A DNA stretch of 64,000 bases from Candidatus Sulfopaludibacter sp. SbA3 (GTDB lineage Bacteria; Acidobacteriota; Vicinamibacteria; Vicinamibacterales; UBA2999). Shown here in pieces: positions 1 through 64,000 of the stretch. Location: the NCBI GenBank assembly GCA_945903265.1, contig CAMDNQ010000018.1, positions 1-64,000 of the forward strand, in the 5' to 3' direction. The notes beneath the pieces are model-generated. The model was not told the origin of the DNA. It did no database searches and worked only from the letters and a program-made list of their open reading frames with translations. The position numbers and the translations under genes were made by a program. Position 1 is the first letter of the stretch. Each line of letters starts with the position of its first letter.

Positions 1-17
1 GGTCGATTGGGAGAAGC

Positions 18-518
18 TCAGGCTTGCGGGCGCGGCCGGCTCTGCAGTCGCTGCTGGATGCGGCCCTGGCGTTCCTTCATCCGCGCCTCGCGATCGGCGC
101 GCAGCTTCTGGGCCTGCGCCTGCTGCTCGGCTGTGAGGATCGCGAACAGCTCGCTGTGCAGCCGCGCCTGCTCCACCGCCAGGTCTGATTCGACGGCGGC
201 GAGATCCTGCATCGCCGTGCGAATGCGTCCCTCGTCAACCGGCAGCGCGTCGACCGCCTGCTGCTGTGCGGCGCGCGCCACCTGGAGCCGCTCCATCAGC
301 GTCCGCGTCTGCTGCCGATGCTGCTGCGCGATGTTCTGTGCCTGCTCGCGCTGCGCCTCGGTAAGATTCAGCGCCGCGAGCGGGAGCCCCGCGCCAGGAC
401 CGCCGGGACCACCTGGTCCACGTCCGCGTGGACCAGGTGGTCCCTGCGCGAGAGCAGTCGCACCGGCCACAAGAAGCACGAGCGCGGCAAGGATGACGTG
501 TCGGAATGAACGTTTCAT
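18..518 (-). CDS. Spy/CpxP-like periplasmic protein
   Basis: Small exported protein of 166 residues. Residues 1-24 form a signal peptide ending ALAQ, followed by a Gly/Pro/Arg-rich linker and a helical region with two LTxxQ-type motifs (LTEAQ near residue 52, LTAEQ near 127), the hallmark of the Spy/CpxP/CnrX superfamily. Such proteins are periplasmic chaperones or envelope-stress and metal sensors. I chose the ATG at 518 because GGAGG lies just upstream and the signal peptide begins there; a longer frame to 635 would add an unlikely N-terminus. It is divergent from a two-component system, a common arrangement in which the periplasmic protein modulates the sensor or is its target. The specific stimulus is unknown. 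Confidence 0.8.
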   Translation of the reverse strand: MKRSFRHVILAALVLLVAGATALAQGPPGPRGRGPGGPGGPGAGLPLAALNLTEAQREQAQNIAQQHRQQTRTLMERLQVARAAQQQAVDALPVDEGRIRTAMQDLAAVESDLAVEQARLHSELFAILTAEQQAQAQKLRADREARMKERQGRIQQRLQSRPRPQA

Positions 519-652
519 GAATACCTCCGTGTGTCTGTCCTCATTAGACGCGAAGAGCCGGGGCAGAGACTGGGCGGAAGTGTGAAAAATCGGTGACAGG
601 GAGGCGCCTGCCCACCCACCGGGCCTACACTCCATGAATTGGAGCCGTGTGT

Positions 653-1375
653 ATGGACAAAGCGGCCGACCGCCGCACCGCGCTCGTCGTGGAGGACGAA
701 GTCAACATCCGGGACCTCGTCTGTCTCCATCTGCAGGTGGAAGGATTCACCTGTGTCGGCGCCGGTTCGGGAACCGAGGCCCTTGAGCTGGCAGGCCGCA
801 CCCCTTTCGATCTGATCGTCCTCGATCTCATGCTGCCGGGCGTCGACGGCCTGTCGGTCTGCCGGGCGATGCGCCGCGACGGCGTGAACCGCGACGCGCC
901 GATTCTGATGCTGACGGCGCGCCTCGAGGAAGCAGACAAGGTGCTCGGCCTCGACAGCGGCGCGGACGATTACCTGACGAAGCCGTTCGGCGTCCGCGAG
1001 CTGATGGCGCGTGTACGTGCCGTGATGCGCCGGCGTGCGGCGCCGGCGGATGGGGACCCGTCCCAGAAACCGATCGCCTTCAGGCACATCGACATGGATC
1101 CGGCGCGCCGCCGCGTCCGCGTGCATGGCCGTGACGTCGACCTCACCAACCAGGAGTTCAACCTGCTGTATGTGCTGCTCTCGCAGCCGGGCATCGTACT
1201 GTCGCGCGACGCCCTGCTCCGCCGTGCCTGGCCAGGCGAAACCTTCGTCACGGTGCGAAGCGTCGACACGCTGGTCAAGCGGCTGCGGCGCAAGATTGAG
1301 GACGATGCCACCGAGCCCTCGGTGATCCTGACCGTCTGGGGAACCGGGTACAAGGCCGCTGATGCCACAACCTGA
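653..1375 (+). CDS. OmpR/PhoB-family response regulator
   Basis: Cytoplasmic DNA-binding response regulator of 240 residues. The receiver domain (about residues 10-125) has the acidic pair in VVEDE, the phospho-acceptor Asp58 in VLDLMLPG, the conserved Thr in LTAR and the Lys in TKPFG. A winged-helix Trans_reg_C domain follows (about 140-238), ending in WGTGYK. The ATG at 653 is preferred over GTG 647 because TTGGAG sits 8 bases upstream. The stop overlaps the start of the next gene, a histidine kinase, by 14 bases, so the pair is translationally coupled. The divergent Spy-like gene is a plausible target, by inference from position only. Confidence 0.93.
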   Translation: MDKAADRRTALVVEDEVNIRDLVCLHLQVEGFTCVGAGSGTEALELAGRTPFDLIVLDLMLPGVDGLSVCRAMRRDGVNRDAPILMLTARLEEADKVLGLDSGADDYLTKPFGVRELMARVRAVMRRRAAPADGDPSQKPIAFRHIDMDPARRRVRVHGRDVDLTNQEFNLLYVLLSQPGIVLSRDALLRRAWPGETFVTVRSVDTLVKRLRRKIEDDATEPSVILTVWGTGYKAADATT

Positions 1376-2804
1376 TCGCCCAATCTGGTACCGGAGCCTG
1401 TACTGGCGTATCGGGCTCGGCTTCGTCGCCTTCCTGGCCGTCCTGCTCGTGGCGCAGGCCCTGCTCTTTGTCTGGCTGACGGGCCGGACCGCGGGGGCGT
1501 TCCCCGCCGCATCAGGCGCCCGGCTGGCGGAACTGGTTGCCGGCGACATCAGGGATCGCCTCGAGGCCGACCCCGCCAGCGATCTTGGGGCGCATATCGC
1601 GGAGGAGTACAGCCGGGTGGTCCAGCCGTTTGTCGTCGTGATGAACGACGGACGGACGTTTTCCAATCGCCCGAATGCGCCGGCCGCGCTCATGCGAAAC
1701 ACCCGCGCCCGGCTCGGCGCCATGAGCGGCGAGCGCCCGTTCCGGCCCAGGCCGCGGCGCGCGCTCCGGCCGCCGCCGAATGGCCGCGCCGAAGCGCCGA
1801 TTATCGTGGCCGATCAGCTCGTCGGCCTGGTGGCGGTGCCGCCCGGACGCGTGGCGCCGATGGCGGCATTGCAGCAGTTCGGTCCGACACTCGCCGCGTC
1901 AGGAATCGGGCTGCTGCTGCTCGGCGCCTGCGCGGCCGCACTGCTGATTTTCAGACCTGTGCGCCGCCGGCTGCGCGAGGTCGAGGAAGCCGCCGCGCGT
2001 ATTGGCGCCGGCGACGTGACCGCGCGTGCGCCGGAAGCGGGGCGCGATGAAGTGGCGGCGCTCGCGCACGCCTTCAACCGGATGGCTGCGGATCTCCAGA
2101 CGCGCGCCGCCGCGCTGTCCGCGTCCGATCAGGCACGCCGGCAGCTCCTCGCCGACGTCTCTCACGAGCTGATGACGCCGCTGACAGCCATGCGCGGCTA
2201 TCTCGAGACGCTCGCGATGGCCGAGCTGAAGCTCGATCCGCCGACACGCGAACGGTACCTCCGCATCGTGGACGAAGAAACCCGGCGCCTCGAGCACATC
2301 ATCGGCGACCTGCTCGAGCTGGCGAGGCTTGAAGGCAGCAGCACGCAGCTTCGACGCGAGTACGTCGATACGGCGACCCTCTTCGAGCGCGTCGCCGAGC
2401 GCCATGGACGCGAGCTCGCTGACCGGCACGTGGTGCTCGATCGGCGCATCGATCCCTCCGCGGCCCGTCTGGCCGGAGATCCAGACCGACTCGAGCAGGC
2501 GCTGCAGAATCTTGCGGCGAACGCGATCCGCCATACGCCCGACCACGGAACCGTCACCCTCTCCGCCACGCGCCAGGACAACCTGATCACCCTGACGGTA
2601 CGGGACACGGGGCCGGGAATCCCGCGCGAGCACCTGCCCCTCATCTTCGACAGGTTCTACAAGGCCGACGCCGCGCGGGCGACTGCCGGCAGCGGCCTCG
2701 GCCTGTCGATCGTCAAGGCGATCGTCGAGCGCCACGGCGGCACCATCAGCGTCCGCAATGACGAGGGCGCCGTATTCGAGATCGTGCTGCCCGTGGTACC
2801 TTGA
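1362..2804 (+). CDS. Sensor histidine kinase with HAMP domain
   Basis: Membrane-bound sensor kinase of 480 residues, partner of the preceding regulator. A first membrane helix (about 17-39) and a second (about 183-202) flank a periplasmic sensor region with an Arg/Pro-rich stretch near residues 125-140. A HAMP linker follows, then HisKA with the phosphorylated His268 in SHELMTPL, then an HATPase_c domain with the N box (NLAANAIRHT), the G1 box DTGPGIP and the G2 box GSGLGLSIV. All catalytic boxes are intact. The sensor region matches nothing I can name, so the signal is unknown; envelope or metal stress would fit the divergent Spy-like protein. Confidence 0.93.
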   Translation: MPQPDRPIWYRSLYWRIGLGFVAFLAVLLVAQALLFVWLTGRTAGAFPAASGARLAELVAGDIRDRLEADPASDLGAHIAEEYSRVVQPFVVVMNDGRTFSNRPNAPAALMRNTRARLGAMSGERPFRPRPRRALRPPPNGRAEAPIIVADQLVGLVAVPPGRVAPMAALQQFGPTLAASGIGLLLLGACAAALLIFRPVRRRLREVEEAAARIGAGDVTARAPEAGRDEVAALAHAFNRMAADLQTRAAALSASDQARRQLLADVSHELMTPLTAMRGYLETLAMAELKLDPPTRERYLRIVDEETRRLEHIIGDLLELARLEGSSTQLRREYVDTATLFERVAERHGRELADRHVVLDRRIDPSAARLAGDPDRLEQALQNLAANAIRHTPDHGTVTLSATRQDNLITLTVRDTGPGIPREHLPLIFDRFYKADAARATAGSGLGLSIVKAIVERHGGTISVRNDEGAVFEIVLPVVP

Positions 2805-2808
2805 GAGG

Positions 2809-4335
2809 ATGTCTGCGCCCGCGCCTGTCCTTGCGGTGAGTCTGCGCCGCCGCCAGGCGATCACCGGCGGCCTGCTCCTGGGCATGAGCCTCGGCGCTCT
2901 CGAAGCCACGGTCGTCGGCACCGCGATGCCGACCGTCATCGCGACGCTCGGCGGCCTCGCCCATTACAGCTGGGTCTTTTCGGCATACCTGCTCACGTCC
3001 ACGGCGTCGGTCCCGATCTGGGGCCGGCTCTCGGATCTCTACGGCCGCCGGCGCATGTACGTGCTTGGCATCGTCATCTTCCTCGTCGGGTCGATGATCT
3101 CCGGAGCGGCGACGTCGATGACGATGCTCATCGCGTCGCGGGCGCTGCAGGGACTTGGCGCCGGGGCCATCATTCCGCTGAGCATGACAATCATCGGCGA
3201 GCTCTACACGCTCGAGGAGCGCGCGAAGACACAGGCGCTGTTCAGCGGCGTCTGGGGACTGGCGTCGATGGCGGGGCCGCTCGTCGGCGGCTACATCACC
3301 GATGCGGTGTCGTGGCGCTGGGTGTTTTTTCTCAACCTGCCGTTCGGGCTGATGTGCATGGCGGTCCTGCTGATGGCCTATCCGGCGACGCACCGTTCGT
3401 CGCAGGTGCGCATCGACTGGGCGGGTGCGGCACTCCTGTTCTCCGGCATCAGCGCGCTGCTCCTGGCGCTCGGCAGCGACGCGGGGCCGGCGACCTGGTG
3501 GTTCGCGGCGGCATCCGTCATCCTGCTGACGGCGTTCGTCATCACCGAGCGGCGGTCCAGCGATCCGCTGCTGCCGATCGAGCTCCTGCGCAACCCGCTC
3601 ATCGCGCGGACGATGGTGGTGGTGTTCCTCGTCGGCATGGCGCTCTTCGGCGCCATCGCGTTCATCCCGCTGTTCGTCCAGGGCGTGATGGGGGCGACGG
3701 CCACGCAGGCCGGACAGGTGCTGACGCCCCTGTTCCTGGGCTGGGTCGCGATGTCGATTGTCGGCGCGCGGTTCACCGCGACCATCGGCTACCGGACGCT
3801 CGCCGTCGGCGGCAGCATCGTGATGACGCTCGGGTTTCTCGGGCTGGCGTTCGTCGAGGCCGACTCGACGCGAAGTTCAGTGCTCATTGCAGGCCTCTTC
3901 ATCGGCTCGGGGATGGGACTGTCGATGCTGTCGATGCTGCTCGCCGTCCAGCACGGCGTCGCGCGCGCGCATCTCGGACTCGCGACCTCGCTCAATTCGT
4001 TCGGGCGCAGCGTCGGCGCCGCGGTAGGCATCGCGGTGATGGGGGCGTTGATGACACGGCAGCTGGCGGGTGTCGCGATACCGGGCGGCGTCGAGGCACT
4101 TGCGGCGGGCGGGGCGATGCTCACGGGCGCGGCGCGGCTGCAATTTGCCACCGCGCTGCACCATGTGTTTGTCGCAGGGCTGATCCTGGCGGGTGCGTCG
4201 GTGATCGCCGGCCTCTTCCTGCCGCCGGTCGATTTCTCAGCCGGCGTGCCGGCTGCCGCGGGCGAGCAGATGCTGTCAGCGGAGATGACGAATCTCGAAC
4301 CGGACGATCAGCCGATCGGCGTCCGCGACACCTAG
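2809..4335 (+). CDS. MFS exporter, DHA2 (14-helix) type
   Basis: Inner-membrane proton-coupled exporter of 508 residues with about 14 hydrophobic segments. It carries the DHA2 motif A (GRLSDLYGRRRMY) after the second helix and motif C-like sequence in helix 5 (GVWGLASMAGPLVGG). EmrB/QacA-like proteins of this length export drugs or toxic metabolites; the substrate cannot be told from sequence. The ATG at 2809 follows the kinase stop by four bases and has GAGAGG within the junction, so it is probably co-transcribed with the two-component system. Its stop shares the palindrome CTAG with the stop of the convergent cytochrome gene. Confidence 0.88.
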   Translation: MSAPAPVLAVSLRRRQAITGGLLLGMSLGALEATVVGTAMPTVIATLGGLAHYSWVFSAYLLTSTASVPIWGRLSDLYGRRRMYVLGIVIFLVGSMISGAATSMTMLIASRALQGLGAGAIIPLSMTIIGELYTLEERAKTQALFSGVWGLASMAGPLVGGYITDAVSWRWVFFLNLPFGLMCMAVLLMAYPATHRSSQVRIDWAGAALLFSGISALLLALGSDAGPATWWFAAASVILLTAFVITERRSSDPLLPIELLRNPLIARTMVVVFLVGMALFGAIAFIPLFVQGVMGATATQAGQVLTPLFLGWVAMSIVGARFTATIGYRTLAVGGSIVMTLGFLGLAFVEADSTRSSVLIAGLFIGSGMGLSMLSMLLAVQHGVARAHLGLATSLNSFGRSVGAAVGIAVMGALMTRQLAGVAIPGGVEALAAGGAMLTGAARLQFATALHHVFVAGLILAGASVIAGLFLPPVDFSAGVPAAAGEQMLSAEMTNLEPDDQPIGVRDT

Positions 4336-4871
4336 CAGCGGTTCTTGATCCCGCCTGGCGCGTCGCGATACTTGACGTGGCAGTGGCGGCACGCCTCGGC
4401 CACCACGTCGGCGGCTTCGATGATGTTGTCCTGGTTCTTCGACTGCGCGGCCTTGAACCCGGTCTTTCCCGCTTCCCGCATTTCTTCGACCCATGCCTGC
4501 CAGTCGGCGTTCTGCACCGGCACTGGTTTGCCGTTGGAACAGAAGCGGCCGGGCAGGTTGAGGAGGTTGCTGGCTTCGGCCATGGCGAGGGCTGAATTTT
4601 CAATCGCGAGCCACTGGCCGTACGAGCTCGTCAGAGGGTCTGGCGAGATCGCGGGATCCCACGCCTTCTGAATCGTCGCGGGGTCGACGGTCTGCGCCGC
4701 AAAAAAGACATTCGCCGCCGGATAAAAAATCCCGCGCATCAACTGGAGCATCGTCGTTTCCACGCGCTGGGGTTTAGCCGGCGGCGCCTGCGCCGACGTG
4801 ACACCAGCGCACCAGACCACGAACGCGGCAGCGATCACACCGCCGCACAGTAACTGTTTGCGCATCGTCAT
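4332..4871 (-). CDS. Cytochrome c'-like monohaem protein (copy 2)
   Basis: Exported protein of 179 residues with a signal peptide (to about residue 28) and a single haem-binding motif CRHCH close to the C-terminus, followed by a conserved Tyr-Arg. A C-terminal CxxCH on a helical protein is typical of the cytochrome c'/c556 family, which acts in periplasmic electron transfer or gas binding. The protein ends in Arg-Cys, leaving a free C-terminal cysteine, and has another Cys in FCSNGKPVP. I chose the ATG at 4871 because it overlaps the upstream stop as TGATG and has AGGTGAG seven bases upstream; ATG 4877 is too close to that site. It is a diverged duplicate of the gene upstream. Confidence 0.8.
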   Translation of the reverse strand: MTMRKQLLCGGVIAAAFVVWCAGVTSAQAPPAKPQRVETTMLQLMRGIFYPAANVFFAAQTVDPATIQKAWDPAISPDPLTSSYGQWLAIENSALAMAEASNLLNLPGRFCSNGKPVPVQNADWQAWVEEMREAGKTGFKAAQSKNQDNIIEAADVVAEACRHCHVKYRDAPGGIKNRC

Positions 4872-5410
4872 CAACATCTCACCTTCACTTCGCGATACTT
4901 GTCGTGGCAGTGCGAGCAGGCCTCTGCCACGACTCCTGCCGCGTCGATGATCGCATCCTGGTTTTTCGACTGCGCCGCTTTATAGGACGCCATGCCGGCG
5001 TCGCGCAGCTCCTGCACCCACATCCGCCAGTCGGCGTTCTGCATCGGCACGGGCCAGCCGTTGCTACAGACGCGCCCCGGAATCGTCAGGAGGTTCGCGG
5101 ATTCCGCAAGCGCCAGCCCCGCGTTTTCGACAGCGGCCCACTGGCCGTAGGTGCTCGTCAGCGGGTTCGGAGAGGTTGAGGGGTCATTCTCAGGCTTGAT
5201 CGTGGCCGGATCGACGCTCTGCACCGCGAAGATGACGTTCGAGGCGGGATAGATGATGCCGCGCATCAGGTGCACGAGGTCCGTATGTACCCGCTGTGCC
5301 TGCACCCCGCCGGCTTGCGGCTTGGGCGCCTGCGCCGCGACACCGGCCAGCCCCCACATACTCAATCCTGCACACAGTACGCCCACAAACACCGCTCGCC
5401 CGTTTCGCAT
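4871..5410 (-). CDS. Cytochrome c'-like monohaem protein (copy 1)
   Basis: Exported c-type cytochrome of 179 residues and first gene of a two-gene unit. It has a signal peptide (about 1-27, ending VAAQ), a helical body with PASNVIF and NADWRMWVQELRDAG, and the haem motif CSHCH near the C-terminus. Residues around the haem and the VCSNGWPVP and NADW segments match its neighbour closely, showing tandem duplication. Like the neighbour it ends in Arg-Cys. Start ATG 5410 has GGGAGGG upstream. It is divergent from the TonB receptor gene. Role inferred: periplasmic electron transfer; the partner is unknown. Confidence 0.8.
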   Translation of the reverse strand: MRNGRAVFVGVLCAGLSMWGLAGVAAQAPKPQAGGVQAQRVHTDLVHLMRGIIYPASNVIFAVQSVDPATIKPENDPSTSPNPLTSTYGQWAAVENAGLALAESANLLTIPGRVCSNGWPVPMQNADWRMWVQELRDAGMASYKAAQSKNQDAIIDAAGVVAEACSHCHDKYREVKVRC

Positions 5411-5451
5411 CCAACACCCTCCCTGAGTGCAGGCCATGCTATCGCACCTCG

Positions 5452-5473
5452 TTCCTGACGAACAGTTCAGGAA
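5452..5473. promoter_or_regulatory. Inverted repeat in divergent promoter region
   Basis: TTCCTGA and TCAGGAA form 7-bp arms separated by 8 bases in the 107-base gap between the divergent cytochrome and TonB-receptor genes. The position suits a dimeric repressor or activator site acting on both genes. No regulator gene lies next to it, so this is a candidate only. Confidence 0.35.
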
Positions 5474-5517
5474 ATCTTCAGATTCTCGTCAGGGCCTCCG
5501 CCGGTACGATTTGCCGC

Positions 5518-7869
5518 ATGGGCTACGGCATCCGTGCGGCAGGTTTCGCACTCATCACGTTTATTTCCATGACGTCTGCGGCACTCGCGCAGGGCGGAGG
5601 TGCCGTCAGCGGCACGGTCTCGGATGAAAGCGGTGGAGTCATTCCGGGCGTGAGCGTCACGCTCACACCCACCGGCGGAGCCGAAATTGAAACCGTGACG
5701 GGCGGCGCCGGCGAGTATCGCTTCGACAACGTCCCCGCGGGGCAGGCGGAACTGGAGTTCCGGCTTATCAACTTCGGGACCGTCCGGCGCGCGCTCACCT
5801 TTACGCCCGCCGTACCCATCACCGCGAATGCGGTGATGCAGATCGCCATGAGCGCGGACATCGTCATCACGGCGCCGCGAACATTCCGCAACCTGGCAGA
5901 ACTCGAGAACCCCGCGGAAAACCTCGTCGGCGTGGCGTCAGCAGGCAGCGAGGGCGCCATTACCGCCGCGCAGCTCGCCGTGCGTCCGGTCAACCGCGCC
6001 ACCGAAGTGCTCGAGACCGTTCCCGGCATGATCATCAGCCAGCACAGCGGCGAGGGCAAAGCCAACCAGTACTACCTGCGCGGCTTCAACCTGGATCACG
6101 GGTTCGACTTCGCGCAGACGATCGCGGGCATTCCGGTGAACATGCCGACGCACGCGCACGCGCAGGGGTACGCGGACGCGAATTTCCTCATCCCGGAGCT
6201 CGTGAGCGGCGTGCAGTTCCGCAAGGGGCCGTACTACGCGGAGAACGGCGACTTCTCGTCTGCAGGCTCGGCCAACATCAACTACTTCAACAGCCTCGAC
6301 AGGCCCATCGTGTCGCTGACCGGCGGATCGTTCGACTACGGACGGTTTCTCGGAGCGGCGTCACCTAGCGTCGGCGCCGGCAACATGCTCATGGCGTTCG
6401 AATGGGAGCGGGACAACGGCCCGTGGGTCAGCCCGAACAGCAAGGACAAGTTCAACGGAGTGGTGCGCTACAGCCAGGGCAACGCGCGGGACGGTTTCTC
6501 CGCGACATTCCTCGGCTTCGAGAATCACTGGCACTCAACAGACCAGATCCCGCAGCGGGCAATCGACGCCGGTCTCATCAGCCGGTTCGGATTCATCGAG
6601 GAAACCGATGGCGGCGAGACCCACCGCTACGTCGGCGTCGTCGACTGGCAGCGCTCGGGGACGGATAACTCGACGCGCGTCACGGCCTTCGGCCAGAACT
6701 ATGGCGTGCAGCTGTTTCATAACTTCACGTACTTCCTGAACGACCCGGTAAATGGCGATCAGTTCGAACAGTTCGAGGAGCGGTGGACGTCGGGCGCCAA
6801 AGTGACGCACCGGAGGCTGATGCATGTCGGAGAACGACACCTCGAGAACGCGTTCGGTGTGGACGTCCGGAATGACTCCGTCGGCGGGCCGCTCGGTCTG
6901 TATCTGACGCGGGCCACCGAGCGATTGACGACGATCCGGGCGGATGAAGCGGACCAGACGTCGGTCGGCGTGTTCGCCGAGACGGAGATTGAGTGGAACC
7001 GCAGGCTCCGGACGACCTTCGGGCTCCGCGGCGACATCTATCACTGGAACGTGGAATCCAATATTCCCGAGAACTCCGGCCAGGAATCGTCCGGCATCAT
7101 CAGCCCGAAAGTCTCGGCCGCCTTCGGGCCGTGGGGCGGCACCGAGTTCTACGCCAACTGGGGCCTCGGGTATCACTCGAACTCCGCACTCGGCATTACG
7201 TTGAACGTCGATCCGTTCAGCGGCGAGCCAGCCGATCGCTCGCCGAACTTCTCGCGTGCCATGGGCACCGAGTTCGGCGTGAGAACCGTGGCGCTCCGCG
7301 GCGTGCAGACGACGGTGACGGGCTGGTATCTCGACTTCGACTCGGAGCTCTTTTACGTGGGCGACTCAGGCAGCACCGAAGTCGGCCCGGCAAGCCGGCG
7401 CACCGGCATTGAAATCACGAACTACATCTATCCGAATCGCTGGCTGGCGCTGGACCTCGATCTGTCGTTGTCGAAAGCCCGGTTTCTGGATCTTCCCGAG
7501 GGTGAGGATTTCATTCCCGGCTCGCTCAACAGAGTGATCTCGGCGGGCATCGCCTTCAACCCGCCGGAAGGTGTGAGCTCGGGCCCGTTCGCGGGACTGC
7601 GCCTGCGCCACTTCGGCCCTCGCCCGCTCATCGAGGACAACAGCATCCAGTCACGGTCGACCTCGATCATCAATGGCGAAGTCGGATACAAATTCTCCGA
7701 ACGCATCCGCCTCATCGTCGAAGGGTTCAACCTGTTCGACGCGGAAGTGTCCGACATCGACTACTTCTTCGAATCGCGGCTGCGCGACGAGCCGGAGCCG
7801 GTCGAAGACCTGCACTTCCACGCGGCGATCCCCCGCTCGGCGCGCGTGGCGCTGCGCGTGTCGTTCTAG
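5518..7869 (+). CDS. TonB-dependent outer-membrane receptor
   Basis: Outer-membrane active-transport receptor of 783 residues. A signal peptide (about 1-25, ending ALAQ) precedes a carboxypeptidase-regulatory-like beta-sandwich (about 28-110, GTVSDESGGVIPGVSV), then the plug (VLETVPGMIISQHSGEGKANQYYLRGF) and a 22-strand barrel ending in the aromatic C-terminus ALRVSF. The plug segment with PTHAHAQGYADANFLIPELV is rich in His and resembles receptors I associate with metal or small-complex uptake, but the substrate is not certain. ATG 5518 starts the signal peptide; upstream codons in the frame do not look coding. It is followed on the same strand by a porin, a CuA protein and a di-haem protein. 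Confidence 0.88.
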   Translation: MGYGIRAAGFALITFISMTSAALAQGGGAVSGTVSDESGGVIPGVSVTLTPTGGAEIETVTGGAGEYRFDNVPAGQAELEFRLINFGTVRRALTFTPAVPITANAVMQIAMSADIVITAPRTFRNLAELENPAENLVGVASAGSEGAITAAQLAVRPVNRATEVLETVPGMIISQHSGEGKANQYYLRGFNLDHGFDFAQTIAGIPVNMPTHAHAQGYADANFLIPELVSGVQFRKGPYYAENGDFSSAGSANINYFNSLDRPIVSLTGGSFDYGRFLGAASPSVGAGNMLMAFEWERDNGPWVSPNSKDKFNGVVRYSQGNARDGFSATFLGFENHWHSTDQIPQRAIDAGLISRFGFIEETDGGETHRYVGVVDWQRSGTDNSTRVTAFGQNYGVQLFHNFTYFLNDPVNGDQFEQFEERWTSGAKVTHRRLMHVGERHLENAFGVDVRNDSVGGPLGLYLTRATERLTTIRADEADQTSVGVFAETEIEWNRRLRTTFGLRGDIYHWNVESNIPENSGQESSGIISPKVSAAFGPWGGTEFYANWGLGYHSNSALGITLNVDPFSGEPADRSPNFSRAMGTEFGVRTVALRGVQTTVTGWYLDFDSELFYVGDSGSTEVGPASRRTGIEITNYIYPNRWLALDLDLSLSKARFLDLPEGEDFIPGSLNRVISAGIAFNPPEGVSSGPFAGLRLRHFGPRPLIEDNSIQSRSTSIINGEVGYKFSERIRLIVEGFNLFDAEVSDIDYFFESRLRDEPEPVEDLHFHAAIPRSARVALRVSF

Positions 7870-7900
7870 ATCAGGAAGCCGACACAGCTGTGCAATTCCC

Positions 7901-7929
7901 TTGACCCCATCAGGCTAAAGTAATATTTT
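7901..7929 (+). promoter_or_regulatory. Candidate promoter of the porin operon
   Basis: TTGACC, a 17-base spacer and TATTTT resemble a housekeeping promoter. The expected transcription start (about 7936) lies inside the palindrome that follows, which suggests repression by blocking initiation. Confidence 0.4.
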
Positions 7930-7965
7930 GACCATTCAAATATGTGGTTACGAATGGTCAAATAT
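7923..7965. promoter_or_regulatory. Palindromic operator over the porin start
   Basis: Arms TTGACCATTC (7928-7937) and GAATGGTCAA (7952-7961) are perfect 10-bp inverted repeats with a 14-base spacer; the match continues outward through ATAT on both sides with one extra T. The sequence is AT-rich inside a GC-rich genome and covers the -10 region, the predicted transcription start and both candidate start codons of the porin gene. It is the strongest candidate protein-binding site in the first 10 kb. Confidence 0.5.
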
Positions 7966-9111
7966 CGACTTTTCGCCGTCCCAATCCTGATTGCGGCCGC
8001 CTTCCTGGGCGGTGTGACGACTCCGGCACAGGCCCAGGAACAGGCCCAGGACAATGCCAATAGCGGACTTCCATCGACCGGGCCGCTGTCCGGCTACATG
8101 GACTTCCACTTCAACAAGGCTGATGGTGAAGACGGGATCCTCGACTTCCATCGCTTTGTCCTGCTCTTCAACCACTCGTTTTCCCCGCGGCTGCGGTTCG
8201 TCGGCGAGCTCGAACTCGAGCATGCCCTGGTCGAAGGCCTCGAAGAAGCCGGTGAGCTCGAACTCGAGCAGGCGTATATCGACTTCCTGCTGTCTCGCCG
8301 GCTGAATCTGCGCGCCGGCATGCTGCTGATGCCGGTCGGCATCATCAACGAGCGCCACGAACCGCCTGTCTACAACGGCGTCGAGCGTCCCTTCGTGGAT
8401 ACGGTGATCATCCCGAGCACCTGGTTCGACGTGGGTGCGGGCGTGCACGGGGATCTCGGCGCCGGGTTCCGCTATCGCGCGTACGTGGTCGCGCCGTTGA
8501 ATTCGCTGGAGTTCACGGCGGACGAGGGCATCCGGGGGGGCGTCCAGAAGGGGTCGAAGGCCAACGTCCGCAATGTCGCCTACACCGGGCGGCTCGAATA
8601 CCTGGGCATCCGCGGCCTGACGCTCGGCGCGAGCGGGTGGACGGGAGACTCAAGCTTCGAGACGCCCCGACTCGATACGTCAGTCACCCTCGGCGAAGTC
8701 GACGCGCGCTTCAGGCGCGATCGGCTCGAACTGCGCGGCCAGTTCGCCGACGTCCGGATCGGCGATGCGGCGCGACTCAATGACAGTCTCGGTCGCATCA
8801 TCGGGATCTCGCCGAATATTGCCGCGGGCCTGCGCGGCTTTTATGGCGAAGCCGCCTACCGCGTCTGGAACAAGGGGGCGCCGCGCGACATGGTGGCGTT
8901 CGTCCGGTACGAAAACTTCGACACCCAGCACCGCATGCCCGAGGGGTTCCAGCCCCTCAAGGAATTCGATCGCGATGCGTGGGTGATGGGCGTGACGTAT
9001 TACCCGGATCCGGATATCGCCGTGAAAGCCGACTACATCAGCCTGCGCAACCGCAGCGGCCTGTTCGCCAACAGGCATCTCCTCAACCTGGGTCTGGGAT
9101 GGTGGTTCTGA
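7942..9111 (+). CDS. Outer-membrane porin, phosphate-selective O/P-like
   Basis: Predicted beta-barrel porin of 389 residues (385 if ATG 7954 is used). The signal peptide ends TPAQAQ. The mature part begins GYMDFHFNKADGEDGILDFHRFVLLFNHSF and continues as amphipathic strands, including LRAGMLLMPVGIINERHEP, a stretch typical of OprO/OprP-like or anion porins, to the C-terminal Trp-Phe. It supplies passive outer-membrane passage for small solutes. Neither candidate start has a clear Shine-Dalgarno, and both lie within the palindrome. The stop overlaps the start of the CuA-protein gene (TGATG), so the two are coupled. Confidence 0.8.
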   Translation: MWLRMVKYRLFAVPILIAAAFLGGVTTPAQAQEQAQDNANSGLPSTGPLSGYMDFHFNKADGEDGILDFHRFVLLFNHSFSPRLRFVGELELEHALVEGLEEAGELELEQAYIDFLLSRRLNLRAGMLLMPVGIINERHEPPVYNGVERPFVDTVIIPSTWFDVGAGVHGDLGAGFRYRAYVVAPLNSLEFTADEGIRGGVQKGSKANVRNVAYTGRLEYLGIRGLTLGASGWTGDSSFETPRLDTSVTLGEVDARFRRDRLELRGQFADVRIGDAARLNDSLGRIIGISPNIAAGLRGFYGEAAYRVWNKGAPRDMVAFVRYENFDTQHRMPEGFQPLKEFDRDAWVMGVTYYPDPDIAVKADYISLRNRSGLFANRHLLNLGLGWWF

Positions 9112-9512
9112 TGACGACACGCTCTGGACTCTTCGTCGCGCTCTTCGTCGCAGTCGTGGTCGCGGCGTCCGTCACCGGCGCCTCCCATGCGGCGTTGGCC
9201 GGTCAGGCCGCGCCCGTGCGGACGATTGAGATCACCGCATCCCGGTTCGAATTCTGGCCTTCGGAAATCTCCATCGCTGAGGGCGAGGCTGTCGAGTTCC
9301 GCATCACGAGCGAAGACACGGTGCACGGCTTTCGGATCGTGGGCAACGGCCTGAACCTTGTCGTGCCGAAACGAGGCAAGGGCGTCGCTGTCGCGCGCTT
9401 CACCGGGACGCAGGCCGGCCGATATTCGTTCGAATGCAACCGGATGTGCGGCGCCGGCCACAACTTCATGCGCGGTGTGCTTGTGGTGCGCGCGCCCGGA
9501 GCGGCACAGTGA
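9111..9512 (+). CDS. Soluble CuA-type cupredoxin
   Basis: Exported cupredoxin of 133 residues: signal peptide (about 1-32), then a Greek-key domain with all CuA ligands, namely His72 in TVHGF and C109-x3-C113-x3-H117-x2-M120 in CNRMCGAGHNFM. This is nearly the motif of cytochrome c oxidase subunit II (also found in N2O reductase), but the protein has no membrane helices and no oxidase subunit lies nearby. The position of the bridging carbonyl residue, usually Glu, is Arg111. A two-copper site implies one-electron transfer in the periplasm, possibly to or from the di-haem protein encoded next. Its stop overlaps the next GTG start. Confidence 0.83.
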   Translation: MTTRSGLFVALFVAVVVAASVTGASHAALAGQAAPVRTIEITASRFEFWPSEISIAEGEAVEFRITSEDTVHGFRIVGNGLNLVVPKRGKGVAVARFTGTQAGRYSFECNRMCGAGHNFMRGVLVVRAPGAAQ

Positions 9513-10714
9513 GGCATAAAGCGAGGCATACACGTCTTATCTCCTGCGCCGCGATTGTCTGGACGCTCATCGTCCTTGTGCAGGCGCGCGGGACGACGCA
9601 GGGATCGCCTGGATTTCCTGGCGGCCCGCTGCCCGGCATCACCAACCTGGAGTTCAGCGAGTTCCGCCTCGGAGTGGACGACTTCATGGAAGTGGAAACG
9701 GCCGAAGAGGGACTCGGCCCGGCGTTCAACGGCACGAGCTGCGCCGTCTGCCATAACCTGCCGTCGATTGGTGGGGGCGGCGTCATCCTCGAAGTACGCG
9801 CCGGATATCGGGACGCGCTCGGCGGCGCCGACGGCCTCAACCCGGCCGGCGACACGCTGATCCACATGCTGTCGACGCCGTCGCACAGCTGCCAGCCGTC
9901 GATACCGGAAGACGCGAACGTGATTGCCCACCGGGCGCCGATTCCGCTTTTCGGGGCCGGACTGGTCGAAGCGATCCCGGACGAGACCATCCTGGCCCTC
10001 GCGGACCCTGATGACCGGAATCGCGACGGCGTCAGCGGCCGCGCGGGCATCGTCGTGGATGTGGCGACGGGAGGGACGCGTGTCGGCCGCTTCGGGTGGA
10101 AGTCACAGCATGCGACGCTCCTCGCGTTCGGCGCCGATGCCTACCGGAACGAGATGGGCATCACCAATGAGCTCTTTCCGAACGAGTTCTCGTTCGGCAT
10201 CTCCGCGGCCCAGATGAAGCTGTGCGATCCCCTGCCTGACCCCGAAGACCGCCGCGACCCCGTGACGCGCCGGCGCGGGATCGACAACTTCGAGTCGTTC
10301 ATGAAGTTCCTCGCGCCTGTCGCGCGGAGCCACGCGGACGAGCAGACGCGCGAAGGCGAGCGGGTGTTCTCCGCGATCGGCTGCGCGACGTGCCACGTCC
10401 CCGCCCTGGACACCGGCGCCAGCGCGCACCCGGCCTTCCACCGCAAAAGGGTGGAACTCTTCTCAGATCTGCTGCTGCACGACGTCGGCACGAGCGACGA
10501 CATCCGCCAGGGCGGCGCGGCGGCCGACGAACTCCGCACGCCTGCCCTCTGGGGGCTGCGCTTCCGGCGGCCGCTCCTCCACGACGGCAGCGCCGCGACG
10601 ATCACGGACGCGATCGAGCGTCACGCCGGGGAGGCGGCGCTCGCGAGGCGCGGCTTCGGTCAGCTGCCCGCGCAGACGAAAGACACGCTGCTCGCGTTCC
10701 TCCGATCGCTGTAA
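9509..10714 (+). CDS. Di-haem oxidoreductase (DHOR / DUF1111 family)
   Basis: Periplasmic two-haem protein of 401 residues. After a signal sequence (about 1-32) come the first haem motif CAVCH (Cys78-His82) with following NLPSIGGGG, a middle region with AHRAPIPLFGAGLVEAIPD and GRFGWKSQHATLLAFGADAYRNEMGI, and the second motif CATCH near residue 292. Order and spacing fit the DHOR family (PF06537), related to MauG and cytochrome c peroxidases. The GTG at 9509 overlaps the CuA-protein stop and starts the signal sequence directly. Suggested role: redox enzyme paired with the CuA protein; the substrate is unknown. Confidence 0.82.
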   Translation: MRHKARHTRLISCAAIVWTLIVLVQARGTTQGSPGFPGGPLPGITNLEFSEFRLGVDDFMEVETAEEGLGPAFNGTSCAVCHNLPSIGGGGVILEVRAGYRDALGGADGLNPAGDTLIHMLSTPSHSCQPSIPEDANVIAHRAPIPLFGAGLVEAIPDETILALADPDDRNRDGVSGRAGIVVDVATGGTRVGRFGWKSQHATLLAFGADAYRNEMGITNELFPNEFSFGISAAQMKLCDPLPDPEDRRDPVTRRRGIDNFESFMKFLAPVARSHADEQTREGERVFSAIGCATCHVPALDTGASAHPAFHRKRVELFSDLLLHDVGTSDDIRQGGAAADELRTPALWGLRFRRPLLHDGSAATITDAIERHAGEAALARRGFGQLPAQTKDTLLAFLRSL

Positions 10715-10818
10715 CTCGCTGTGCCGCGTCACGTGCCGACGCCGTAAGCACCAGCTTCAGACCAGCTCAGCGGCATTACGGTACGAAACCTGAAGGTCAT
10801 CCGGTCAGGAGGGCCTCT

Positions 10819-11544
10819 ATGTACCGCCCAATGATGTTGTTTTTCGCGTTGATGTGCTCGCCTGTGATGGCGGCTGCCCAGCAGCCCTGCACGAGCGACG
10901 CGCGACCCGTCGTGAACGAGCTTTACAGGCACATGCTCGAGCGGAACGCTGATGCCCGCAGCAATTACTGGGTGCAGCAGCTCCAGAGTGGTCAAACCGT
11001 GAAGGATCTCGTTCGAGAGTTTGCCAAGTCGGACGAGCATGTCGAACGGTTCTGGAGACAGGAATCGGGGGAGGCCACTCCCTACCTCAGGGCGATGAGC
11101 ACCTTCTATCGGCACATTCTCGGGGTGCAGCTCGATGCCACCACGGCCCGAACCTTTGCGAACCAGGCGACGCGCCGGGGCCTCGACCCCGTGATCGACC
11201 AGATTGTCGACTCCGCCGAGTACACCCAGCGTTTTGGCGACTGGGGTGTACCCGGGTCGGGCGGGCTCCAGTACTGCGGACCGAACAGCGGACCTAACAA
11301 CCGGACGTTTAACGCCAACCCGGACACGGACCCCGCGGACCAGGCGGATCGAACACGGTTCGAGGACATGGACGTCAACAACGACGGCGTTGTCTCCCGA
11401 CGCGAATGGCGTGGTACCCCGGTGGCGTTTGAGAACCAGGACTGGAACGACGACGGCCTCCTGTCGGGGGCCGAACTCGAGCCAGCCGAAGCGCAGGGGC
11501 GCGGCCGCGGCCGGGGCCGGGGGCAACCAGGGCAATCAGGTTAA
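10819..11544 (+). CDS. Secreted DUF4214/EF-hand protein, N-terminal part of a split gene
   Basis: Frame of 241 residues with a signal peptide (to about residue 22), two DUF4214-like helical units (LYRHMLERNADARSNYWVQQL; FYRHILGV, TQRFGDWG) and an EF-hand loop DVNNDGVVSRREW near 193. DUF4214 units occur in secreted and S-layer-linked proteins. The frame runs into an Arg-Gly repeat (GRGRGRG) and stops at 11544, while the next frame continues with Asn-Gln-Gly repeats, more EF-hands and a sugar-binding-like domain. One base too many in the G5 run at 11519-11523 would explain this. ATG 10819 is preceded by AGGAGGG. Confidence 0.7.
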   Translation: MYRPMMLFFALMCSPVMAAAQQPCTSDARPVVNELYRHMLERNADARSNYWVQQLQSGQTVKDLVREFAKSDEHVERFWRQESGEATPYLRAMSTFYRHILGVQLDATTARTFANQATRRGLDPVIDQIVDSAEYTQRFGDWGVPGSGGLQYCGPNSGPNNRTFNANPDTDPADQADRTRFEDMDVNNDGVVSRREWRGTPVAFENQDWNDDGLLSGAELEPAEAQGRGRGRGRGQPGQSG

Positions 11545-12121
11545 TCGGGGCAATCAGGATCAGGTCAATCAGACCGCGCGCCGCACGCTGCGGTTCGACA
11601 CGCTGGATGCCAACGGCAACGACCGCATCGAACCGCGCGAGTGGGACGGCACCGTCGCGGCGTTCAACCGGCTCGACGCCAATAACGACAACTTCATCAC
11701 GCGGGCCGAAATGGTCGGTGCGGACGCGGAGCCCGTGGCGCCGGTCGCGACGTCGGGACAGGCCGCCTCCAGGTCCGTTCGCGTCGACGGCCGCAATCGA
11801 TGGACGGACACCGGCATCATGGTCCGCGCGGGTCAGGTGATCAATTTCGACGCCCGCGGAACCGTCCGGCTCGGACCGAACGACAGCGATGTCGCCGGCG
11901 TCGACGGATTGTTCAGCGGGCGCCGTGATAACAACGCGCCGATGGGGAACCAGCCAACGGGCGGCCTGATCGCGCGCATCGGCAACTCACCCAGCTTCTG
12001 GGTGGGCGATGGCAACAGCCTGCGTGCGCCGGCCGCCGGACGCCTCTATCTGGGCGTCAATGACAATTCTCTCGCCGACAATGCGGGAGACTTTCAGGTC
12101 GTCGTCGACGTCGAGCCCTGA
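11520..12121 (+). pseudogene. C-terminal part of the split EF-hand/lectin-like gene
   Basis: Open frame (+1 relative to the preceding CDS) that continues it: Asn-Gln-Gly repeats, two EF-hand loops (DANGNDRIEPREW, DANNDNFITRAEM) and a domain resembling the PA-IL/LecA galactose-binding lectin fold (SVRVDGRNRWTDTGIMVRAGQ ... GRLYLGVNDNSLADNAGDF). The start of this piece is the frameshift point; no ribosome-binding site or signal peptide precedes it. With one G removed at 11519-11523 the two parts give one secreted protein of about 433 residues. Whether the shift is a sequencing error, a real mutation or a slippage site cannot be decided here. Confidence 0.6.
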
Positions 12122-12142
12122 GCGATCAGTCCAAAATCCCAA

Positions 12143-12203
12143 TGACCAAATCCCGATCTTCGGATTTGGGATTTGGGATTTGGGATTTGCGATTGGGATT
12201 TGC
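12143..12203. repeat. Short tandem repeats and hairpin after the lectin-like gene
   Basis: CCAAATCC (12146-12153) pairs with GGATTTGG (12162-12169) as an 8-bp hairpin. From 12163 the unit GGGATTT recurs in tandem, with a degenerate copy near 12190. It lies between two convergent genes and could act as a weak bidirectional terminator, though no U-tract follows. Confidence 0.5.
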
Positions 12204-13631
12204 CTACGGTAGCCACTCGGCAGGCCGCTGGGCGTACGCCTCGAACCAGTCGGCGAGCGCGTCATAGCGCGCGGCACTCTCGGCTGTAGCCGGCACATAG
12301 GTGTTGAACAGCGCGGCGCAGACTCCGGCATCTTCCAGCAGGCCGTGCAGGTACGTCCCAATCACCCGGGTACCCACCACCCCATCTGCCGATCCGTCCT
12401 CGAGCCGGGCAAACGCTCCGTACGGAGTACGCGTGGTCGTCTGGCCCATATGAATCTCATAGGCCGCACATGAGATGCCTTGTGCCGGGCTCCCTTTCTC
12501 GATCGTCGCGCGGCGAATGCGCGTCGTCTTGTCTTTCAGCATGACCGTGTCCGCCGCGATCAGCCCGAGGCCCCGTGCGGCGCCGGATTCGACGCCCGAG
12601 TCGACGCCGTCCGGATCCGTGATCGTCTCCCCCATCATCTGGAAGCCGCCGCAGATGCCGAGCACGGTTGCGCCCCGCTGGTGCTGTGCGCGCACCCACG
12701 CGTCGAGACCCCGCGCGCGCAGCCAGGCGAGATCCGACAGCGTGTCCTTGCTGCCGGGCAGGATGACGAAGTCGTAGGCGCGATCGACGGGCGACGCGAT
12801 CCAGTCCGCCCACGTCAGCAGCCGGAAGTCGGTGCCGTTCGAGAGCCGCGGCAGCTGCAGGATGGCAATCGACGCGCCGGCGGGAGCCGGCGTCGTCGGC
12901 CTGCGCTCGAGCGCAAGGCTGTCTTCGGCGTCGACGGTAATGCCCTCGGTGTGCGGAAAGACCCCGAGGCAGGGTGCACCCGAGAGGCGTTCCAGCATCG
13001 CGCGGCCTTCGTCGAAGAGCGACATGTCGCCGCGAAACTTGTTGACCAGAAATCCGCGGAAGAGCGTGCGCTCTTCCGGCGTCAGTACCGCGACGCTTCC
13101 CGCAACGGAACCGAAGACGCCGCCGCGCTCGATATCGGCCACGAGAATCCACGGCGCCTGGATTCGAGTGACCAACCCGAGATTGACCAGGTCGTGAGGG
13201 CGCAGATTCAGCTCGCTCACGCTGCCCGCGCCTTCGACGACGATGACGTCGAACCGGCGCGCGAGATCCTCGTAGGCCCGCAGCACTTCCCCCAGGAGCG
13301 GCTTGAAGTGCGCGTAGTACTCGCGCGCGGGCAGGGTCTTCCACACCTGCCCGTGCACGATGACCTGGCTCGTGCCGTTGCCGTTCGGCTTCAGGAGAAT
13401 CGGATTCATCGCCGGTTCCGGCTCGAGGCCGCAGGCTTCCGCCTGGGCCACCTGCGCGCGTCCGATCTCTCCCCCTCCCCGGCAGGGGTACGAGTGGTTC
13501 GACATGTTCTGCGCCTTGAACGGCGCGACGCGGACACCCTGGCGCCGGAGCCACGCGCAGATAGCGGTCGCCATCCAGCTCTTGCCGGCGTTCGAGGAGG
13601 TGCCGCCGATGAAGAACGGTTTGGCGCTCAC
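12204..13631 (-). CDS. cobQ: Cobyric acid synthase
   Basis: Glutamine-dependent amidotransferase of 475 residues that amidates side chains b, d, e and g of adenosylcobyrinic a,c-diamide to give cobyric acid. The N-terminal dethiobiotin-synthetase-like ATPase has GGTSSNAGKSW and VVEGAGSVSELNL. The C-terminal class-I amidotransferase has the nucleophile Cys in GICGGFQMMG and the catalytic His in GTYLHGLLED. Both domains are intact and the length is normal. The GTG at 13631 overlaps the stop of the permease gene, so it is the last gene of the B12 operon. Confidence 0.93.
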   Translation of the reverse strand: MSAKPFFIGGTSSNAGKSWMATAICAWLRRQGVRVAPFKAQNMSNHSYPCRGGGEIGRAQVAQAEACGLEPEPAMNPILLKPNGNGTSQVIVHGQVWKTLPAREYYAHFKPLLGEVLRAYEDLARRFDVIVVEGAGSVSELNLRPHDLVNLGLVTRIQAPWILVADIERGGVFGSVAGSVAVLTPEERTLFRGFLVNKFRGDMSLFDEGRAMLERLSGAPCLGVFPHTEGITVDAEDSLALERRPTTPAPAGASIAILQLPRLSNGTDFRLLTWADWIASPVDRAYDFVILPGSKDTLSDLAWLRARGLDAWVRAQHQRGATVLGICGGFQMMGETITDPDGVDSGVESGAARGLGLIAADTVMLKDKTTRIRRATIEKGSPAQGISCAAYEIHMGQTTTRTPYGAFARLEDGSADGVVGTRVIGTYLHGLLEDAGVCAALFNTYVPATAESAARYDALADWFEAYAQRPAEWLP

Positions 13632-14626
13632 ATCCGGCGCCGCACGAGCCAGACGAGGTAGGGCCCGCCGATCAGAGCGGTGATCGCGCCCGCGGGCACT
13701 TCCGCGGGCGCCAGGACCATCCGGCCAATCGCGTCGCACGCCGCGAGCAGGACGCCGCCCAGAAAAAATGAACACGGCATGAGTACGCGGTCATCGGCGC
13801 TGACGCGCGTCCGCACGACGTGCGGCACGACCAGGCCGATGAATCCGATCGGCCCGGTGAGCGCCACCGTCGTTGCCGCCAGCAGGGAGCCGGCCAGATA
13901 GCCACCCAACATCAGCCTGGCGACGGCCGCGCCGCGCGTGGCGGCCCACGCATCTCCCACCGCAAGCAGGTTCCACTGCCGGGCCTGACGCACGACGAGT
14001 ATGGAGATAGTCACGATGACAGCGACGTACACGGACAGGGCGGGATAGTCGACGGCGTCAAGACTCCCGATCAGCCACCGCGAGATGGCAAAGGAGTCGG
14101 ACATGCCAACGAGGCTGTGCACCAGGAGAATCATCGCCGCACAGACGCTGTTTGTGGCAACGCCCGCAAGCAGCAGGCCGATGGTCGACATCTGACGCTG
14201 TTTGGTGGCGGCCAGCACGACCAGCCACAGCACGGCGCCCGCGCCGGCGAGCGCTCCGGCCCAGATGCCAGGGACGCCGATGACGGTATGCCAGCCGAAG
14301 GCGATGGCCAGCACCGCGCCGAGCGCCGCACCGGTCGACACGCCCAGCGTGTACGGCGTGGCCAGTGCCTCGCGGAGCATCGACTGAAAGAGGCTTCCGG
14401 CCAGCGCGAGCGCGGCGCCGCCGAACAGTCCCAGGAGCGTCCGCGACAGACGAAGGTGCAGCAGGATCGATCGGTCCGGCTCCTCACCCGCCCAGGCACG
14501 CCCCAGATCCAGAGACGAAGGACCGGCGAGCGGCAGCAGCAGCGCGGCGGCGACGAAGGCGACTGCGGATCCCACGACCCAGCGGCGTCCGTGAGCATCG
14601 CGGTCAGCTGCCCCGAAGGATGTCAC
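13628..14626 (-). CDS. btuC: B12-type ABC transporter permease (BtuC/FecCD family)
   Basis: Inner-membrane permease of 332 residues with about ten helices. Typical family segments are SRTLLGLFGGAALALAGSLFQSMLREALATPYTLGVSTGAALGA (residues 60-105) and the cytoplasmic coupling region GPIGFIGLVVPHVVR near 265. The family also carries iron-siderophore permeases; the B12 assignment rests on the riboswitch upstream and the cbiZ, cbiB and cobQ neighbours. It overlaps the ATPase gene by four bases and cobQ by four, so all are coupled. Confidence 0.88.
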   Translation of the reverse strand: MTSFGAADRDAHGRRWVVGSAVAFVAAALLLPLAGPSSLDLGRAWAGEEPDRSILLHLRLSRTLLGLFGGAALALAGSLFQSMLREALATPYTLGVSTGAALGAVLAIAFGWHTVIGVPGIWAGALAGAGAVLWLVVLAATKQRQMSTIGLLLAGVATNSVCAAMILLVHSLVGMSDSFAISRWLIGSLDAVDYPALSVYVAVIVTISILVVRQARQWNLLAVGDAWAATRGAAVARLMLGGYLAGSLLAATTVALTGPIGFIGLVVPHVVRTRVSADDRVLMPCSFFLGGVLLAACDAIGRMVLAPAEVPAGAITALIGGPYLVWLVRRRM

Positions 14627-15432
14627 GTGTAGTACACCCAGGGCCGGCCGGCGGGCGTGCGCGTCACCGCGAGGTTCGGCGAAAACCAGCGCAGCCAGCT
14701 GGAGTCGTCAACGGCAGTGTCCGTCGGCAGGTCGGCGACGAGGCGGCCGTCCGACAGCACAAGCAGCCGGGAGCAGAACGTCAGCGCGAGATTGATGTCG
14801 TGGGTGACGGCGATGCATGCGGCCCCGCGCGCCACCTCTTCCCGAAGCATCTGAAAACATTGCAGTTGCTGTTCGACGTCGAGGAACGTGGCCGGCTCGT
14901 CGAGCAGCAACAGCCGCGGCGCCTGGGCAAGGCAGGCCGCCAGCAGCACGCGCTGGCGCTCGCCGCCACTCAGCGTCGACAGCCGGCGGGCTCGGAACTG
15001 GAGGCACCCGCAGCGCTCCATGGCTGCGGCCGCCGCGGCGCGGTCCTCTGCCGAATCCATCCATCCTGACGCGTGCGGATATCGGCCCATCAGCACGAGT
15101 TCCTCGGCGGAAAAGGACACCTCGGCGCGTGTCATCTGCGGGAGGTGGACGAGAATCCGCGCCAGCGCTCGAGCGGGCCATTCCCGCCGCGGCCGGCCCT
15201 CGACGAGGATGTCGCCGTCGCTCAACCCCCGCAGGCCGCCGATCAGATCGAGCAGCGTGCTCTTGCCCGCGCCGTTGCGGCCGACGAGGGCGACGAACTC
15301 TCCAGGGGCGGCGCGGAAGCTGACGTCGCCGAGAATGCGGCGGCCGTCAATCTGCCACCCCGCACCGCGCACGTCGAGCAGCGCGGCGCCTTCGACCAAA
15401 GCGTCGGCCACAGCGTCAGAATCGGACGCCAT
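14623..15432 (-). CDS. btuD: B12-type ABC transporter ATPase
   Basis: ATPase of 269 residues energising the BtuC-like permease from the cytoplasmic face. It shows Walker A GRNGAGKST (about residue 52), the Q-loop in HLPQMTR, the signature LSGGERQR, Walker B LLLLDEPA and the switch His in AVTHD. Organisation matches the FecE/BtuD subfamily. ATG 15432 lies 17 bases inside the end of the binding-protein gene, showing translational coupling. Substrate is inferred from the surrounding cobamide genes. Confidence 0.9.
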   Translation of the reverse strand: MASDSDAVADALVEGAALLDVRGAGWQIDGRRILGDVSFRAAPGEFVALVGRNGAGKSTLLDLIGGLRGLSDGDILVEGRPRREWPARALARILVHLPQMTRAEVSFSAEELVLMGRYPHASGWMDSAEDRAAAAAAMERCGCLQFRARRLSTLSGGERQRVLLAACLAQAPRLLLLDEPATFLDVEQQLQCFQMLREEVARGAACIAVTHDINLALTFCSRLLVLSDGRLVADLPTDTAVDDSSWLRWFSPNLAVTRTPAGRPWVYYT

Positions 15433-16276
15433 GCAGCCACAACGCCATGGTCTCCGCCGCCTCCGTCATCCGGGGTCCTGGAATGACAAAGGCATCGCTG
15501 AGGACGACGTGCACCCTGGCCGCGCGCGTGCCGGCGATCTGCTGGCGCTTCCACATGCCCAGCGTGACCGCCTCGCGCGCCACCCGCTCGTTCGGCCGAT
15601 CCTCCATGTCTCCGGCATCGATGATGACGTCCGGCTCGAGGCGGATCACGGTTTCCATCGAGATGCGCGGATACTCCGGCAGGCGGGGGTCGGACAACAC
15701 GTTGACGCCGCCCGCAACAGACACGAGTTCGCTCAGGTATGAGCCGTGGCCGGCCGCGACGAGATCGGTCAGCGTGCCGGGCCGCCGGCCGACGAGGAGC
15801 AGCACACGCTGCGGGCGGCGCCCGGCGACCGCCTTCCTGATCTGATCGAAGCGGCGTTCGATGCCGGCAACGAGCGCCTCGGCGCTCCCCGGCACCCCCG
15901 CGGCCGCGCCGATGGCGCGCATCGACGAAAACACCCCGTGGAGCCCCACGAAATCGACCGTGATGAACGGAACCCTGACCGTCTTCAGGTTGCGCTCCAG
16001 TTGGTCCGCCTTCGCGTGGATGACGACGAGATCGGGGCGCAGCTGCGCGATCCGCTCCACGTCAGGCCGAAGATAGGTGCCGATTTTCGGAAGCGATGCC
16101 ACCTGCGGCGGAAATCGGCAGAACTGCGACACCGCCACGACCTGATCGCCCAGGCCAAGGGCGAACAGCGTTTCCGTCATGCTCGGAGAGGTGGAGATGA
16201 TGCGGCGCGCCGGCTGCGCCTCAATCGTCGCAGCGCACGCACACGCCAGCAGCAGGGTCAGTCGAAGCAGCGCCAT
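15416..16276 (-). CDS. btuF: B12-type periplasmic binding protein
   Basis: Exported solute-binding protein of 286 residues (signal peptide to about residue 20). The two-lobed class III fold is suggested by RIISTSPSMTETLFALGLGDQVVAVS, IAQLRPDLVVIHAKADQ and the C-lobe segment LEPDVIIDAGDME. This is the BtuF/FhuD-like family that delivers cobamides or siderophores to BtuC-type permeases. It starts one base before the upstream receptor stop ends and is followed by the ATPase and permease genes. Cargo is inferred from the riboswitch-controlled context. Confidence 0.88.
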   Translation of the reverse strand: MALLRLTLLLACACAATIEAQPARRIISTSPSMTETLFALGLGDQVVAVSQFCRFPPQVASLPKIGTYLRPDVERIAQLRPDLVVIHAKADQLERNLKTVRVPFITVDFVGLHGVFSSMRAIGAAAGVPGSAEALVAGIERRFDQIRKAVAGRRPQRVLLLVGRRPGTLTDLVAAGHGSYLSELVSVAGGVNVLSDPRLPEYPRISMETVIRLEPDVIIDAGDMEDRPNERVAREAVTLGMWKRQQIAGTRAARVHVVLSDAFVIPGPRMTEAAETMALWLHGVRF

Positions 16277-18739
16277 CTAGAACCCGACGCTCACGCCCCC
16301 GACCGCCGTACGGCCGAGTGCACGCCATCCGCCCTCGTAGTACCCCGCGTCGAACAGGTTGTCCACTTTGACGTAGGCACGCACCGGAGCGCCCGGATGA
16401 TCGATGAACCGGTAACCGGCGACGAGAGCGGCCCTGGTGAATCCCGGATACTTGAACGCCCGCGAACGCCCGGCAGCGAAGAACGATCCGTACGTCGCCC
16501 CTCCATAAAAGAGGTCGAACGTCGTATCGATGCGGCGGCCCCACCGGTTCGTCACGACCAGCGTCGTCATGTGGCCGAAGACGCCCGGCACGAGAAAGAA
16601 ACCCGGTACCGTGATGTCGTCGGCCGTTTCGGACCTCGTGTACGTATAGCCGCCGGAGATGCGAAGCGAGGTCGTCGGGCGTGCCTCCACCGCGGTCTCG
16701 ATGCCCCGCGAAAAACCGCCCGAGCTGTTCAGATAGCCGAGGACGCGGCCGTACGGATCGGTGTCGGGGCGGATCCCTCCGGCAGAATCGAACGCCGTGA
16801 GCGACGACACGTTGTTGTAAAACGCCGTCGCCGACACCATGAGCCGGCTGCCGAACAGATACTGATCGACACCGGCGTCAACGGTCTGATACCGGTCCGG
16901 CTCGAGTCTCGGATCGCCGTACGCCGTAAAGCCGACCCGCCCGGTCACCGGATCCGCGTCGAATCCACCGCCAAAGCGTTCGTACATGGCCGGCGCACGG
17001 AACGCGTTGCCGCCGTGGACGCGCAGCTTCGTCTCCGACGCGGCGACGATGTACGCGGCCGACACGTCGCCCGTCAGCGCACGTGGCGGCGACGCGACCG
17101 GCACACCGTCGTACGGGCTTGTGGCACCGACGGCGAAGAGACGCGGATTCGACAGACTGAATTGCTGGGCGCGGCCGGAGACGGACAGCTGCAGCCGCCG
17201 GTCCGCGAGCGCGAACTGCGCCGACGCGAATGCCGCATGCGCATCCTGCCGGATCTGCGTTCCTGTCTGCACGCGCCGCGACGCGAAGTCGCTGTCCTGC
17301 CGATCGCGAAACCGCTCGCGCTCGAATTCATATCCGGCCGTGAGATGCATCCACGACCGCGGCGCGAGGAACGCCCGCACGTCAGCCGTGTCGATCTGGC
17401 CGACGATGTGCGACAGGCTCTGGCCGGCCGGCTGGAATCCACGCCCGAGAGGGCCGTTGATGTACTCGCGGCGCGTATAGACATGCTGATAGCTGGCCTG
17501 CCAGCTCACCGCCTGCCACCCGCTGTGGCGAAAGCGCAGCGCGGTCGAATGGAATGCCGAGGTCCTCCGGCTGTCCAGGTCATCGCGGCCGGGAAAGAAC
17601 GTCGCCGTACCGATCTGGAACGGCAGGCCTCGGTTGCTGAGCGCGATCTGATTGGGAGACACCGGAACCGCGTTGACGACAATGGATTGCGGGACGTTCG
17701 ACGCCGGAATGCCGCTCGCCGTCGGGCTCGTGTTCGTCTGCACGCGATCGTTCGATCCGAACACCCGCGCCATGACGCTGGCGGTCGGCGTGACGTTCAC
17801 TTCGGCCAGGCCGTTCACGCCGGTACTTCGCGTCGCGTCGTTGCCGTCGAGGCCGTCCCGGAGGTTGAGCTGCAGGGCGCCGCCCGAGTAGCGGAGCCTG
17901 TTGTCCCATGCGCCGCCGCCGAACGACCCGCGCGCGCGCACGTGGCCGAGCGATCCGCCCTCGACCTGCCCCTCGCCGCGAAACGCGCCGCCGCCGGGAC
18001 GCGTCACGATGTTCACCACGCCGCCGACGGCGTTCGTGCCGTACAGCGACGAGGCTGACCCGCGCAGGACTTCCACGCGGTCGGCGGCCACGAAATTCAG
18101 CGTCGCCAGAAACGATGTGGCGTCGGCCTGGAGCGTCGCGGCGTCGCGAAACCGCATCCCGTCAATCAGCACGGCCGCCGCGTCGGGCCGCAGCCCGCGG
18201 ATCCGCATCGACGAGTGCTGTCCGGGGCCACCGGTGCCGCGCACCTGGACGCCCGGTGTGAACCGGACAACGTCGCTGAGCGAGGTTTCGTTGCGCGCGA
18301 GGATGTCGGCGGATTCAATGATCGTGATCGCCTTCGACGCTTCCAGCGCGACCTGCGGCGCGCCGGCCGCCGTGACCACGACGGTGTCGTCGATGCCCGC
18401 GACCGCAAGCTCGACGTTCAGCATCGCGGGCGTGCCGGACGCCAGCGTCACGACCTCCGTCTGCCGCCTGAATCCGGCTTTGCCGACGTCGACGATGAAG
18501 ACACCGCCGGGCAGGCCGTCAATCAGGTAGCGCCCCTGCATGTCGGACACGGTGATGCGCGTCACCGCGGCATCTTCGCGGGCCACGCGCACATCCGCGC
18601 CGGGTATGGCCGCGCCCTGCGCGTCGGTCACCGTACCCGACAGCGAGAGATCCTGGGCGGACGCCGCGGGCGCCGCAAGGAGAACGATCAGAAGAAGGAG
18701 TGGGATCGAAACGACAAGGCGAGACGCGAGAGTGATCAT
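16277..18739 (-). CDS. btuB: BtuB-like TonB-dependent cobamide receptor
   Basis: Outer-membrane receptor of 820 residues, first gene after the cobalamin riboswitch. Signal peptide (about 1-28), a carboxypeptidase-regulatory-like domain (30-110, GTVTDAQGAAIPGADVRV), a plug with VVRFTPGVQVRGTGGPGQHSSMRIRGLR and GSASSLYGTNAVGGVVNIVT, and a barrel ending VGGVSVGF. E. coli BtuB lacks the extra N-terminal domain. ATG 18739 has AGGAAG upstream; a longer start at 18775 would fall just after the riboswitch B12 box and give no signal peptide at the N-terminus. Assignment to cobamides rests on the riboswitch and neighbours. Confidence 0.88.
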   Translation of the reverse strand: MITLASRLVVSIPLLLLIVLLAAPAASAQDLSLSGTVTDAQGAAIPGADVRVAREDAAVTRITVSDMQGRYLIDGLPGGVFIVDVGKAGFRRQTEVVTLASGTPAMLNVELAVAGIDDTVVVTAAGAPQVALEASKAITIIESADILARNETSLSDVVRFTPGVQVRGTGGPGQHSSMRIRGLRPDAAAVLIDGMRFRDAATLQADATSFLATLNFVAADRVEVLRGSASSLYGTNAVGGVVNIVTRPGGGAFRGEGQVEGGSLGHVRARGSFGGGAWDNRLRYSGGALQLNLRDGLDGNDATRSTGVNGLAEVNVTPTASVMARVFGSNDRVQTNTSPTASGIPASNVPQSIVVNAVPVSPNQIALSNRGLPFQIGTATFFPGRDDLDSRRTSAFHSTALRFRHSGWQAVSWQASYQHVYTRREYINGPLGRGFQPAGQSLSHIVGQIDTADVRAFLAPRSWMHLTAGYEFERERFRDRQDSDFASRRVQTGTQIRQDAHAAFASAQFALADRRLQLSVSGRAQQFSLSNPRLFAVGATSPYDGVPVASPPRALTGDVSAAYIVAASETKLRVHGGNAFRAPAMYERFGGGFDADPVTGRVGFTAYGDPRLEPDRYQTVDAGVDQYLFGSRLMVSATAFYNNVSSLTAFDSAGGIRPDTDPYGRVLGYLNSSGGFSRGIETAVEARPTTSLRISGGYTYTRSETADDITVPGFFLVPGVFGHMTTLVVTNRWGRRIDTTFDLFYGGATYGSFFAAGRSRAFKYPGFTRAALVAGYRFIDHPGAPVRAYVKVDNLFDAGYYEGGWRALGRTAVGGVSVGF

Positions 18740-18777
18740 GCTTCCTGTTCTCCGCAGAAAGGCAGCCGCTTTCACCC

Positions 18778-18940
18778 TGGGCAGGTCTCCTGGCTCGGAA
18801 GGGGCAGCGTGTTATCTGCTGCCGGCTGCTTCACCTTCCCCAGCCTGAGAGGCTGAGTGGTTGATCGAAGCAGCGGCCTTCACTCACAGTGGCGGAACCG
18901 CGCCGGACTTGCACCGGACTTCCCTGTTAGGCCCGTTGTA
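18778..18940 (-). promoter_or_regulatory. Cobalamin riboswitch
   Basis: Read on the minus strand, the segment has the conserved cobalamin-riboswitch blocks in order: a GGGAAGTCCGGTGCAAGTCC core, GCGCGGTTCCGCCACTGTGA, and the 3-prime B12 box AGCCAGGAGACCTGCC (18780-18795). It ends about 40 bases before the receptor start. Binding of coenzyme B12 normally closes the ribosome-binding site or triggers termination. It lies inside the cluster, after cbiB, so it should control the btuB-btuFDC-cobQ part but not cbiZ-cbiB. Confidence 0.92.
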
Positions 18941-18945
18941 GGCGC

Positions 18946-19938
18946 CTAGGGCAGCGAGGACGTTACCACGATCAGCGCGGCAGCCGCCAGCATCGCGGCC
19001 ACGATGCCCGTGATCACGACGAGCGTCAGCGCGGTGATCAGGTCCTCATGCGAGGCGGCCGGCGGGTCGGAGGGATCGCCGAGCCACGTGTCGGTGACGA
19101 GGCGCTGGTCAATCCGGATCGGTCCGACGAGGCGTCGCTGAATCGCGCCGGCCGTCGCCGCTTCGCTCCATCCGGAGTTCGGCCCCGGCAGCACGGCGTG
19201 CTGCTGGAGGCCGACGACCCACGCCTTTCGAGAGGATGTTCGCGGCACGACCAGCGCGACGGCCGCGATCAGCAGCCACGTCAGGCGCGCCGGCACGAAG
19301 TTCATGGCGTCGTCGAGGCGGGCGCCGCACCAGCCGAACTGAAGGTAGCGCGGGGTCTTGTACCCGACCATCGAGTCCATGGTGCTGACGACTTTGAAGA
19401 GCACGAGACCCGGCAGCCCGCCGACGACGTACCAGAACAGCGGACTCGTGAAGCCGTCGGTCAGGTTCTCGCTGAGGCTTTCGATCGCCGCGCGCCGGCA
19501 GGCGGCGGCGTCCATGGTGTCGGTATCGCGGCCGACAAGGTTCCGTATCTCGACGCGCGCTCCCGCGAGATCGTCACGTACGAGCGCCTGCTCGACGCGC
19601 CAGACATGACGAACCAGGTCACCCAGGGCCAGCAGGCTGTAAACGAGGAATGCGTGAAACGCCCAGCCAAGCCACGGCGTCAGACGCGCTCCGCGGTCAA
19701 CCAGCAGCGAAGAGACGGCAATCGACACGACCGACAACAGCAGGAAAAGCGCGATGCCGCCGCCGTAGCCGTCCAGGCCGAGGCGCCGGAGCCCGTCCTC
19801 GATCGCGGTCAGCGTCCGGCCGATGAGACGGATGGGATGCCAGCGATAGACGGGATCGCCGAGGGCGAGGTCGGCAAGAACGGCGCTCGCGAGAATCAGC
19901 GGATCGCCGGCGAGAAGCGAGCCTAGCTCGCTCGCCAC
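18946..19938 (-). CDS. cbiB: Adenosylcobinamide-phosphate synthase CbiB
   Basis: Integral membrane enzyme of 330 residues that attaches aminopropanol (phosphate) to adenosylcobyric acid. Recognised by the order of AVLADLALGDPVYRWHPIRLIG at the N-terminus, GRDTDTMDAAACRRAAIESLSENLTDGFTSPLFWY in the middle, and STMDSMVGYKTPRYLQFGWCGARLDDAMNFVPAR later. GTG 19938 is chosen because GGAG lies six bases upstream and the family N-terminus starts soon after. It overlaps the cbiZ gene by 16 bases, and the riboswitch follows it directly. Confidence 0.9.
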   Translation of the reverse strand: MASELGSLLAGDPLILASAVLADLALGDPVYRWHPIRLIGRTLTAIEDGLRRLGLDGYGGGIALFLLLSVVSIAVSSLLVDRGARLTPWLGWAFHAFLVYSLLALGDLVRHVWRVEQALVRDDLAGARVEIRNLVGRDTDTMDAAACRRAAIESLSENLTDGFTSPLFWYVVGGLPGLVLFKVVSTMDSMVGYKTPRYLQFGWCGARLDDAMNFVPARLTWLLIAAVALVVPRTSSRKAWVVGLQQHAVLPGPNSGWSEAATAGAIQRRLVGPIRIDQRLVTDTWLGDPSDPPAASHEDLITALTLVVITGIVAAMLAAAALIVVTSSLP

Positions 19939-21077
19939 TTCTCGCTCCAGCCGAGCGCGATTGCGGCGAGCACCAGCGGCGCGGGCTCGAACTCGCCCTG
20001 CGCGAGGAGCCGGGTACGGAACTCCGTCCACCGGTGAGGCTGGGCCGCGAGGCTGGTGGCGAGGGTGGCCGCCTGCTGCACGGTCGCGTCCGGCAGCACC
20101 GACGCCGGCAGCGTCTGGTGGCGCACGCGATCGAAGACAGCCGCGAGCGCGTGCGCCGCGGCGCCCGCGAGCGGGTCATAGAACGCGGCCTTGCTGTTGT
20201 TGCGCAGCAGCTCCAGATCCGCGGGCGAGAGCCGCCCGGCGAGATCGTCGAACACCGTCTGCTCGCGGAGACCGTAACGGCCAAGCGCGTGAAAGAGCCC
20301 GCGCGTGTAGCTCGGCTCGAGGCCGTTCTGCCATCGCAACGCCTCGAGCGTTGCGCGCCGCACCGCCACACCGGCAATCTCTCCCAGCTTCATGTGCGGA
20401 CTTGCCGACGTCAGCGGCACGCCCTCGATGGGAGCCGCGACACAGAACTGGTCCGTGCCGGTGCCGGTCGCGAGATCGGGTGAATAGCAGCTCGGCACCG
20501 CCAGCCGCTGGAGCGCCGCACTCTTGCCTTCCGTCATGACGACGGCCAGGCGGCTCAAGACGCCAGGGGTCACGGCGCGATTCACGAGCAGGATGGTGTT
20601 GATCGTCCCGGCCGGGTTGCCGGCCACGTTGCCTGCCAAAAGGGGAATGCGCGCAGGGCCGTCGGCGGTTTCGCGCCAGGCGGCAGGATCGCCGGCGCAC
20701 GTGGCATTCGACTGCACGCCGGCCGTGACAATGGCGGTCACCTGCACGTCTTCGTCCTGCTCGTGCGCGACGACCGCGTAACTCATGTTCGCGGCGGTGC
20801 CCATGATCGCGGTATCCGCCGGGGGCAGGTCGATCTCCGCGCAGACGGCGTCGTGGTACTCCTCCGGCCCCTGCTCGTGAATCACGCGCGCGCGCGCGTC
20901 GTGGCCCTTGCCCTCACAACTCTGATGATTGACGAGATGCCGCAGATGCTCGGTCTGGCCGCCGTTGCGCGCCGACGTCGTGAGGACACGGTGCGGCCCC
21001 TGCAGGTCGACAACGACAAAGCGTCCGGCCCGGCGCGCGGCGGCGGCCGGCTGTTGAAACAGTTGTTCCCAGTGCAT
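19923..21077 (-). CDS. cbiZ: Adenosylcobinamide amidohydrolase CbiZ
   Basis: Salvage enzyme of 384 residues that hydrolyses the aminopropanol amide of (pseudo)cobamides or cobinamide, giving cobyric acid for rebuilding with a preferred lower ligand. Family features are VLTTSARNGGQTEHLRHLVNHQSCEGKGH (residues 31-60), MGTAANMSY, the long SNATCAGDPAAW region, and NTILLVNRAVTPGVLSRLAVVMTEGKSAALQRLAV. CbiZ followed by CbiB gives cleave-and-rebuild capacity. The C-terminal about 120 residues look less conserved. It starts 20 bases after an unrelated secreted-protein gene. Confidence 0.88.
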   Translation of the reverse strand: MHWEQLFQQPAAAARRAGRFVVVDLQGPHRVLTTSARNGGQTEHLRHLVNHQSCEGKGHDARARVIHEQGPEEYHDAVCAEIDLPPADTAIMGTAANMSYAVVAHEQDEDVQVTAIVTAGVQSNATCAGDPAAWRETADGPARIPLLAGNVAGNPAGTINTILLVNRAVTPGVLSRLAVVMTEGKSAALQRLAVPSCYSPDLATGTGTDQFCVAAPIEGVPLTSASPHMKLGEIAGVAVRRATLEALRWQNGLEPSYTRGLFHALGRYGLREQTVFDDLAGRLSPADLELLRNNSKAAFYDPLAGAAAHALAAVFDRVRHQTLPASVLPDATVQQAATLATSLAAQPHRWTEFRTRLLAQGEFEPAPLVLAAIALGWSEKWRAS

Positions 21078-21096
21078 CAGATAAAGAACGCCGATC

Positions 21097-21810
21097 TTAC
21101 TTCCAGGTCACCTCCATGCCGAAGAAGTGCATGAAGACTTCCCGATTGGGACGGTTCTTCGGGTTCTGCTCGGTGCTCCGGATATAGAAATCAATCTGCT
21201 GCGTGGCGGGATTCACTTCGCCGGCCGCCGATCGCCGGTTCGCCATCGGATAGTTCACGCGGAGCGTCTTCCGATCGCGAATCCCCTGAGTGACCATGAA
21301 GTGCATCTCGTAGTTCTGGTAGAGCGGCGTGCCGTTCAGCGTCGCATGACCGTACCCCCAGCCCGCCAGGTAGACGAACGTTTTCGGCCAGTTGTTGTCG
21401 CCGCAGCCTGAATCCGTGCCGTGCTCGTGCAGGTACGCCACGATGCCGCCGTTCTGGCAGGGATTGAACTCGTGCCATTTATCCACCGCCAGCACGAGGT
21501 CGCCTTCCGGGATCTTCAGCTTCGCCTCGAACGTGCCGGTGTTCGCGATTTCGTTGACGTTGATCTCGGTCGTGCCCGCGGCAGGCCGTACAGTCGCCGC
21601 GGCGTTGTCGATGTGGTCCCAGCCGACCGGATCCTTCAGCGTTCCCACCATGTAGATGCGGCCGGCGGACAGGTTGAATAGGCCGTCATACAGGTCGTGC
21701 TGCTCGGGCGCGTACATCGTGATGGGCGCACCCGGCTGCTGGCGTGGCGTGGGCTGCTGCGCAGACGCCGCCGCCGCAAGAACAACGACGCCGATCAGGA
21801 CATGACGCAT
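21097..21810 (-). CDS. Secreted protein of unknown function
   Basis: Protein of 237 residues with a signal peptide (about 1-18, ending ASAQ). The mature part is predicted mostly beta, with NGGIVAYLHEHGTDSGCGDNNWPKTF (two Cys) and YEMHFMVTQGIRDRKTLRVNYPM. I do not recognise the family. ATG 21810 has GGAGG upstream. It follows a terminator and precedes cbiZ by 19 bases, so it may be co-transcribed with the cobamide genes, although nothing in it suggests a B12 role. Confidence 0.7.
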   Translation of the reverse strand: MRHVLIGVVVLAAAASAQQPTPRQQPGAPITMYAPEQHDLYDGLFNLSAGRIYMVGTLKDPVGWDHIDNAAATVRPAAGTTEINVNEIANTGTFEAKLKIPEGDLVLAVDKWHEFNPCQNGGIVAYLHEHGTDSGCGDNNWPKTFVYLAGWGYGHATLNGTPLYQNYEMHFMVTQGIRDRKTLRVNYPMANRRSAAGEVNPATQQIDFYIRSTEQNPKNRPNREVFMHFFGMEVTWK

Positions 21811-21821
21811 GATCGTCCTCC

Positions 21822-21854
21822 ATAAAAAAGAAAGGCGCGGCCCAATGCCGCGCC
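21822..21854 (-). terminator. Rho-independent terminator of the MBL hydrolase gene
   Basis: On the minus strand GGCGCGGC and GCCGCGCC form an 8-bp GC stem with a five-base loop, followed by TTTCTTTTTT. It lies 53 bases past the stop of the MBL gene and separates it from the next gene downstream. Confidence 0.8.
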
Positions 21855-21864
21855 CTCTGTTGAG

Positions 21865-21906
21865 CCTTGAACCCTGGCCTCGAGCCTGAAGCCCGGAGCC
21901 TGAAGC
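21865..21906. repeat. Degenerate 12-bp tandem repeat
   Basis: GAGCCTGAAGCC occurs at about 21885 and again at about 21897, preceded by a looser copy (GAGCCTTGAACC). It fills the gap between the MBL gene stop and its terminator. Function is unknown. Confidence 0.4.
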
Positions 21907-22659
21907 CTACGGCGCAGCCGGATAGAAGTTCGGCGTGCGCACTTCGACGCCCTGGAAGCCCTTCATCCCCGCGCGGAATGCCGCGATATTCTGCTCCGGC
22001 GTCGGCCCGCCCATCCCGCGGTAGTGATAGGCGTAGGCGATGCGCGGCTTGAACGCCTTGACGCACGCCGCCGCTTCGTCGGGCGGCATGGTGTACGGCA
22101 GGTTCATGGTGACGAACGCAACGTCGATGTTCGTCAGCGCCTTGATTTCGGGGACGCACTCGGTGTCGCCCGAGAAGAAGATGCGCTGGCCGCCCAGGTT
22201 CAGCACGTAGGCGTTCGCGCGCCCCTTCTCGTGAAAGAACTGGCCGGCGGCCGGACCACGCTGCAGGTTGTAGCCCGCCACGCCCGTGATCATCACGCCG
22301 TCGATCGTCCGCGTCTCGCCGTTCCCGATGACTTCGGTCTTCACGCCGACGAGCTTGCCGGCAACCGCTTTCGGCGCGACGACGATCGTGTTTGCCTTCT
22401 TGAGGGCGTCGATCGCCTTCTGATCCAGGTGATCACCGTGGATATCCGTGATGATGATCATGTCGGCCGGTTTCCCCGCCTTCACGTTCGACATCATCGT
22501 CGGATCGACATGGATCACCTTGCCGCCAAACTCCACCTGCACATGGGCGTGCGTCATCGGCGTCAGCTCGATGTTCCCACCCTTGGCCGGAATCGTATCG
22601 GCCAGAACCGCTGCGCTCAATCCGGCCACGATGGCCGCTACTCCACACCACACTTTCAT
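21907..22659 (-). CDS. MBL-fold metal-dependent hydrolase (UlaG-like), exported
   Basis: Protein of 250 residues with a signal peptide (about 1-20). The metallo-beta-lactamase fold shows in HAHVQVEFGGKVIHVDP, the metal-binding DIHGDHLD, and later HFSGDT-like FFSGDTECVPEI and YAYHYRGMGGPTPEQN. The pattern fits UlaG-like or YtnP-like hydrolases such as COG2220 proteins. Substrate is unknown. It has its own terminator. A cytoplasmic enzyme is usual for COG2220, so the signal peptide is notable. Confidence 0.8.
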   Translation of the reverse strand: MKVWCGVAAIVAGLSAAVLADTIPAKGGNIELTPMTHAHVQVEFGGKVIHVDPTMMSNVKAGKPADMIIITDIHGDHLDQKAIDALKKANTIVVAPKAVAGKLVGVKTEVIGNGETRTIDGVMITGVAGYNLQRGPAAGQFFHEKGRANAYVLNLGGQRIFFSGDTECVPEIKALTNIDVAFVTMNLPYTMPPDEAAACVKAFKPRIAYAYHYRGMGGPTPEQNIAAFRAGMKGFQGVEVRTPNFYPAAP

Positions 22660-22760
22660 TCACTATCCTCCCGAGAGAAATTACGGCCGTTCTTGCAGCC
22701 GCGCAATCTTGTTTGAACGATTGTATGTCACCCACACTGTCGGGGTAGGCGCCGGTTCCC

Positions 22761-23573
22761 TTATCGCTTGAGCATCAGCTCAATCGTTCGTTCGTTGTTT
22801 TCGTGGCACGCCTCTTCCCAGAGCTCCGTGCCGCCGTAATCCTTGAACCGCTCGAGCGGCATGGCGATTTTCCACGGCCGCGTGTACACCTTCGGGTCAG
22901 TGATCACCGCTTCGTACGAGATGCGGTCGGGCGAGACGGGCGTAAATCGCTCCACCACACGCATCGCGTCGCTGTGGAAGCTGCCGACGATGTCGAGCCA
23001 GGTCTGGTCGTTGTTGTTGGCCACGTCAACGACCAGCGTGTTCCCTTCCCAGCGTCCACGCGAATCACCCATGTACAGCTTCACTCGCTCGGTGATGTGC
23101 TCACCCGCATCGAGCGGAATGGCGCGGTACGTGTGGTGCGCCATATTGAAGATGACGACATGCCCCTGCGGCTGAAAAATCTCGAACTCGCGGTTATAAA
23201 GGTGCCGCGGGACGCCGTGCAGCATGCACCGCGCCGCCCCGTCCAGATACTTCGCCGTCGGTTCGAGGTGGTTGTCGAAGATTTCCTTCGCCTTCGCGGC
23301 GGCCCACGGCTGGTAAGGAATCTTGCCGTCAGCCGGGTCGACGATGATGCTTTTGCCGCGGAGCGACGGATCCTGGCGGTTCTGCTGGTAGATCGGCTGG
23401 AGCTCGAGGTTCTCGATGCTGTAGTAGGCGACGCCGATGCCCTGCCAGATGCCCTGGAGGTCAGGCTGGCCGTCGGCGGTACGCGGCGGCGTGTACGTCT
23501 GCGCGCCGGCGTTGGTGACACTCATCGCCAGCACGATCACGAGGAGCCGAGCGACCAGGCGGAGAGCGTTCAT
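22761..23573 (-). CDS. Secreted GDSRGRWEG-family protein (A)
   Basis: Protein of 270 residues, signal peptide to about 25 (ending NAGAQ). One of four paralogues in this stretch. The shared plan is TADGQPDLQGIWQ after the signal peptide, IPYQPWA, a GVPRHLYNREFEIFQPQGHVV segment, GDSRGRWEGNTLVVDV, then VVERFTPVSPDRISYEAVITDP and YTRPWKI. I recognise the family as abundant in Acidobacteriota but know no function. The ATG at 23573 overlaps the stop of paralogue B (ATGA), so they form an operon. Confidence 0.75.
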   Translation of the reverse strand: MNALRLVARLLVIVLAMSVTNAGAQTYTPPRTADGQPDLQGIWQGIGVAYYSIENLELQPIYQQNRQDPSLRGKSIIVDPADGKIPYQPWAAAKAKEIFDNHLEPTAKYLDGAARCMLHGVPRHLYNREFEIFQPQGHVVIFNMAHHTYRAIPLDAGEHITERVKLYMGDSRGRWEGNTLVVDVANNNDQTWLDIVGSFHSDAMRVVERFTPVSPDRISYEAVITDPKVYTRPWKIAMPLERFKDYGGTELWEEACHENNERTIELMLKR

Positions 23574-24337
23574 TGCGGCGGTGTGAGCCATGTGTGCTCG
23601 AATCCGAAGGCGTAACACTCGTACTCCAGGAGTCTGAGATTCTTCTCCAGGCGGCGATACAGGGGAAAGCTGATTTTCCACGGACGCGTAAAGACCTTCG
23701 GATCCTCGATCGTCGCCTCGTACTGGATGTGGTGCGGCCCCATTGGCGTATAGCGCTCCACGACGTGCATGGCGGGGCTGTGAAAGTTGCCCGCCCGGTC
23801 CAGCCAGGTCTTATCGGTGAAATGCACGACGTCGACGACCAGCGTGTCGCCCTCCCACCGGCCGCGCGAATCACCCATGTACCACTCGACTGGACCTTCG
23901 ACGTGCGGGGAGTTCATGAAGATCCGCCGCACGACGTGCGTCCATTCGAACGTCATGGCGACGTGCTGCGCGGTCTGGAAGATCTGGAAGGGAAACGGCA
24001 AGTACATGACCCGCGGCACGCCGGGCAGATAGCAACGCCGCTCCGGATCCGCGGTCGCACGGGCCGCAAAGTTCTCTTTCTGTTTCGCCAGCGCCCACGG
24101 CTGGTAGGGAATCTCGTCTCCCTCGACGATGCCGAGCCCCGCGGGCACGTCCTGTTCGGCCGGGTGCGCCTGAATGTTCCAGTTCGCCGAGGTGACGGCC
24201 TGCCAGATACCCGAGAGGTCAGGTTTGCCGTCGGTGGTGCGGGGAATGCGACCCGCATCCTGTCCGGCGGCGGTCACCGTCGCACAGGCAAGTGTGACAG
24301 CCATGACCGCGATGACCGCGCGGCGCCAACAGCACAT
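23570..24337 (-). CDS. Secreted GDSRGRWEG-family protein (B)
   Basis: Protein of 255 residues, signal peptide to about 27. It has TTDGKPDLSGIWQ, EIPYQPWALAKQKENF, GVPRVMYLPFPFQIFQ, GDSRGRWEGDTLVVDV, HFTDKTWLDRAGNFHS and VFTRPWKISFPLYRR. It is closest to the divergent paralogue C. The start codon at 24337 opens the signal peptide and lies 42 bases from the start of C, so the two share a divergent promoter region. A longer frame to 25180 is antisense to C and was rejected. Confidence 0.75.
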   Translation of the reverse strand: MCCWRRAVIAVMAVTLACATVTAAGQDAGRIPRTTDGKPDLSGIWQAVTSANWNIQAHPAEQDVPAGLGIVEGDEIPYQPWALAKQKENFAARATADPERRCYLPGVPRVMYLPFPFQIFQTAQHVAMTFEWTHVVRRIFMNSPHVEGPVEWYMGDSRGRWEGDTLVVDVVHFTDKTWLDRAGNFHSPAMHVVERYTPMGPHHIQYEATIEDPKVFTRPWKISFPLYRRLEKNLRLLEYECYAFGFEHTWLTPPQ

Positions 24338-24379
24338 AGGCGCCGATTGTATGGTACAAGGGCGCACCGTGAGGTCCGC

Positions 24380-25156
24380 ATGCGATACGCGCTGACTGGC
24401 GCAGCACTTCTGACCGCTCTCCTGTTCAGTGCCTGTCGAGGGGCGGAACAAGGCCCGCCACAGGGCGCGGTTCCGCGGACACCGGACGGCAAGCCCGACC
24501 TTCAAGGCATCTGGCAGGCGATGACGACCGCCGCCCACGACATTCAGGATCACCACGCGCGCCTCGGCGTGCCTCCCGGGCAGGGCGTGGTCGACGGCAA
24601 CACGATTCCGTACCAGCCCTGGGCGCTCGAAAAGACGCGCCAGAACTTCGCGACGCGCGCGACCGCGGACCCCGAGGCGAAAGGATACATGCCGGGCGTG
24701 CCCCGCATCATGTACATGGCGTTTCCGTTTCAGGTGTTCCAGACGCCTGAGCACGTGACGCTCGTCTTCGAATACGCGGGCGCCAATCGGATCCTCTACA
24801 CGAACGGCACGCCGCATCCGCGCGGGCCGATTACCTGGTGGCTCGGCGACTCGCGCGGCCGCTGGGAGAGCGACACGCTCGTCGTCGACGTCGTGCACTT
24901 CACGGATCAGACATGGTTCGACCGCGCCGGAAATTTTCACAGCGACGTGCTGCACCTGGTCGAGCGCTACACGCTGGTCGGCCCTGACCACCTGCAGTAC
25001 GAGGTCACGGTCGAGGATCCGAAAGTGTTCACCCGGCCGTGGAAGATGAGCCTGCCGCTCTACCGGCGCAAGGAAGCGAACGTCCGGCTGCTCGAGTACG
25101 TCCCGTCGTTCCTGATGCAGCAGGACGAGGTCGAACGCGAAAGGCAGACACCATGA
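24380..25156 (+). CDS. Secreted GDSRGRWEG-family lipoprotein (C)
   Basis: Protein of 258 residues with a lipoprotein-type signal (LLFSAC, Cys about 19). It shows TPDGKPDLQGIWQ, TIPYQPWALEKTRQNF, GVPRIMYMAFPFQVFQ, GDSRGRWESDTLVVDVVHFTDQTWFDRAGNFHS and VFTRPWKMSLPLYRR. GAGG precedes ATG 24380. The high identity to B across the divergent gap points to a local inverted duplication. The lipid anchor distinguishes it from B. Confidence 0.76.
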   Translation: MRYALTGAALLTALLFSACRGAEQGPPQGAVPRTPDGKPDLQGIWQAMTTAAHDIQDHHARLGVPPGQGVVDGNTIPYQPWALEKTRQNFATRATADPEAKGYMPGVPRIMYMAFPFQVFQTPEHVTLVFEYAGANRILYTNGTPHPRGPITWWLGDSRGRWESDTLVVDVVHFTDQTWFDRAGNFHSDVLHLVERYTLVGPDHLQYEVTVEDPKVFTRPWKMSLPLYRRKEANVRLLEYVPSFLMQQDEVERERQTP

Positions 25157-26076
25157 ACGCAGAATGGCGGCGTGCGGCACTCGGGCTCATCGTGACGCTG
25201 ATGGCGTCAGCCACGATCGGCGACGCGCAGATTCCCCCGCCGCCCCCATCGTCCATCGGCGGCTGTTCGAATGAGGTCGCCTCGTTCCACACGTGCGCGC
25301 TCCAGAAAGCCAGGACGTTCACGCCGCCGCGCACGCAGAGCGGCAAGCCGAACCTTCAGGGGTACTGGCGGAGCCTCCTGACGCAGCCCTTCTCGATCGA
25401 GGGCGTCAAGGGAGACGAGCCGCTCGTCGGCGACCTGGTGATGCCATGGGAAGTCGCGCCCGGCATGATCGTAGACCCTCCGGACGGCAGGATTCCGTAT
25501 CAGCCGTGGGCCGCCGCCGTGGGGCGCCGCGGCGTCAACTTCGAAAAATTCATCGACCCGCGCACCGCCTGCGGCCCCGGCGGCGTGCCGCGGCTCGCGC
25601 TCCAGGACGTGAACCAGATCATCCAGCCGACCGGTGACGGCCATGTGGTCTGGCTGTTCGAGGACCATCACATCAACCGCGTCATCGCGATGGACGGAGG
25701 GCCGGCGCCAGGACCGGACATCAAGCTGAGAGTCGGCCACTCGCGCGGGCGGTGGGACGGCAACACGCTCGTCGTCGACGTGACAAACCTGAACGGCTTT
25801 ACCTGGTTCGATGACTCCGGGAATTTCTATACGGATACCGCGCATCTCGTGGAGCGCCTGACGCTGATCGATGCGGACACGATTCACTACGAGGTCACGG
25901 TGGAGGATCCGCGGACGTATACGCGCCCGTGGAAACTCGTATGGGCGCTCGTGCGCGAGAAGACGCCGGGATTCGAGCTGCTGGAAGAAGCGTGCTGGGA
26001 GGGGGAGCGTGACCTCCCCCTTATTCGTGAACAGGGCTTCCAGTATTACTTCGGAGAACCCTGGCAGGGCCGCTGA
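25153..26076 (+). CDS. Secreted GDSRGRWEG-family protein (D)
   Basis: Protein of 307 residues, signal peptide to about 24. It is the longest member: it has an extra Cys-containing insert near the N-terminus (GGCSNEVASFHTCALQKAR), then TQSGKPNLQGYW, GRIPYQPWA, GVPRLALQDVNQIIQP, GHSRGRWDGNTLVVDVTNLNGFTWFDDSGNFY and YTRPWKLVWALVREK. The motif varies (GHSRGRWDG). ATG 25153 overlaps the stop of C (ATGA), so C and D are an operon. Confidence 0.75.
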   Translation: MNAEWRRAALGLIVTLMASATIGDAQIPPPPPSSIGGCSNEVASFHTCALQKARTFTPPRTQSGKPNLQGYWRSLLTQPFSIEGVKGDEPLVGDLVMPWEVAPGMIVDPPDGRIPYQPWAAAVGRRGVNFEKFIDPRTACGPGGVPRLALQDVNQIIQPTGDGHVVWLFEDHHINRVIAMDGGPAPGPDIKLRVGHSRGRWDGNTLVVDVTNLNGFTWFDDSGNFYTDTAHLVERLTLIDADTIHYEVTVEDPRTYTRPWKLVWALVREKTPGFELLEEACWEGERDLPLIREQGFQYYFGEPWQGR

Positions 26077-26079
26077 TCG

Positions 26080-26484
26080 CTACCGCGGCGGCTGCGCGGC
26101 CGCGGGGCCGGACGCGGCGCCGAGGAAGAAGTTCCGTCCGTCGGCAAACTTGACCGTCGTGCCGCTGGCGGTCGGCGATCCGTTCTTCGCGCGGTAGCCC
26201 TCGACAACGATCTCCGTGGCGAGTGGGAAATCGGACTGCCGCAGCCCCTGACGCATCAGGGCATTAGGGCCGTTCGCCTCGATCGCCCAGTTGACCACCT
26301 TGCCAGCGACCGTGACGTCAATGTGCAGCCAGACGTGCGGATTCACCCACTCCATCTTCGTCAGCTTACCCCTCAGCGTGGTGGGCTGCTTGGCGTCGAA
26401 TTCAGCCGCGAACGAATGGTGCGCGACCGCCGTCAGCGGCCACACGAGGAAGAACGCCGCCGCAACGAGCAACAGTCTTTTCAT
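26080..26484 (-). CDS. DUF6152-type secreted protein
   Basis: Protein of 134 residues. Its signal peptide ends VAHHSFAAEFD, the DUF6152 hallmark with two His at the mature N-terminus, followed by LRGKLTKMEWVNPHVWLHIDV, a region ending GLRQSDFPLATEIVVEGYRAKNG, and FADGRNFFLG. The family is predicted to be a small beta-barrel; the role is unknown. ATG 26484 overlaps the stop of the next paralogue upstream. It is the last gene of a long minus-strand unit. Confidence 0.82.
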   Translation of the reverse strand: MKRLLLVAAAFFLVWPLTAVAHHSFAAEFDAKQPTTLRGKLTKMEWVNPHVWLHIDVTVAGKVVNWAIEANGPNALMRQGLRQSDFPLATEIVVEGYRAKNGSPTASGTTVKFADGRNFFLGAASGPAAAQPPR

Positions 26485-26873
26485 TTTTGCGGTCCCTCGG
26501 TCGCACCAAGAAAGAAGTTGCGCCCGTCGGCGAAGGTGACGGAACTGCCGTTGGCGCTCGGTGACCCGTTCTTCGCCTTGAATCCCTTGACCACGACCTC
26601 GCTGCCGAGTGGAAAATCGGCCTGCCGCAGGCCGCGACGCATCAGGGCGTTGGTCGCGCCGGTCTCCACAGCCCACGTCACGACTTTGCCGTCAGCCTCC
26701 ACCACGTCGATGTGCAGCCAGCCGTGCGGGTTGACCCACTCCATCTTCGACAGCTTGCCCTTGAGCGTGATGGGCGCGTTGCCGTCGAACTCGGCGGAGA
26801 ACGAATGATGGGCGGCCACCGGCGCCGCAAGCGCAAGGACCAGCGTGAGCACGACAGGCAACGGGACCTGCAT
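26481..26873 (-). CDS. DUF6152-type secreted protein
   Basis: Protein of 130 residues, tandem paralogue of the gene downstream, with HHSFSAEFD after the signal peptide, LKGKLSKMEWVNPHGWLHIDVV, GLRQADFPLGSEVVVKGFKAKNGSPSANG and FADGRNFFLG. GGAGG precedes ATG 26873. The strong identity shows recent duplication. The fixed His pair exposed after signal cleavage may bind metal; this is speculation. Confidence 0.82.
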   Translation of the reverse strand: MQVPLPVVLTLVLALAAPVAAHHSFSAEFDGNAPITLKGKLSKMEWVNPHGWLHIDVVEADGKVVTWAVETGATNALMRRGLRQADFPLGSEVVVKGFKAKNGSPSANGSSVTFADGRNFFLGATEGPQK

Positions 26874-26893
26874 GGAACAACCTCCGGATACGG

Positions 26894-27865
26894 TCACTTG
26901 GCGCGGCCGAGAAATCCCTGCGCCACCATCGCGATCTTGTAGACCGCGCCTCGTCCGACGACGTAGAGGGTTTTCTTGTCCGTGCCCGCAAAGGCAATCG
27001 CCTGCGGCGGCAGCGGAATGGGGATCGTGCCGAGGTGCTTCCCTTCCGGACTGAACACCTGTACGCCGACGCCGGTGGCCGCGTAGAAGCGACCGGCGGA
27101 GTCGACCGCGACGCCGTCGGCACCGCCCTGCGGCTCCCCCGCGGCATTGCGCGGCAGGCCGGCGAGCTCGGCCCACGTCCGCCCGTTGCGCAGCGAGCCG
27201 TCCGGCTGCACGTCGAACGCCGTGATCACGGGGCCATTCGTCGCGTAGAGAATCGTTTCGTCCGGGCTGAGCATCACGCCGTTGGGGCGCGTCACGTCCT
27301 CAGTGGCCACGACGAGTGTTCCGCCCGGCTGGATGTAGAACACCAGCGGCTTACGGCCGGCTGGAGCTGGACGGAATCTCGTGCTCACCTGGTCCGTGAA
27401 GTAGATGCCTCCCTTCTTGTCGGCCACCAGATCGTTCGGAAAAATCAGCGGCTGCCCGCCGTACTCCTCGGCGAGCGTCGCGCGCGTCGGCGCCAGCACG
27501 CCGATCCGCGGAATGCGCGACTGTGCCGCCAGCAGGCGTCCCTTCGGATCGTAGGCCAGGCCGATCGTCCGGTTGGTGTTGTCGAGATACGTGGTGATGT
27601 TGTCGTCCTTGTCGATCTTCACCAGGCGCCCGTCACCGGCGTCCTGCTCGGTGAAGAGCAGGCTCCCGTCCGGCATCGCGATCGGGCCCTCCGTCGCCAT
27701 GAACAGATCGCGAATGAGCTGGACGCGGGTCCCGCCCTTCACGACGCCGGCAATCTCGGGCGCGGTAGTCTCGGGCGGCGACTTCTCGATGGCGGCCTGG
27801 CTCCAGGCCGGCGGCGGCGAGAGCGTGAGCGCGAGCAGGAGGCCGGCGGCTGCGCGCACCATCAT
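26894..27865 (-). CDS. SMP-30/gluconolactonase-like propeller protein, exported
   Basis: Protein of 323 residues with a signal peptide (to about 23). Six-bladed propeller of the SMP-30/gluconolaconase type: FMATEGPIAMPDGSLLFTEQD, GRLLAAQS, IFPNDLVADKKGGIYFTD, TRPNGVMLSPDETILYATN and GGADGVAVDSAGRFYAA. Metal ligands expected at Glu in the first segment and Asn/Asp in PND and DGVAVD are present. Members hydrolyse lactones; the substrate here is unknown. It overlaps the upstream cytochrome gene by four bases. Confidence 0.84.
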   Translation of the reverse strand: MMVRAAAGLLLALTLSPPPAWSQAAIEKSPPETTAPEIAGVVKGGTRVQLIRDLFMATEGPIAMPDGSLLFTEQDAGDGRLVKIDKDDNITTYLDNTNRTIGLAYDPKGRLLAAQSRIPRIGVLAPTRATLAEEYGGQPLIFPNDLVADKKGGIYFTDQVSTRFRPAPAGRKPLVFYIQPGGTLVVATEDVTRPNGVMLSPDETILYATNGPVITAFDVQPDGSLRNGRTWAELAGLPRNAAGEPQGGADGVAVDSAGRFYAATGVGVQVFSPEGKHLGTIPIPLPPQAIAFAGTDKKTLYVVGRGAVYKIAMVAQGFLGRAK

Positions 27866-29004
27866 GCCCTCGGCCGTGTGTACGGGGCCGGCCGCGCGAA
27901 CCGCGATGCATCAACCGCGGCGTTTGGCTGCACGTCGGTGAGTTCGACTGTCATCTGCATGTAGGTCTGCGAGACCTTGCGGGTGAACGGGATCTTCACG
28001 CCCTGGACTTCGCGGTAGTCGCTGTAGTCAATCTGCGTCGGGACGAAGCCGACCGGCGTGCGCGTGAAGCGAATCATGCGGACCAGCAGTCCCGCCTCGT
28101 CGAAATAGAAATGGGCGACCGGCTGGCCGGCCGCATCCATTCCCTGCAGGACGATAACCTCCGCGCCGTCGATGGCGGTGCGGCCTCCGCGCCACTGCGG
28201 GAACGCCTGTCGAAGGCCGGTGGGAAACGCGGCCATCGCCTCGAGCCTGGCGCGATCGAGATTGCCTTCCGTCAGGATCAGCAGCGGCAGCGGGGTGTCA
28301 GGACCCGACATCCATCCACTCGTGCCGTCGAATACGCGCGTACTCACCCCCGTCGAGAAGTGCACAACCATCGTCTGCTGACCGGGAGCGCGGCCGTAGA
28401 GTTCTACCGGCACCTTGTCGAACGACGTGTCGAACCCGGCGTAGGTGCCCTTCGCGGTGTAGCTGGTGAACTTGGCCAGGCGCTCCGCGCCGCCGAGCGC
28501 CTGAATGTATTTCCCGAAGATCGCGTCGGGCGTCTGGCGCGCGTCGGTCGGAAAATCGCGCAGGTTCGGATTCTCGGTCGGCTCGCCGTACTGCACCATG
28601 AAGTCGGGATCGCTGCTCGGCGCGTTGTTCCCCTGGTGGCACGTGAAGCAGGTGACGCGCGTCTGGCCGGCAAAGTAGCGCCGGTTCAGATCGTTCATCA
28701 TCACGATCATCTGCCGCGCCTTCTGAATGCGCGGCGTCGGCAGCGCAAACGCCGTCTTGTCGAAGTAGGCCTTCGAGTCGTGGCAGTAGGTGCAGTCGTT
28801 CCCCATCGCATTCGCGAACATCCCCATCGCATCGAAGAACGTATCGACAGGAATGCCGCGCAGCAGCGTGACGGTCTTGAAGACATCGTCGGTGAGCGGG
28901 ATTCGTTCGGGGGCGGCCGCCGCCGGCTTCGGGGCCTGCGCCGAGACACCCGCGCCGAGTAACGCCGTGACGCCGAGAACCGCGAGACCGAGGAACCTGC
29001 GCAT
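27862..29004 (-). CDS. Reaction-centre-type c cytochrome with C-terminal domain
   Basis: Exported protein of 380 residues (signal peptide to about 23). It has two haem motifs, CTYCH and CFTCH, in the context typical of photosynthetic reaction-centre cytochrome subunits (MGMFANAMGNDCTYCH; RRYFAGQTRVTCFTCHQGN). After about residue 150 comes a beta-rich lipoprotein-carrier-like domain (IDYSDYREVQGVKIPFTRKV). Four haems are usual for the reaction-centre subunit; this has two and no photosynthesis genes are near. Such proteins are common in non-phototrophic Acidobacteriota. Role inferred as periplasmic electron acceptor. Confidence 0.8.
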   Translation of the reverse strand: MRRFLGLAVLGVTALLGAGVSAQAPKPAAAAPERIPLTDDVFKTVTLLRGIPVDTFFDAMGMFANAMGNDCTYCHDSKAYFDKTAFALPTPRIQKARQMIVMMNDLNRRYFAGQTRVTCFTCHQGNNAPSSDPDFMVQYGEPTENPNLRDFPTDARQTPDAIFGKYIQALGGAERLAKFTSYTAKGTYAGFDTSFDKVPVELYGRAPGQQTMVVHFSTGVSTRVFDGTSGWMSGPDTPLPLLILTEGNLDRARLEAMAAFPTGLRQAFPQWRGGRTAIDGAEVIVLQGMDAAGQPVAHFYFDEAGLLVRMIRFTRTPVGFVPTQIDYSDYREVQGVKIPFTRKVSQTYMQMTVELTDVQPNAAVDASRFARPAPYTRPRA

Positions 29005-29012
29005 ATGCCTCC

Positions 29013-30323
29013 TTACTTCCACGCGGAATATACAGGCTTTCCGATCAGAAACGCCGGATTGGCGCCGGCGCGGGGGCTGAATTTCTGGAACCGCCCTGAA
29101 TCGACCTCGGCCACGTAGAGATTCCCCTCCTGGTCGACGCTCATGCCGTGAACGCCCCAGACGGTGCCCGGAAAATCGGCGACGGTGCCCCATGAGTAGA
29201 TCAGGCGGCCGTCGAGGTCGTACTTCAGCATCTTGTGGGTGTTGCGGTCGAAGGTCGCCAGCGTCCGATCGGCCGAAATCTCGACGAAGTGCAGGCTCGA
29301 CGGATTGACATTGATCTTCCACTCCGACAGGTACTTGCCGTTCTCGTCGAAAATCTGAATGCGGTGGTTGTCGCGGTCGTTGACGAAGACGCGCCGCGTC
29401 TCGACGTCCACGGCGACGCCGTGCACGTTGTTCATGTAGCCAGGCCGGGTCTCCTTACCGGATTCCCCGCGCATCCCGAAATCGAACAGGAACGTGCCGC
29501 TCGCGTCGAACTTGGCAACGCGTGTCCCGTTGTATCCGTCAGAGACGTAGAAGCTGCCGTCGGGCATCCACGCCATGAACGTCGGCCGGTCGAAGTGCGT
29601 GCCGTCGGCGCCCGCCACGTTCGGCGTGCCGATCGTCTGCACGAGCGTCTTGCCGTCGTTCGTGAACTTGTAGATGGCATGCGTGTGGTCGTCGACCACC
29701 CAGACATGCTTCTGAGCGTCGTACGGACTGACGTAGACGGCATGCGGGCGCTTCATCATCGAGTCCCACTGCGTCCACCCCTCGAGGATGTCGCCCTGGG
29801 CGTTGACGACGACGATCGAGTGCTCCCACCGGGCATCGACGCCGAGCTCGCGGTACGGAGGCGCGGACCCGCGCCACAAGTCCATCCCCTTCGCCGGATC
29901 CGAGCCCGATCCGCCGCCGCCCGGGGGCGTCAGCTGGTTGGCATTCCTGAACGGCACGCCGCCGATCGGAAACTCGACGCTTGGCCCGAGTTTCATTCTC
30001 GACGGCCGCTGGATGTTCGGCAGCTCGCCTCCACCCAGCAGATACACGCGGTTCGGGCTCTCGGCGAAAATGCCGCGCGCGCTGCCGTACGTCCACCCTT
30101 CGTGACCGGGCAGCGTCGCCAGGTCCTTCGGCCAGCCTTCGACCACGTCGTACGGACCGGAAATGTCCTGCGCGCCGATTGCGTCGGCCACAGCCGATGC
30201 GGAGGCCGGAGCCGCCGCTGCCGTCGCGGGCTCGGCGTCGCCAGACATCATCCGGTCGCCGAGCGGAATACCGATCGCAAGGCCGATCGCCAGCGCGAGC
30301 AACGCGATGATCATTTTTGACAT
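29013..30323 (-). CDS. NHL-repeat beta-propeller protein, exported or anchored
   Basis: Protein of 436 residues with an N-terminal hydrophobic segment (about 4-20) that may be a signal anchor. Then a propeller with NHL-type blades: HAVYVSPYDAQKHVWVVDDHTHAIYKF, GSFYVSDGYNGTRVAKFD, HGVAVDVETRRVFVNDRDNHRIQIFDENGKYL, WGVHGMSVDQEGNLYVAEVDSGRFQKF. Related to peptidyl-glycine lyase-like propellers, but no catalytic motif can be assigned. ATG 30323 is preceded by GAGG. Gap of 8 bases to the cytochrome gene suggests joint function. Confidence 0.8.
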   Translation of the reverse strand: MSKMIIALLALAIGLAIGIPLGDRMMSGDAEPATAAAAPASASAVADAIGAQDISGPYDVVEGWPKDLATLPGHEGWTYGSARGIFAESPNRVYLLGGGELPNIQRPSRMKLGPSVEFPIGGVPFRNANQLTPPGGGGSGSDPAKGMDLWRGSAPPYRELGVDARWEHSIVVVNAQGDILEGWTQWDSMMKRPHAVYVSPYDAQKHVWVVDDHTHAIYKFTNDGKTLVQTIGTPNVAGADGTHFDRPTFMAWMPDGSFYVSDGYNGTRVAKFDASGTFLFDFGMRGESGKETRPGYMNNVHGVAVDVETRRVFVNDRDNHRIQIFDENGKYLSEWKINVNPSSLHFVEISADRTLATFDRNTHKMLKYDLDGRLIYSWGTVADFPGTVWGVHGMSVDQEGNLYVAEVDSGRFQKFSPRAGANPAFLIGKPVYSAWK

Positions 30324-30330
30324 GGATGCC

Positions 30331-31152
30331 TCAGGCGGTGAATGTGACGGTGAGCGGCGCCAGATCGAGACCGCTGGCTTCAACGCGCCAGGTCTCGCCG
30401 GCGCTCACAAGCGGAGGAACCGTGAGCGACCCGGTCGTGATGACCTCTCCGGCGCGCAGCGGCTCGGGCCCGCGCTGGTCCGGCAGCGCCGACAGGAACT
30501 CCGCCATGCAGAGCGCGGGATTCTCGAGCACGTTCTTGCCCCCCCCTTCCTGCACGACCTCGCCGTTCTTCGAGAGCTTCACGGTAAACGCCCCGAGCTG
30601 CTCCACCAGCGCCGCCGCGTCTTCCTTGCGAACCTGGCGCGGCTCACCGATGAGCAGTGCCGCATGCAGGCCGAGCGATGCCATGAAATCACCCGGCTGG
30701 AATTTCCATTCCGGATAGGGACAATCCACGATCTCGAACCCGAACGCGATCCATTCGCTGGCTTCGATTGCCGCGATCGGGTCCGCTGACGCCGGCACCG
30801 ACTTCAGCTTCAGGACGACCTCGGGTTCGATTTTCGGCGCCCGCATCCGCGCGACCGACAGCGTGCCGGAGCCGTTCTTCGCGTAGTGGACCGTGTCGTC
30901 GTACATGCTGGCCCACACCAGCGTCTTCATCTTGAGGGCACGCCAGAGGGCGCGGTTTCCAAGGCCGATCTTCCGGCCGACCGTCGTGCGCCCGCCCGCA
31001 CGGCGCAGGCGCACGATCTCCGCTTCGACCGCATAGCCGGTATCGAGATCGCAGCCGCCTTCACGCGCCGACGGCGCGACCGGAATGGATTTACCTGTTG
31101 AAAACGCGTCGAGCATCTCGCGCGCGAGCGCACTTACCTGTGTGTCAGCCAT
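30331..31152 (-). CDS. 2-keto-4-pentenoate hydratase / FAH-family enzyme
   Basis: Cytoplasmic enzyme of 273 residues in the hydratase/decarboxylase branch of the fumarylacetoacetate hydrolase superfamily (MhpD/DmpE/HpcG). It shows GYAVEAEIVRLRRAGGRTTVGRKIGLGN, IEPEVVLKL with the metal-binding Glu pair, GFEIVDCPYPEWKF and GEVITTGSL. These enzymes hydrate 2-hydroxypentadienoates in meta-cleavage of aromatics. No extradiol dioxygenase is adjacent, so the pathway is unclear. ATG 31152 is preferred to ATG 31161 as GGAG lies just before it. Confidence 0.83.
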   Translation of the reverse strand: MADTQVSALAREMLDAFSTGKSIPVAPSAREGGCDLDTGYAVEAEIVRLRRAGGRTTVGRKIGLGNRALWRALKMKTLVWASMYDDTVHYAKNGSGTLSVARMRAPKIEPEVVLKLKSVPASADPIAAIEASEWIAFGFEIVDCPYPEWKFQPGDFMASLGLHAALLIGEPRQVRKEDAAALVEQLGAFTVKLSKNGEVVQEGGGKNVLENPALCMAEFLSALPDQRGPEPLRAGEVITTGSLTVPPLVSAGETWRVEASGLDLAPLTVTFTA

Positions 31153-31163
31153 TGTCTCCATCC

Positions 31164-31183
31164 GCGCACGCTGAAGCGTGCGC
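31164..31183. repeat. REP-like palindrome 1
   Basis: GCGCACGC-TGAA-GCGTGCGC, a perfect 8-bp stem with a four-base loop, between the hydratase and the transporter genes. The string GTGCGCTCTACA follows and recurs at about 31214. Confidence 0.55.
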
Positions 31184-31235
31184 TCTACATTCGTTGCTGG
31201 TGCAACCTGAACCGTGCGCTCTACACGTCCGTAGC

Positions 31236-31255
31236 GCGCAGGCTTTAGCCTGCGC
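31236..31255. repeat. REP-like palindrome 2
   Basis: GCGCAGGCT-TT-AGCCTGCGC, a 9-bp stem overlapping the 3-prime end of the transporter gene. With palindrome 1 it makes a pair 53 bases apart, the usual arrangement of REP/BIME elements. Confidence 0.55.
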
Positions 31256-32474
31256 TCGGCGCCGGTATCGGTTCGGCGCGCTTGACCGGCGCACCGGCCG
31301 CTCGCAAGCCTACCGCGAGCACGGCAGCGATGAGCGCCAGTGCCGCGCTGCCGTAAAACGCCGCCGTCCAGCTGCCGAACCGCTCAAACAGGAGCGCCGC
31401 CAGGCCGCCGCCGACAATCGACGCGACGCCCTTCGCCGTGTACATCACGGCGTAGTTCGACGTCGCGTTCTTCGTCCCGAAATAATCACCCGTCAGCGAG
31501 GGAAACAGCGAGTAGATCTCGCCCCAGGTGAAGTAGACGAGCACGAGCGTCGTCGCGAACCAGATCGCCGAGAGATGGCCCACGCCCAGGACCAGCAGCA
31601 GTGCGGCCGCCTGCAGCACGAACGCAATGATCATCGATTTTTCGCGCCCGATCTTGTCTGACGCCCAGCCCCAGAAGATGCGGCTTGCGGCGTTGGCGAG
31701 CGGGCTCACCGAGGCCGCCAGCGTCAGCGCCGCAATGGGGAGGCCCCACGACGCCGCCATCGGGCCTGCCTGCGCTGTCACCATCAGTCCGCCAATGGCC
31801 ATCATGACGAACATCGCGTACATGACCAGGAAGTGGGGCGTGCGCACCATCTCGGCGGTGGTGAACTGGGGCTTCGCCGCCGCCGCTTTCGCCGCCGTCG
31901 ACGCGGGCGCGGTGTGCGGCGGGTGGCGGAGGAACTGCGCGACGATGAAAATCACGCCGCCCTGGAGCAGGCCGGTGTAGAGAAACGCCTCGCGATACCC
32001 CTGGTTCGCGATGATGCTCGAGATGACGGGAATGAAGAGCGCCGTGCCGCCGCCGAACCCGGCCGCGATCACCCCCGAGGCGAATCCGCGCCGATCGTGG
32101 AACCACTTGAGCGCCCCGCCGATGCAGCCGCTGTAGACGAACGCCGCGCCCGTGCCGGCCAGAGCGTACAGCGCATACAGCATCGGAATCGAGGTCGCGT
32201 AGCCCATGCCCGCCCAGCCGAGGCCGCACAGCAGGCCGGCGGCGGTGATGAAGCCGCGCGGGCCAAGCCGATCAATCAGCCAGCCGTCGAGCGGCTGCAC
32301 CCAGGTCTGGAACAGGATGAAGACCGTGAACGCCCACTGCACCTCCGCCAGCGTCCAGCCATTGCCTTCGCGCAGCGGATTGACGAACAACGTCCAGGCG
32401 TACTGGAGGTTGGCGATCATGATCATGGCAACGAGCGACGCACCGAGCTGGAACCAGCGGTTGTTCACGTTCAC
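31245..32474 (-). CDS. MFS transporter, oxalate/formate antiporter (OFA) family
   Basis: Inner-membrane transporter of 409 residues with 12 helices. Segments typical of the OFA family are NLQYAWTLFVNPLREGNGWTLAEVQWAFTVFILFQTWVQPLDGWLIDRLGPR near the N-terminus and GALKWFHDRRGFASGVIAAGFGGG. Oxalate:formate exchange is the type activity, but the family also carries other small carboxylates. The nearby oxalyl-CoA-synthetase-like ligase and malate synthase make oxalate or glyoxylate plausible. It is in the minus-strand unit, 27 bases after the PanE-like gene. Confidence 0.84.
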   Translation of the reverse strand: MNVNNRWFQLGASLVAMIMIANLQYAWTLFVNPLREGNGWTLAEVQWAFTVFILFQTWVQPLDGWLIDRLGPRGFITAAGLLCGLGWAGMGYATSIPMLYALYALAGTGAAFVYSGCIGGALKWFHDRRGFASGVIAAGFGGGTALFIPVISSIIANQGYREAFLYTGLLQGGVIFIVAQFLRHPPHTAPASTAAKAAAAKPQFTTAEMVRTPHFLVMYAMFVMMAIGGLMVTAQAGPMAASWGLPIAALTLAASVSPLANAASRIFWGWASDKIGREKSMIIAFVLQAAALLLVLGVGHLSAIWFATTLVLVYFTWGEIYSLFPSLTGDYFGTKNATSNYAVMYTAKGVASIVGGGLAALLFERFGSWTAAFYGSAALALIAAVLAVGLRAAGAPVKRAEPIPAPSAG

Positions 32475-32501
32475 GACCGACCTCCGTGTGGTGACGTTGT
32501 G

Positions 32502-33503
32502 CTATCCGCCGACGGCCGCGGGCGCAGGCGTCCGCGGGGCAATGCGATCGTTCAGAATCGACGCACACGCGTAGACCGCGCGCGTCGTCGGCATGGCGAT
32601 GCCCAGCTTGTCGCCCAGTTCGATGACGGCGCCCACCACCGCCTCCAGCTCCATGCGGCGGCCTGCCTCGACGTCCTGCAGCATGGAGGTCTTGTGCTCG
32701 CCCACTTTCGCGGCGCCGGCGATCCGCTGATCGATCGTGATGGGCATCTCGATGCCCAGACGGTTCGCCACGGCCTCGACTTCGCGCATGCTCTCGCGCA
32801 CGAGCTGCGACACTTCGGGGTGCTGCGCCATCTGCACGAGCGTGGCGCCGGTCAGCGCGCTGATGGGATTGAAGGTGGCGTTGCCGAGAAGCTTGACCCA
32901 GATTTCCTGACGGAACTTCGTGCTGACCGGGCAGCGCAGGCCGGCCGCGATCAGCGCCTGCGCCACGCGCGTGCACCGCTCGGACTTCGTGCCATCCGGC
33001 TCGCCGAAGCTGATGCGGTTCCCCTCGATGTGGCGGATAACGCCCGGCGCCTCGATCTCGGTGGCGAAGTAGGCGATCGATCCGATCACCCGGTGCGGTT
33101 CGATCGCGTTGGTGATGACGCCGCCGGGATCAACGCGCTCGAGCCTCAGGCCGTCGAGCTCGCCGCCATGCTGCTGGAAGTACCACCAGGGAATGCCGTT
33201 CTGCGTGCTGACGACGACGGTGTCGGTCCCGAAGAGCGGGCGCAGCTGCGGGGCGAGATCCGTAAGGCCGTGCGCTTTGACGCCCAGAAAGACGACGTCG
33301 GCCACGCCGATCTCCGCGAGCGAGCCCGACACCTGCGGACGAACTTCGAACTCTTCTTCCGCGCCGACGACCTTGAGCCCGCGATCGCGCATCGCCTGCA
33401 GATGCGCCCCGCGCGCGAACAGCACGACGTCGGCGCCCGCCTTGGCGAGCCTGGCGCCGATGTAGCCGCCGATCGCACCGGCGCCAGCGATGACGATCTT
33501 CAC
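32502..33503 (-). CDS. Ketopantoate-reductase-family dehydrogenase (PanE/ApbA)
   Basis: NADPH-dependent 2-oxoacid reductase-like enzyme of 333 residues. The Rossmann motif GAGAIGGYIGARLAKAGADV opens the protein, the catalytic Lys lies in KFRQEIWVKLLGNATFNPISALTG, and the C-domain has RMELEAVVGAVIELG. Family members reduce ketopantoate; paralogues in catabolic operons act on other 2-oxo acids or CoA-linked substrates. Being in a unit with a CoA ligase and malate synthase favours a catabolic role over pantothenate synthesis. This is inference. Confidence 0.83.
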   Translation of the reverse strand: MKIVIAGAGAIGGYIGARLAKAGADVVLFARGAHLQAMRDRGLKVVGAEEEFEVRPQVSGSLAEIGVADVVFLGVKAHGLTDLAPQLRPLFGTDTVVVSTQNGIPWWYFQQHGGELDGLRLERVDPGGVITNAIEPHRVIGSIAYFATEIEAPGVIRHIEGNRISFGEPDGTKSERCTRVAQALIAAGLRCPVSTKFRQEIWVKLLGNATFNPISALTGATLVQMAQHPEVSQLVRESMREVEAVANRLGIEMPITIDQRIAGAAKVGEHKTSMLQDVEAGRRMELEAVVGAVIELGDKLGIAMPTTRAVYACASILNDRIAPRTPAPAAVGG

Positions 33504-33528
33504 AGCCCTGCTTTCAAATTGGCGGCCT

Positions 33529-35049
33529 TCACCGCGCGGCGCCCGAGAACGATTCCGCGACGTTCTTGCGCGAGATCTTCCCCGTGCCGGTGCGCGGAAT
33601 CGACGCCGTGATGTGGATCTGCTTCGGGCGCTTGAACTCGGCCATCCGCTCCTTGCAGTAGGCGATGATCTCGGCGTCGGTGGCCGGCGGGCCGTCGGCC
33701 TTCAGCACCACACACGCCGCGACTTCCTCACCCCACGTCGGATGCGGCGTGCCGAACGCCACCGCTTCGGCGACCGCCGGATGGCCCAGCAGCACCTCGT
33801 CGATTTCGCGCGGCGCGATCTTCTCGCCGCCGCGGTTGATCATTTCCTTCAGCCGGCCGGTCAGCGAGAGATATCCCTGTTCGTCGAGCACACCCTGATC
33901 GCCGGTGCGGAACCAGCCGTCGACGAATGACGAGGCGTTCGCGTCCGGGTTGTTCTCGTATCCCTTGATCACGTTTGCGCCGCGAATCACGACTTCACCC
34001 CGCTCGCCCGTCTTGAGCAGCGTGCCCGCCGCGTCCATGATGGCGATCTTCGTCGTCCCGGTGTTCTGGCCCACGGACCCCGGCTTGTGCGCCGCGGGCG
34101 GGAGCGGGTTCGAGGACATCTGATGCGCGGCTTCGGTCATGCCGTACGCCTCGAGCACCGGCGCGCCGAAGCGCGCTTCCATGTCGCTCAGCAACTGCGG
34201 CGACAGCGACGCGCTGCACGAGCGGATGAACCTGAGATTTTCCGCACCGGCGGGCCGCTGCCCTACCTTCGATCGCGCAATCAGCAGCTGGTGCATCGTC
34301 GGCACCGCGGAGTACCACGTGGCCTTGTAGTCGCGAACCACACTCCAGAACGAGAGCGGATTGAACTTCGCCGGCACGACGACCGTGCCGCCCGTCGCCA
34401 GCGTGCCAAGCGTCGAGGCGACGAGGCCGTGCACGTGGAAGAGCGGCATCACGCAGAGCGAGACATCCTTCGCCGTGAGGTCATACGTGGCGGCGACGTT
34501 CTGCGCCGAAATCGAGAGCTGCGCGTGGGTCAATGGCACGCGCTTCGGCCGACCCGTGCTGCCGCTGGTGTGCAGGATGAGCGCGATGTCGTCGACGGTC
34601 GGAGCCGGGTACGCGGTGCGCTTCGTGTGCCCGGCGAGCTCGACGACGCCCTTGTCGTTCACGTCCACCGTGATGATCGGCACCGTGGTCCCCGCGGCAC
34701 GGCGCGCGTCCTCGGCGCCGTCCGGCGGCAGCAGGAGGATCTTCGCGTTCGTATCTTCGAGATAAAACCGGAAGTCGTCTTCCTTGTACGAGGGATTCAG
34801 GGGCGCCGCCGTTCCGACCATCGACGCGGCCAGGAAGGTCACGATGTTCGGGAGGCCGTTCGTGAGCGCCGTGCCGACTCGATCGCCTTTCTTGATGCCG
34901 GCGGCGGCCAGCGCCTCGGCGACGGCCTGCACCTGGTCGCGCAGCTGCGCGTAGGTGATCCGGAGGTCCTTCTCCGGGATGGCGATGGCGACGCTATCGG
35001 GAGAGGCGTTGGCAAACAGATCGAGCAACGTCGAGGGATTCGGACTCAT
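33529..35049 (-). CDS. Oxalyl-CoA-synthetase-like acyl-CoA ligase
   Basis: AMP-forming ligase of 506 residues. It has the phosphate-binding LHTSGSTGRPKRVPLTH, the substrate region SCSASLSPQLL, YGMTEAAHQMSSNPLPP, the adenylate motif GWFRTGDQG and the catalytic Lys in RTGTGKISRK. The AYGMTEAAHQMSSNPLPPAAHKPGSVG stretch, the PLFHVHGL segment and the NPSYKEDDFRFYLED stretch match plant AAE3/yeast Pcs60 oxalyl-CoA synthetases as I recall them, better than generic fatty-acid or benzoate ligases. The assignment to oxalate is probable, not proven. It starts nine bases after malate synthase. Confidence 0.82.
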   Translation of the reverse strand: MSPNPSTLLDLFANASPDSVAIAIPEKDLRITYAQLRDQVQAVAEALAAAGIKKGDRVGTALTNGLPNIVTFLAASMVGTAAPLNPSYKEDDFRFYLEDTNAKILLLPPDGAEDARRAAGTTVPIITVDVNDKGVVELAGHTKRTAYPAPTVDDIALILHTSGSTGRPKRVPLTHAQLSISAQNVAATYDLTAKDVSLCVMPLFHVHGLVASTLGTLATGGTVVVPAKFNPLSFWSVVRDYKATWYSAVPTMHQLLIARSKVGQRPAGAENLRFIRSCSASLSPQLLSDMEARFGAPVLEAYGMTEAAHQMSSNPLPPAAHKPGSVGQNTGTTKIAIMDAAGTLLKTGERGEVVIRGANVIKGYENNPDANASSFVDGWFRTGDQGVLDEQGYLSLTGRLKEMINRGGEKIAPREIDEVLLGHPAVAEAVAFGTPHPTWGEEVAACVVLKADGPPATDAEIIAYCKERMAEFKRPKQIHITASIPRTGTGKISRKNVAESFSGAAR

Positions 35050-35058
35050 GGGAACCTC

Positions 35059-37155
35059 TTATGCCGCGGATGCCGGCGCCGCCGGCGGAACGTCATACAC
35101 GTAATCGTGCGCCTCGAGCGCTTTCTGGAGCCGCGCACGGATCGCCGGATCGGATGCCTTCGCCAGCGTGTCGGCGGTGGCCTGGCGATCGCTGAAGATG
35201 GCGTCGAGGATGGCGGTGCGGTCCGCCTCGGGCTGCTCGATGATGGCGAGCAGGACGCGCGACCCGTACTTGATCCAGCGGCGCTGCGGGACCAGCTTCC
35301 CGTCGACCTTCTCGACGACATGGCGCTGCATCAACTGGAGCACCAGCTCGGCATGCGTCTTCTCGTAGGTGACGCCGAGCTCCTTGAAGAGCTCCTTCAC
35401 CGTGTCGCGCCGTTCGTCGATCAACTTCACGAACAGTTCCGGCGTGACGCGCTGCCCCTTCTTCGAGTGCTTCCCGTCATCGGTGAGCTCGACGTTGTGG
35501 AAGACGGCCAGATAGAGGAAGTGCCAGAAGATCTCGTACGTCGCGAAATCGTTCATGAAGCGCAGGCCGGTGCGCGGATCGAGAATCGCCGCGGCGTTGT
35601 TCCCCTGCAGCTGCTGGTACATGTATTCGGTCGCCATGTACATCGCGTAGCGCAGTCCGTCCTCGGTCGTCGGGCCCTCCGGGCGCGACAGGAGACGCGT
35701 CTGCGCCTCGGCCGAGAACAGCTTGTCGACGGTCAGGTCTGCCTCGTTCAGTTCGAGCGGCGCGATCTTCCCGTTCTTCACCAGGCCGAGCAGCTCCAGC
35801 TTCTTCCGCTCCTCGTCGTTCACCTTGTCGACGACCTTCTGGAGATCGTTGACGTCGGCGGTCAGCGACTCGCGCCCCGCGTCCACGTAATGCTTCTGGA
35901 TCGTGGCGACCCAACTCTGCCGATACGTGTCGTACATCGTCCCGTTGATCTTGAAGAGACCGGTGAGCCGCTCCCGCAACTTATCGAACCAGATGTCGCG
36001 GAGCGCCTTGACGTCGTTTTCGGGCGCCTTCGGGTTCTGCATCTGCGCCGCCATGCCGCCGATCGGCATGCCGCCCGCCAGCGTGGCGAGCAGCGCGTTG
36101 CGCATCGTGTAGTAGCTCATCGAGGGTTCGGTCATCGTGACCGACGGCGGATCGGGAATGACCATCGCCGGATCGTGGCGAAACATTTCCTCGCGGCTGT
36201 TGATGTAGTCCCAGCGGCCGACGTTGGGGCCGATCAGGTTTTCGCGGAGGACCCACATGATCACTTCCTGCTGCAGCGCGTATTCGGCGCGCTCGTTCAG
36301 CATCTTGATCTTCAGGGTGCCGCGCGTGAGGCCGAGCGCCGCCTCGAGCTGCCTGAGCAGCTTGGCGACGAGCCGCGCTTCCTGCCACGTCTCGATCTTG
36401 GGCACGTAGTAATAGATGCCCGACTTGTTCTTCTTCTGAGAGTCGTAATTGCTGACCGCGTGAATGACGAGTGCCGGCACGATCGCGGGCACCGCTTCGC
36501 CGTTCAGCGTCATCTGACGGTTGCGCAGGTGCAGACCGGGAACGCGGTGAAAGATGGTCGGCCACTTGTCGAGCGTCGCTTCGATCCGGTACTCGCGCTT
36601 CTTCGTGGGATGGACGAACGGCTTGTTGTCCCACTTGTGGGCCAGGATCTCGGACAGGTTCACCCAGGCGCGATAGAGCTGGTCCTTGTAGTCGCCGCCG
36701 GCATCTTCCCAGTCCCACATCCACGACGCCGCTTCGGTATTGAGCGCGCCCATCGCCATGCCCAGGTCAATCGCGGGGCCGGTGCCTTCGAGGCCGGGGC
36801 GCATCGTGTCCGCCGGAATCGGCACCGTCGGATTCAGGCGCCAGGCATCCGGTGTCTTCCGTCCGAAGAAACCGTCCAGCATCCCCTTGCGGATGGCCCC
36901 GACTGTCGTCGTGTTGCCGTCGGCGTCCATGATGTCGTCCCCCGCCGGCAGGAAGGTGTAGCGCGCGGTCTTGCTGCCGACGCGCTGCTGATAGGAATGC
37001 CGCTCCGAGAGCAGCGGGTGCAGTTCGTCTGCAATCGACGCCGCCAGGTCGGCGATCAGGGTCTCGACGTCGACGGTGCGGCCGTTAACGGGTTTTGTGC
37101 TGAAAAGCGTGGAATATTGCTCGCGAATATCGGGACGGATGTGCAGGGTCGCCAC
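35059..37155 (-). CDS. Malate synthase (long form)
   Basis: Enzyme of 698 residues that condenses glyoxylate with acetyl-CoA to malate. It shows MWDWEDAGGDYKDQLYRAWVNLSEIL, YYYVPKIETWQEARLV, LTRGTLKIKMLNERAEYALQQEV, GRWDYI, VTMTEPSMSYYTMRNALLA and GGMPIGGMAAQMQNP. The IGGMAAQ and GRWDYI segments are like isoform A, while length is near isoform G (about 720), so I give no symbol. GTG 37155 has GGAGG eight bases upstream. First gene of the long minus-strand unit. Confidence 0.86.
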   Translation of the reverse strand: MATLHIRPDIREQYSTLFSTKPVNGRTVDVETLIADLAASIADELHPLLSERHSYQQRVGSKTARYTFLPAGDDIMDADGNTTTVGAIRKGMLDGFFGRKTPDAWRLNPTVPIPADTMRPGLEGTGPAIDLGMAMGALNTEAASWMWDWEDAGGDYKDQLYRAWVNLSEILAHKWDNKPFVHPTKKREYRIEATLDKWPTIFHRVPGLHLRNRQMTLNGEAVPAIVPALVIHAVSNYDSQKKNKSGIYYYVPKIETWQEARLVAKLLRQLEAALGLTRGTLKIKMLNERAEYALQQEVIMWVLRENLIGPNVGRWDYINSREEMFRHDPAMVIPDPPSVTMTEPSMSYYTMRNALLATLAGGMPIGGMAAQMQNPKAPENDVKALRDIWFDKLRERLTGLFKINGTMYDTYRQSWVATIQKHYVDAGRESLTADVNDLQKVVDKVNDEERKKLELLGLVKNGKIAPLELNEADLTVDKLFSAEAQTRLLSRPEGPTTEDGLRYAMYMATEYMYQQLQGNNAAAILDPRTGLRFMNDFATYEIFWHFLYLAVFHNVELTDDGKHSKKGQRVTPELFVKLIDERRDTVKELFKELGVTYEKTHAELVLQLMQRHVVEKVDGKLVPQRRWIKYGSRVLLAIIEQPEADRTAILDAIFSDRQATADTLAKASDPAIRARLQKALEAHDYVYDVPPAAPASAA

Positions 37156-37263
37156 CAGGTAAGCCTCCAGAAGGTCCCCCTCGACTAGCTCGGGACAGGC
37201 CCCCCGGCTCCGCTCGTGGCAGGCCGCAGGGCCGCTCTTTGTACTATCTGGAGGGGCGGGGGG

Positions 37264-38091
37264 TCAACGCCGAAAGAAGCGGTACAGCAGCCACGCATCG
37301 ACGGCGCCGACCGCGGCGAGCAGCAGATACGCCGCGTTGCCCTGGACGATCGCGAGCTCCTGCAGCAGTCGCGACAATCCGAACCCGACAACCCAGGCAT
37401 CGAAGCTCATACAGACGCGCCGGAAGGTTTCGGCATCGACGCGCTGAATGATGTAGGCGCCGATCGGCACGCCAATCAGGATGCTGGGGACGATCCACGG
37501 AATCAGACCGATGCTCGTCGCGGTGAAGAATCCCGCATACGCGTACGCCACCGCGGTCATCGACGACTCCGCGAGACGGATGACACCGAGCGCCGCGCGG
37601 AAGTCGCGCTTCTCGAGCCCCTGATTGTTCAGCATGATCGCGAGCGGAGGACCCGAGATGGTGGTGACCGAGTAGAGCACGCCCAGCGCACCGCCGAACG
37701 CGAGACCCGCCGATCGCTCCGAGTGAATCGGCCGCCGATAGCCCGCCGCCTGGATCAGGATTAACGGCAGCAGGACCGTGAACGTCACAAAGCGGAGCCA
37801 CGCCGGATTGACCTGCGACACGATCGCCGTGCCCAGAATGATCCCCGGCAGCAATCCAATCACCACAGGGAGCACCCGGCGCCACACCGCGTTGAACGAA
37901 TCGCGGTTGTTCCACAGCACGTACGCGTTCAGCACGACCTCGATCAGGACGAGCGCCGGATTGAGCACGCGATTCGAGAGAAACAGCAAAGCAATCGGAA
38001 CCGTGATGGACGAGAAGCCGTACCCCAGCGCGCCATTGACGACGGCGGCGAGCAGCGTGATGACGGCGAGCGCGATCGTCTGGTCGGTCAT
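37264..38091 (-). CDS. TauE/SafE-family membrane permease
   Basis: Inner-membrane protein of 275 residues with about eight helices, of the TauE/SafE (DUF81) family linked to sulfite, sulfonate or sulfoacetate export. It shows VNGALGYGFSSITVPIALLFLSNRVLNPALVLIEV at the N-terminus and GLAFGGALGVLYSVTTISGPPLAIMLNNQG in the middle. ATG 38091 overlaps the TonB-receptor stop (ATGA), so receptor and permease form an operon, divergent from cysDNH. A sulfur role is inferred from this context. Confidence 0.83.
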   Translation of the reverse strand: MTDQTIALAVITLLAAVVNGALGYGFSSITVPIALLFLSNRVLNPALVLIEVVLNAYVLWNNRDSFNAVWRRVLPVVIGLLPGIILGTAIVSQVNPAWLRFVTFTVLLPLILIQAAGYRRPIHSERSAGLAFGGALGVLYSVTTISGPPLAIMLNNQGLEKRDFRAALGVIRLAESSMTAVAYAYAGFFTATSIGLIPWIVPSILIGVPIGAYIIQRVDAETFRRVCMSFDAWVVGFGLSRLLQELAIVQGNAAYLLLAAVGAVDAWLLYRFFRR

Positions 38092-40415
38092 AAGCGGAGC
38101 CGAAGCGTCAGGCCGAACGTCCGCGGCTCGCCGGGGAGACCGACGAAGAGACCGGAGTTGCCGGGCGCAGGCGAGAGCAGTTCAAAGTAGTCGCGGTTCA
38201 GCAGGTTGCGCGACCAGATCGAGACCGCCCATCCGTCCGACCAGCGGAAGCCGGCCCTCGCGTTGACGAGCGAGTAGCCGTCGATCACCAGGTACCGTGA
38301 CGCGCTGGAACTGGAGGAGAACGATGAACGCGCGCTCGCGTCGACGGCGCCAAAGAGCTCACCCGCCCTCCCCCACACGGTCCGCGGCCTGGCATATTCG
38401 CCGCCGAAGGACGCTGCCCACCGCGAAATCCCGGGCAACACCGAGCCCGATACGTCCTTGGTGAGCGGCCCGCCGGTCTCTTCGAGCGGGGGCGGCGCAT
38501 CGGGGAACGAGACGTACGTGCCATCCGTCAGTGCGGCGGATCCGTACAGCGACGTCCGGCGATTCACGCGGGCCGTGCCGTCAAACTCGAGGCCGCGCAC
38601 GCGCACCCGATCCGCATTCGCCAGATAGCCGCGCAGCACACCAACCTGCGCATTGACGACGTTCGCCTGGTAATCGCGCACGTCGGTCCTGAACGCCGTC
38701 ACATTGGCGGTCACGCCGGGGATCGGCTCCGTCTTGACGCCGACCTCCGCGTGGCGCACCGCCTCCGGCTTCACCGTCGCGGCATCAATCAGCGGGTGTC
38801 CCCCGGCGTCCGCGGGAACCCCCGACAGATTGAGCCCCACCGACTTGAAGCTCGTGGCGTAGGTGGCAAACGCGTGCACCCGTCGCGCGACGTCATAGGC
38901 GGCGGTCAGCTGCCCTGACAGGTTCCTGTCGTCCGCGCCCGCCTGGTACGACTGCGGCGCCAGGATAGACCGCTGCGCGGCCACGAGGGCCGGGTCGGTT
39001 GTCTGGAGGCCGCCGTACACCTGCGTGTCGAAATCGACTTCCTTGTCGTCGTAATTGACGCGGAGCCCCGGGAGCAGCCGAAAGCGATCGCCGACGGTCC
39101 ATTCGAGCTGGCCGAACGCCGCGGCGCTGTCGGTTACCGAAGAGATCTCCGACACCTGCCCGTAGCCGTCGAGCAGCCCCGGCGCCGACGCGGCTGCGCC
39201 TGGCGCCAGAAGAAACCGCGCCGCGGCGGCGCCCTGTTCCTGCCGGCCGGTGGAGTCGATCGTCTGATGAAATCCGAAGGCGCCCACGACGAACGCGATG
39301 CCGGGCGAGAGTGCTCCCGCATAGCGGACTTCCTGCGTCCATTGCCGCTGATCGGACGGGTTCGCCGAGATCGTCGTCACCGGCAGGCCGATGAAGTCGC
39401 GATCGTTCGACGGGCGCCAGTCCCAGTAGCGCCACGCGGTCGCCGACGTCAGCCGCCGGCTCCCGATCGCACGCTCGACGGTCACCGACGCTCCGCCGAG
39501 ATCCTGATGGGATCGCCAGGGCGTATCGGTGTCGGTGAGGCGATCGAAGGCATTGAACGTCGGCGGTGTGTAGCCGAGATCGGCGGCAATCCGCGCGTAC
39601 TGACGGTCGGCCGGCCGCAGGGTCGGCGCGACGCCCGCCACGACCTGGGCGTGCCCGTCGGGGCGCTGGCGGGTGTGATCGCCCGCGACGGTGATGACGA
39701 GCCTGTCGGACGGCGCCATCAGAAGCTGTCCCCTGACGCCCAGGTTGTTCAGCCCGTTGAGATCGAGTCCCGTGATGCTGTTGCGGATGGTGCCCTGCCT
39801 GGTCGTACCCGAAAACGACAGCCGCCCGGCGGCCCGCCGTGAGACCGGCCAGGAGAGCGACCCTTTCGCCTGCATCAGGCCCACGCTGCCGAACGTGATT
39901 TCGAAGTCCCCTTCGCGCGTGAAGGATGGCCTGCGCGTGGCGACACTGATCGCGCCCGCCGTCGTGTTCTTGCCGAAGAGCGTCCCCTGTGGTCCTCGCA
40001 GCACTTCGACGCGCTCGACGTCGACGAAATCGAGTGTGGCCGCCGCCGGCCGCGCGTGGAAGACGCCATCGACGTACAGGCCCACGCCGGGCTCGATGCC
40101 GTCGTTCGTCAGGCCGAACGGCGCACCCAGGCCGCGAACGGTGATGGACGAATTGCGAGGGTTGGAGGAGTAGAACTGCACCGTCGGAATGAGCTCCTTC
40201 AACCGGTTCACGTTGAAGGCGCCGGTGCTGGCGAGCAGCTCGCCGGTGACGACCGACACCGGAATCGGAACGGCCTGCGCGGCATCGACGGGCGAAGGGG
40301 CACTGACCACCACCGTCTCCTCGATCGGCGGCGGCTCCTCGGCCGTGTTCTGCGCAACCGCAAGCACCGGAACCAGCGCGATCGCGGACACAAACATAGA
40401 GATCGTCTTGAACAT
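38088..40415 (-). CDS. TonB-dependent outer-membrane receptor, sulfur-linked by context
   Basis: Receptor of 775 residues: signal peptide (1-21), plug beginning PIEETVVVSAPSPVDAAQAVPIPVSVVTGE with VRGLGAPFGLTNDGIEPGVGLYVDGVF and EVLRGPQGTLFGKNTTAGAISVATRRP, then a barrel ending RTFGLTLRLRL. It is of the type lacking the extra N-terminal domain. Upstream is a cysteine-rich leader whose 5-prime end can pair with the receptor's ribosome-binding site, so cysteine supply probably controls it. I suggest that it imports a sulfur compound; the substrate is unknown. A TauE-like permease follows in the operon. Confidence 0.86.
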   Translation of the reverse strand: MFKTISMFVSAIALVPVLAVAQNTAEEPPPIEETVVVSAPSPVDAAQAVPIPVSVVTGELLASTGAFNVNRLKELIPTVQFYSSNPRNSSITVRGLGAPFGLTNDGIEPGVGLYVDGVFHARPAAATLDFVDVERVEVLRGPQGTLFGKNTTAGAISVATRRPSFTREGDFEITFGSVGLMQAKGSLSWPVSRRAAGRLSFSGTTRQGTIRNSITGLDLNGLNNLGVRGQLLMAPSDRLVITVAGDHTRQRPDGHAQVVAGVAPTLRPADRQYARIAADLGYTPPTFNAFDRLTDTDTPWRSHQDLGGASVTVERAIGSRRLTSATAWRYWDWRPSNDRDFIGLPVTTISANPSDQRQWTQEVRYAGALSPGIAFVVGAFGFHQTIDSTGRQEQGAAAARFLLAPGAAASAPGLLDGYGQVSEISSVTDSAAAFGQLEWTVGDRFRLLPGLRVNYDDKEVDFDTQVYGGLQTTDPALVAAQRSILAPQSYQAGADDRNLSGQLTAAYDVARRVHAFATYATSFKSVGLNLSGVPADAGGHPLIDAATVKPEAVRHAEVGVKTEPIPGVTANVTAFRTDVRDYQANVVNAQVGVLRGYLANADRVRVRGLEFDGTARVNRRTSLYGSAALTDGTYVSFPDAPPPLEETGGPLTKDVSGSVLPGISRWAASFGGEYARPRTVWGRAGELFGAVDASARSSFSSSSSASRYLVIDGYSLVNARAGFRWSDGWAVSIWSRNLLNRDYFELLSPAPGNSGLFVGLPGEPRTFGLTLRLRL

Positions 40416-40416
40416 C

Positions 40417-40429
40417 GCCTCTCACCTCT
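40417..40429 (-). promoter_or_regulatory. Ribosome-binding region of the TonB receptor, target of anti-SD
   Basis: On the minus strand AGAGGTGAGAGGC lies directly before the receptor ATG (40415). It is fully complementary to GCCTCT plus CACCTCT in the leader (40628-40612), with a four-base CGGT bulge. Pairing would hide the Shine-Dalgarno. Confidence 0.5.
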
Positions 40430-40540
40430 GACGCCGGAGTGGGCGTCGCACAGTCAGTCAGGACACAGAGCCGCAGCGGCAGCCGACTGGCCGGTGTGAA
40501 GAGACGCGAACTGAAGGGAATTACTGGTTCAGAAGGACGC

Positions 40541-40630
40541 TCACCTCACCGCCATCGGCCCGATACACGCGCAGCGACACAGCGCCGCCGCGCAGCAGGG
40601 ACAACAACAGGAGAGGTGACCGAGAGGCAT
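40541..40630 (-). CDS. Cysteine-rich leader peptide upstream of the TonB receptor
   Basis: A 29-codon frame with 8 Cys codons: MPLGHLSCCCPCCAAALCRCACIG, then a short tail and TGA. It lies 125 bases upstream of the receptor gene on the same strand and is too short to be an enzyme. The predicted transcription start is about five bases before the ATG, so it may be translated nearly leaderless. The first seven codons contain the anti-Shine-Dalgarno. A ribosome stalled on the Cys codons when cysteine is short would cover that segment and free the receptor's start site. Codon content and position are observed; the mechanism is inferred. Confidence 0.65.
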   Translation of the reverse strand: MPLGHLSCCCPCCAAALCRCACIGPMAVR

Positions 40631-40641
40631 GAGATGTGACG

Positions 40642-40671
40642 GTTGTAGCGTTGACGGCAATCGCATGTCAA
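40642..40671 (-). promoter_or_regulatory. Candidate promoter of the TonB receptor operon
   Basis: On the minus strand: TTGACA (40671-40666), 18-base spacer, TACAAC (40647-40642). Start near 40635. It interleaves with the plus-strand promoter. Confidence 0.45.
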
Positions 40672-40680
40672 GCATAAGAT
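40651..40680 (+). promoter_or_regulatory. Candidate promoter of cysDNH
   Basis: TTGACG (40651-40656), 18-base spacer, TAAGAT (40675-40680). Start near 40687, about 19 bases before the leader ATG. Both promoter -35 elements form TTGAC-N11-GTCAA, a palindrome suited to a shared regulator. Confidence 0.45.
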
Positions 40681-40705
40681 CCCCATCAACGTGTTCACCG
40701 GCCTG

Positions 40706-40774
40706 ATGTGCGCCTGCTGTTGTTGTTGTCCGGAGACCTCCCGAGGTCTCGGCGCTCGACGTCTGGCCGCCTGA
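40706..40774 (+). CDS. Polycysteine leader peptide of cysDNH
   Basis: A 22-codon frame beginning MCACCCCCPETSRG with six Cys codons, five of them consecutive (40715-40729), ending at TGA 40772. It precedes a perfect attenuator-type terminator and then cysD. No clear Shine-Dalgarno is seen; translation may be near-leaderless from the predicted start at 40687. Polycysteine leaders that sense cysteine through ribosome stalling are known before sulfur genes in mycobacteria; here the layout with alternative hairpins is of the trp/his attenuator type. See the attenuator entry. Confidence 0.78.
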   Translation: MCACCCCCPETSRGLGARRLAA

Positions 40775-40859
40775 AGGCGCACAACACGACTTCATAAGCA
40801 GCAGCAAATCAGACATTCACGAGCCCGGGACCGAAAGGTTCCCGGGCTTTTTTGTTTTT
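40733..40859 (+). terminator. Transcription attenuator before cysD
   Basis: Three mutually exclusive hairpins. Protector: GAGACCT (40733-40739) with AGGTCTC (40744-40750). Anti-terminator: GGTCTCGGCGCTC (40745-40757) pairs over 12 bases (one G-T pair, one bulged C) with GAGCCCGGGACC (40821-40832). Terminator: that same segment pairs with GGTTCCCGGGCT (40837-40848) over 11 bp with one bulge and a GAAA loop, followed by T6-G-T5. A ribosome stalled at the Cys codons (40715-40729) would cover the left protector arm and leave 40745-40757 free to pair, giving read-through. cysD starts 16 bases later. Confidence 0.8.
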
Positions 40860-40874
40860 CGGCTCTGAATACCG

Positions 40875-41825
40875 ATGGCCACTGTGCTCGATACCACCCA
40901 CGTTCCCGTCACCGCCGCGCCGGCGCTGCGCCTGGATCACCTGCGCACGCTCGAAGCCGAGAGCATTCACATCCTCCGGGAGGTGGTGGCGGAATTCGAG
41001 CGGCCGGTCATGCTCTATTCCGTCGGCAAGGATTCCTCCGTCATGCTGCGCCTGGCGCAGAAGGCGTTCTTCCCGGGCCCGATTCCGTTTCCGCTGCTGC
41101 ACGTCGATACGACCTACAAGTTCCGCGAAATGATCGCGTTCCGCGATGACATGGCGCGCTCGGTCGGCGCGCGGCTCATCGTGCACACGAACCAGGACGC
41201 GATTGCGGACGGGACGCAGCCGTTCGCGGTCGGCACGCAGCGGTGCTGCGGACTGCTCAAGACGAAGGCGCTGCTCGACGCGCTGCAGGCCGGCAATTTT
41301 GATGCAGCCCTCGGCGGCGCGCGGCGCGACGAGGAACGATCGCGCGCCAAGGAGCGCGTCTTCTCGATCCGCGACGCCAGCGGCCAGTGGGACCCTAAGC
41401 GCCAGCGTCCCGAGCTCTGGCACCTGCTCAACGCCAGGCTGCGGCCCGGCGAGTCGATTCGCGTCTTCCCCCTCTCCAACTGGACCGAGATCGACATCTG
41501 GCAATACATCCACGTTGAACAGATCCCCATTGTCCCGCTGTATCTCGCGAAGGAGCGCGAGGTCATCGTCCGCGGCTCGTCGCTGATCGTCCCGGAACAG
41601 TCGTTCGTACCCGTGCTGCCGGGAGACAAGGTGGAAACCCTCCGCTGCCGGATGCGCTCGCTTGGCTGCTCGCCGTGCACGGGCGCGATTCGCTCCGATG
41701 CCGATACGGTGCCGAAGATCATCGAAGAGCTGATCGCCGTCCGCCAGTCCGAGCGCCAGCTGCGCATCATCGATCACGATCAGGACGCGTCGATGGAGAT
41801 GAAGAAGCGCGAGGGCTACTTCTGA
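40875..41825 (+). CDS. cysD: Sulfate adenylyltransferase subunit 2
   Basis: Subunit of ATP sulfurylase, 316 residues, making adenylylsulfate from sulfate and ATP. It has the PP-loop [15 protein letters not shown] (near residue 50), [37 protein letters not shown] and the C-terminal [17 protein letters not shown]. All are typical CysD features at normal length. ATG 40875 lies just after the attenuator terminator; the stop overlaps cysN (TGATG). Expression likely rises when cysteine is short. Confidence 0.95.
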
Positions 41826-43135
41826 TGTCCGGACTGCTCCGCATCTGCACGGCCGGGAGCGTGGACGATGGGAAGAGCACGCTGATCGGACGGATGCTGC
41901 ACGACGCGCAGGCGGTGTACGAGGACCAGGTGACGTCCGTGCGCGCCGCGTCGAAGAACCGCGGCGCCGGGCCGATTGACTTCTCGCTGTTCACCGACGG
42001 CCTCAAGGCCGAGCGCGAACAGGGCATCACCATCGACGTGGCCTATCGCTACTTCGCGACCGCGAAGCGCAAGTTCATCCTCGCGGATACGCCCGGTCAC
42101 GAGCAGTACACCCGCAACATGGCCACCGGCGCATCAACCGCCGACCTCGCGATCCTGCTGGTCGATGCCTCCCAGGGGGTGAAACCGCAGTCGAGGCGGC
42201 ACGCCCGGATCGCGCAACTGCTCGGGATCACCGACTTCGTCGTCGCGATCAACAAGATGGACCTCGTGGCGTTCAACCGCGACGTCTACGAGCGGATCCG
42301 CGACGAGTTCCTGGACATCCTCGGCGGCGCGCGCTGCCACGCGATTCCGCTGAGCGCCCTCCAGGGCGACAACGTCATGGGGCCGAGTCCTAATACCCCG
42401 TGGTTCGAGGGACCCGGACTGCTCGAGCATCTCGAGACCGTTGACGTCGCGCACGACCTGACGGCACAGCCGTTCCGGTTTCCGGTGCAGCTCGTCATGC
42501 GTCCCGATCACCAGTTCCGCGGCTATGCCGGCCAGATCGTCACGGGCATCGTCCGCGTCGGCGACCTCGTCACCGCGTGGCCCTCGGGCCGGAGCGCGCA
42601 CGTCAAGCGGATTGTCACGCACGATGGCGATCTCGACATGGCGTTCGCGCCGATGTCGGTCGCCATCACGCTCGACGAGGAGATCGACATCAGCCGCGGC
42701 GATCAGCTGTCCGGCGCCTCCAGTCCCCCGCACGTGGGCAACCGGTTCCAGGCGGAAATCGTCTGGATGGACGAGCGGCCGGCCCAGCCCGGACGGGTGT
42801 ATCTGCTGAAGCACACGACGCGCACGGTCGCTGCGGAAGTCGACCGGACGCTCGCGTTGAATCAAATCGGGACCGCCACCGTCGCCGTGACGCATCCGCT
42901 GGTCTTCGACCGCTACGAGAACAACCGCGCGACCGGCAGCTTCGTGCTGATCGACCCGGCAACCTGCTTCACGGCTGGCGCGGGCATGATCGCCGGGCTC
43001 GGCGAGAGCGACCGCACGCAGCCGAACAGTCCGATCAGCGCCGCCGCGCGGCTCGCGCACCTGGCACGGGGCGCCTCATCGGATGCGGAAGCGATTGAGG
43101 CCGTGGAACGCGCGCTCGAGGAGATGCTGACATGA
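41825..43135 (+). CDS. cysN: Sulfate adenylyltransferase subunit 1 (GTPase)
   Basis: EF-Tu-like GTPase of 436 residues that drives sulfate adenylylation with GTP. Motifs: G1 AGSVDDGKSTLIGRML, G2 region GITIDVAYRYF, G3 DTPGHEQYTRNM, G4 NKMD, then beta-barrel domains II and III. It lacks the C-terminal APS-kinase domain of fused CysNC, matching an APS-reductase pathway that needs no PAPS. It overlaps cysD by one base and cysH by four. Confidence 0.94.
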   Translation: MSGLLRICTAGSVDDGKSTLIGRMLHDAQAVYEDQVTSVRAASKNRGAGPIDFSLFTDGLKAEREQGITIDVAYRYFATAKRKFILADTPGHEQYTRNMATGASTADLAILLVDASQGVKPQSRRHARIAQLLGITDFVVAINKMDLVAFNRDVYERIRDEFLDILGGARCHAIPLSALQGDNVMGPSPNTPWFEGPGLLEHLETVDVAHDLTAQPFRFPVQLVMRPDHQFRGYAGQIVTGIVRVGDLVTAWPSGRSAHVKRIVTHDGDLDMAFAPMSVAITLDEEIDISRGDQLSGASSPPHVGNRFQAEIVWMDERPAQPGRVYLLKHTTRTVAAEVDRTLALNQIGTATVAVTHPLVFDRYENNRATGSFVLIDPATCFTAGAGMIAGLGESDRTQPNSPISAAARLAHLARGASSDAEAIEAVERALEEMLT

Positions 43136-43776
43136 GCGGATTGTCCCCTGCGATCATCGAGACGCTGCGAAAGGCGCATGCGCCCTGCCTGACCTCCAGT
43201 TTTCAGGCGGAATGCGTCGTCCTCACGCACATGCTGATCGCGCGGATGCCGGGCATTCCGATCCTGTTTCTCGATACCGCGCACCACTTCGCCGAGACGC
43301 TCGCCTACCGCGACGAACTGGCGGCGAGATGGAAGCTCAATCTGGTGACCTTGCGCGCGAGCGAGCCGCTCGTCGGACTCTGGGAAGCGGAGAGCACCGA
43401 GGCGTGCTGCAAGCGGCACAAAGTGGAGCCGCTCTTCTCGGCGCTCGAACGGTATGACGTCTGGTTTACCGCGCTAAGACGCGATCAGTCGCCGTCACGC
43501 GCGGCGCTGCAGGAGATTGAGCCGTTCAGCCTGCCGACCGGAAAGACCATCCAGCGCGTAAGCCCGCTGGCGGCCTGGACGGCGAAGGATGTGTGGGACT
43601 ACGCGCGGACGCACGACATTCCCCTGCTGCCGCTCTACGACCGCGGCTTCACCAGCATCGGGTGCGAGCCGTGCACGACGCTGCCAGTCGATCCGTCGAA
43701 CCCGCGGTCCGGCCGCTGGCAGGGTCAGAAGCTGGAGTGCGGCATCCACGTCCAGACCAAACCCCACGCCAATTAA
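43132..43776 (+). CDS. cysH: Adenylylsulfate (APS) reductase, Fe-S type
   Basis: Enzyme of 214 residues reducing APS to sulfite. The four Fe-S cysteines Cys92-Cys93 (ACCKRHK) and Cys178/Cys181 (GCEPC) are present, and the catalytic Cys203 lies in ECGIH. This CC...CxxC set marks the assimilatory APS reductase rather than the E. coli-type PAPS reductase, consistent with no APS kinase in the operon. The stop lies inside a palindromic terminator. Confidence 0.93.
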   Translation: MSGLSPAIIETLRKAHAPCLTSSFQAECVVLTHMLIARMPGIPILFLDTAHHFAETLAYRDELAARWKLNLVTLRASEPLVGLWEAESTEACCKRHKVEPLFSALERYDVWFTALRRDQSPSRAALQEIEPFSLPTGKTIQRVSPLAAWTAKDVWDYARTHDIPLLPLYDRGFTSIGCEPCTTLPVDPSNPRSGRWQGQKLECGIHVQTKPHAN

Positions 43777-43799
43777 ATGGGGGCTGACCCCATTTAATT
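43771..43799. terminator. Palindrome between cysH and the serine hydrolase gene
   Basis: AATTAAATGGGG (43771-43782) and CCCCATTTAATT (43788-43799) form a 12-bp stem with a GCTGA loop. It contains the stop codon of both convergent genes, each reading Asn then TAA, and could act as a bidirectional terminator. The G4/C4 core with flanking AT is like a dispersed palindrome I have seen in related genomes; that is from memory. Confidence 0.7.
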
Positions 43800-44918
43800 C
43801 GCCAGCGGGGCGACGACGAACTCATCGAGCACGCCGAAGAGCGCGGCGCGATGACCGCGCCGCTCTTCGCTGACATCCGGCGATGACGTCGTCACGATGA
43901 CCAGATCGAGCTCGGGTATCACGAAGACGTACTGGCCGCCGTAGCCCCACGCGAAGCAGGTGTCGTAGCCGCGGATCTCGTGCACCCACCAGCCGAACCC
44001 GTACTCGCGATCGCGCAGCGGATCGTTCACGTTGCCGTTGAATCCGGGGCCACCCGGACGCCGGTTGCGGGCGCGACCGTCGCAGGAGCGCTCAACCCAC
44101 GCCGCGGGAATCACCTGTGCGGTCGCTGCGGTGCGCGGCACGCCGACGTACGGCCAGCGGCCGCGGTTCAGATAGAGCTCGCCGAACGCCACCATCTGCC
44201 GGGGCGTCATCAGCATGTCGTTGCCACCGAAATAAATCCCCTGCGGATCCCGTGGCCACTGCGGCAGCGTGAAGCCGAGCGGCTTGCCGAGCGCATCGTT
44301 GGTGAACGCCCACGTGCTCATGCCGGTCGCCCTGGTGAGGATGGCTGACAACAGGTGCGTGTTGCCCGTGCTGTACTCCATCTCCTCCCCCGGCGCCGCG
44401 AACATCGGCCGGGCCAGGGCGTGCCGCACCCAGTTCTTGCTGGTGACCCACGCGCCGTAGTTGCGGTTGCTCGTGCCCTCGAGACCGGGCCGCATGGTGA
44501 GCAGGTGCTCGACGGTGATCTCCCGCTTCCGGCGATCCGGGTCCTGCGCGAGCTCGGGGAACCAGGTAGCGATCGGCGTGCTCACCGAAGGAATCAGCTT
44601 CCGCTCGATCGCGATACCGACCAGAGCAGAGATGACGCTCTTGGATGCGGACTTGATGTTGGCGGGACGCTCGCGGCGGATGCCGCTGTAGTAGCGCTCG
44701 AAGATCAGCTCCCCGCGGCGGCTGACGAGCAGACTGTGGAGGCGCGACAGCCCCCGCGCTTCGGCGTCGAGCGCGTCGGCGCTCCAGACAGCGTCCCCGA
44801 CGGCGTTCCCGACGCCATTCCCGACGGACGGCCGCTGCGCAGCCAGTCCGGCCGCCAATCCCAACGCCAGGACGACGGCCGTGCCGAACACCAACAGTCG
44901 CAGCCAGCTGTTCCGCAT
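43794..44918 (-). CDS. Serine hydrolase, class C beta-lactamase family
   Basis: Exported enzyme of 374 residues with an N-terminal hydrophobic segment (about 7-28). It has the SxxK motif SASKS (in IKSASKSVISALVG), a YxN-like segment near YSTGNTHLLSAILTRATG, and the C-terminal FAWGYGGQYVFVIPELDLVIVTTS. EstB/AmpC/PBP4-like members hydrolyse esters, amides or peptidoglycan peptides; the substrate is unknown. The stop lies in the terminator palindrome shared with cysH. Confidence 0.86.
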   Translation of the reverse strand: MRNSWLRLLVFGTAVVLALGLAAGLAAQRPSVGNGVGNAVGDAVWSADALDAEARGLSRLHSLLVSRRGELIFERYYSGIRRERPANIKSASKSVISALVGIAIERKLIPSVSTPIATWFPELAQDPDRRKREITVEHLLTMRPGLEGTSNRNYGAWVTSKNWVRHALARPMFAAPGEEMEYSTGNTHLLSAILTRATGMSTWAFTNDALGKPLGFTLPQWPRDPQGIYFGGNDMLMTPRQMVAFGELYLNRGRWPYVGVPRTAATAQVIPAAWVERSCDGRARNRRPGGPGFNGNVNDPLRDREYGFGWWVHEIRGYDTCFAWGYGGQYVFVIPELDLVIVTTSSPDVSEERRGHRAALFGVLDEFVVAPLAN

Positions 44919-44935
44919 CGCTCTGATAGTGGCGA

Positions 44936-45562
44936 TTATAGAGGCCTTACACGCGTCAGCCAGTCGCGCGCCTGGGCGACGTCGGCTTCCGTCAATTCAT
45001 GGCCGCTCTCCTGCCAGGCGAGCGTGACGTCTGCGCCTGCCGTGCGGAGCAGTCCGGCGAGCCGCTCCGTCTCGGCGGGCGCGACCAGCGGATCCCTCCG
45101 GCCGTTCGACAGGAGCACGGGCGTGCCGGGGAGGGACGGCAGCGGATCGGGCACGAGCGGCACCATCGCACGGAACAGGATGGCGCCCGCCAGCGTCGCG
45201 GGCTCGAGGAGCAACAGGCTTGCGGCGATGTTCGCGCCGTTCGAAAAACCCGCGGCCACGATTCGATCGGAAGCAAACCCGTAATGGGCCGACGCGCGCG
45301 ACACAAATCCCGCCAGGTCGTGCGTCCGCTGTTTCAGATCGTCGATATCGAAGACGCCTTCGGCCAGCCGCCTGAAGAACCGGGGCATGCCGCGCTCGAG
45401 CACCTGCCCTCTCGGACTGAGGACACCCGCGTCGGGCCGCAGCGCATCCTTCAACGACACGAGATCGTGCTCGTTCCCGCCCGTGCCGTGGAGCAGCAGC
45501 AGGATCGGCGCGGCCGGAGTCGCCGGCGGGTGAAAGACGTGGACGAAGCCGAGATCGCTCAT
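44936..45562 (-). CDS. Alpha/beta-hydrolase, MhqD-like carboxylesterase
   Basis: Cytoplasmic esterase of 208 residues: LLLHGTGGNEHDLVSL (oxyanion), the nucleophile elbow GFSNGANIAASLL, and Asp/His near RDPLVAPAETERL and SGHELTEAD. It resembles MhqD, the partner of MhqO in hydroquinone/quinone detoxification. Its ATG overlaps the stop of the ring-cleaving dioxygenase gene by four bases, as in mhq operons. The link to quinones is inference from this pairing. Confidence 0.83.
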   Translation of the reverse strand: MSDLGFVHVFHPPATPAAPILLLLHGTGGNEHDLVSLKDALRPDAGVLSPRGQVLERGMPRFFRRLAEGVFDIDDLKQRTHDLAGFVSRASAHYGFASDRIVAAGFSNGANIAASLLLLEPATLAGAILFRAMVPLVPDPLPSLPGTPVLLSNGRRDPLVAPAETERLAGLLRTAGADVTLAWQESGHELTEADVAQARDWLTRVRPL

Positions 45563-46497
45563 CCCAGCCTCAACGGCGGAAGGCCGCTCTCGATCACGGC
45601 GCGCTGTCGCTCGAGCCAGGGTGGCAGCACGAGGGTCTCGCCGAGATGCTCTGGCGCTTCGTCAACGGCGAATCCGGGTCCATCCGTCGCGAGCTCGAAG
45701 AGCACGCCGCCCGGCTCCTTGAAATAGACCGACTTGAACCAGAAGCGATCGATAACGGGCGTAGGCCGCGCGCCGGCCGCTTCGACCTGCGCGCGCATCG
45801 CGAGCTCGTGCGTGTCGTCGTCGACGCGCCATGCGAGGTGGTGCACGCAGCCGACGCCCCAGGCGCCGCGCCGCTCGTCGGGTGTCTCACGAATATCCAC
45901 TCCGCCCGCCACGTCGGTAAACCCGTAGCGCATCCAGCCGTCCTCCGTGCCGAGATGCGCGAAGCCGAGCGCCTCCGTCAGGAAGGCGGTCGTCAGGCTC
46001 GCCTCGCGCTCCCACAACCGCGCGCTGTGCAGGCCCCTGACCTGACGATCCGCCGGCACCTGGCTTCCCTCCCACGGCGTGAACAGCCGTGACCTGGGCG
46101 CGGCGGGTTCCACCAGCGCGACTTTCATTCCGTGAGGATCCATGACGGGAAGCACGCGATCGCCAAAACGCTGTTCGACCGCACCGACCGGCGCACCGGA
46201 CGTGTCGAGGCGTGCCTGCCAGTACTCGATCGACCCGGTTGGAATCTCGAGCGACACCTCCACGGCCAGGCCATGCCCCATGCGGGGCGGCGCCATGTGC
46301 GCCCATGGAAAGAATGTCAGATCGGCGCCCGGATGCCCTTCGGCGTCCGCATAAAAGAGGTGGTACGTCGTCGGGTCGTCCTGGTTGACCGACTTCTTGA
46401 CGAGCCGCATGCCGAGCAGGCCCGCGTAAAAGTCGGCGTTTTCCTGCGGCGGTCCTGAAATGGCTGTGATGTGGTGGAGCCCGTTCACTCGTGGCAT
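45559..46497 (-). CDS. Ring-cleaving dioxygenase, MhqO-like VOC protein
   Basis: Enzyme of 312 residues with two vicinal-oxygen-chelate modules. It begins GLHHITAISGPPQENADFYAG, with the metal His pair, and continues LGMRLVKKSVNQDDPTTYHLFYADAEGHPGADLTFFPW and VHHLAWRVDDD. The pattern is that of MhqO/LinE/PcpA-like hydroquinone or catechol dioxygenases. It is paired with the esterase gene. The specific ring substrate is unknown. The minus-strand start at 46497 lies 64 bases before the divergent ABM gene. Confidence 0.85.
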   Translation of the reverse strand: MPRVNGLHHITAISGPPQENADFYAGLLGMRLVKKSVNQDDPTTYHLFYADAEGHPGADLTFFPWAHMAPPRMGHGLAVEVSLEIPTGSIEYWQARLDTSGAPVGAVEQRFGDRVLPVMDPHGMKVALVEPAAPRSRLFTPWEGSQVPADRQVRGLHSARLWEREASLTTAFLTEALGFAHLGTEDGWMRYGFTDVAGGVDIRETPDERRGAWGVGCVHHLAWRVDDDTHELAMRAQVEAAGARPTPVIDRFWFKSVYFKEPGGVLFELATDGPGFAVDEAPEHLGETLVLPPWLERQRAVIESGLPPLRLG

Positions 46498-46561
46498 GGC
46501 GCGATTCCTGTCTACGTTTCGTGTCTACATCGTATTATTGCCGTCGCCGGGGAGGCACGCC

Positions 46562-47275
46562 ATGCGTTACGCCACGTTCGTCTGCACACTGATCGTCCTG
46601 TCGCTGAGCCGTGCCGCATTCGGGCAGGGTGCACCTCAGGCACCTGCCGTCCCTGCCGTACCGGAAGGTCCCAGGGTCATCGTCAGCTACATCGAAGTGG
46701 CGCCGTCTACAGACGCGCAGGCCGTGCCGCTGCTGCGCGGGTATCGCGACGCGGCACGGAAGGCCGCCGGCAACACGAAGGCCGATGTGCTGCAGCGCGT
46801 CGGCCTCCAGGGACATTTCGTCATCACCGAAGAGTGGAATGACGACGCCTCGTGGAAGGCGCATCGGGGCGCGACGCACGTCACGCAGTTCCGCGAGAAG
46901 CTGTCGTCGCTGCGTGTCAGCCCGTATGACGAGCGATCGCATACGGGCCTCTCGCGCGAGCCGGCCGCGGCCGCACCCGACTCCGCCGTGACCGTCGTGA
47001 CGCATGTCGACGTCGTGCCTGCGGGCGTGCCGAAAGCGCGCGAGATGCTGCAGGGCCAGGCGATGGCCAGCCGCAAGGAGGCGGGTAACCTGCGCTTCGA
47101 CATCCTGCAGGGTGTCCGCATGAACCACTTCACTGTCGTCGAGAGCTGGCGCGACCAGCGTGCGTACGACGCGCACGTCAGCGCAGCGCATACGAAGACG
47201 CTGCGCGACGTGCTGCAGCAGCTGTCACCCGACGCCGGCCTTTACGACGAGCGGCTGTTCCGGCTGGTCCGCTGA
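46562..47275 (+). CDS. Exported protein with two ABM-type domains
   Basis: Protein of 237 residues with a signal peptide (to about 21, ending AFGQ). Two ferredoxin-like ABM (antibiotic-biosynthesis-monooxygenase) units follow: VSYIEVAPSTDAQAVPLLRGYRDAARKAAGN ... FVITEEWNDDASWKAH, and VTHVDVVPAGVPKAREMLQGQAMASRKEAGN ... FTVVESWRDQRAYDAH. Intracellular ABM proteins are cofactor-free oxygenases; an exported tandem is less usual. GGGAGG precedes ATG 46562. Role unknown. Confidence 0.78.
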   Translation: MRYATFVCTLIVLSLSRAAFGQGAPQAPAVPAVPEGPRVIVSYIEVAPSTDAQAVPLLRGYRDAARKAAGNTKADVLQRVGLQGHFVITEEWNDDASWKAHRGATHVTQFREKLSSLRVSPYDERSHTGLSREPAAAAPDSAVTVVTHVDVVPAGVPKAREMLQGQAMASRKEAGNLRFDILQGVRMNHFTVVESWRDQRAYDAHVSAAHTKTLRDVLQQLSPDAGLYDERLFRLVR

Positions 47276-47304
47276 TCCTCTTCCAGACGCTGCTGCCGCT
47301 CCTG

Positions 47305-47874
47305 ATGGCGGCATGCGTCGTGGCGCTCGACCGGACGGCTTCGACCGCCGTCCGGCGGATTGAGGCCGCGCTGATCCTGCTGTTTGGCGTCGGTGTGGCC
47401 GGAACCGGTTTCGGTCATTTCGCCGGCCACTTCCTGTTTCAGGATCCCGTACACATCGAGATGGCCTTTGCCCACCTCGCGATCGGCACCCTCGGGATCG
47501 TGGCCGCCTATCGGCGTGATTACGTTCGCGAGGCGACAGTGATCGCCGTGACGATCGCGGGCATCGCTGCAGGGAACCTGCTCATGCCGGCGTGCCTGAT
47601 TCCGCTGCTCGTCGCGTCGCGACGAGTCGAGCGCAGAGTCGAGCGCAGCGCGCGCGGCGGGGATCCGCGAAACAGTCGTCCAGCACTCGCCACATGGCGC
47701 CTTCCCCTCGTCCTCGGAGCGTATCTGACGACGGCGATTGTCGGGACGACCGTTGGCGTCGGCGTCGCGGTCGGTGAGGTGCCGACGATGGCGCTGCTCG
47801 GAGCCGCGATGGCGATTGCGGTGACCGCCGGCCTCGTCGCGCGATCGCGGATGGTCAGCGAAGCGCGTTCGTAA
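47305..47874 (+). CDS. Small integral membrane protein, DUF6790-like
   Basis: Protein of 189 residues with about five hydrophobic segments and a long Arg-rich cytoplasmic loop (VERRVERSARGG). GHFAGHFLFQDPVHIEMAFAHLAIGTLGIVAAY resembles the DUF6790 group. Function is unknown. The start is uncertain: the frame is open upstream without ATG or GTG and begins 29 bases after the ABM gene. It overlaps the end of the convergent peroxidase gene by 20 bases. Confidence 0.6.
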   Translation: MAACVVALDRTASTAVRRIEAALILLFGVGVAGTGFGHFAGHFLFQDPVHIEMAFAHLAIGTLGIVAAYRRDYVREATVIAVTIAGIAAGNLLMPACLIPLLVASRRVERRVERSARGGDPRNSRPALATWRLPLVLGAYLTTAIVGTTVGVGVAVGEVPTMALLGAAMAIAVTAGLVARSRMVSEARS

Positions 47875-48409
47875 TGGCCGCGCGGAGCCGCGGGTCGTCC
47901 GGCGTCACGTCGCTTGGAAAGAACGCGACGACCTTTCCGTCGCGGCCGATCACGTACTTACTGAAGTTCCACGCCGGCAGGTTGCCGGACCGTCCGAGGA
48001 ACGCGTAGATCGGAGACTGTCCCGCGCCGCTGCGCGTGACGACTTTTTCGAACAGCGGAAATGTCACGTCGTAATTCGTCCGGCAGAACGTCGCGATCTC
48101 CTGCGCGGTGCCCGGCTCCTGCTCGCCAAAGTCGTTGCTCGGAAAGCCGAGGACGCTGACGCCCTTCCCTTTCATCTCGCGATAGAGCTTCTCCAACCCC
48201 GCGTACTGCGGTGTGTAGCCGCAGAAGCTCGCGACGTTGACGACGACGCTGACGGTACCGCGATATGGGGCGAGGCTGGCGGGCTTGCCGTCGAGCGCCC
48301 GCGCGGGCAGGTCGTAGAACGAGGCCTGCTGCGCAGAAGTTCCTCCGATGGCGCTTCCGACCGCGGCACACACGAGCAGTCCAGTCAGCACGGTTCGAGC
48401 GTCAGACAT
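47855..48409 (-). CDS. Glutathione-peroxidase-family protein, exported
   Basis: Thiol peroxidase of 184 residues with an N-terminal signal-like segment (about 5-25). The GPx signature is present as NVASFCGYTPQYAGLEKLY with peroxidatic Cys, then LGFPSNDFGEQEPG with the Gln, and WNFSKYVIGRDGKVV with the Trp. The Cys form (no selenocysteine) usually works with thioredoxin. An exported location would make it a periplasmic peroxidase. ATG 48409 has GGAG upstream. It precedes no obvious partner. Confidence 0.85.
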   Translation of the reverse strand: MSDARTVLTGLLVCAAVGSAIGGTSAQQASFYDLPARALDGKPASLAPYRGTVSVVVNVASFCGYTPQYAGLEKLYREMKGKGVSVLGFPSNDFGEQEPGTAQEIATFCRTNYDVTFPLFEKVVTRSGAGQSPIYAFLGRSGNLPAWNFSKYVIGRDGKVVAFFPSDVTPDDPRLRAAITNALR

Positions 48410-48421
48410 CACCCGTCTCCT

Positions 48422-49015
48422 CTATGAGCTTTTCAACACGCCGGATGCGCAGAAGGATTCGATCGTATCCACAATCATCGGCCAGACGGCGGGCATGGCC
48501 CCCTCGATCGGCGCCATGCGTTTCAGCACCTGCGCGCGTGTCAGGTTCTGGTTGCACCAGCTGCCGCCGCCGGAAAACGCGTTCTGCAGCAGCGGCTGCA
48601 ACCGGTCCATTGCATTTGCGAACTTCGACTCCGCGGTCGCCTGCTCCTCAAACTCCTCCCAGAAGGCCCGCAGCCGCGCGGCCTGATCCGGTGGAAGCAT
48701 TGCGAAGATCCGCTCGGCAGCCACATGTTCGCGATCGGCTTTCGTCGCCGAGTTCTGCGTGTCGTACGCGAAGGTATCACCCGCGTCGATCTCCACGAGA
48801 TCGTGAACCGCCAGCATCTCCAGCACGCGAGCGAGATTGACCGGTGCCGGCGCGTATTCCGCCATCACGACCGCCGCGAGCGCCAGGTGCCACGAGTGCT
48901 CCGCCGAGTTCTCCTGACGCGATCCGTCGATGAGCGCGGTCCGGCGCAACACGGCCTTGAGCTTGTCCGCTTCGACAAGAAACGCAATCTGCCGCGTGAG
49001 CCGATCGTCTGCCAT
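48422..49015 (-). CDS. HD-domain phosphohydrolase, YfbR-like
   Basis: Cytoplasmic enzyme of 197 residues with the HD-superfamily metal site: SAEHSWHLALAAVVM (first His), HDLVEIDAGDTFAYD (HD pair), and a later Asp in NAMDRLQPLLQN. Related to YfbR-type 5-prime-deoxynucleotidases and HDDC2. ATG 49015 begins MADDRL; a longer frame lacks a clear start. It lies 12 bases upstream of the peroxidase start on the same strand. Confidence 0.83.
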   Translation of the reverse strand: MADDRLTRQIAFLVEADKLKAVLRRTALIDGSRQENSAEHSWHLALAAVVMAEYAPAPVNLARVLEMLAVHDLVEIDAGDTFAYDTQNSATKADREHVAAERIFAMLPPDQAARLRAFWEEFEEQATAESKFANAMDRLQPLLQNAFSGGGSWCNQNLTRAQVLKRMAPIEGAMPAVWPMIVDTIESFCASGVLKSS

Positions 49016-49060
49016 TGCGTCGATTATATGAGCGGGCTGGAGTCGCGGTACAGTGGCGGC

Positions 49061-49453
49061 ATGGATCACGTGTTCGATCTCGGCACGCTCGCGGATGCGT
49101 TTCCCGCAGCGGCGAAGACGATGCTCGTGGACGTGCGGCTGGCCGACGACGAGGCCGCGAGCTGCCGGCTCTTTCGCGTCTATGCGACCGTGCCGGCGCA
49201 CTACCACTCCACCTGCGATGAGTACCTGATGGTGGTGAAAGGACGCGCCAGCTTTTTCATCGGCGACGGCGCGCCCTTCGAGGCGTCGCCCGGCCAGTTG
49301 ATTCACTTCACGAAGAAGACGGTCCACGGCATCACCATTCTCGAGGCGCCGCTCGTCTTCCTGGCCATCGACACGCCGCGCCGCGACCCGCGCGACATCA
49401 CGTTCGTCAATCCGGCGGACGGTACACCCGATACGTTCATTCGTGCTCTCTGA
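49061..49453 (+). CDS. Single-domain cupin protein
   Basis: Protein of 130 residues with one cupin barrel: motif 1 AHYHSTCDEYLMVVKGRASFFIGD with two His and the Glu, motif 2 PGQLIHFTKKTVHGI. It probably binds a divalent metal; an enzyme activity or sensing role cannot be assigned. ATG 49061 is the likely start (another at 49028 adds 11 residues); neither has a strong Shine-Dalgarno. It overlaps the MATE gene start by 11 bases. Confidence 0.78.
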   Translation: MDHVFDLGTLADAFPAAAKTMLVDVRLADDEAASCRLFRVYATVPAHYHSTCDEYLMVVKGRASFFIGDGAPFEASPGQLIHFTKKTVHGITILEAPLVFLAIDTPRRDPRDITFVNPADGTPDTFIRAL

Positions 49454-50768
49454 GCTCAAACCGCTCCTCAGGATCGCCAGCCCGATCATCCTGGGTGAGA
49501 TCGGCTGGATGGCGATGGGCATCGTGGACACCCTCATGGTCGGCCCGCTCGGTCCCGCCGCCATCGGTGCGACCGGCATCGGCAGCAGCCTTTTCTTCGC
49601 AGTTGCGACGTTTGCCATGGGACTGATGCTCGGCGTCGATACGCTGGTGGCACAGGCGTACGGCGCCAGGCGGCTCGATGAATGCCTGCGCTGGTTTCAC
49701 CACGGCCTGGCGCTGGCTGTCGCCGTCACGCCGGCCGTGATGCTGACAACATGGGGACTCGTGCTCACGATCGGGTGGTGGGGACTGCATCCGGACATCG
49801 GGCCGCTTGCGGGACGGTACCTGGCGATCACCACTCTCGGGACGCTCCCGCTGATGCTCTACGCATCGGTACGCCGCTATCTGCACGGCCTCCACATCGT
49901 CGGGCCCATGGTCGCCGCTCTCCTGTCGGCGAACCTCATTAACGCCGCCGGAAACTGGGTGCTCATTTACGGCAACCTCGGTGCGCCCGCGCTTGGCGTC
50001 GAAGGCTCTGCCTGGGCGACCGTCGCGGCGCGCGTCTACATGGCGGTGTTCATCTGGATCGCGGTGGTCCGCATCCATCGACGCCGCGGCGCGGCACATC
50101 CGCGGGTCCCCGTGGCGATCGAGCGGGCCCGCATGAAACGCCTCGTGGATATCGGGTTGCCTGCGGCGTCGCAGATCGCGCTCGAAGTCGGCGCGTTCGC
50201 CACGTCAACGACGCTGGCCGGGAAGCTGGACCCGGTCGCATCGGCATCCCACCAGATTGCGCTGAACATCGCGAGCCTGGCGTTCATGGTTCCGCTGGGC
50301 CTGTCGTCGGCGTCGGCGGTGCGAGTGGGACACGCAGTCGGCGCAGGAGATGCCCGGCGGACGATCGTCGCCGGCTGGACGGCGTTCGCGACCGGCGCCT
50401 GCCTGATGGTGGTGACGGGCACCGTGATGCTGGTCTGGCGGGAACCGATCGTGGGTGCGTTCACCAGCGACACCCGCGTCATCGATATCGGCATGTCGCT
50501 GGTGGTCATCGGGGCCGCATTTCAGATGGTCGATGGGACGCAGGCAGTCGCGACCGGCGTGCTGCGCGGCATTGGTGAGACGCGGATGCCGATGTACATG
50601 AACGTCATCGGTCACTGGATGCTCGGGCTGCCCGCGGGGTACCTGCTCTGCTTCGTGTTCGGCTGGGGCGTGCGCGGCCTCTGGTTCGGGCTCGCGACAG
50701 GACTGACGTTCGCTGCGCTGACGCTGACGGCGGTCTGGGCACGCCGTGCGCGGCAGATGGCGGCCTGA
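49443..50768 (+). CDS. MATE-family efflux transporter
   Basis: Inner-membrane exporter of 441 residues with 12 helices in two homologous halves (ASPIILGEIGWMAMGIVDTLMVGPLG; GLPAASQIALEVGAFATSTTLAGKLD). DinF/NorM-like; uses H+ or Na+ to expel cationic drugs or metabolites. GTG 49443 opens the frame inside the end of the cupin gene, indicating coupling. The substrate is unknown. Confidence 0.88.
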   Translation: MLSELKPLLRIASPIILGEIGWMAMGIVDTLMVGPLGPAAIGATGIGSSLFFAVATFAMGLMLGVDTLVAQAYGARRLDECLRWFHHGLALAVAVTPAVMLTTWGLVLTIGWWGLHPDIGPLAGRYLAITTLGTLPLMLYASVRRYLHGLHIVGPMVAALLSANLINAAGNWVLIYGNLGAPALGVEGSAWATVAARVYMAVFIWIAVVRIHRRRGAAHPRVPVAIERARMKRLVDIGLPAASQIALEVGAFATSTTLAGKLDPVASASHQIALNIASLAFMVPLGLSSASAVRVGHAVGAGDARRTIVAGWTAFATGACLMVVTGTVMLVWREPIVGAFTSDTRVIDIGMSLVVIGAAFQMVDGTQAVATGVLRGIGETRMPMYMNVIGHWMLGLPAGYLLCFVFGWGVRGLWFGLATGLTFAALTLTAVWARRARQMAA

Positions 50769-50769
50769 T

Positions 50770-51177
50770 TCAGGGACGGGGCGCTGCCGTGAGACGGCGC
50801 CCCGCTTCGGTGAGGATCGACAGCGGGTATCCCATCGGCACGCCGTCGCGCGAGGGGATGCTTTCTACCGTCACCTTCTCTCCGACTCGAAGCGAGCTCT
50901 TCGACCACCCGGTCCTCGCAAGGCTGTTCGGGCTTCCCATCTCCATGACCCAGCGCGTCGTACGCCCGGTGCTCGCATCGGCGACGTCCATGTGGAAGAG
51001 GGCGTGCGGATTCTTCCAGTCGAAGCGGGTGACGACGCCGGTGAGCTCGACGAGCTTGCCGGATTCGTACGAGGCATTGAACCAGTGGTGCGCTGAGAGA
51101 GACGCCGAGAGAGGCACTGGGAACGGCGCGGACACCGCAATGACCGCCGCAGTGAAACAGGCTAGGAGGCGCGCCAC
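50770..51177 (-). CDS. DUF6152-type secreted protein
   Basis: Protein of 135 residues with a signal peptide ending LSAHHWFNASY, the variant His-His N-terminus of the family, then ELTGVVTRFDWKNPHALFHMDV, GSPNSLARTGWSKSSLRVGEKVTV and DGVPMGYPL. It is more diverged than the tandem pair at 26 kb. The stop is two bases from the convergent MATE stop. Function unknown. Confidence 0.8.
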   Translation of the reverse strand: MARLLACFTAAVIAVSAPFPVPLSASLSAHHWFNASYESGKLVELTGVVTRFDWKNPHALFHMDVADASTGRTTRWVMEMGSPNSLARTGWSKSSLRVGEKVTVESIPSRDGVPMGYPLSILTEAGRRLTAAPRP

Positions 51178-51215
51178 AACACCATCATAATCGTCGCCAC
51201 CTGTAGGAGGCCACG

Positions 51216-51644
51216 ATGTCCGTCCCTATGCCCAACGTCCGCATGCTTGCCGTCGCCACGGCGACTCTCGTGATCGTGTTCATGGGCGGCTACGCCGCCG
51301 GCCAGCGCCGTCAGGCTCCCCCGCCGGAGAACGCCGGACAGAGCCAGGAGCTCTTTGGAACGATGAAGCTGGCGGGAGAAATCCCGGGCGCGGAGCGGTT
51401 TGCGCTGCGGCTGCGCCGCATCACCGTGCAGCCCGGCGGCGCGCTCGCGCTGCACAACCATGTCGATCGTCCCGCCGTGACATACCTGATGCAGGGGCAG
51501 ATGACGTATTACCCGGAGGGCAAGCCGCCGATCGTCATCAACCCCGGCCAGGGTGCGGGCGAAGGCAGAGGGACGACCCACTGGGCCGAGAACACGGGCA
51601 CGGTCCCGGCCGTCTGGATCGCCGCAGATATATACGTGCCTTAG
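51216..51644 (+). CDS. Exported cupin protein
   Basis: Protein of 142 residues with an N-terminal membrane segment (about 10-28). One cupin domain: ITVQPGGALALHNHVDRPAVTYLMQGQMTYYPEGKPPIVINPGQ, with HNH metal-binding His, and a second motif near TTHWAENTGTVPAVWIAADI. AGGAGG precedes ATG 51216. Role unknown. The stop shares TTAG with the convergent VOC gene. Confidence 0.8.
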   Translation: MSVPMPNVRMLAVATATLVIVFMGGYAAGQRRQAPPPENAGQSQELFGTMKLAGEIPGAERFALRLRRITVQPGGALALHNHVDRPAVTYLMQGQMTYYPEGKPPIVINPGQGAGEGRGTTHWAENTGTVPAVWIAADIYVP

Positions 51645-52426
51645 GGCGCTAGTCCTTCAGTTAATTCGATGTACGTTCCCCACGGATCCGTGAGGAACGC
51701 GATCGACGTCTTGCCGTTGCCGGCCTTCCGGATCGGTGCGTCGATCGTGATCCCGTCGGCGGCGAGCTTTTCGACGAACTGCGGGAGGTTGCGGATCTCG
51801 AAGCCGATGTGATCGAGGGCGCGGCCGCGCGTGCCGGCGTTGACCGCCTCGACCTTGCCGAACGTGAGGTTCACGCCGGGCAGATCGCCCGCCTGATTCG
51901 TCCCGCGCATCCCCGGCTTCGCGCCGAAGTGCTTCGCGTACCACGCCTGCATCTCAGGCACCGCGACGACGTTCCAGTGGATGTGGTGCATGCGGATCGG
52001 CTGCGCGATTGAGGTGTCTTCGAGAATCTCCACGCGCGCGCCGTCAGGCGTCATCAGCCACGCCTGGTCCGCACGTGCGGTCGTTTCGACCATCACGCCC
52101 GCCGCGCGCCACGCGGCAATCGAGCTCTTGATGTCTTTGACGTTGAAGCCGAAGTGGTTGACGACCGACCCGACACTGCCGCCCGTGACATCGGCCTGCC
52201 GCACGAGCACCATCACGCCGGGGAACTGAATCATCTGCAGCGTGCCGTTGGCGACAGGCGTGCCGCCGATGGCGGTGAACAGCTTCCGCGTGCCCTCGAC
52301 GTCCTTCGCCGTCACGTGGATGTGGCCCATCGCGACGCCGGCATCACCGGGGGCGGGTAACTGGGCGCGGGACGGCGACGCGAAGACGAACGCGATCAGA
52401 CAGGCGAGAAGCAGGCGAAATTTCAT
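51641..52426 (-). CDS. Exported VOC-family protein
   Basis: Protein of 261 residues with a signal peptide (to about 20) and two glyoxalase-like modules: GHIHVTAKDVEGTRKLFTAIGGTPVANG ... GSVVNHFGFNVKDIKSSI, and MHHIHWNVVAVPEMQAWYAKHFGAKPG ... DHIGFEIRNLPQFVEKL. The His and Glu ligands are partly present. Extracytoplasmic VOC proteins are not well described. Start ATG 52426 is chosen over 52429 because GGAGG is four bases upstream. Confidence 0.8.
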   Translation of the reverse strand: MKFRLLLACLIAFVFASPSRAQLPAPGDAGVAMGHIHVTAKDVEGTRKLFTAIGGTPVANGTLQMIQFPGVMVLVRQADVTGGSVGSVVNHFGFNVKDIKSSIAAWRAAGVMVETTARADQAWLMTPDGARVEILEDTSIAQPIRMHHIHWNVVAVPEMQAWYAKHFGAKPGMRGTNQAGDLPGVNLTFGKVEAVNAGTRGRALDHIGFEIRNLPQFVEKLAADGITIDAPIRKAGNGKTSIAFLTDPWGTYIELTEGLAP

Positions 52427-52597
52427 CATTCCTCCAGGACGGCGATTCTAGCGCGGCGCCGGATGAGCTTATGACACAATCCCGCCACCCAGTACCACGC
52501 TGAAACGTTTGATTTCTCGGAGGCGAAATGATGCTCCCCCATCCGCCTGCGAAGCTGACCGTCGTCGTAGTGTCGCTTCGGGCTCACGCTCTTCGGA

Positions 52598-53901
<1,304 letters not shown>

Positions 53902-53905
<4 letters not shown>

Positions 53906-54870
53906 AACGTCGCCAGGACGTTGATTGGGCCGCCCGTCGCGCCGGTTGCTGGAATCGGCGCGACGGTCAGCATGAAGTCCCAGCGATTCAGCTTCGCGGC
54001 CATCGCCGCCACGGCTTCCAGGTCGAGCGCGTCGAGAATCGGCGCGCCCAGGCCGGCCATCACGAAATGGTGCAGCGGTTCGAAGAGACCGTCGAACCGC
54101 GCGGGCGTCACATCCATCGCGGCGTCGCTCCCGACCACGGCGACGTCGCGCTCCTTCAGAAACCGCCCCACCGACACATGAAAGCCGGCGACCGGCCCCG
54201 GCAGCGGCCACGGGCCGACCTTCGCGCGCCGCGCCCAGCGTCCGGTGTACAGGATGATCGCGTCACCCGGTCCCACCTTCACGCCTGACTTCTTCTCCCA
54301 CGCTTCGATGTCCTGCGTGAACACCGCGTCGCCAGGCTCGAGATACGGCACGCCGCGCAGCCGCGGGATGTCGATGAGCACGCCGCGCGTGATGATGCCG
54401 TTCTTCAGCGCTTCAATCCCAAGCGTCCTGCACCCGTTGCCGGTGTTGTTCGCCTCCGTCGACACGCCGTTGTAGAGGCTCCCCCGCCAGTCGAAATGGC
54501 ACAGCGAGTCGATATGGCTCGTGACATAGCCGTGGTAATTGAAATGCTGCACGTCGCTCATCGTCCCCGCCATCTCCAGGACGTACGACGGATACGGACT
54601 GTCGGGGACGGCTTCAGCGATGGGATTGTGCGACAGCGAGACGGAGACGCCGGCTTTCACGAGGGCCGCAGCCTCCCGCGTTTTCGCCGGCGTCACCAGG
54701 TTGATGGTGCCGAGCTGATCGTCCTTGCCCCAGCGACCCCAGTTCCTCAGTTCCGTGAACATCCGGTCGAACTCCTGGATGTTGCGCGGCGACGGGGTGG
54801 GCGCCGCCTGGCCGCAGACGGATGCGGTCCAGGCGGTGGCCAGAGCCAGAACGATGAGCCGACGCCGCAT
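53902..54870 (-). CDS. Cyclase-family metal hydrolase, exported
   Basis: Protein of 322 residues with a signal peptide (to about 21). Cyclase/kynurenine-formamidase family (PF04199): [18 protein letters not shown] holds the metal ligands HIDSLCH, and [23 protein letters not shown] and [14 protein letters not shown] are typical. Members hydrolyse amides or lactones; the substrate is unknown. ATG 54870 overlaps the MBL-hydrolase stop (TAATG), so they are coupled. Its stop shares CTAG with the collagen gene. Confidence 0.84.
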
Positions 54871-56324
54871 TACTCGGTCGTGGGTCGCTGGCCGATGTTG
54901 AAGGCGATCTTGATGTTCTCGTACGGCACGATGCGCCCGTGGACCGGCGCAATGCGCTGCGGAGCGAGCTTCAACCGATCGACGGCCTCCACCAGCTGCA
55001 CCGCGAAGTCGGGCCCGCGCTCCGGGGTGCGAATCTCGTCGCCCGCCGGCGGGTTGTAGCCGTCGCCGTACAACAGGATGCGCTCCTTCGGCAGGTACGC
55101 GACGAGCTGCCCCGTGTGATGGGCGTGGTTCGCGAGGAAGTACAGCTCCACCGTGTGCGTCGCATCCGACAGGACGCGCTTGTCGCCCACTCCCTCGACG
55201 ATCGGCGCGCGCGGCGCCTTGGAGAGCGAATCCGGTTCGATGGTCCGCGGCCGTGCCCACGCCTGTTCCAGGAAGGCCTTGTTGCTCTCGTGTGTGATCA
55301 CCGTAATGCCTTCAGCCACGTACTGGCGCAGCCCGCCCGCGTGGTCGTAATGCGCGTGCGTGTTCACCACGTAGCGAATCGGCTTGCTCGGCACCGTCTT
55401 CCGGATGATCTCGTTGGCCGCGACCGAGCGCGCGTCGCTGGTGGGCCCCTCGAGCACGACGATGTGGTCGGCGAATTCGACGGCGAGGCTGCGCGTGTTG
55501 GCCGCGTTGACCGACCAGAGCCCCTCACTCACCTTCTCGATGGTTGCCATCGGCGCCGCCGGCGGTGCCGGAGCGCTCGCGACGTTCGCCGGCACCGGCA
55601 GCGAGACCGCCGCGTTCGGCTGCACGGTCGTCACGGTGATGTCGAGCGTGTCGAAGCCGTCCTGCTTCTCGACAATGCGGCGTGGGAACTGAATGGCGCC
55701 GAACTCCGCGTAGTCGGAGTACGTGATCTCGACGGGCACGTCGCCGACGACGGCGTTCGTCGTGAGGTACTCGACCTTCTCGACGAGATTGTCGCCGTTC
55801 AGGGTGACCCTGATGTCCCGATCTTCGGCCCTGAACGTCAGCACGTTGCCGTCGACCGTGGCGTTGTTCGCGATGGCCGCTTTCACCGCGCCGTGCGGCG
55901 TAAGCCAGATGGCGCGCCGGCGATCGGCGACGGCGAGAGGGTTGGGAGCCGGCTGCGCGCCCCCCTCAGTCCACGCGTGGGTACCGCTGACGACCTGGAT
56001 CGTCCGCTGATCGACGGCGAACGGCTGCGCGCCGCCGCCGCGCGGCGGATCCTCACCCTGCGCCCGCAGCATTTCGAGGCGCATGGCCGGCGCCTGATAG
56101 TCGACGCCGGCGGTATAGGTCTTCACCTCGAAGCGCGGCCACCGCTCTCCTGGCTGGTACGCCTGGCCGTAGGCGTAGTTCGTGCCGCTGCCCGAGTACT
56201 GGATCGTGTTCAGCCCGGTGGCACCCATGGCTTCGGCAGCCGCGGCGGCGCCGGTGGGACGGGAGCAGCCTGCCGCCGCAATGACGAGACCGACGCCGAC
56301 GACGAAGGTTGAAATGGTACGCAT
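54870..56324 (-). CDS. MBL-fold hydrolase lipoprotein
   Basis: Protein of 484 residues with a lipoprotein signal (VIAAAGCSRP, Cys about 21). The N-terminal half is a beta-rich lipoprotein-carrier-like domain; the C-terminal half is a metallo-beta-lactamase domain with HAHYDHAGG (metal site), VITHESN, and the later LANHAHHTGQLVAYLPKERILLYGDGYNP. Both metal sites look complete. Probable periplasmic hydrolase linked to the downstream cyclase. Substrate unknown. Confidence 0.82.
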   Translation of the reverse strand: MRTISTFVVGVGLVIAAAGCSRPTGAAAAAEAMGATGLNTIQYSGSGTNYAYGQAYQPGERWPRFEVKTYTAGVDYQAPAMRLEMLRAQGEDPPRGGGAQPFAVDQRTIQVVSGTHAWTEGGAQPAPNPLAVADRRRAIWLTPHGAVKAAIANNATVDGNVLTFRAEDRDIRVTLNGDNLVEKVEYLTTNAVVGDVPVEITYSDYAEFGAIQFPRRIVEKQDGFDTLDITVTTVQPNAAVSLPVPANVASAPAPPAAPMATIEKVSEGLWSVNAANTRSLAVEFADHIVVLEGPTSDARSVAANEIIRKTVPSKPIRYVVNTHAHYDHAGGLRQYVAEGITVITHESNKAFLEQAWARPRTIEPDSLSKAPRAPIVEGVGDKRVLSDATHTVELYFLANHAHHTGQLVAYLPKERILLYGDGYNPPAGDEIRTPERGPDFAVQLVEAVDRLKLAPQRIAPVHGRIVPYENIKIAFNIGQRPTTE

Positions 56325-56360
56325 GCGCGCTCCTTGTCCGTTGTGAAAACGTCGCTGAAA

Positions 56361-57077
56361 CTACTGAGGGTTGCCGGCGCCGGGGCCAGCGCCGCGGCCG
56401 CGGCCGCCGCCGCCACGAGTCCCCGGCGCGTCGCCGAGCCCGTTGAACTGGTTCGCGTAGATCGTCTGGTAGCGAATGCCGTTGCCCGCCTTGTCCACCC
56501 AGCCCACCGACTGCTGGAAGAGCCCGGGCTCCGGAGCACCAGGGGGCACGGTGCCTTCGGTGATGTACAGCTTCATGTCGTGCATGGCGACGAAGGCAAA
56601 CGTCCGCGAGTTGTCCGCGTTGGTCAGCTGCAGCTGGTGGCCTTCCACCAGATCCATGTGGCTCCAGTGAAACCGCGTGACTTTCGCGTTCCGCTCGAGC
56701 AGCTTCGAGGTCGCATAGATGATCGCGCCGCGGACGTCATGCTTCCAGTAGCTCGGTCCTGACAGCTCGCTGCCGCTGCACGGCTCGGCGCCGGCCGGGC
56801 ACGTCTTGATCTTCGCTTCACCCAATGCCTTGATCGGCGCGTAGTCGACCACAGTCACGGTGTAGCGCTCCTTGCCGCGATTGGCGGTGTAGATGCGCGC
56901 GGGCAGCACGTAGCCGAACTCGGTCGTCCACTTCGACTCGGTGACTCGGGGCTGGCCTGGAAAGTTGATCTTGAAGCCGTCCGGATTGTTCTGGTACTCG
57001 ACCCAGTCCTGCGCCGATGCCGGCGCGGACATGAACAGGATCGCCGTGAATACCGCAATGACTACGCTGACACTCAT
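56361..57077 (-). CDS. Secreted family Y protein 1 (unrecognised family)
   Basis: Protein of 238 residues with a signal peptide (to about 22) and a Gly/Arg-rich tail. One of three paralogues within 4.5 kb. The shared plan is DWVEYQNNPDGFKINFPGQPRVTES, LPARIYTANRGKERYTVTVVDY, CPAGAEPCSGSELSGPSYWKHDVRGAIIYATSKLLERNAKV, LVEGHQLQLTNADNSRTFAFVAMHDMKLYI and PPGAPEPGLFQQSVGWVDKAGNGIRYQTIYANQFNG. I do not know the function. ATG 57077 follows a G-rich site; GTG 57089 lacks one. Confidence 0.74.
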   Translation of the reverse strand: MSVSVVIAVFTAILFMSAPASAQDWVEYQNNPDGFKINFPGQPRVTESKWTTEFGYVLPARIYTANRGKERYTVTVVDYAPIKALGEAKIKTCPAGAEPCSGSELSGPSYWKHDVRGAIIYATSKLLERNAKVTRFHWSHMDLVEGHQLQLTNADNSRTFAFVAMHDMKLYITEGTVPPGAPEPGLFQQSVGWVDKAGNGIRYQTIYANQFNGLGDAPGTRGGGGRGRGAGPGAGNPQ

Positions 57078-57096
57078 GTAAGCCCCCACTTATCGT

Positions 57097-57801
57097 TTAC
57101 TGTGCCCCGCCACGTCCGCCGCCCCCGCGTCCACCACCGCCGCGTCCGGGAAGAGGCAGGAGCTTCAGGCCGTGAAACTGGTTCGCATAAATCGTCTGAT
57201 ACCGGATGCCGTTGCCGTTCTCGTCGAGCCAGCCGAGCGACGCCTGAAAGAGCCCCGGCTCCGGGTAGCCGTCCGGCACGGTGCCTTCGGCGATGTAGAG
57301 CCTCATCTCGTGCATGCCGATGAAGACGTTGGTCCGCGAGCGGTCGGCGTTGGTCAGATGCAGCTCGTGCCCTTCAACGAGGTTCTGGTGGTTCCAGAGG
57401 TACTCGGTGAGTCTGGCGTTTCCTTCGAGAAATTTGCGGCTCCCGTAGATCAGCGCGCCGCGCACGTCATGCTTCCAGTAGCCCGGACCCGAGAGGTCGC
57501 TGCCGAAGCAGCTCGTCGCCCCTGGGGCGCACGTCTTGAGATGAGCAATGCCCAGCTTTTCTATCTCGCGGTAGTCGACCACTGTCACGGAATAGCGCTC
57601 CCGGCCGCGTTCGACGCTGTAGACACGGGACGGCAGGACGAAGCCCATTTCCGATTTCCAGGGCGTCTCGACGATCCTGGGCTCGCCCGGAAACAGCACG
57701 CTGAACCGGTCCTGCATGCTCTTGTACTCGGTCCATTCCTGAGCCGCCGCGGGCAGGGTCTGAAAGAGGATGAGGGCTGCGAGAAGCGCACGGGCGCGCA
57801 T
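57097..57801 (-). CDS. Secreted family Y protein 2 (unrecognised family)
   Basis: Protein of 234 residues, tandem paralogue of the next gene downstream: signal peptide, EWTEYKSMQDRFSVLFPGEPRIVE, LPSRVYSVERGRERYSVTVVDY, GPGYWKHDVRGALIYGSRKFLEGNARL, LVEGHELHLTNADRSRTNVFIGMHEMRLYI, PEPGLFQASLGWLDENGNGIRYQTIYANQFHG and a Gly/Arg tail. The CAPGATSC pair matches CPAGAEPC in copy 1. ATG 57801 has AGGAGG upstream in GGCC context. Function unknown. Confidence 0.74.
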   Translation of the reverse strand: MRARALLAALILFQTLPAAAQEWTEYKSMQDRFSVLFPGEPRIVETPWKSEMGFVLPSRVYSVERGRERYSVTVVDYREIEKLGIAHLKTCAPGATSCFGSDLSGPGYWKHDVRGALIYGSRKFLEGNARLTEYLWNHQNLVEGHELHLTNADRSRTNVFIGMHEMRLYIAEGTVPDGYPEPGLFQASLGWLDENGNGIRYQTIYANQFHGLKLLPLPGRGGGGRGGGGRGGAQ

Positions 57802-57899
57802 GAGGGCCTCCTGGCTGAAGGGGCGATATTACACGGTTGACCCCCTTGTTTCCACCGCGATAAGGCCGTACAAAAGAAGGTATCCCTTTGGAGTTCAAC

Positions 57900-58457
57900 A
57901 TGTTCCGGCTGTTCGCCGCGATTGCGCTGGCGCTCTGCACCTCGGTGCCGGCCCGCGCGACGACCTATCCGCCCGTCACGTTCACCGATCTCGTCACGCA
58001 GGCAGACATCATTTTCATCGGCGAGGTGATGGACGTCCGTCCGCTGGCGGTCAACACGGCCGATGGCCCCGTCATCAAGACGCGCGTCGTCTTTCGGGTC
58101 CACGACCCGCTGTTCGGCACGACGGCCGCCCTCGAGGTGCTGGAATTCTTCGGAGGCGAGGTGGGCGACGTCGGCATGGCCATCGCCGAGATGCCCCGAT
58201 TCGCCATCGGGGATCGCCGCGTGGTGTTCGCGCGCCGGGACCGCAGCATCAATCCGATCGTCGGCTTCACGCAAGGTCTGCTTCGCGTCACTCGCGACGC
58301 GGCCGGCGTGGACCGCGTGGTGACGCTCGAGGGGCTGCCGGTCGATCAGCCGGAGAGCATCGGACTGGGACGGACGGGGCGCACGGCCGTGACGGCGATG
58401 CGGTTGCTCGACTTCCGAGATCGGGTGCGGCGCGCCGTAGAGGGGATCCGGCGATGA
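57900..58457 (+). CDS. Exported protein before the matrixin gene
   Basis: Protein of 185 residues with a signal peptide (to about 20, ending ARA). The mature part VTFTDLVTQADIIFIGEVMDVRPL ... TRVVFRVHDPLFGTTAALEVLEFFGGEV resembles OB-like exported proteins that often sit with secreted proteases in this phylum; I cannot name the family. GGAG precedes ATG 57900 by seven bases. It overlaps the protease gene by four bases (ATGA) and is probably functionally linked. Confidence 0.75.
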   Translation: MFRLFAAIALALCTSVPARATTYPPVTFTDLVTQADIIFIGEVMDVRPLAVNTADGPVIKTRVVFRVHDPLFGTTAALEVLEFFGGEVGDVGMAIAEMPRFAIGDRRVVFARRDRSINPIVGFTQGLLRVTRDAAGVDRVVTLEGLPVDQPESIGLGRTGRTAVTAMRLLDFRDRVRRAVEGIRR

Positions 58458-59437
58458 GAGCGCGTCTCACTCTCGTCACCGCGCTCGCCCTTGTCGCGTG
58501 GCTGGCGAGCCCGGCGATCGGCTTCTCCCCGAGCGGGCGGCGCTGGGCGGCCGGAACGTCCATCACCATGCACCTCCATCAGGGTGCGCCGTCGAGCGCG
58601 CTTCTCGATGGCGCGGTCAACTGGAACACCGTGACCGAGGGCGCGCTCTCCACCTGGAATCCGTTCCTGAATGGCGTCGCGTTCCGGGTGATCCGCGATT
58701 CGTCGGCCAGCACCGATCTGCGGAACGGGTCCAACAACGTCGCGTGGGCCGATGATGTCGCGGGCGATCCCTTTGGCGATGCGGTCGCCATTACCCGCAC
58801 GCTCTATCGAGCGTCGGACAACGTCATCGTGGAAACCGACGTCCTGTTCGACCGCAGCAGGAACTGGAACTCGTATCGCGGCAATCTCAGAAGCGCCAGC
58901 GGCGGAGGCACGCTGATCGACGTGCGCCGCGTCGCGCTCCACGAATTCGGGCACGTCCTCGGCCTGAACCATCCCAACGACATCGGCCAGACCGTCACCG
59001 CCATCATGAACAGCCGTGTGAGCAACGTGGACGCCTTACAGCGCGACGACACCGACGGCGTCGCGGCCATTTACGGCGCCGTCACCACGGCACCGCGTGA
59101 TCGGCTGCTCTCCGGCGCGCGGCTGCTGCCCGGCCAGTCAATCGCGTCCGCGAACGGGCGCTTCCGCCTGCTCTTCCAGACCGACGGCAACCTCGTGCTC
59201 TATGACGATACCGAGCGGAGCGCACCCTGGTCGAGCAATACCGCGGGCATCAGCGCCGGCTCCGCGCTCATGCAGACCGACGGCAATCTGGTTGTCTACG
59301 ACGCGCAGGGACGGGATCACTGGTCCACCGGCACCCCGGGGAATGCGAACGCGTATCTCGTCGTGCAGCCCGACGGCAATCTCGTCGTCTACCGGCCCGA
59401 CGGCGGAACGCCCTGGGACCGGTTCCGGTTCAACTGA
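58454..59437 (+). CDS. Matrixin-type metalloprotease with bulb-lectin domain
   Basis: Secreted protein of 327 residues: signal peptide (to about 23); a matrixin (M10) catalytic domain with the zinc site HEFGHVLGLNH and Met-turn IMNSR (ALHEFGHV at about 165); then a B-lectin domain with three QxDxNxVxY-type sites: QTDGNLVLY, QTDGNLVVY and QPDGNLVVY. The lectin part would bind mannose-like sugars and place the protease on a glycan surface. All zinc ligands are present. Coupled to the upstream exported protein. Confidence 0.85.
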   Translation: MRARLTLVTALALVAWLASPAIGFSPSGRRWAAGTSITMHLHQGAPSSALLDGAVNWNTVTEGALSTWNPFLNGVAFRVIRDSSASTDLRNGSNNVAWADDVAGDPFGDAVAITRTLYRASDNVIVETDVLFDRSRNWNSYRGNLRSASGGGTLIDVRRVALHEFGHVLGLNHPNDIGQTVTAIMNSRVSNVDALQRDDTDGVAAIYGAVTTAPRDRLLSGARLLPGQSIASANGRFRLLFQTDGNLVLYDDTERSAPWSSNTAGISAGSALMQTDGNLVVYDAQGRDHWSTGTPGNANAYLVVQPDGNLVVYRPDGGTPWDRFRFN

Positions 59438-59449
59438 ACTGACGACGCC

Positions 59450-59758
59450 TCACGGCTCGATCGAGTTCCCGGATTGAATGAGCTTCTGGAACGGGAATTC
59501 CTCGGACGGCACGCAGTAGATCTGTTCGTCCCACCGCCGGGTTTTCTCGCGGTTCATGGTGAAGCGCTTGGCGTCGCTGACCCACGGCCTCGCGTAGACG
59601 ACCGGATCGGTCAGCGTCATCACCAGCTCCAGCTTGGCAAAGCTGACGATGGGACTGACCCGGTCCCAGTGGCCCGAGAGATCGCGCGGATTGATGGTCT
59701 GTTGCGCGGCCGGACCCGCGACGGCGGCCAGCACCGTGACGGCGATCAGCGTGCGCAT
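59450..59758 (-). CDS. Small exported protein, unrecognised
   Basis: Protein of 102 residues with a signal peptide (to about 19). The mature part RDLSGHWDRVSPIVSFAKLELVMTLTDPVVYARPWVSDAKRF resembles the C-terminal RPWK-type segment of the GDSRGRWEG family, so it may be a short relative. ATG 59758 overlaps the stop of the DUF6152 gene upstream (ATGA). Confidence 0.68.
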   Translation of the reverse strand: MRTLIAVTVLAAVAGPAAQQTINPRDLSGHWDRVSPIVSFAKLELVMTLTDPVVYARPWVSDAKRFTMNREKTRRWDEQIYCVPSEEFPFQKLIQSGNSIEP

Positions 59759-60126
59759 CAGACCCCCTCGTCGAGGAACGTGCCGTTCACTTCGAGGCGT
59801 CTGGCGAACCCCACATACGGTGCCGTCCGATGCGGCGAATACGTGACGGTGAGCGTGTCCCCCGGCTTGACCGACTCGCGCGTCCACCCGCGAGTCCTGA
59901 GCCGCGTGGGGGTCAGCTGCATCACGGCGGACCACTTCTGGACCCGTCCGTCCGCATCCTTCACGTCGAACTGGATGTAGGGGTGGGGAAAACTGAACGA
60001 AAAAAGGGTCACCGTGCCGGTAATCGGGCCGGCGGTCTGGTCCATGACGTACTCGACGCCCCCGCCATGATGCGCTCGCACAGGCGCGGCGGCGAGAATC
60101 GCGGCAAGAATGATCACGACGGGCAT
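59758..60126 (-). CDS. DUF6152-type secreted protein
   Basis: Protein of 122 residues with the His-His N-terminus after the signal peptide (AHHGGGVEYVMDQ), then GTVTLFSFSFPHPYIQFDVKDADGRVQKW, RLRTRGWTRESVKPGDTLTVTY and LEVNGTFL. ATG 60126 is preferred over an in-frame TTG at 60144. It is divergent from the family Y gene 3, the two starts lying 28 bases apart. Function unknown. Confidence 0.8.
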   Translation of the reverse strand: MPVVIILAAILAAAPVRAHHGGGVEYVMDQTAGPITGTVTLFSFSFPHPYIQFDVKDADGRVQKWSAVMQLTPTRLRTRGWTRESVKPGDTLTVTYSPHRTAPYVGFARRLEVNGTFLDEGV

Positions 60127-60153
60127 GCTATATTTTGACGCCAAGGGGACATC

Positions 60154-60882
60154 ATGCGCCTGATTTCATGTATTGCCGCCGCACTCATGCTCGCTATCGC
60201 CTCGCCCGCCGTCGCGCAGGAATGGGACGAGCACATTTTCGTTGAAGACGGGTTCAAGGTGAACTTCCCGGGCAAACCGACGGTCGAGAATACGACCTGG
60301 GAGTCGCAGTACCGCTACAAACTGCCCGCGCGCGTCTATCGCGCGTCCCGCGGCCAGGAGCGCTACACGGTGACCGTCGTCGATTACCGCGGCATGGCCA
60401 GGATGGGCGAGGAACGCTCGAAGGCCTGCCCCCCGGGCGCGGAAACCTGCATCGGCACGCAGGACGGCCGCCAGGGCGGAGTGCTCGGGCTCGGGTACTG
60501 GAAGATGGACGTCCGCGGCGCACAGCTGTTCGCCCTGCAGCGGATGCTCCAGCGCCCCGGCGTGAAACTGACGGACGCGACGCTGCAGTTCCAGGATGTC
60601 GTCGAAGGCTACATGGTGCAGCTGTCGAACGCGGACGAATCGCGGACGTTTGCCTACATCACGATGCACGAGAACCGGCTGTATATCTATGAGGGCACGT
60701 CGCCGAAGGGCGCTCCCGAGCCGGGCATCTTCAATAATTCAGTCGGGTTCGTCGACGCGAAGGGGCAGGGCATCCGCTACACCGACTACTATGCCAATTC
60801 CATCCACGGTCTGCGGCAGCATGAGCCGCCGCCGTACCGCGCGGGCGGCGCGTTGATTGGACCTGGTGGAGTTGTGCGGTAG
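60154..60882 (+). CDS. Secreted family Y protein 3 (unrecognised family)
   Basis: Protein of 242 residues, the third paralogue: signal peptide (to about 21), DEHIFVEDGFKVNFPGKPTVENT, LPARVYRASRGQERYTVTVVDY, CPPGAETC, GLGYWKMDVRGAQLFALQRMLQRPGVKL, VVEGYMVQLSNADESRTFAYITMHENRLYI and PEPGIFNNSVGFVDAKGQGIRYTDYYANSIHG. It lacks the Gly/Arg tail. AAGGGGA precedes ATG 60154. Family function unknown; the conserved FPG.P and YWK.DVRG segments define it. Confidence 0.75.
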   Translation: MRLISCIAAALMLAIASPAVAQEWDEHIFVEDGFKVNFPGKPTVENTTWESQYRYKLPARVYRASRGQERYTVTVVDYRGMARMGEERSKACPPGAETCIGTQDGRQGGVLGLGYWKMDVRGAQLFALQRMLQRPGVKLTDATLQFQDVVEGYMVQLSNADESRTFAYITMHENRLYIYEGTSPKGAPEPGIFNNSVGFVDAKGQGIRYTDYYANSIHGLRQHEPPPYRAGGALIGPGGVVR

Positions 60883-61035
60883 CGGCCGGGCGCGAACGCA
60901 CCCCCGGCCGCTACCGCTGCACCGGCGGCGCCGCGGTAGGTCCGCTCCGATATCAACCTGCGCTGGCAGCGTGCTCGTCGATGGCGAGCATGCTGCTTCG
61001 CGCCCCATCAGTGTTCCTGTCATCGTAGAGGCGCT

Positions 61036-61908
61036 GTGTCCGCACCAGGGTCTGGATCTGTCACGCTGAACTTCCTGTCGTATGAAAGCCGGAGCACCAA
61101 TCGGGCGGCACCGCTGTACTTTGCGGTGTTCCTCGGCGCCCAGCTCGCGTGCCTCTACGCGATCATCTGGTTCTTCTTCCCCTGGACGTGGGAGCAGCAG
61201 CTGTCAGCCGGTGCGGGGGCGATCGTCCTCACGGGCCTCGCCACCGGCGTGGTGCTCTGCTTCGGAGAATATTTCTTCCATCGCTATCTCCTGCACATCG
61301 AGACCGTGCGGTTTCTCCGAACGCTCTGCACCAGCCATCTCGCCCATCACAAGCTGACGTCGATCGGGTTCGATTCCACCCGCAGCACCGTGCGCAGCGC
61401 GTATCCGATCACCGACGTCGAGCAGGACGACCAGGCCACGTTTCCGCCGTGGGCGCTGATTCCGTTCTGGGCGAGCTTCACGCCGTTCTTCGCGTCGATC
61501 GCCTTCTCGTTTCCGACGTTTCCGATTCTCATTGGCGGCTACGCGGCCATTACGATCGCCCACTTCCTGTACGAGACGATTCACGTGCTCCATCACCTCC
61601 CGTACGATCCGTGGTGGAAGCGGCAGATTGCGAGCCCCATCCTGGGCCCGATGTGGCGCCGGATGTACGGATTCCATCAGGGGCATCACGCGAACTACAA
61701 GTGCAACCAGAACGTGGCGGGGTTCTACGGGATCCCGCTCGGGGATCTGGTGTTTGGCACCTATCGGCAGCCGGATCTGCTGCTCGTGGACGGCGCGCCC
61801 GCCACGAAGGAAGCCGCCCGGAAGCTCACGCCTGAGCCCCGCTGGCCAGTTTCGTGGCTGGACCGCGTGGTGTTCAAGCGCCGGCGATGGATGTCGAAGC
61901 GCAACTGA
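61036..61908 (+). CDS. Membrane fatty-acid-hydroxylase-like (di-iron) protein
   Basis: Membrane protein of 290 residues with about four helices and the eight-His motif set of the sterol desaturase/fatty-acid hydroxylase superfamily: FHRYLLH, HLAHH, HVLHH and HQGHHANY. These bind a di-iron centre that hydroxylates or desaturates lipids. The substrate is unknown. GTG 61036 has GAGG upstream. It stands alone; a 153-base gap separates it from the preceding gene and I see no other feature in that gap. Confidence 0.83.
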   Translation: MSAPGSGSVTLNFLSYESRSTNRAAPLYFAVFLGAQLACLYAIIWFFFPWTWEQQLSAGAGAIVLTGLATGVVLCFGEYFFHRYLLHIETVRFLRTLCTSHLAHHKLTSIGFDSTRSTVRSAYPITDVEQDDQATFPPWALIPFWASFTPFFASIAFSFPTFPILIGGYAAITIAHFLYETIHVLHHLPYDPWWKRQIASPILGPMWRRMYGFHQGHHANYKCNQNVAGFYGIPLGDLVFGTYRQPDLLLVDGAPATKEAARKLTPEPRWPVSWLDRVVFKRRRWMSKRN

Positions 61909-61943
61909 CGAGGGTTCCGCGCTCAGCGGTATGATCGGCCGTC

Positions 61944-62690
61944 ATGGCCGCGCCGGTCCGCTTCGCCGACGTCGGCTTTGAATACGCGGGGCGCCCTCCT
62001 GTCCTCCGGCACCTCAATCTGGATGTCGAGGCCGCCGAAGTGCTCGTGCTCGTCGGCCGGAGCGGTGCCGGCAAGACCACCCTCCTCAAACTGATCAACC
62101 GCCTGCTGCTGCCCACCTCCGGCAGCGTCGTCGTCGACGGGCGTGACACCCGCGAATGGAACGGCATCACGCTCCGCCGCCGCATCGGCTACATGTTCCA
62201 GGACGTCGGCCTCTTCCCGCACATGAGCGTCGCGGAAAACATCACGGTGGTTCCCCGACTCGAACAATGGCCGGCCGATCGTGCGCGCGCCCGCGTGACG
62301 GAACTCCTGGATCTCGTGGGCCTTCCGGCGGATGCATACGCCACGCGGCGACCGCACGAACTGTCCGGGGGGCAGCGCCAGCGTGTCGGTCTCGCGCGCG
62401 CCCTGGCCGTTGATCCGCCGATTCTGGTGATGGACGAACCATTCGGCGCGCTCGATCCCGTGACGCGCCTGGAGATCCGGCGCGAGTTCATGCGCATCCA
62501 GCGCCGCCTTGGCACCACCGTGATCATCGTGACGCACGACATGGCGGAAGCGTTCGCGCTCGGCCGACGCATCGGCGTCGTAGACGCCGGCCGCCTGATC
62601 ATCTGCGATACGCCTTCGGCGGTCGCCGCGTCGGCCGACCCTGTCGTCCGCGCCTTCATGGACACTGTCGCGCCTGGACCATCGGCCTGA
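61944..62690 (+). CDS. ABC ATPase, osmoprotectant (OpuCA/ProV-like) type
   Basis: ATPase of 248 residues: Walker A GRSGAGKTT (about residue 40), Q-loop YMFQDVGLF, signature LSGGQRQRVGLARAL, Walker B ILVMDEPFGALDP and switch His VTHDMAEA. The sequence after the signature matches the quaternary-amine and OpuC branch. No C-terminal CBS domains follow, so it lacks the usual ionic-strength sensor. Coupled to the downstream permease/SBP gene by TGATG. Confidence 0.88.
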   Translation: MAAPVRFADVGFEYAGRPPVLRHLNLDVEAAEVLVLVGRSGAGKTTLLKLINRLLLPTSGSVVVDGRDTREWNGITLRRRIGYMFQDVGLFPHMSVAENITVVPRLEQWPADRARARVTELLDLVGLPADAYATRRPHELSGGQRQRVGLARALAVDPPILVMDEPFGALDPVTRLEIRREFMRIQRRLGTTVIIVTHDMAEAFALGRRIGVVDAGRLIICDTPSAVAASADPVVRAFMDTVAPGPSA

Positions 62691-64000
62691 TGGAGGTCTT
62701 CCGCTTCTGGGCGGCGCATGGCGGTGAGCTGTGGCAGCTGCTGCAGCAGCACGTCATGCTCGTACTCGTCTCCACGAGCGCCGCAGTTGCGATTGGCGTT
62801 CCCGCCGGCGTCCTCGCGGTGCTGCGGCCCGGCCTCGGCCGCCCCGTTGTCGTCCTGACGAACATCACGCAGACCATCCCCAGCCTGGCGCTCCTGGGAT
62901 TCCTCCTGCCGCTGCCCTTCATCGGTGGCGTGGGGCCGCGAACCGCACTGGTCGCGTTGTCGATCTACGCGCTGCTGCCGATCGTGCGCATGACGATGAC
63001 CGGCATCCAGGGGATCGACCGTGCGGTCATTGACGCGGGTGTGGCCATGGGGATGACCGGGCGGCAACTGCTGCTCCTGGTGCAGCTGCCGCTGGCGCTG
63101 CCGTCGATCATCGCAGGCGTGCGCGTGGCCACGGTGATTGGCGTCGGCACCGCCACCATCGCGGCGGCGATTGGTGCAGGCGGCCTCGGCGAGTACATCT
63201 TCCGTGGTCTGTCGATGGTCGATACGACGACGATCATGGCCGGCGCGATTCCGGCGGCGGCGCTCGCCATTGTCGCGGATGCGCTGCTGGCGTGGCTGCA
63301 GCGGCGGCTCAGACCCTCGTCGATCTCGTCATCCCATGCCGCCGCGATCGCGACGATCGCGATCCTGTTTGTCGTTGTCGTGTCCGGCGTCGGCTACGCG
63401 CGCAGCCGCGAAGCGACCGTCGTCGTCGGTTCGAAGAACTTTACCGAGCAGGTGATCCTGGGAGAGATGATCGCGCAGGCCATCGAAGCCGAGGGCGGCG
63501 TGCGCGTCGTGCGGAAGCTGAATCTGGGCGGCACGTTCGTGTGCGACCGCGGCATCCGGACCGGAGACATCGACCTGTATGTCGAGTACACGGGGACCGC
63601 CGTGACTGCGGTGTTTCACGAAGCGGTGCCGCACGATCCGGCGCTCGCATTGAACAGGGCCCGCGAGCTCTATGCAGACGCCGGCCTGTCGGTCCTGGCG
63701 CCGCTGGGGTTCGACAACACCTTTACGATTCTCGTGCGCTCGCGCGACGCTCGCGCGCTCGGACTACGGACGATTGACGATCTGCAGTCGGTGGCCGGCC
63801 GCTGGACGCCTGGATTCGGGTACGAGTTCCTGGAGCGTGACGACGGGTATCCGGGGCTTGTCCGCGCGTACGGCCTGACGTTCGGCAACCAGCCGCGCGC
63901 CATGGATTTGACGCTGACCTACCGCGCGCTGGCCGACGGTCAGGTCGACGTCATTGCCGGGGACGCCACCAGCGCGCTGATCGATGCGCTCGATCTCACG
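62690..64000 (+). CDS. Fused permease/substrate-binding protein, osmoprotectant-type ABC (partial)
   Basis: 437 codons visible before the window ends. The N-terminal permease has five to six helices with TQTIPSLALLGFLLPL and the coupling loop GVAMGMTGRQLLLLVQLPLALPSIIAGVRVATV. A hydrophobic linker (about residues 220-240) is followed by the binding domain: VVVGSKNFTEQVILGEMIAQAIEAEGG, LNLGGTFVCDRGI, DLYVEYTGTAVTA and GFDNTFTILVR. Single-gene permease-SBP fusions of this kind include OpuF and the ergothioneine transporter EgtU. The ligand cannot be read from the visible part. The 3-prime end is missing. Confidence 0.87.
   Translation, partial: MEVFRFWAAHGGELWQLLQQHVMLVLVSTSAAVAIGVPAGVLAVLRPGLGRPVVVLTNITQTIPSLALLGFLLPLPFIGGVGPRTALVALSIYALLPIVRMTMTGIQGIDRAVIDAGVAMGMTGRQLLLLVQLPLALPSIIAGVRVATVIGVGTATIAAAIGAGGLGEYIFRGLSMVDTTTIMAGAIPAAALAIVADALLAWLQRRLRPSSISSSHAAAIATIAILFVVVVSGVGYARSREATVVVGSKNFTEQVILGEMIAQAIEAEGGVRVVRKLNLGGTFVCDRGIRTGDIDLYVEYTGTAVTAVFHEAVPHDPALALNRARELYADAGLSVLAPLGFDNTFTILVRSRDARALGLRTIDDLQSVAGRWTPGFGYEFLERDDGYPGLVRAYGLTFGNQPRAMDLTLTYRALADGQVDVIAGDATSALIDALDLT

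Follow-up and report, generated by a model that had tools for sequence, protein, structure and literature searches.

The window, by which we mean the whole 64-kb stretch of DNA analysed, contains a cysDNH operon that is preceded by a Cys-rich leader frame, several RNA segments capable of alternative pairing, and an intrinsic terminator (Table 1). Upstream of the Cys-rich frame, a TTGACG-18 nt-TAAGAT promoter motif was found once where 0.1 are expected. The five control codons form the only run of at least five TGY codons in the window (mean in shuffled windows 0.00), and a sixth Cys codon of the leader ORF is located at 40709-40711. The attenuator region folds more stably than its shuffles (z = -4.29), and the arms of the GC-rich terminator, 40822-40830 and 40840-40848, are 100% complementary and are followed by a T run which ends 21 nt upstream of the cysD start. 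No credible Rfam match above the gathering score was found at 40400-40900. The sole Rfam match in the window is a cobalamin riboswitch (RF00174, 92.5 bits, 18763-18964, minus strand), and a search of the genome for the SAM riboswitch RF00162 found none.

Table 1. Positions of the promoter, leader, RNA elements and genes at the cysDNH locus in the window
Feature	Position	Strand	Evidence
Predicted sigma-70 promoter: TTGACG 40651-40656, 18 nt, TAAGAT 40675-40680	40651..40680	+	motif match
Whole attenuator	40691..40853	+	covariance models R1/R2
Leader ORF, GTG start, 27 codons + TGA, VFTGLMCACCCCCPETSRGLGARRLAA, probably leaderless	40691..40774	+	homologue alignment, -10 spacing
Control codons: five consecutive Cys codons	40715..40729	+	sequence; conserved spacing to protector arm
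Region 1, 5' arm of protector hairpin P1, GAGACCTC; outer part GCGCC 40710-40714	40733..40740	+	pairing; P1 covariation, 78 homologues
Region 2, P1 3' arm (40743-40750, outer GGCGC 40751-40755) and antiterminator 5' strand (40745-40757)	40743..40757	+	pairing, covariation, duplex energy, masked folding
Region 3, antiterminator 3' strand and terminator 5' arm	40820..40832	+	pairing, duplex energy, masked folding
Region 4, intrinsic terminator 3' arm (40837-40848) and U run (40848-40853)	40837..40853	+	sequence, pairing
cysD, sulfate adenylyltransferase small subunit, first gene controlled (predicted)	40875..41825	+	TIGR02039 E 4.1e-138
cysN, sulfate adenylyltransferase large subunit	41825..43135	+	TIGR02034 E 1.3e-157
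cysH, (phospho)adenylylsulfate reductase	43132..43776	+	NF002537 E 6.3e-60

The original prediction placed a 22-codon frame here, starting at ATG 40706. Positions 40706-40774 do read ATG TGC GCC TGC TGT TGT TGT TGT CCG GAG ... TGA, or MCACCCCCPETSRGLGARRLAA followed by the stop, and the five consecutive Cys codons stand; the ATG does not stand as the leader start, being internal to the frame according to homologue alignment and promoter spacing. The leader frame most likely starts at GTG 40691 and has 27 codons, because homologous frames begin there, 8-10 nt after the -10 box; in the window this GTG sits 10 nt past it. The same layout is seen in 16 cysD relatives drawn from the family and order, with frames that begin with GTG (or ATG), mostly 8-10 nt past the -10 box. 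Among 78 homologues, the codon at model position 1 is GTG in 49, ATG in 18 and TTG in 3. A promoter score of at least 9/12 within 60 nt before the frame was obtained for 32 of 77 homologues (null 0.6%), with a distance of 8-10 nt from -10 box to start codon in 24 of these 32, and only 9 of the 77 have a motif resembling a Shine-Dalgarno sequence. Since the gap is too short for a Shine-Dalgarno sequence and such motifs are few, the frame is probably leaderless, judging from the -10 spacing. The peptide tail (VPALSVRLG) was considered as the conserved object and ruled out, as the frame through the hairpin varies among relatives; the window copy retains the RNA with its tail out of frame. Because the leader tail lacks one fixed frame relative to the hairpin, it is the RNA, not the peptide tail, that is conserved.

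Directly after the Cys codons, GAGACCTC pairs with GAGGTCTC to form P1, a perfect hairpin of 8 bp. The antiterminator (40745-40757 with 40820-40832) has 13 pairs and one bulge, and its 3' strand also serves the terminator, so that the sharing of one arm by these two helices, as originally proposed, is borne out. The window copy has an extra helix in which the Cys-codon stretch 40714-40730 pairs with 40788-40804.

Homologues were searched with two covariance models, R1, made from 15 leaders, and R2, which includes the protector, inner antiterminator and terminator helices. The window attenuator matches R1 with E 2.3e-25 and R2, over its full length, with E 6.2e-23. Structure was tested on 78 homologous copies read in detail. 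The consensus has three parts: P1, which pairs the bases flanking the Cys codons (GCGC, GGACC with GGUCC, GCGC), a short helix of CGGUC with GAUCG inside the antiterminator, and the terminator. At 19 of 26 pairs both bases change with pairing preserved, compared to 12.0 in shuffles, and the covariation score is 0.250 against 0.155 +/- 0.005 when shuffled, a control that is inflated by kinship among the copies, and at most 0.089 when partners are slid. The protector and terminator helices covary, with 93.2% of terminator helix cells paired, and at least 5 T in 8 are present at the terminator in 74 of 78 copies. Depending on the copy, the outer antiterminator helix contains a bulge or a mismatch, and duplex energies were therefore used to assess it. 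Cognate duplexes of region 2 with the terminator arm have a mean of -20.6 kcal/mol versus -18.9 +/- 0.28 kcal/mol for swaps within families (z -6.1, p 0.0002); by family, f1, f5 and f15 are each significant and f8 alone is not (p 0.25). At least three consecutive Cys codons are present in 68 of 78 leader ORFs, and the distance from the end of the run's last Cys codon to the protector 5' arm is exactly 3 nt in 62 of 78 copies. Covariation, duplex energy and masked folding thus agree with the mutually exclusive protector, antiterminator and terminator helices of the original prediction.

The effect of ribosome position was computed by equilibrium folding of transcripts ending before region 4 with the ribosome footprint masked. 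In the window copy, sequestration of the terminator 5' arm is 0.005 with no ribosome, 0.990 with a ribosome stalled at the Cys codons and 0.004 once the ribosome has reached the stop codon; the corresponding means of the 78 copies are 0.53, 0.73 and 0.42 (stalled versus stop, Wilcoxon p 6e-11). P1 forms with a mean probability of 0.71 before region 3 is made; placing the ribosome on the last Cys codon abolishes it, as the mask itself dictates. The earlier suggestion that a ribosome stalled at the Cys codons would block the protector is supported by this switch in fold and by the 3-nt spacing. The folding check offered with it, masking of 40733-40742 alone, fails to free the antiterminator because the Cys-codon helix with 40788-40804 must open too; a mask of the whole ribosome footprint frees it. 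When the complete terminator is included the terminator wins at equilibrium even with a stalled ribosome, and therefore antitermination has to be a kinetic outcome, like that of trp. For some copies, among them L010 and the two found elsewhere in this genome (L101 and L102, below), the predicted prefix fold hardly shifts with ribosome position.

R1 matches 109 of 162 genomes of the order, and Cys enrichment among these matches is partly built in because the model includes the letters TGTTGTTGT. R2 has matches at E <= 0.01 in 145 of the 193 class genomes, and 111 have a best E <= 1e-6 among the matches listed. The downstream gene was chosen by codon score, as choosing the longest ORF gave spurious ORFs in GC-rich DNA. 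Genes directly downstream include cysD (with cysN and cysH), cysH, TauE/SafE permeases, cysteine synthase (cysK), YeiH, cysG-type sirohaem synthase with SUMT plus sulfite reductase, DUF2061 and a RimK-type ATP-grasp protein; judged by sequence, the genes predicted to be controlled are nearly always those of sulfur assimilation. Three clear copies are present in this genome: the window copy on contig C18, one before sirohaem synthase and sulfite reductase (C12:61198-61334, minus strand; L101 3899-4035, minus strand), and one before a YeiH-type transporter (C19:52341-52485, minus strand; L102 3842-3986, minus strand).

Related cysD genes without any Cys frame or terminator upstream would have spoken against the original prediction. 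Instead both recur, and the attenuator lies ahead of the operon in 19 of 20 genomes with a window-type cysD; in some of these 19 a permease or cysteine synthase gene comes first and the attenuator precedes that gene. It is absent at ten loci of a distant cysD paralogue (57-63% identity), including the second cysD of this genome, which is 60% identical and lies just past the window end (G000:C18:64725-65618). Among 79 named cysD loci, strong matches were limited to Acidobacteria MAGs with a window-type cysD and one MAG labelled Gemmatimonadetes. In the latter (L156 438-585) the attenuator precedes a permease-like gene upstream of cysD, and the contig is probably mislabelled or transferred. In an Acidobacteria MAG outside the group, a short frame with a run of three Cys codons, MARASQARRCCCLSNIFDGCMN, precedes cysD with no obvious terminator (L159, about 1263-1331).

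Outside the class, in a search to phylum rank, real-looking matches are few; they come from G321 and G503, both with Cys codons and cysH. In these Acidobacteriota beyond the class, leaders with clustered Cys codons and terminators precede cysH and sulfite reductase at L230 and L240 (G321) and L237 (G503). One phylum match, in G406 (E 4.1e-8), lacks a Cys frame and was rejected as a false positive; because of it low-scoring matches outside the class were not counted. Leaders with a Cys run also precede an NMT1-type ABC substrate-binding protein (L239 in G037 and L241 in G157; Pfam was run on the L239 protein), which possibly serves sulfonate uptake.

We consider it very probable that the cysDNH leader works by ribosome-mediated transcription attenuation in response to charged tRNA-Cys and belongs to an RNA family controlling the cysteine/sulfur regulon of this class of Acidobacteriota. 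The comparative evidence (class-wide architecture, covariation, arm matching, Cys spacing and the footprint switch) supports the trp-type attenuation first suggested for this locus. From these computed features we infer where transcription starts, that the ribosome stalls, that transcription terminates in cells and that cysteine is the signal, as follows. The transcript would begin at GTG 40691 or no more than a few bases from it, and the ribosome would load directly on its 5' end. With plentiful Cys-tRNA, the ribosome would clear the Cys codons and reach the stop codon at 40772, region 1 would pair with region 2 (P1), region 3 would be free for region 4, and RNA polymerase would stop at the U run before cysD. 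With scarce Cys-tRNA, the ribosome would stall within 40709-40729 and cover region 1 and the Cys-codon helix; newly made region 3 would be captured by region 2, which would keep the terminator from forming and let cysDNH be transcribed.

Most documented cases of leader-peptide attenuation come from Proteobacteria, Actinobacteria and some Firmicutes. The trp, his and leu attenuators of enterobacteria likewise have a leader ORF with control codons, a 1:2 protector, a 2:3 antiterminator and a 3:4 intrinsic terminator with shared arms, and a stop codon downstream of region 2. The Acidobacteriota family has the same kind of short ORF with repeated codons for the amino acid of its operon, a conserved Cys run whose translation is predicted; it differs in cysteine control, a probably leaderless GTG start and a sulfur regulon. 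The trpL leader ORF of the Sinorhizobium meliloti attenuator starts at the transcript 5' end (PMC7298713), but has Trp codons and an ATG start and belongs to the trp operon of an alphaproteobacterium. The uORFC-8-2 motif of Rhodobacterales cysS is a predicted Cys-codon uORF in which the first stem holds the Cys codons and a terminator with a U run follows (PMC8632094). Compared by description, it has two tandem Cys codons near codons 14-15 and a conserved AUG and occurs only before cysS of Alphaproteobacteria, whereas the present family has mostly GTG starts, longer runs and other genes downstream.

The original prediction rightly named polycysteine leaders as known in mycobacteria. The leaderless polycysteine sORFs there are described as acting by translation attenuation or possibly through Rho, according to passages citing Canestrari 2020 in PMC13236596 and PMC9094748. 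They resemble the present family in the Cys-codon runs, the leaderless start, the cys operons and a response to cysteine, which for the present family is predicted. The Acidobacteriota frames precede cysteine genes in the same way, with a transcription start placed by promoter spacing only. They differ in having a covarying intrinsic terminator, whereas no conserved terminator accompanies the mycobacterial leaders or the actinobacterial Cys leaders of PMC1262725. In Rfam and the open-access papers searched we found no description of a leaderless, terminator-based Cys attenuator family over an Acidobacteriota sulfur regulon, and the original prediction, too, was aware of no classical cysteine attenuator of such form in this phylum. 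Cys leaders themselves are already known; what sets the present family apart is the combination of a leaderless Cys frame with an intrinsic terminator, covering a regulon in Acidobacteriota. The original prediction had recognised the Cys frame and the attenuator architecture, and overlooked the GTG start and its probable leaderless translation, as well as the regulon and how widely the element occurs in the class.

The mycobacterial example raises the alternative of translational or Rho-dependent attenuation, in which stalling would uncover a ribosome-binding site or keep Rho from acting. The mycobacterial cys operons under leaderless polycysteine frames, and the actinobacterial Cys leaders without terminators, are precedents for it, but nearly all copies here have a strong intrinsic terminator with a T run, and the terminator helix covaries and has its 5' arm matched to the antiterminator; we regard this alternative as quite unlikely. 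A Cys-rich peptide might instead sense copper, zinc or oxidation as a nascent chain or binding peptide, with stalling that does not come from a shortage of tRNA-Cys. Such a role would suit the Cys-rich frames and the copies that precede redoxin-type proteins (G189, G192). It is nevertheless very improbable, given that the controlled genes are almost all for cysteine and sulfur assimilation, that the peptide tail shifts frame between relatives with the RNA kept, and that the Cys codons are positioned by the protector arm and not by the peptide end. As cysteine regulation here is a prediction, the terminator could also be constitutive, lying without regulation between a fortuitous short frame and cysD; conservation, covariation and recurrence across the regulon make this scarcely credible.

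A second Cys-rich frame runs divergently on the minus strand from ATG 40630 to TGA 40541 (MPLGHLSCCCPCCAAALCRCACIGPMAVR; window 40541-40630), with its own promoter TTGACA/TACAAC at about 40671-40642, 11 nt before the ATG, and is probably leaderless. It precedes a TonB-dependent receptor and a TauE/SafE permease, and its ending, CRCACIGPxxVR before the stop, recurs in this or a close form in L004, L005 and L007. No intrinsic terminator was seen at this frame. Its 5' TCACCTCTCC can pair with GGTGAGGTGA at the end of the frame or with the Shine-Dalgarno region of the receptor, and this pairing suggests translational control. One relative carries, at L012/L149 (minus strand, G005:C1:46025-46166), a further copy of the family that includes a terminator and belongs to the divergent gene (R2 E 6.2e-6). 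We propose, tentatively and as somewhat less than an even chance, that across the class sulfur assimilation is switched mainly by charged tRNA-Cys acting through leaderless uORFs, and that the cysD/TonB intergenic region has two divergent leaderless Cys uORFs that differ in output, one terminator-based (cysDNH) and one terminator-less and probably translational (TonB receptor and TauE permease).

With cysDNH read as controlled by a trp-type attenuator responding to charged tRNA-Cys, one RNA family is predicted to link sulfate activation, sulfate reduction, sirohaem synthesis and sulfite reductase, cysteine synthase and sulfur transporters into a single cysteine-controlled regulon in a poorly cultured group. 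The attenuator precedes most steps of cysteine synthesis across the class. It may serve as a regulon predictor for genes of unknown role, such as the RimK-type ATP-grasp enzyme, DUF2061 and YeiH, and would provide a test bed for attenuation with leaderless initiation.
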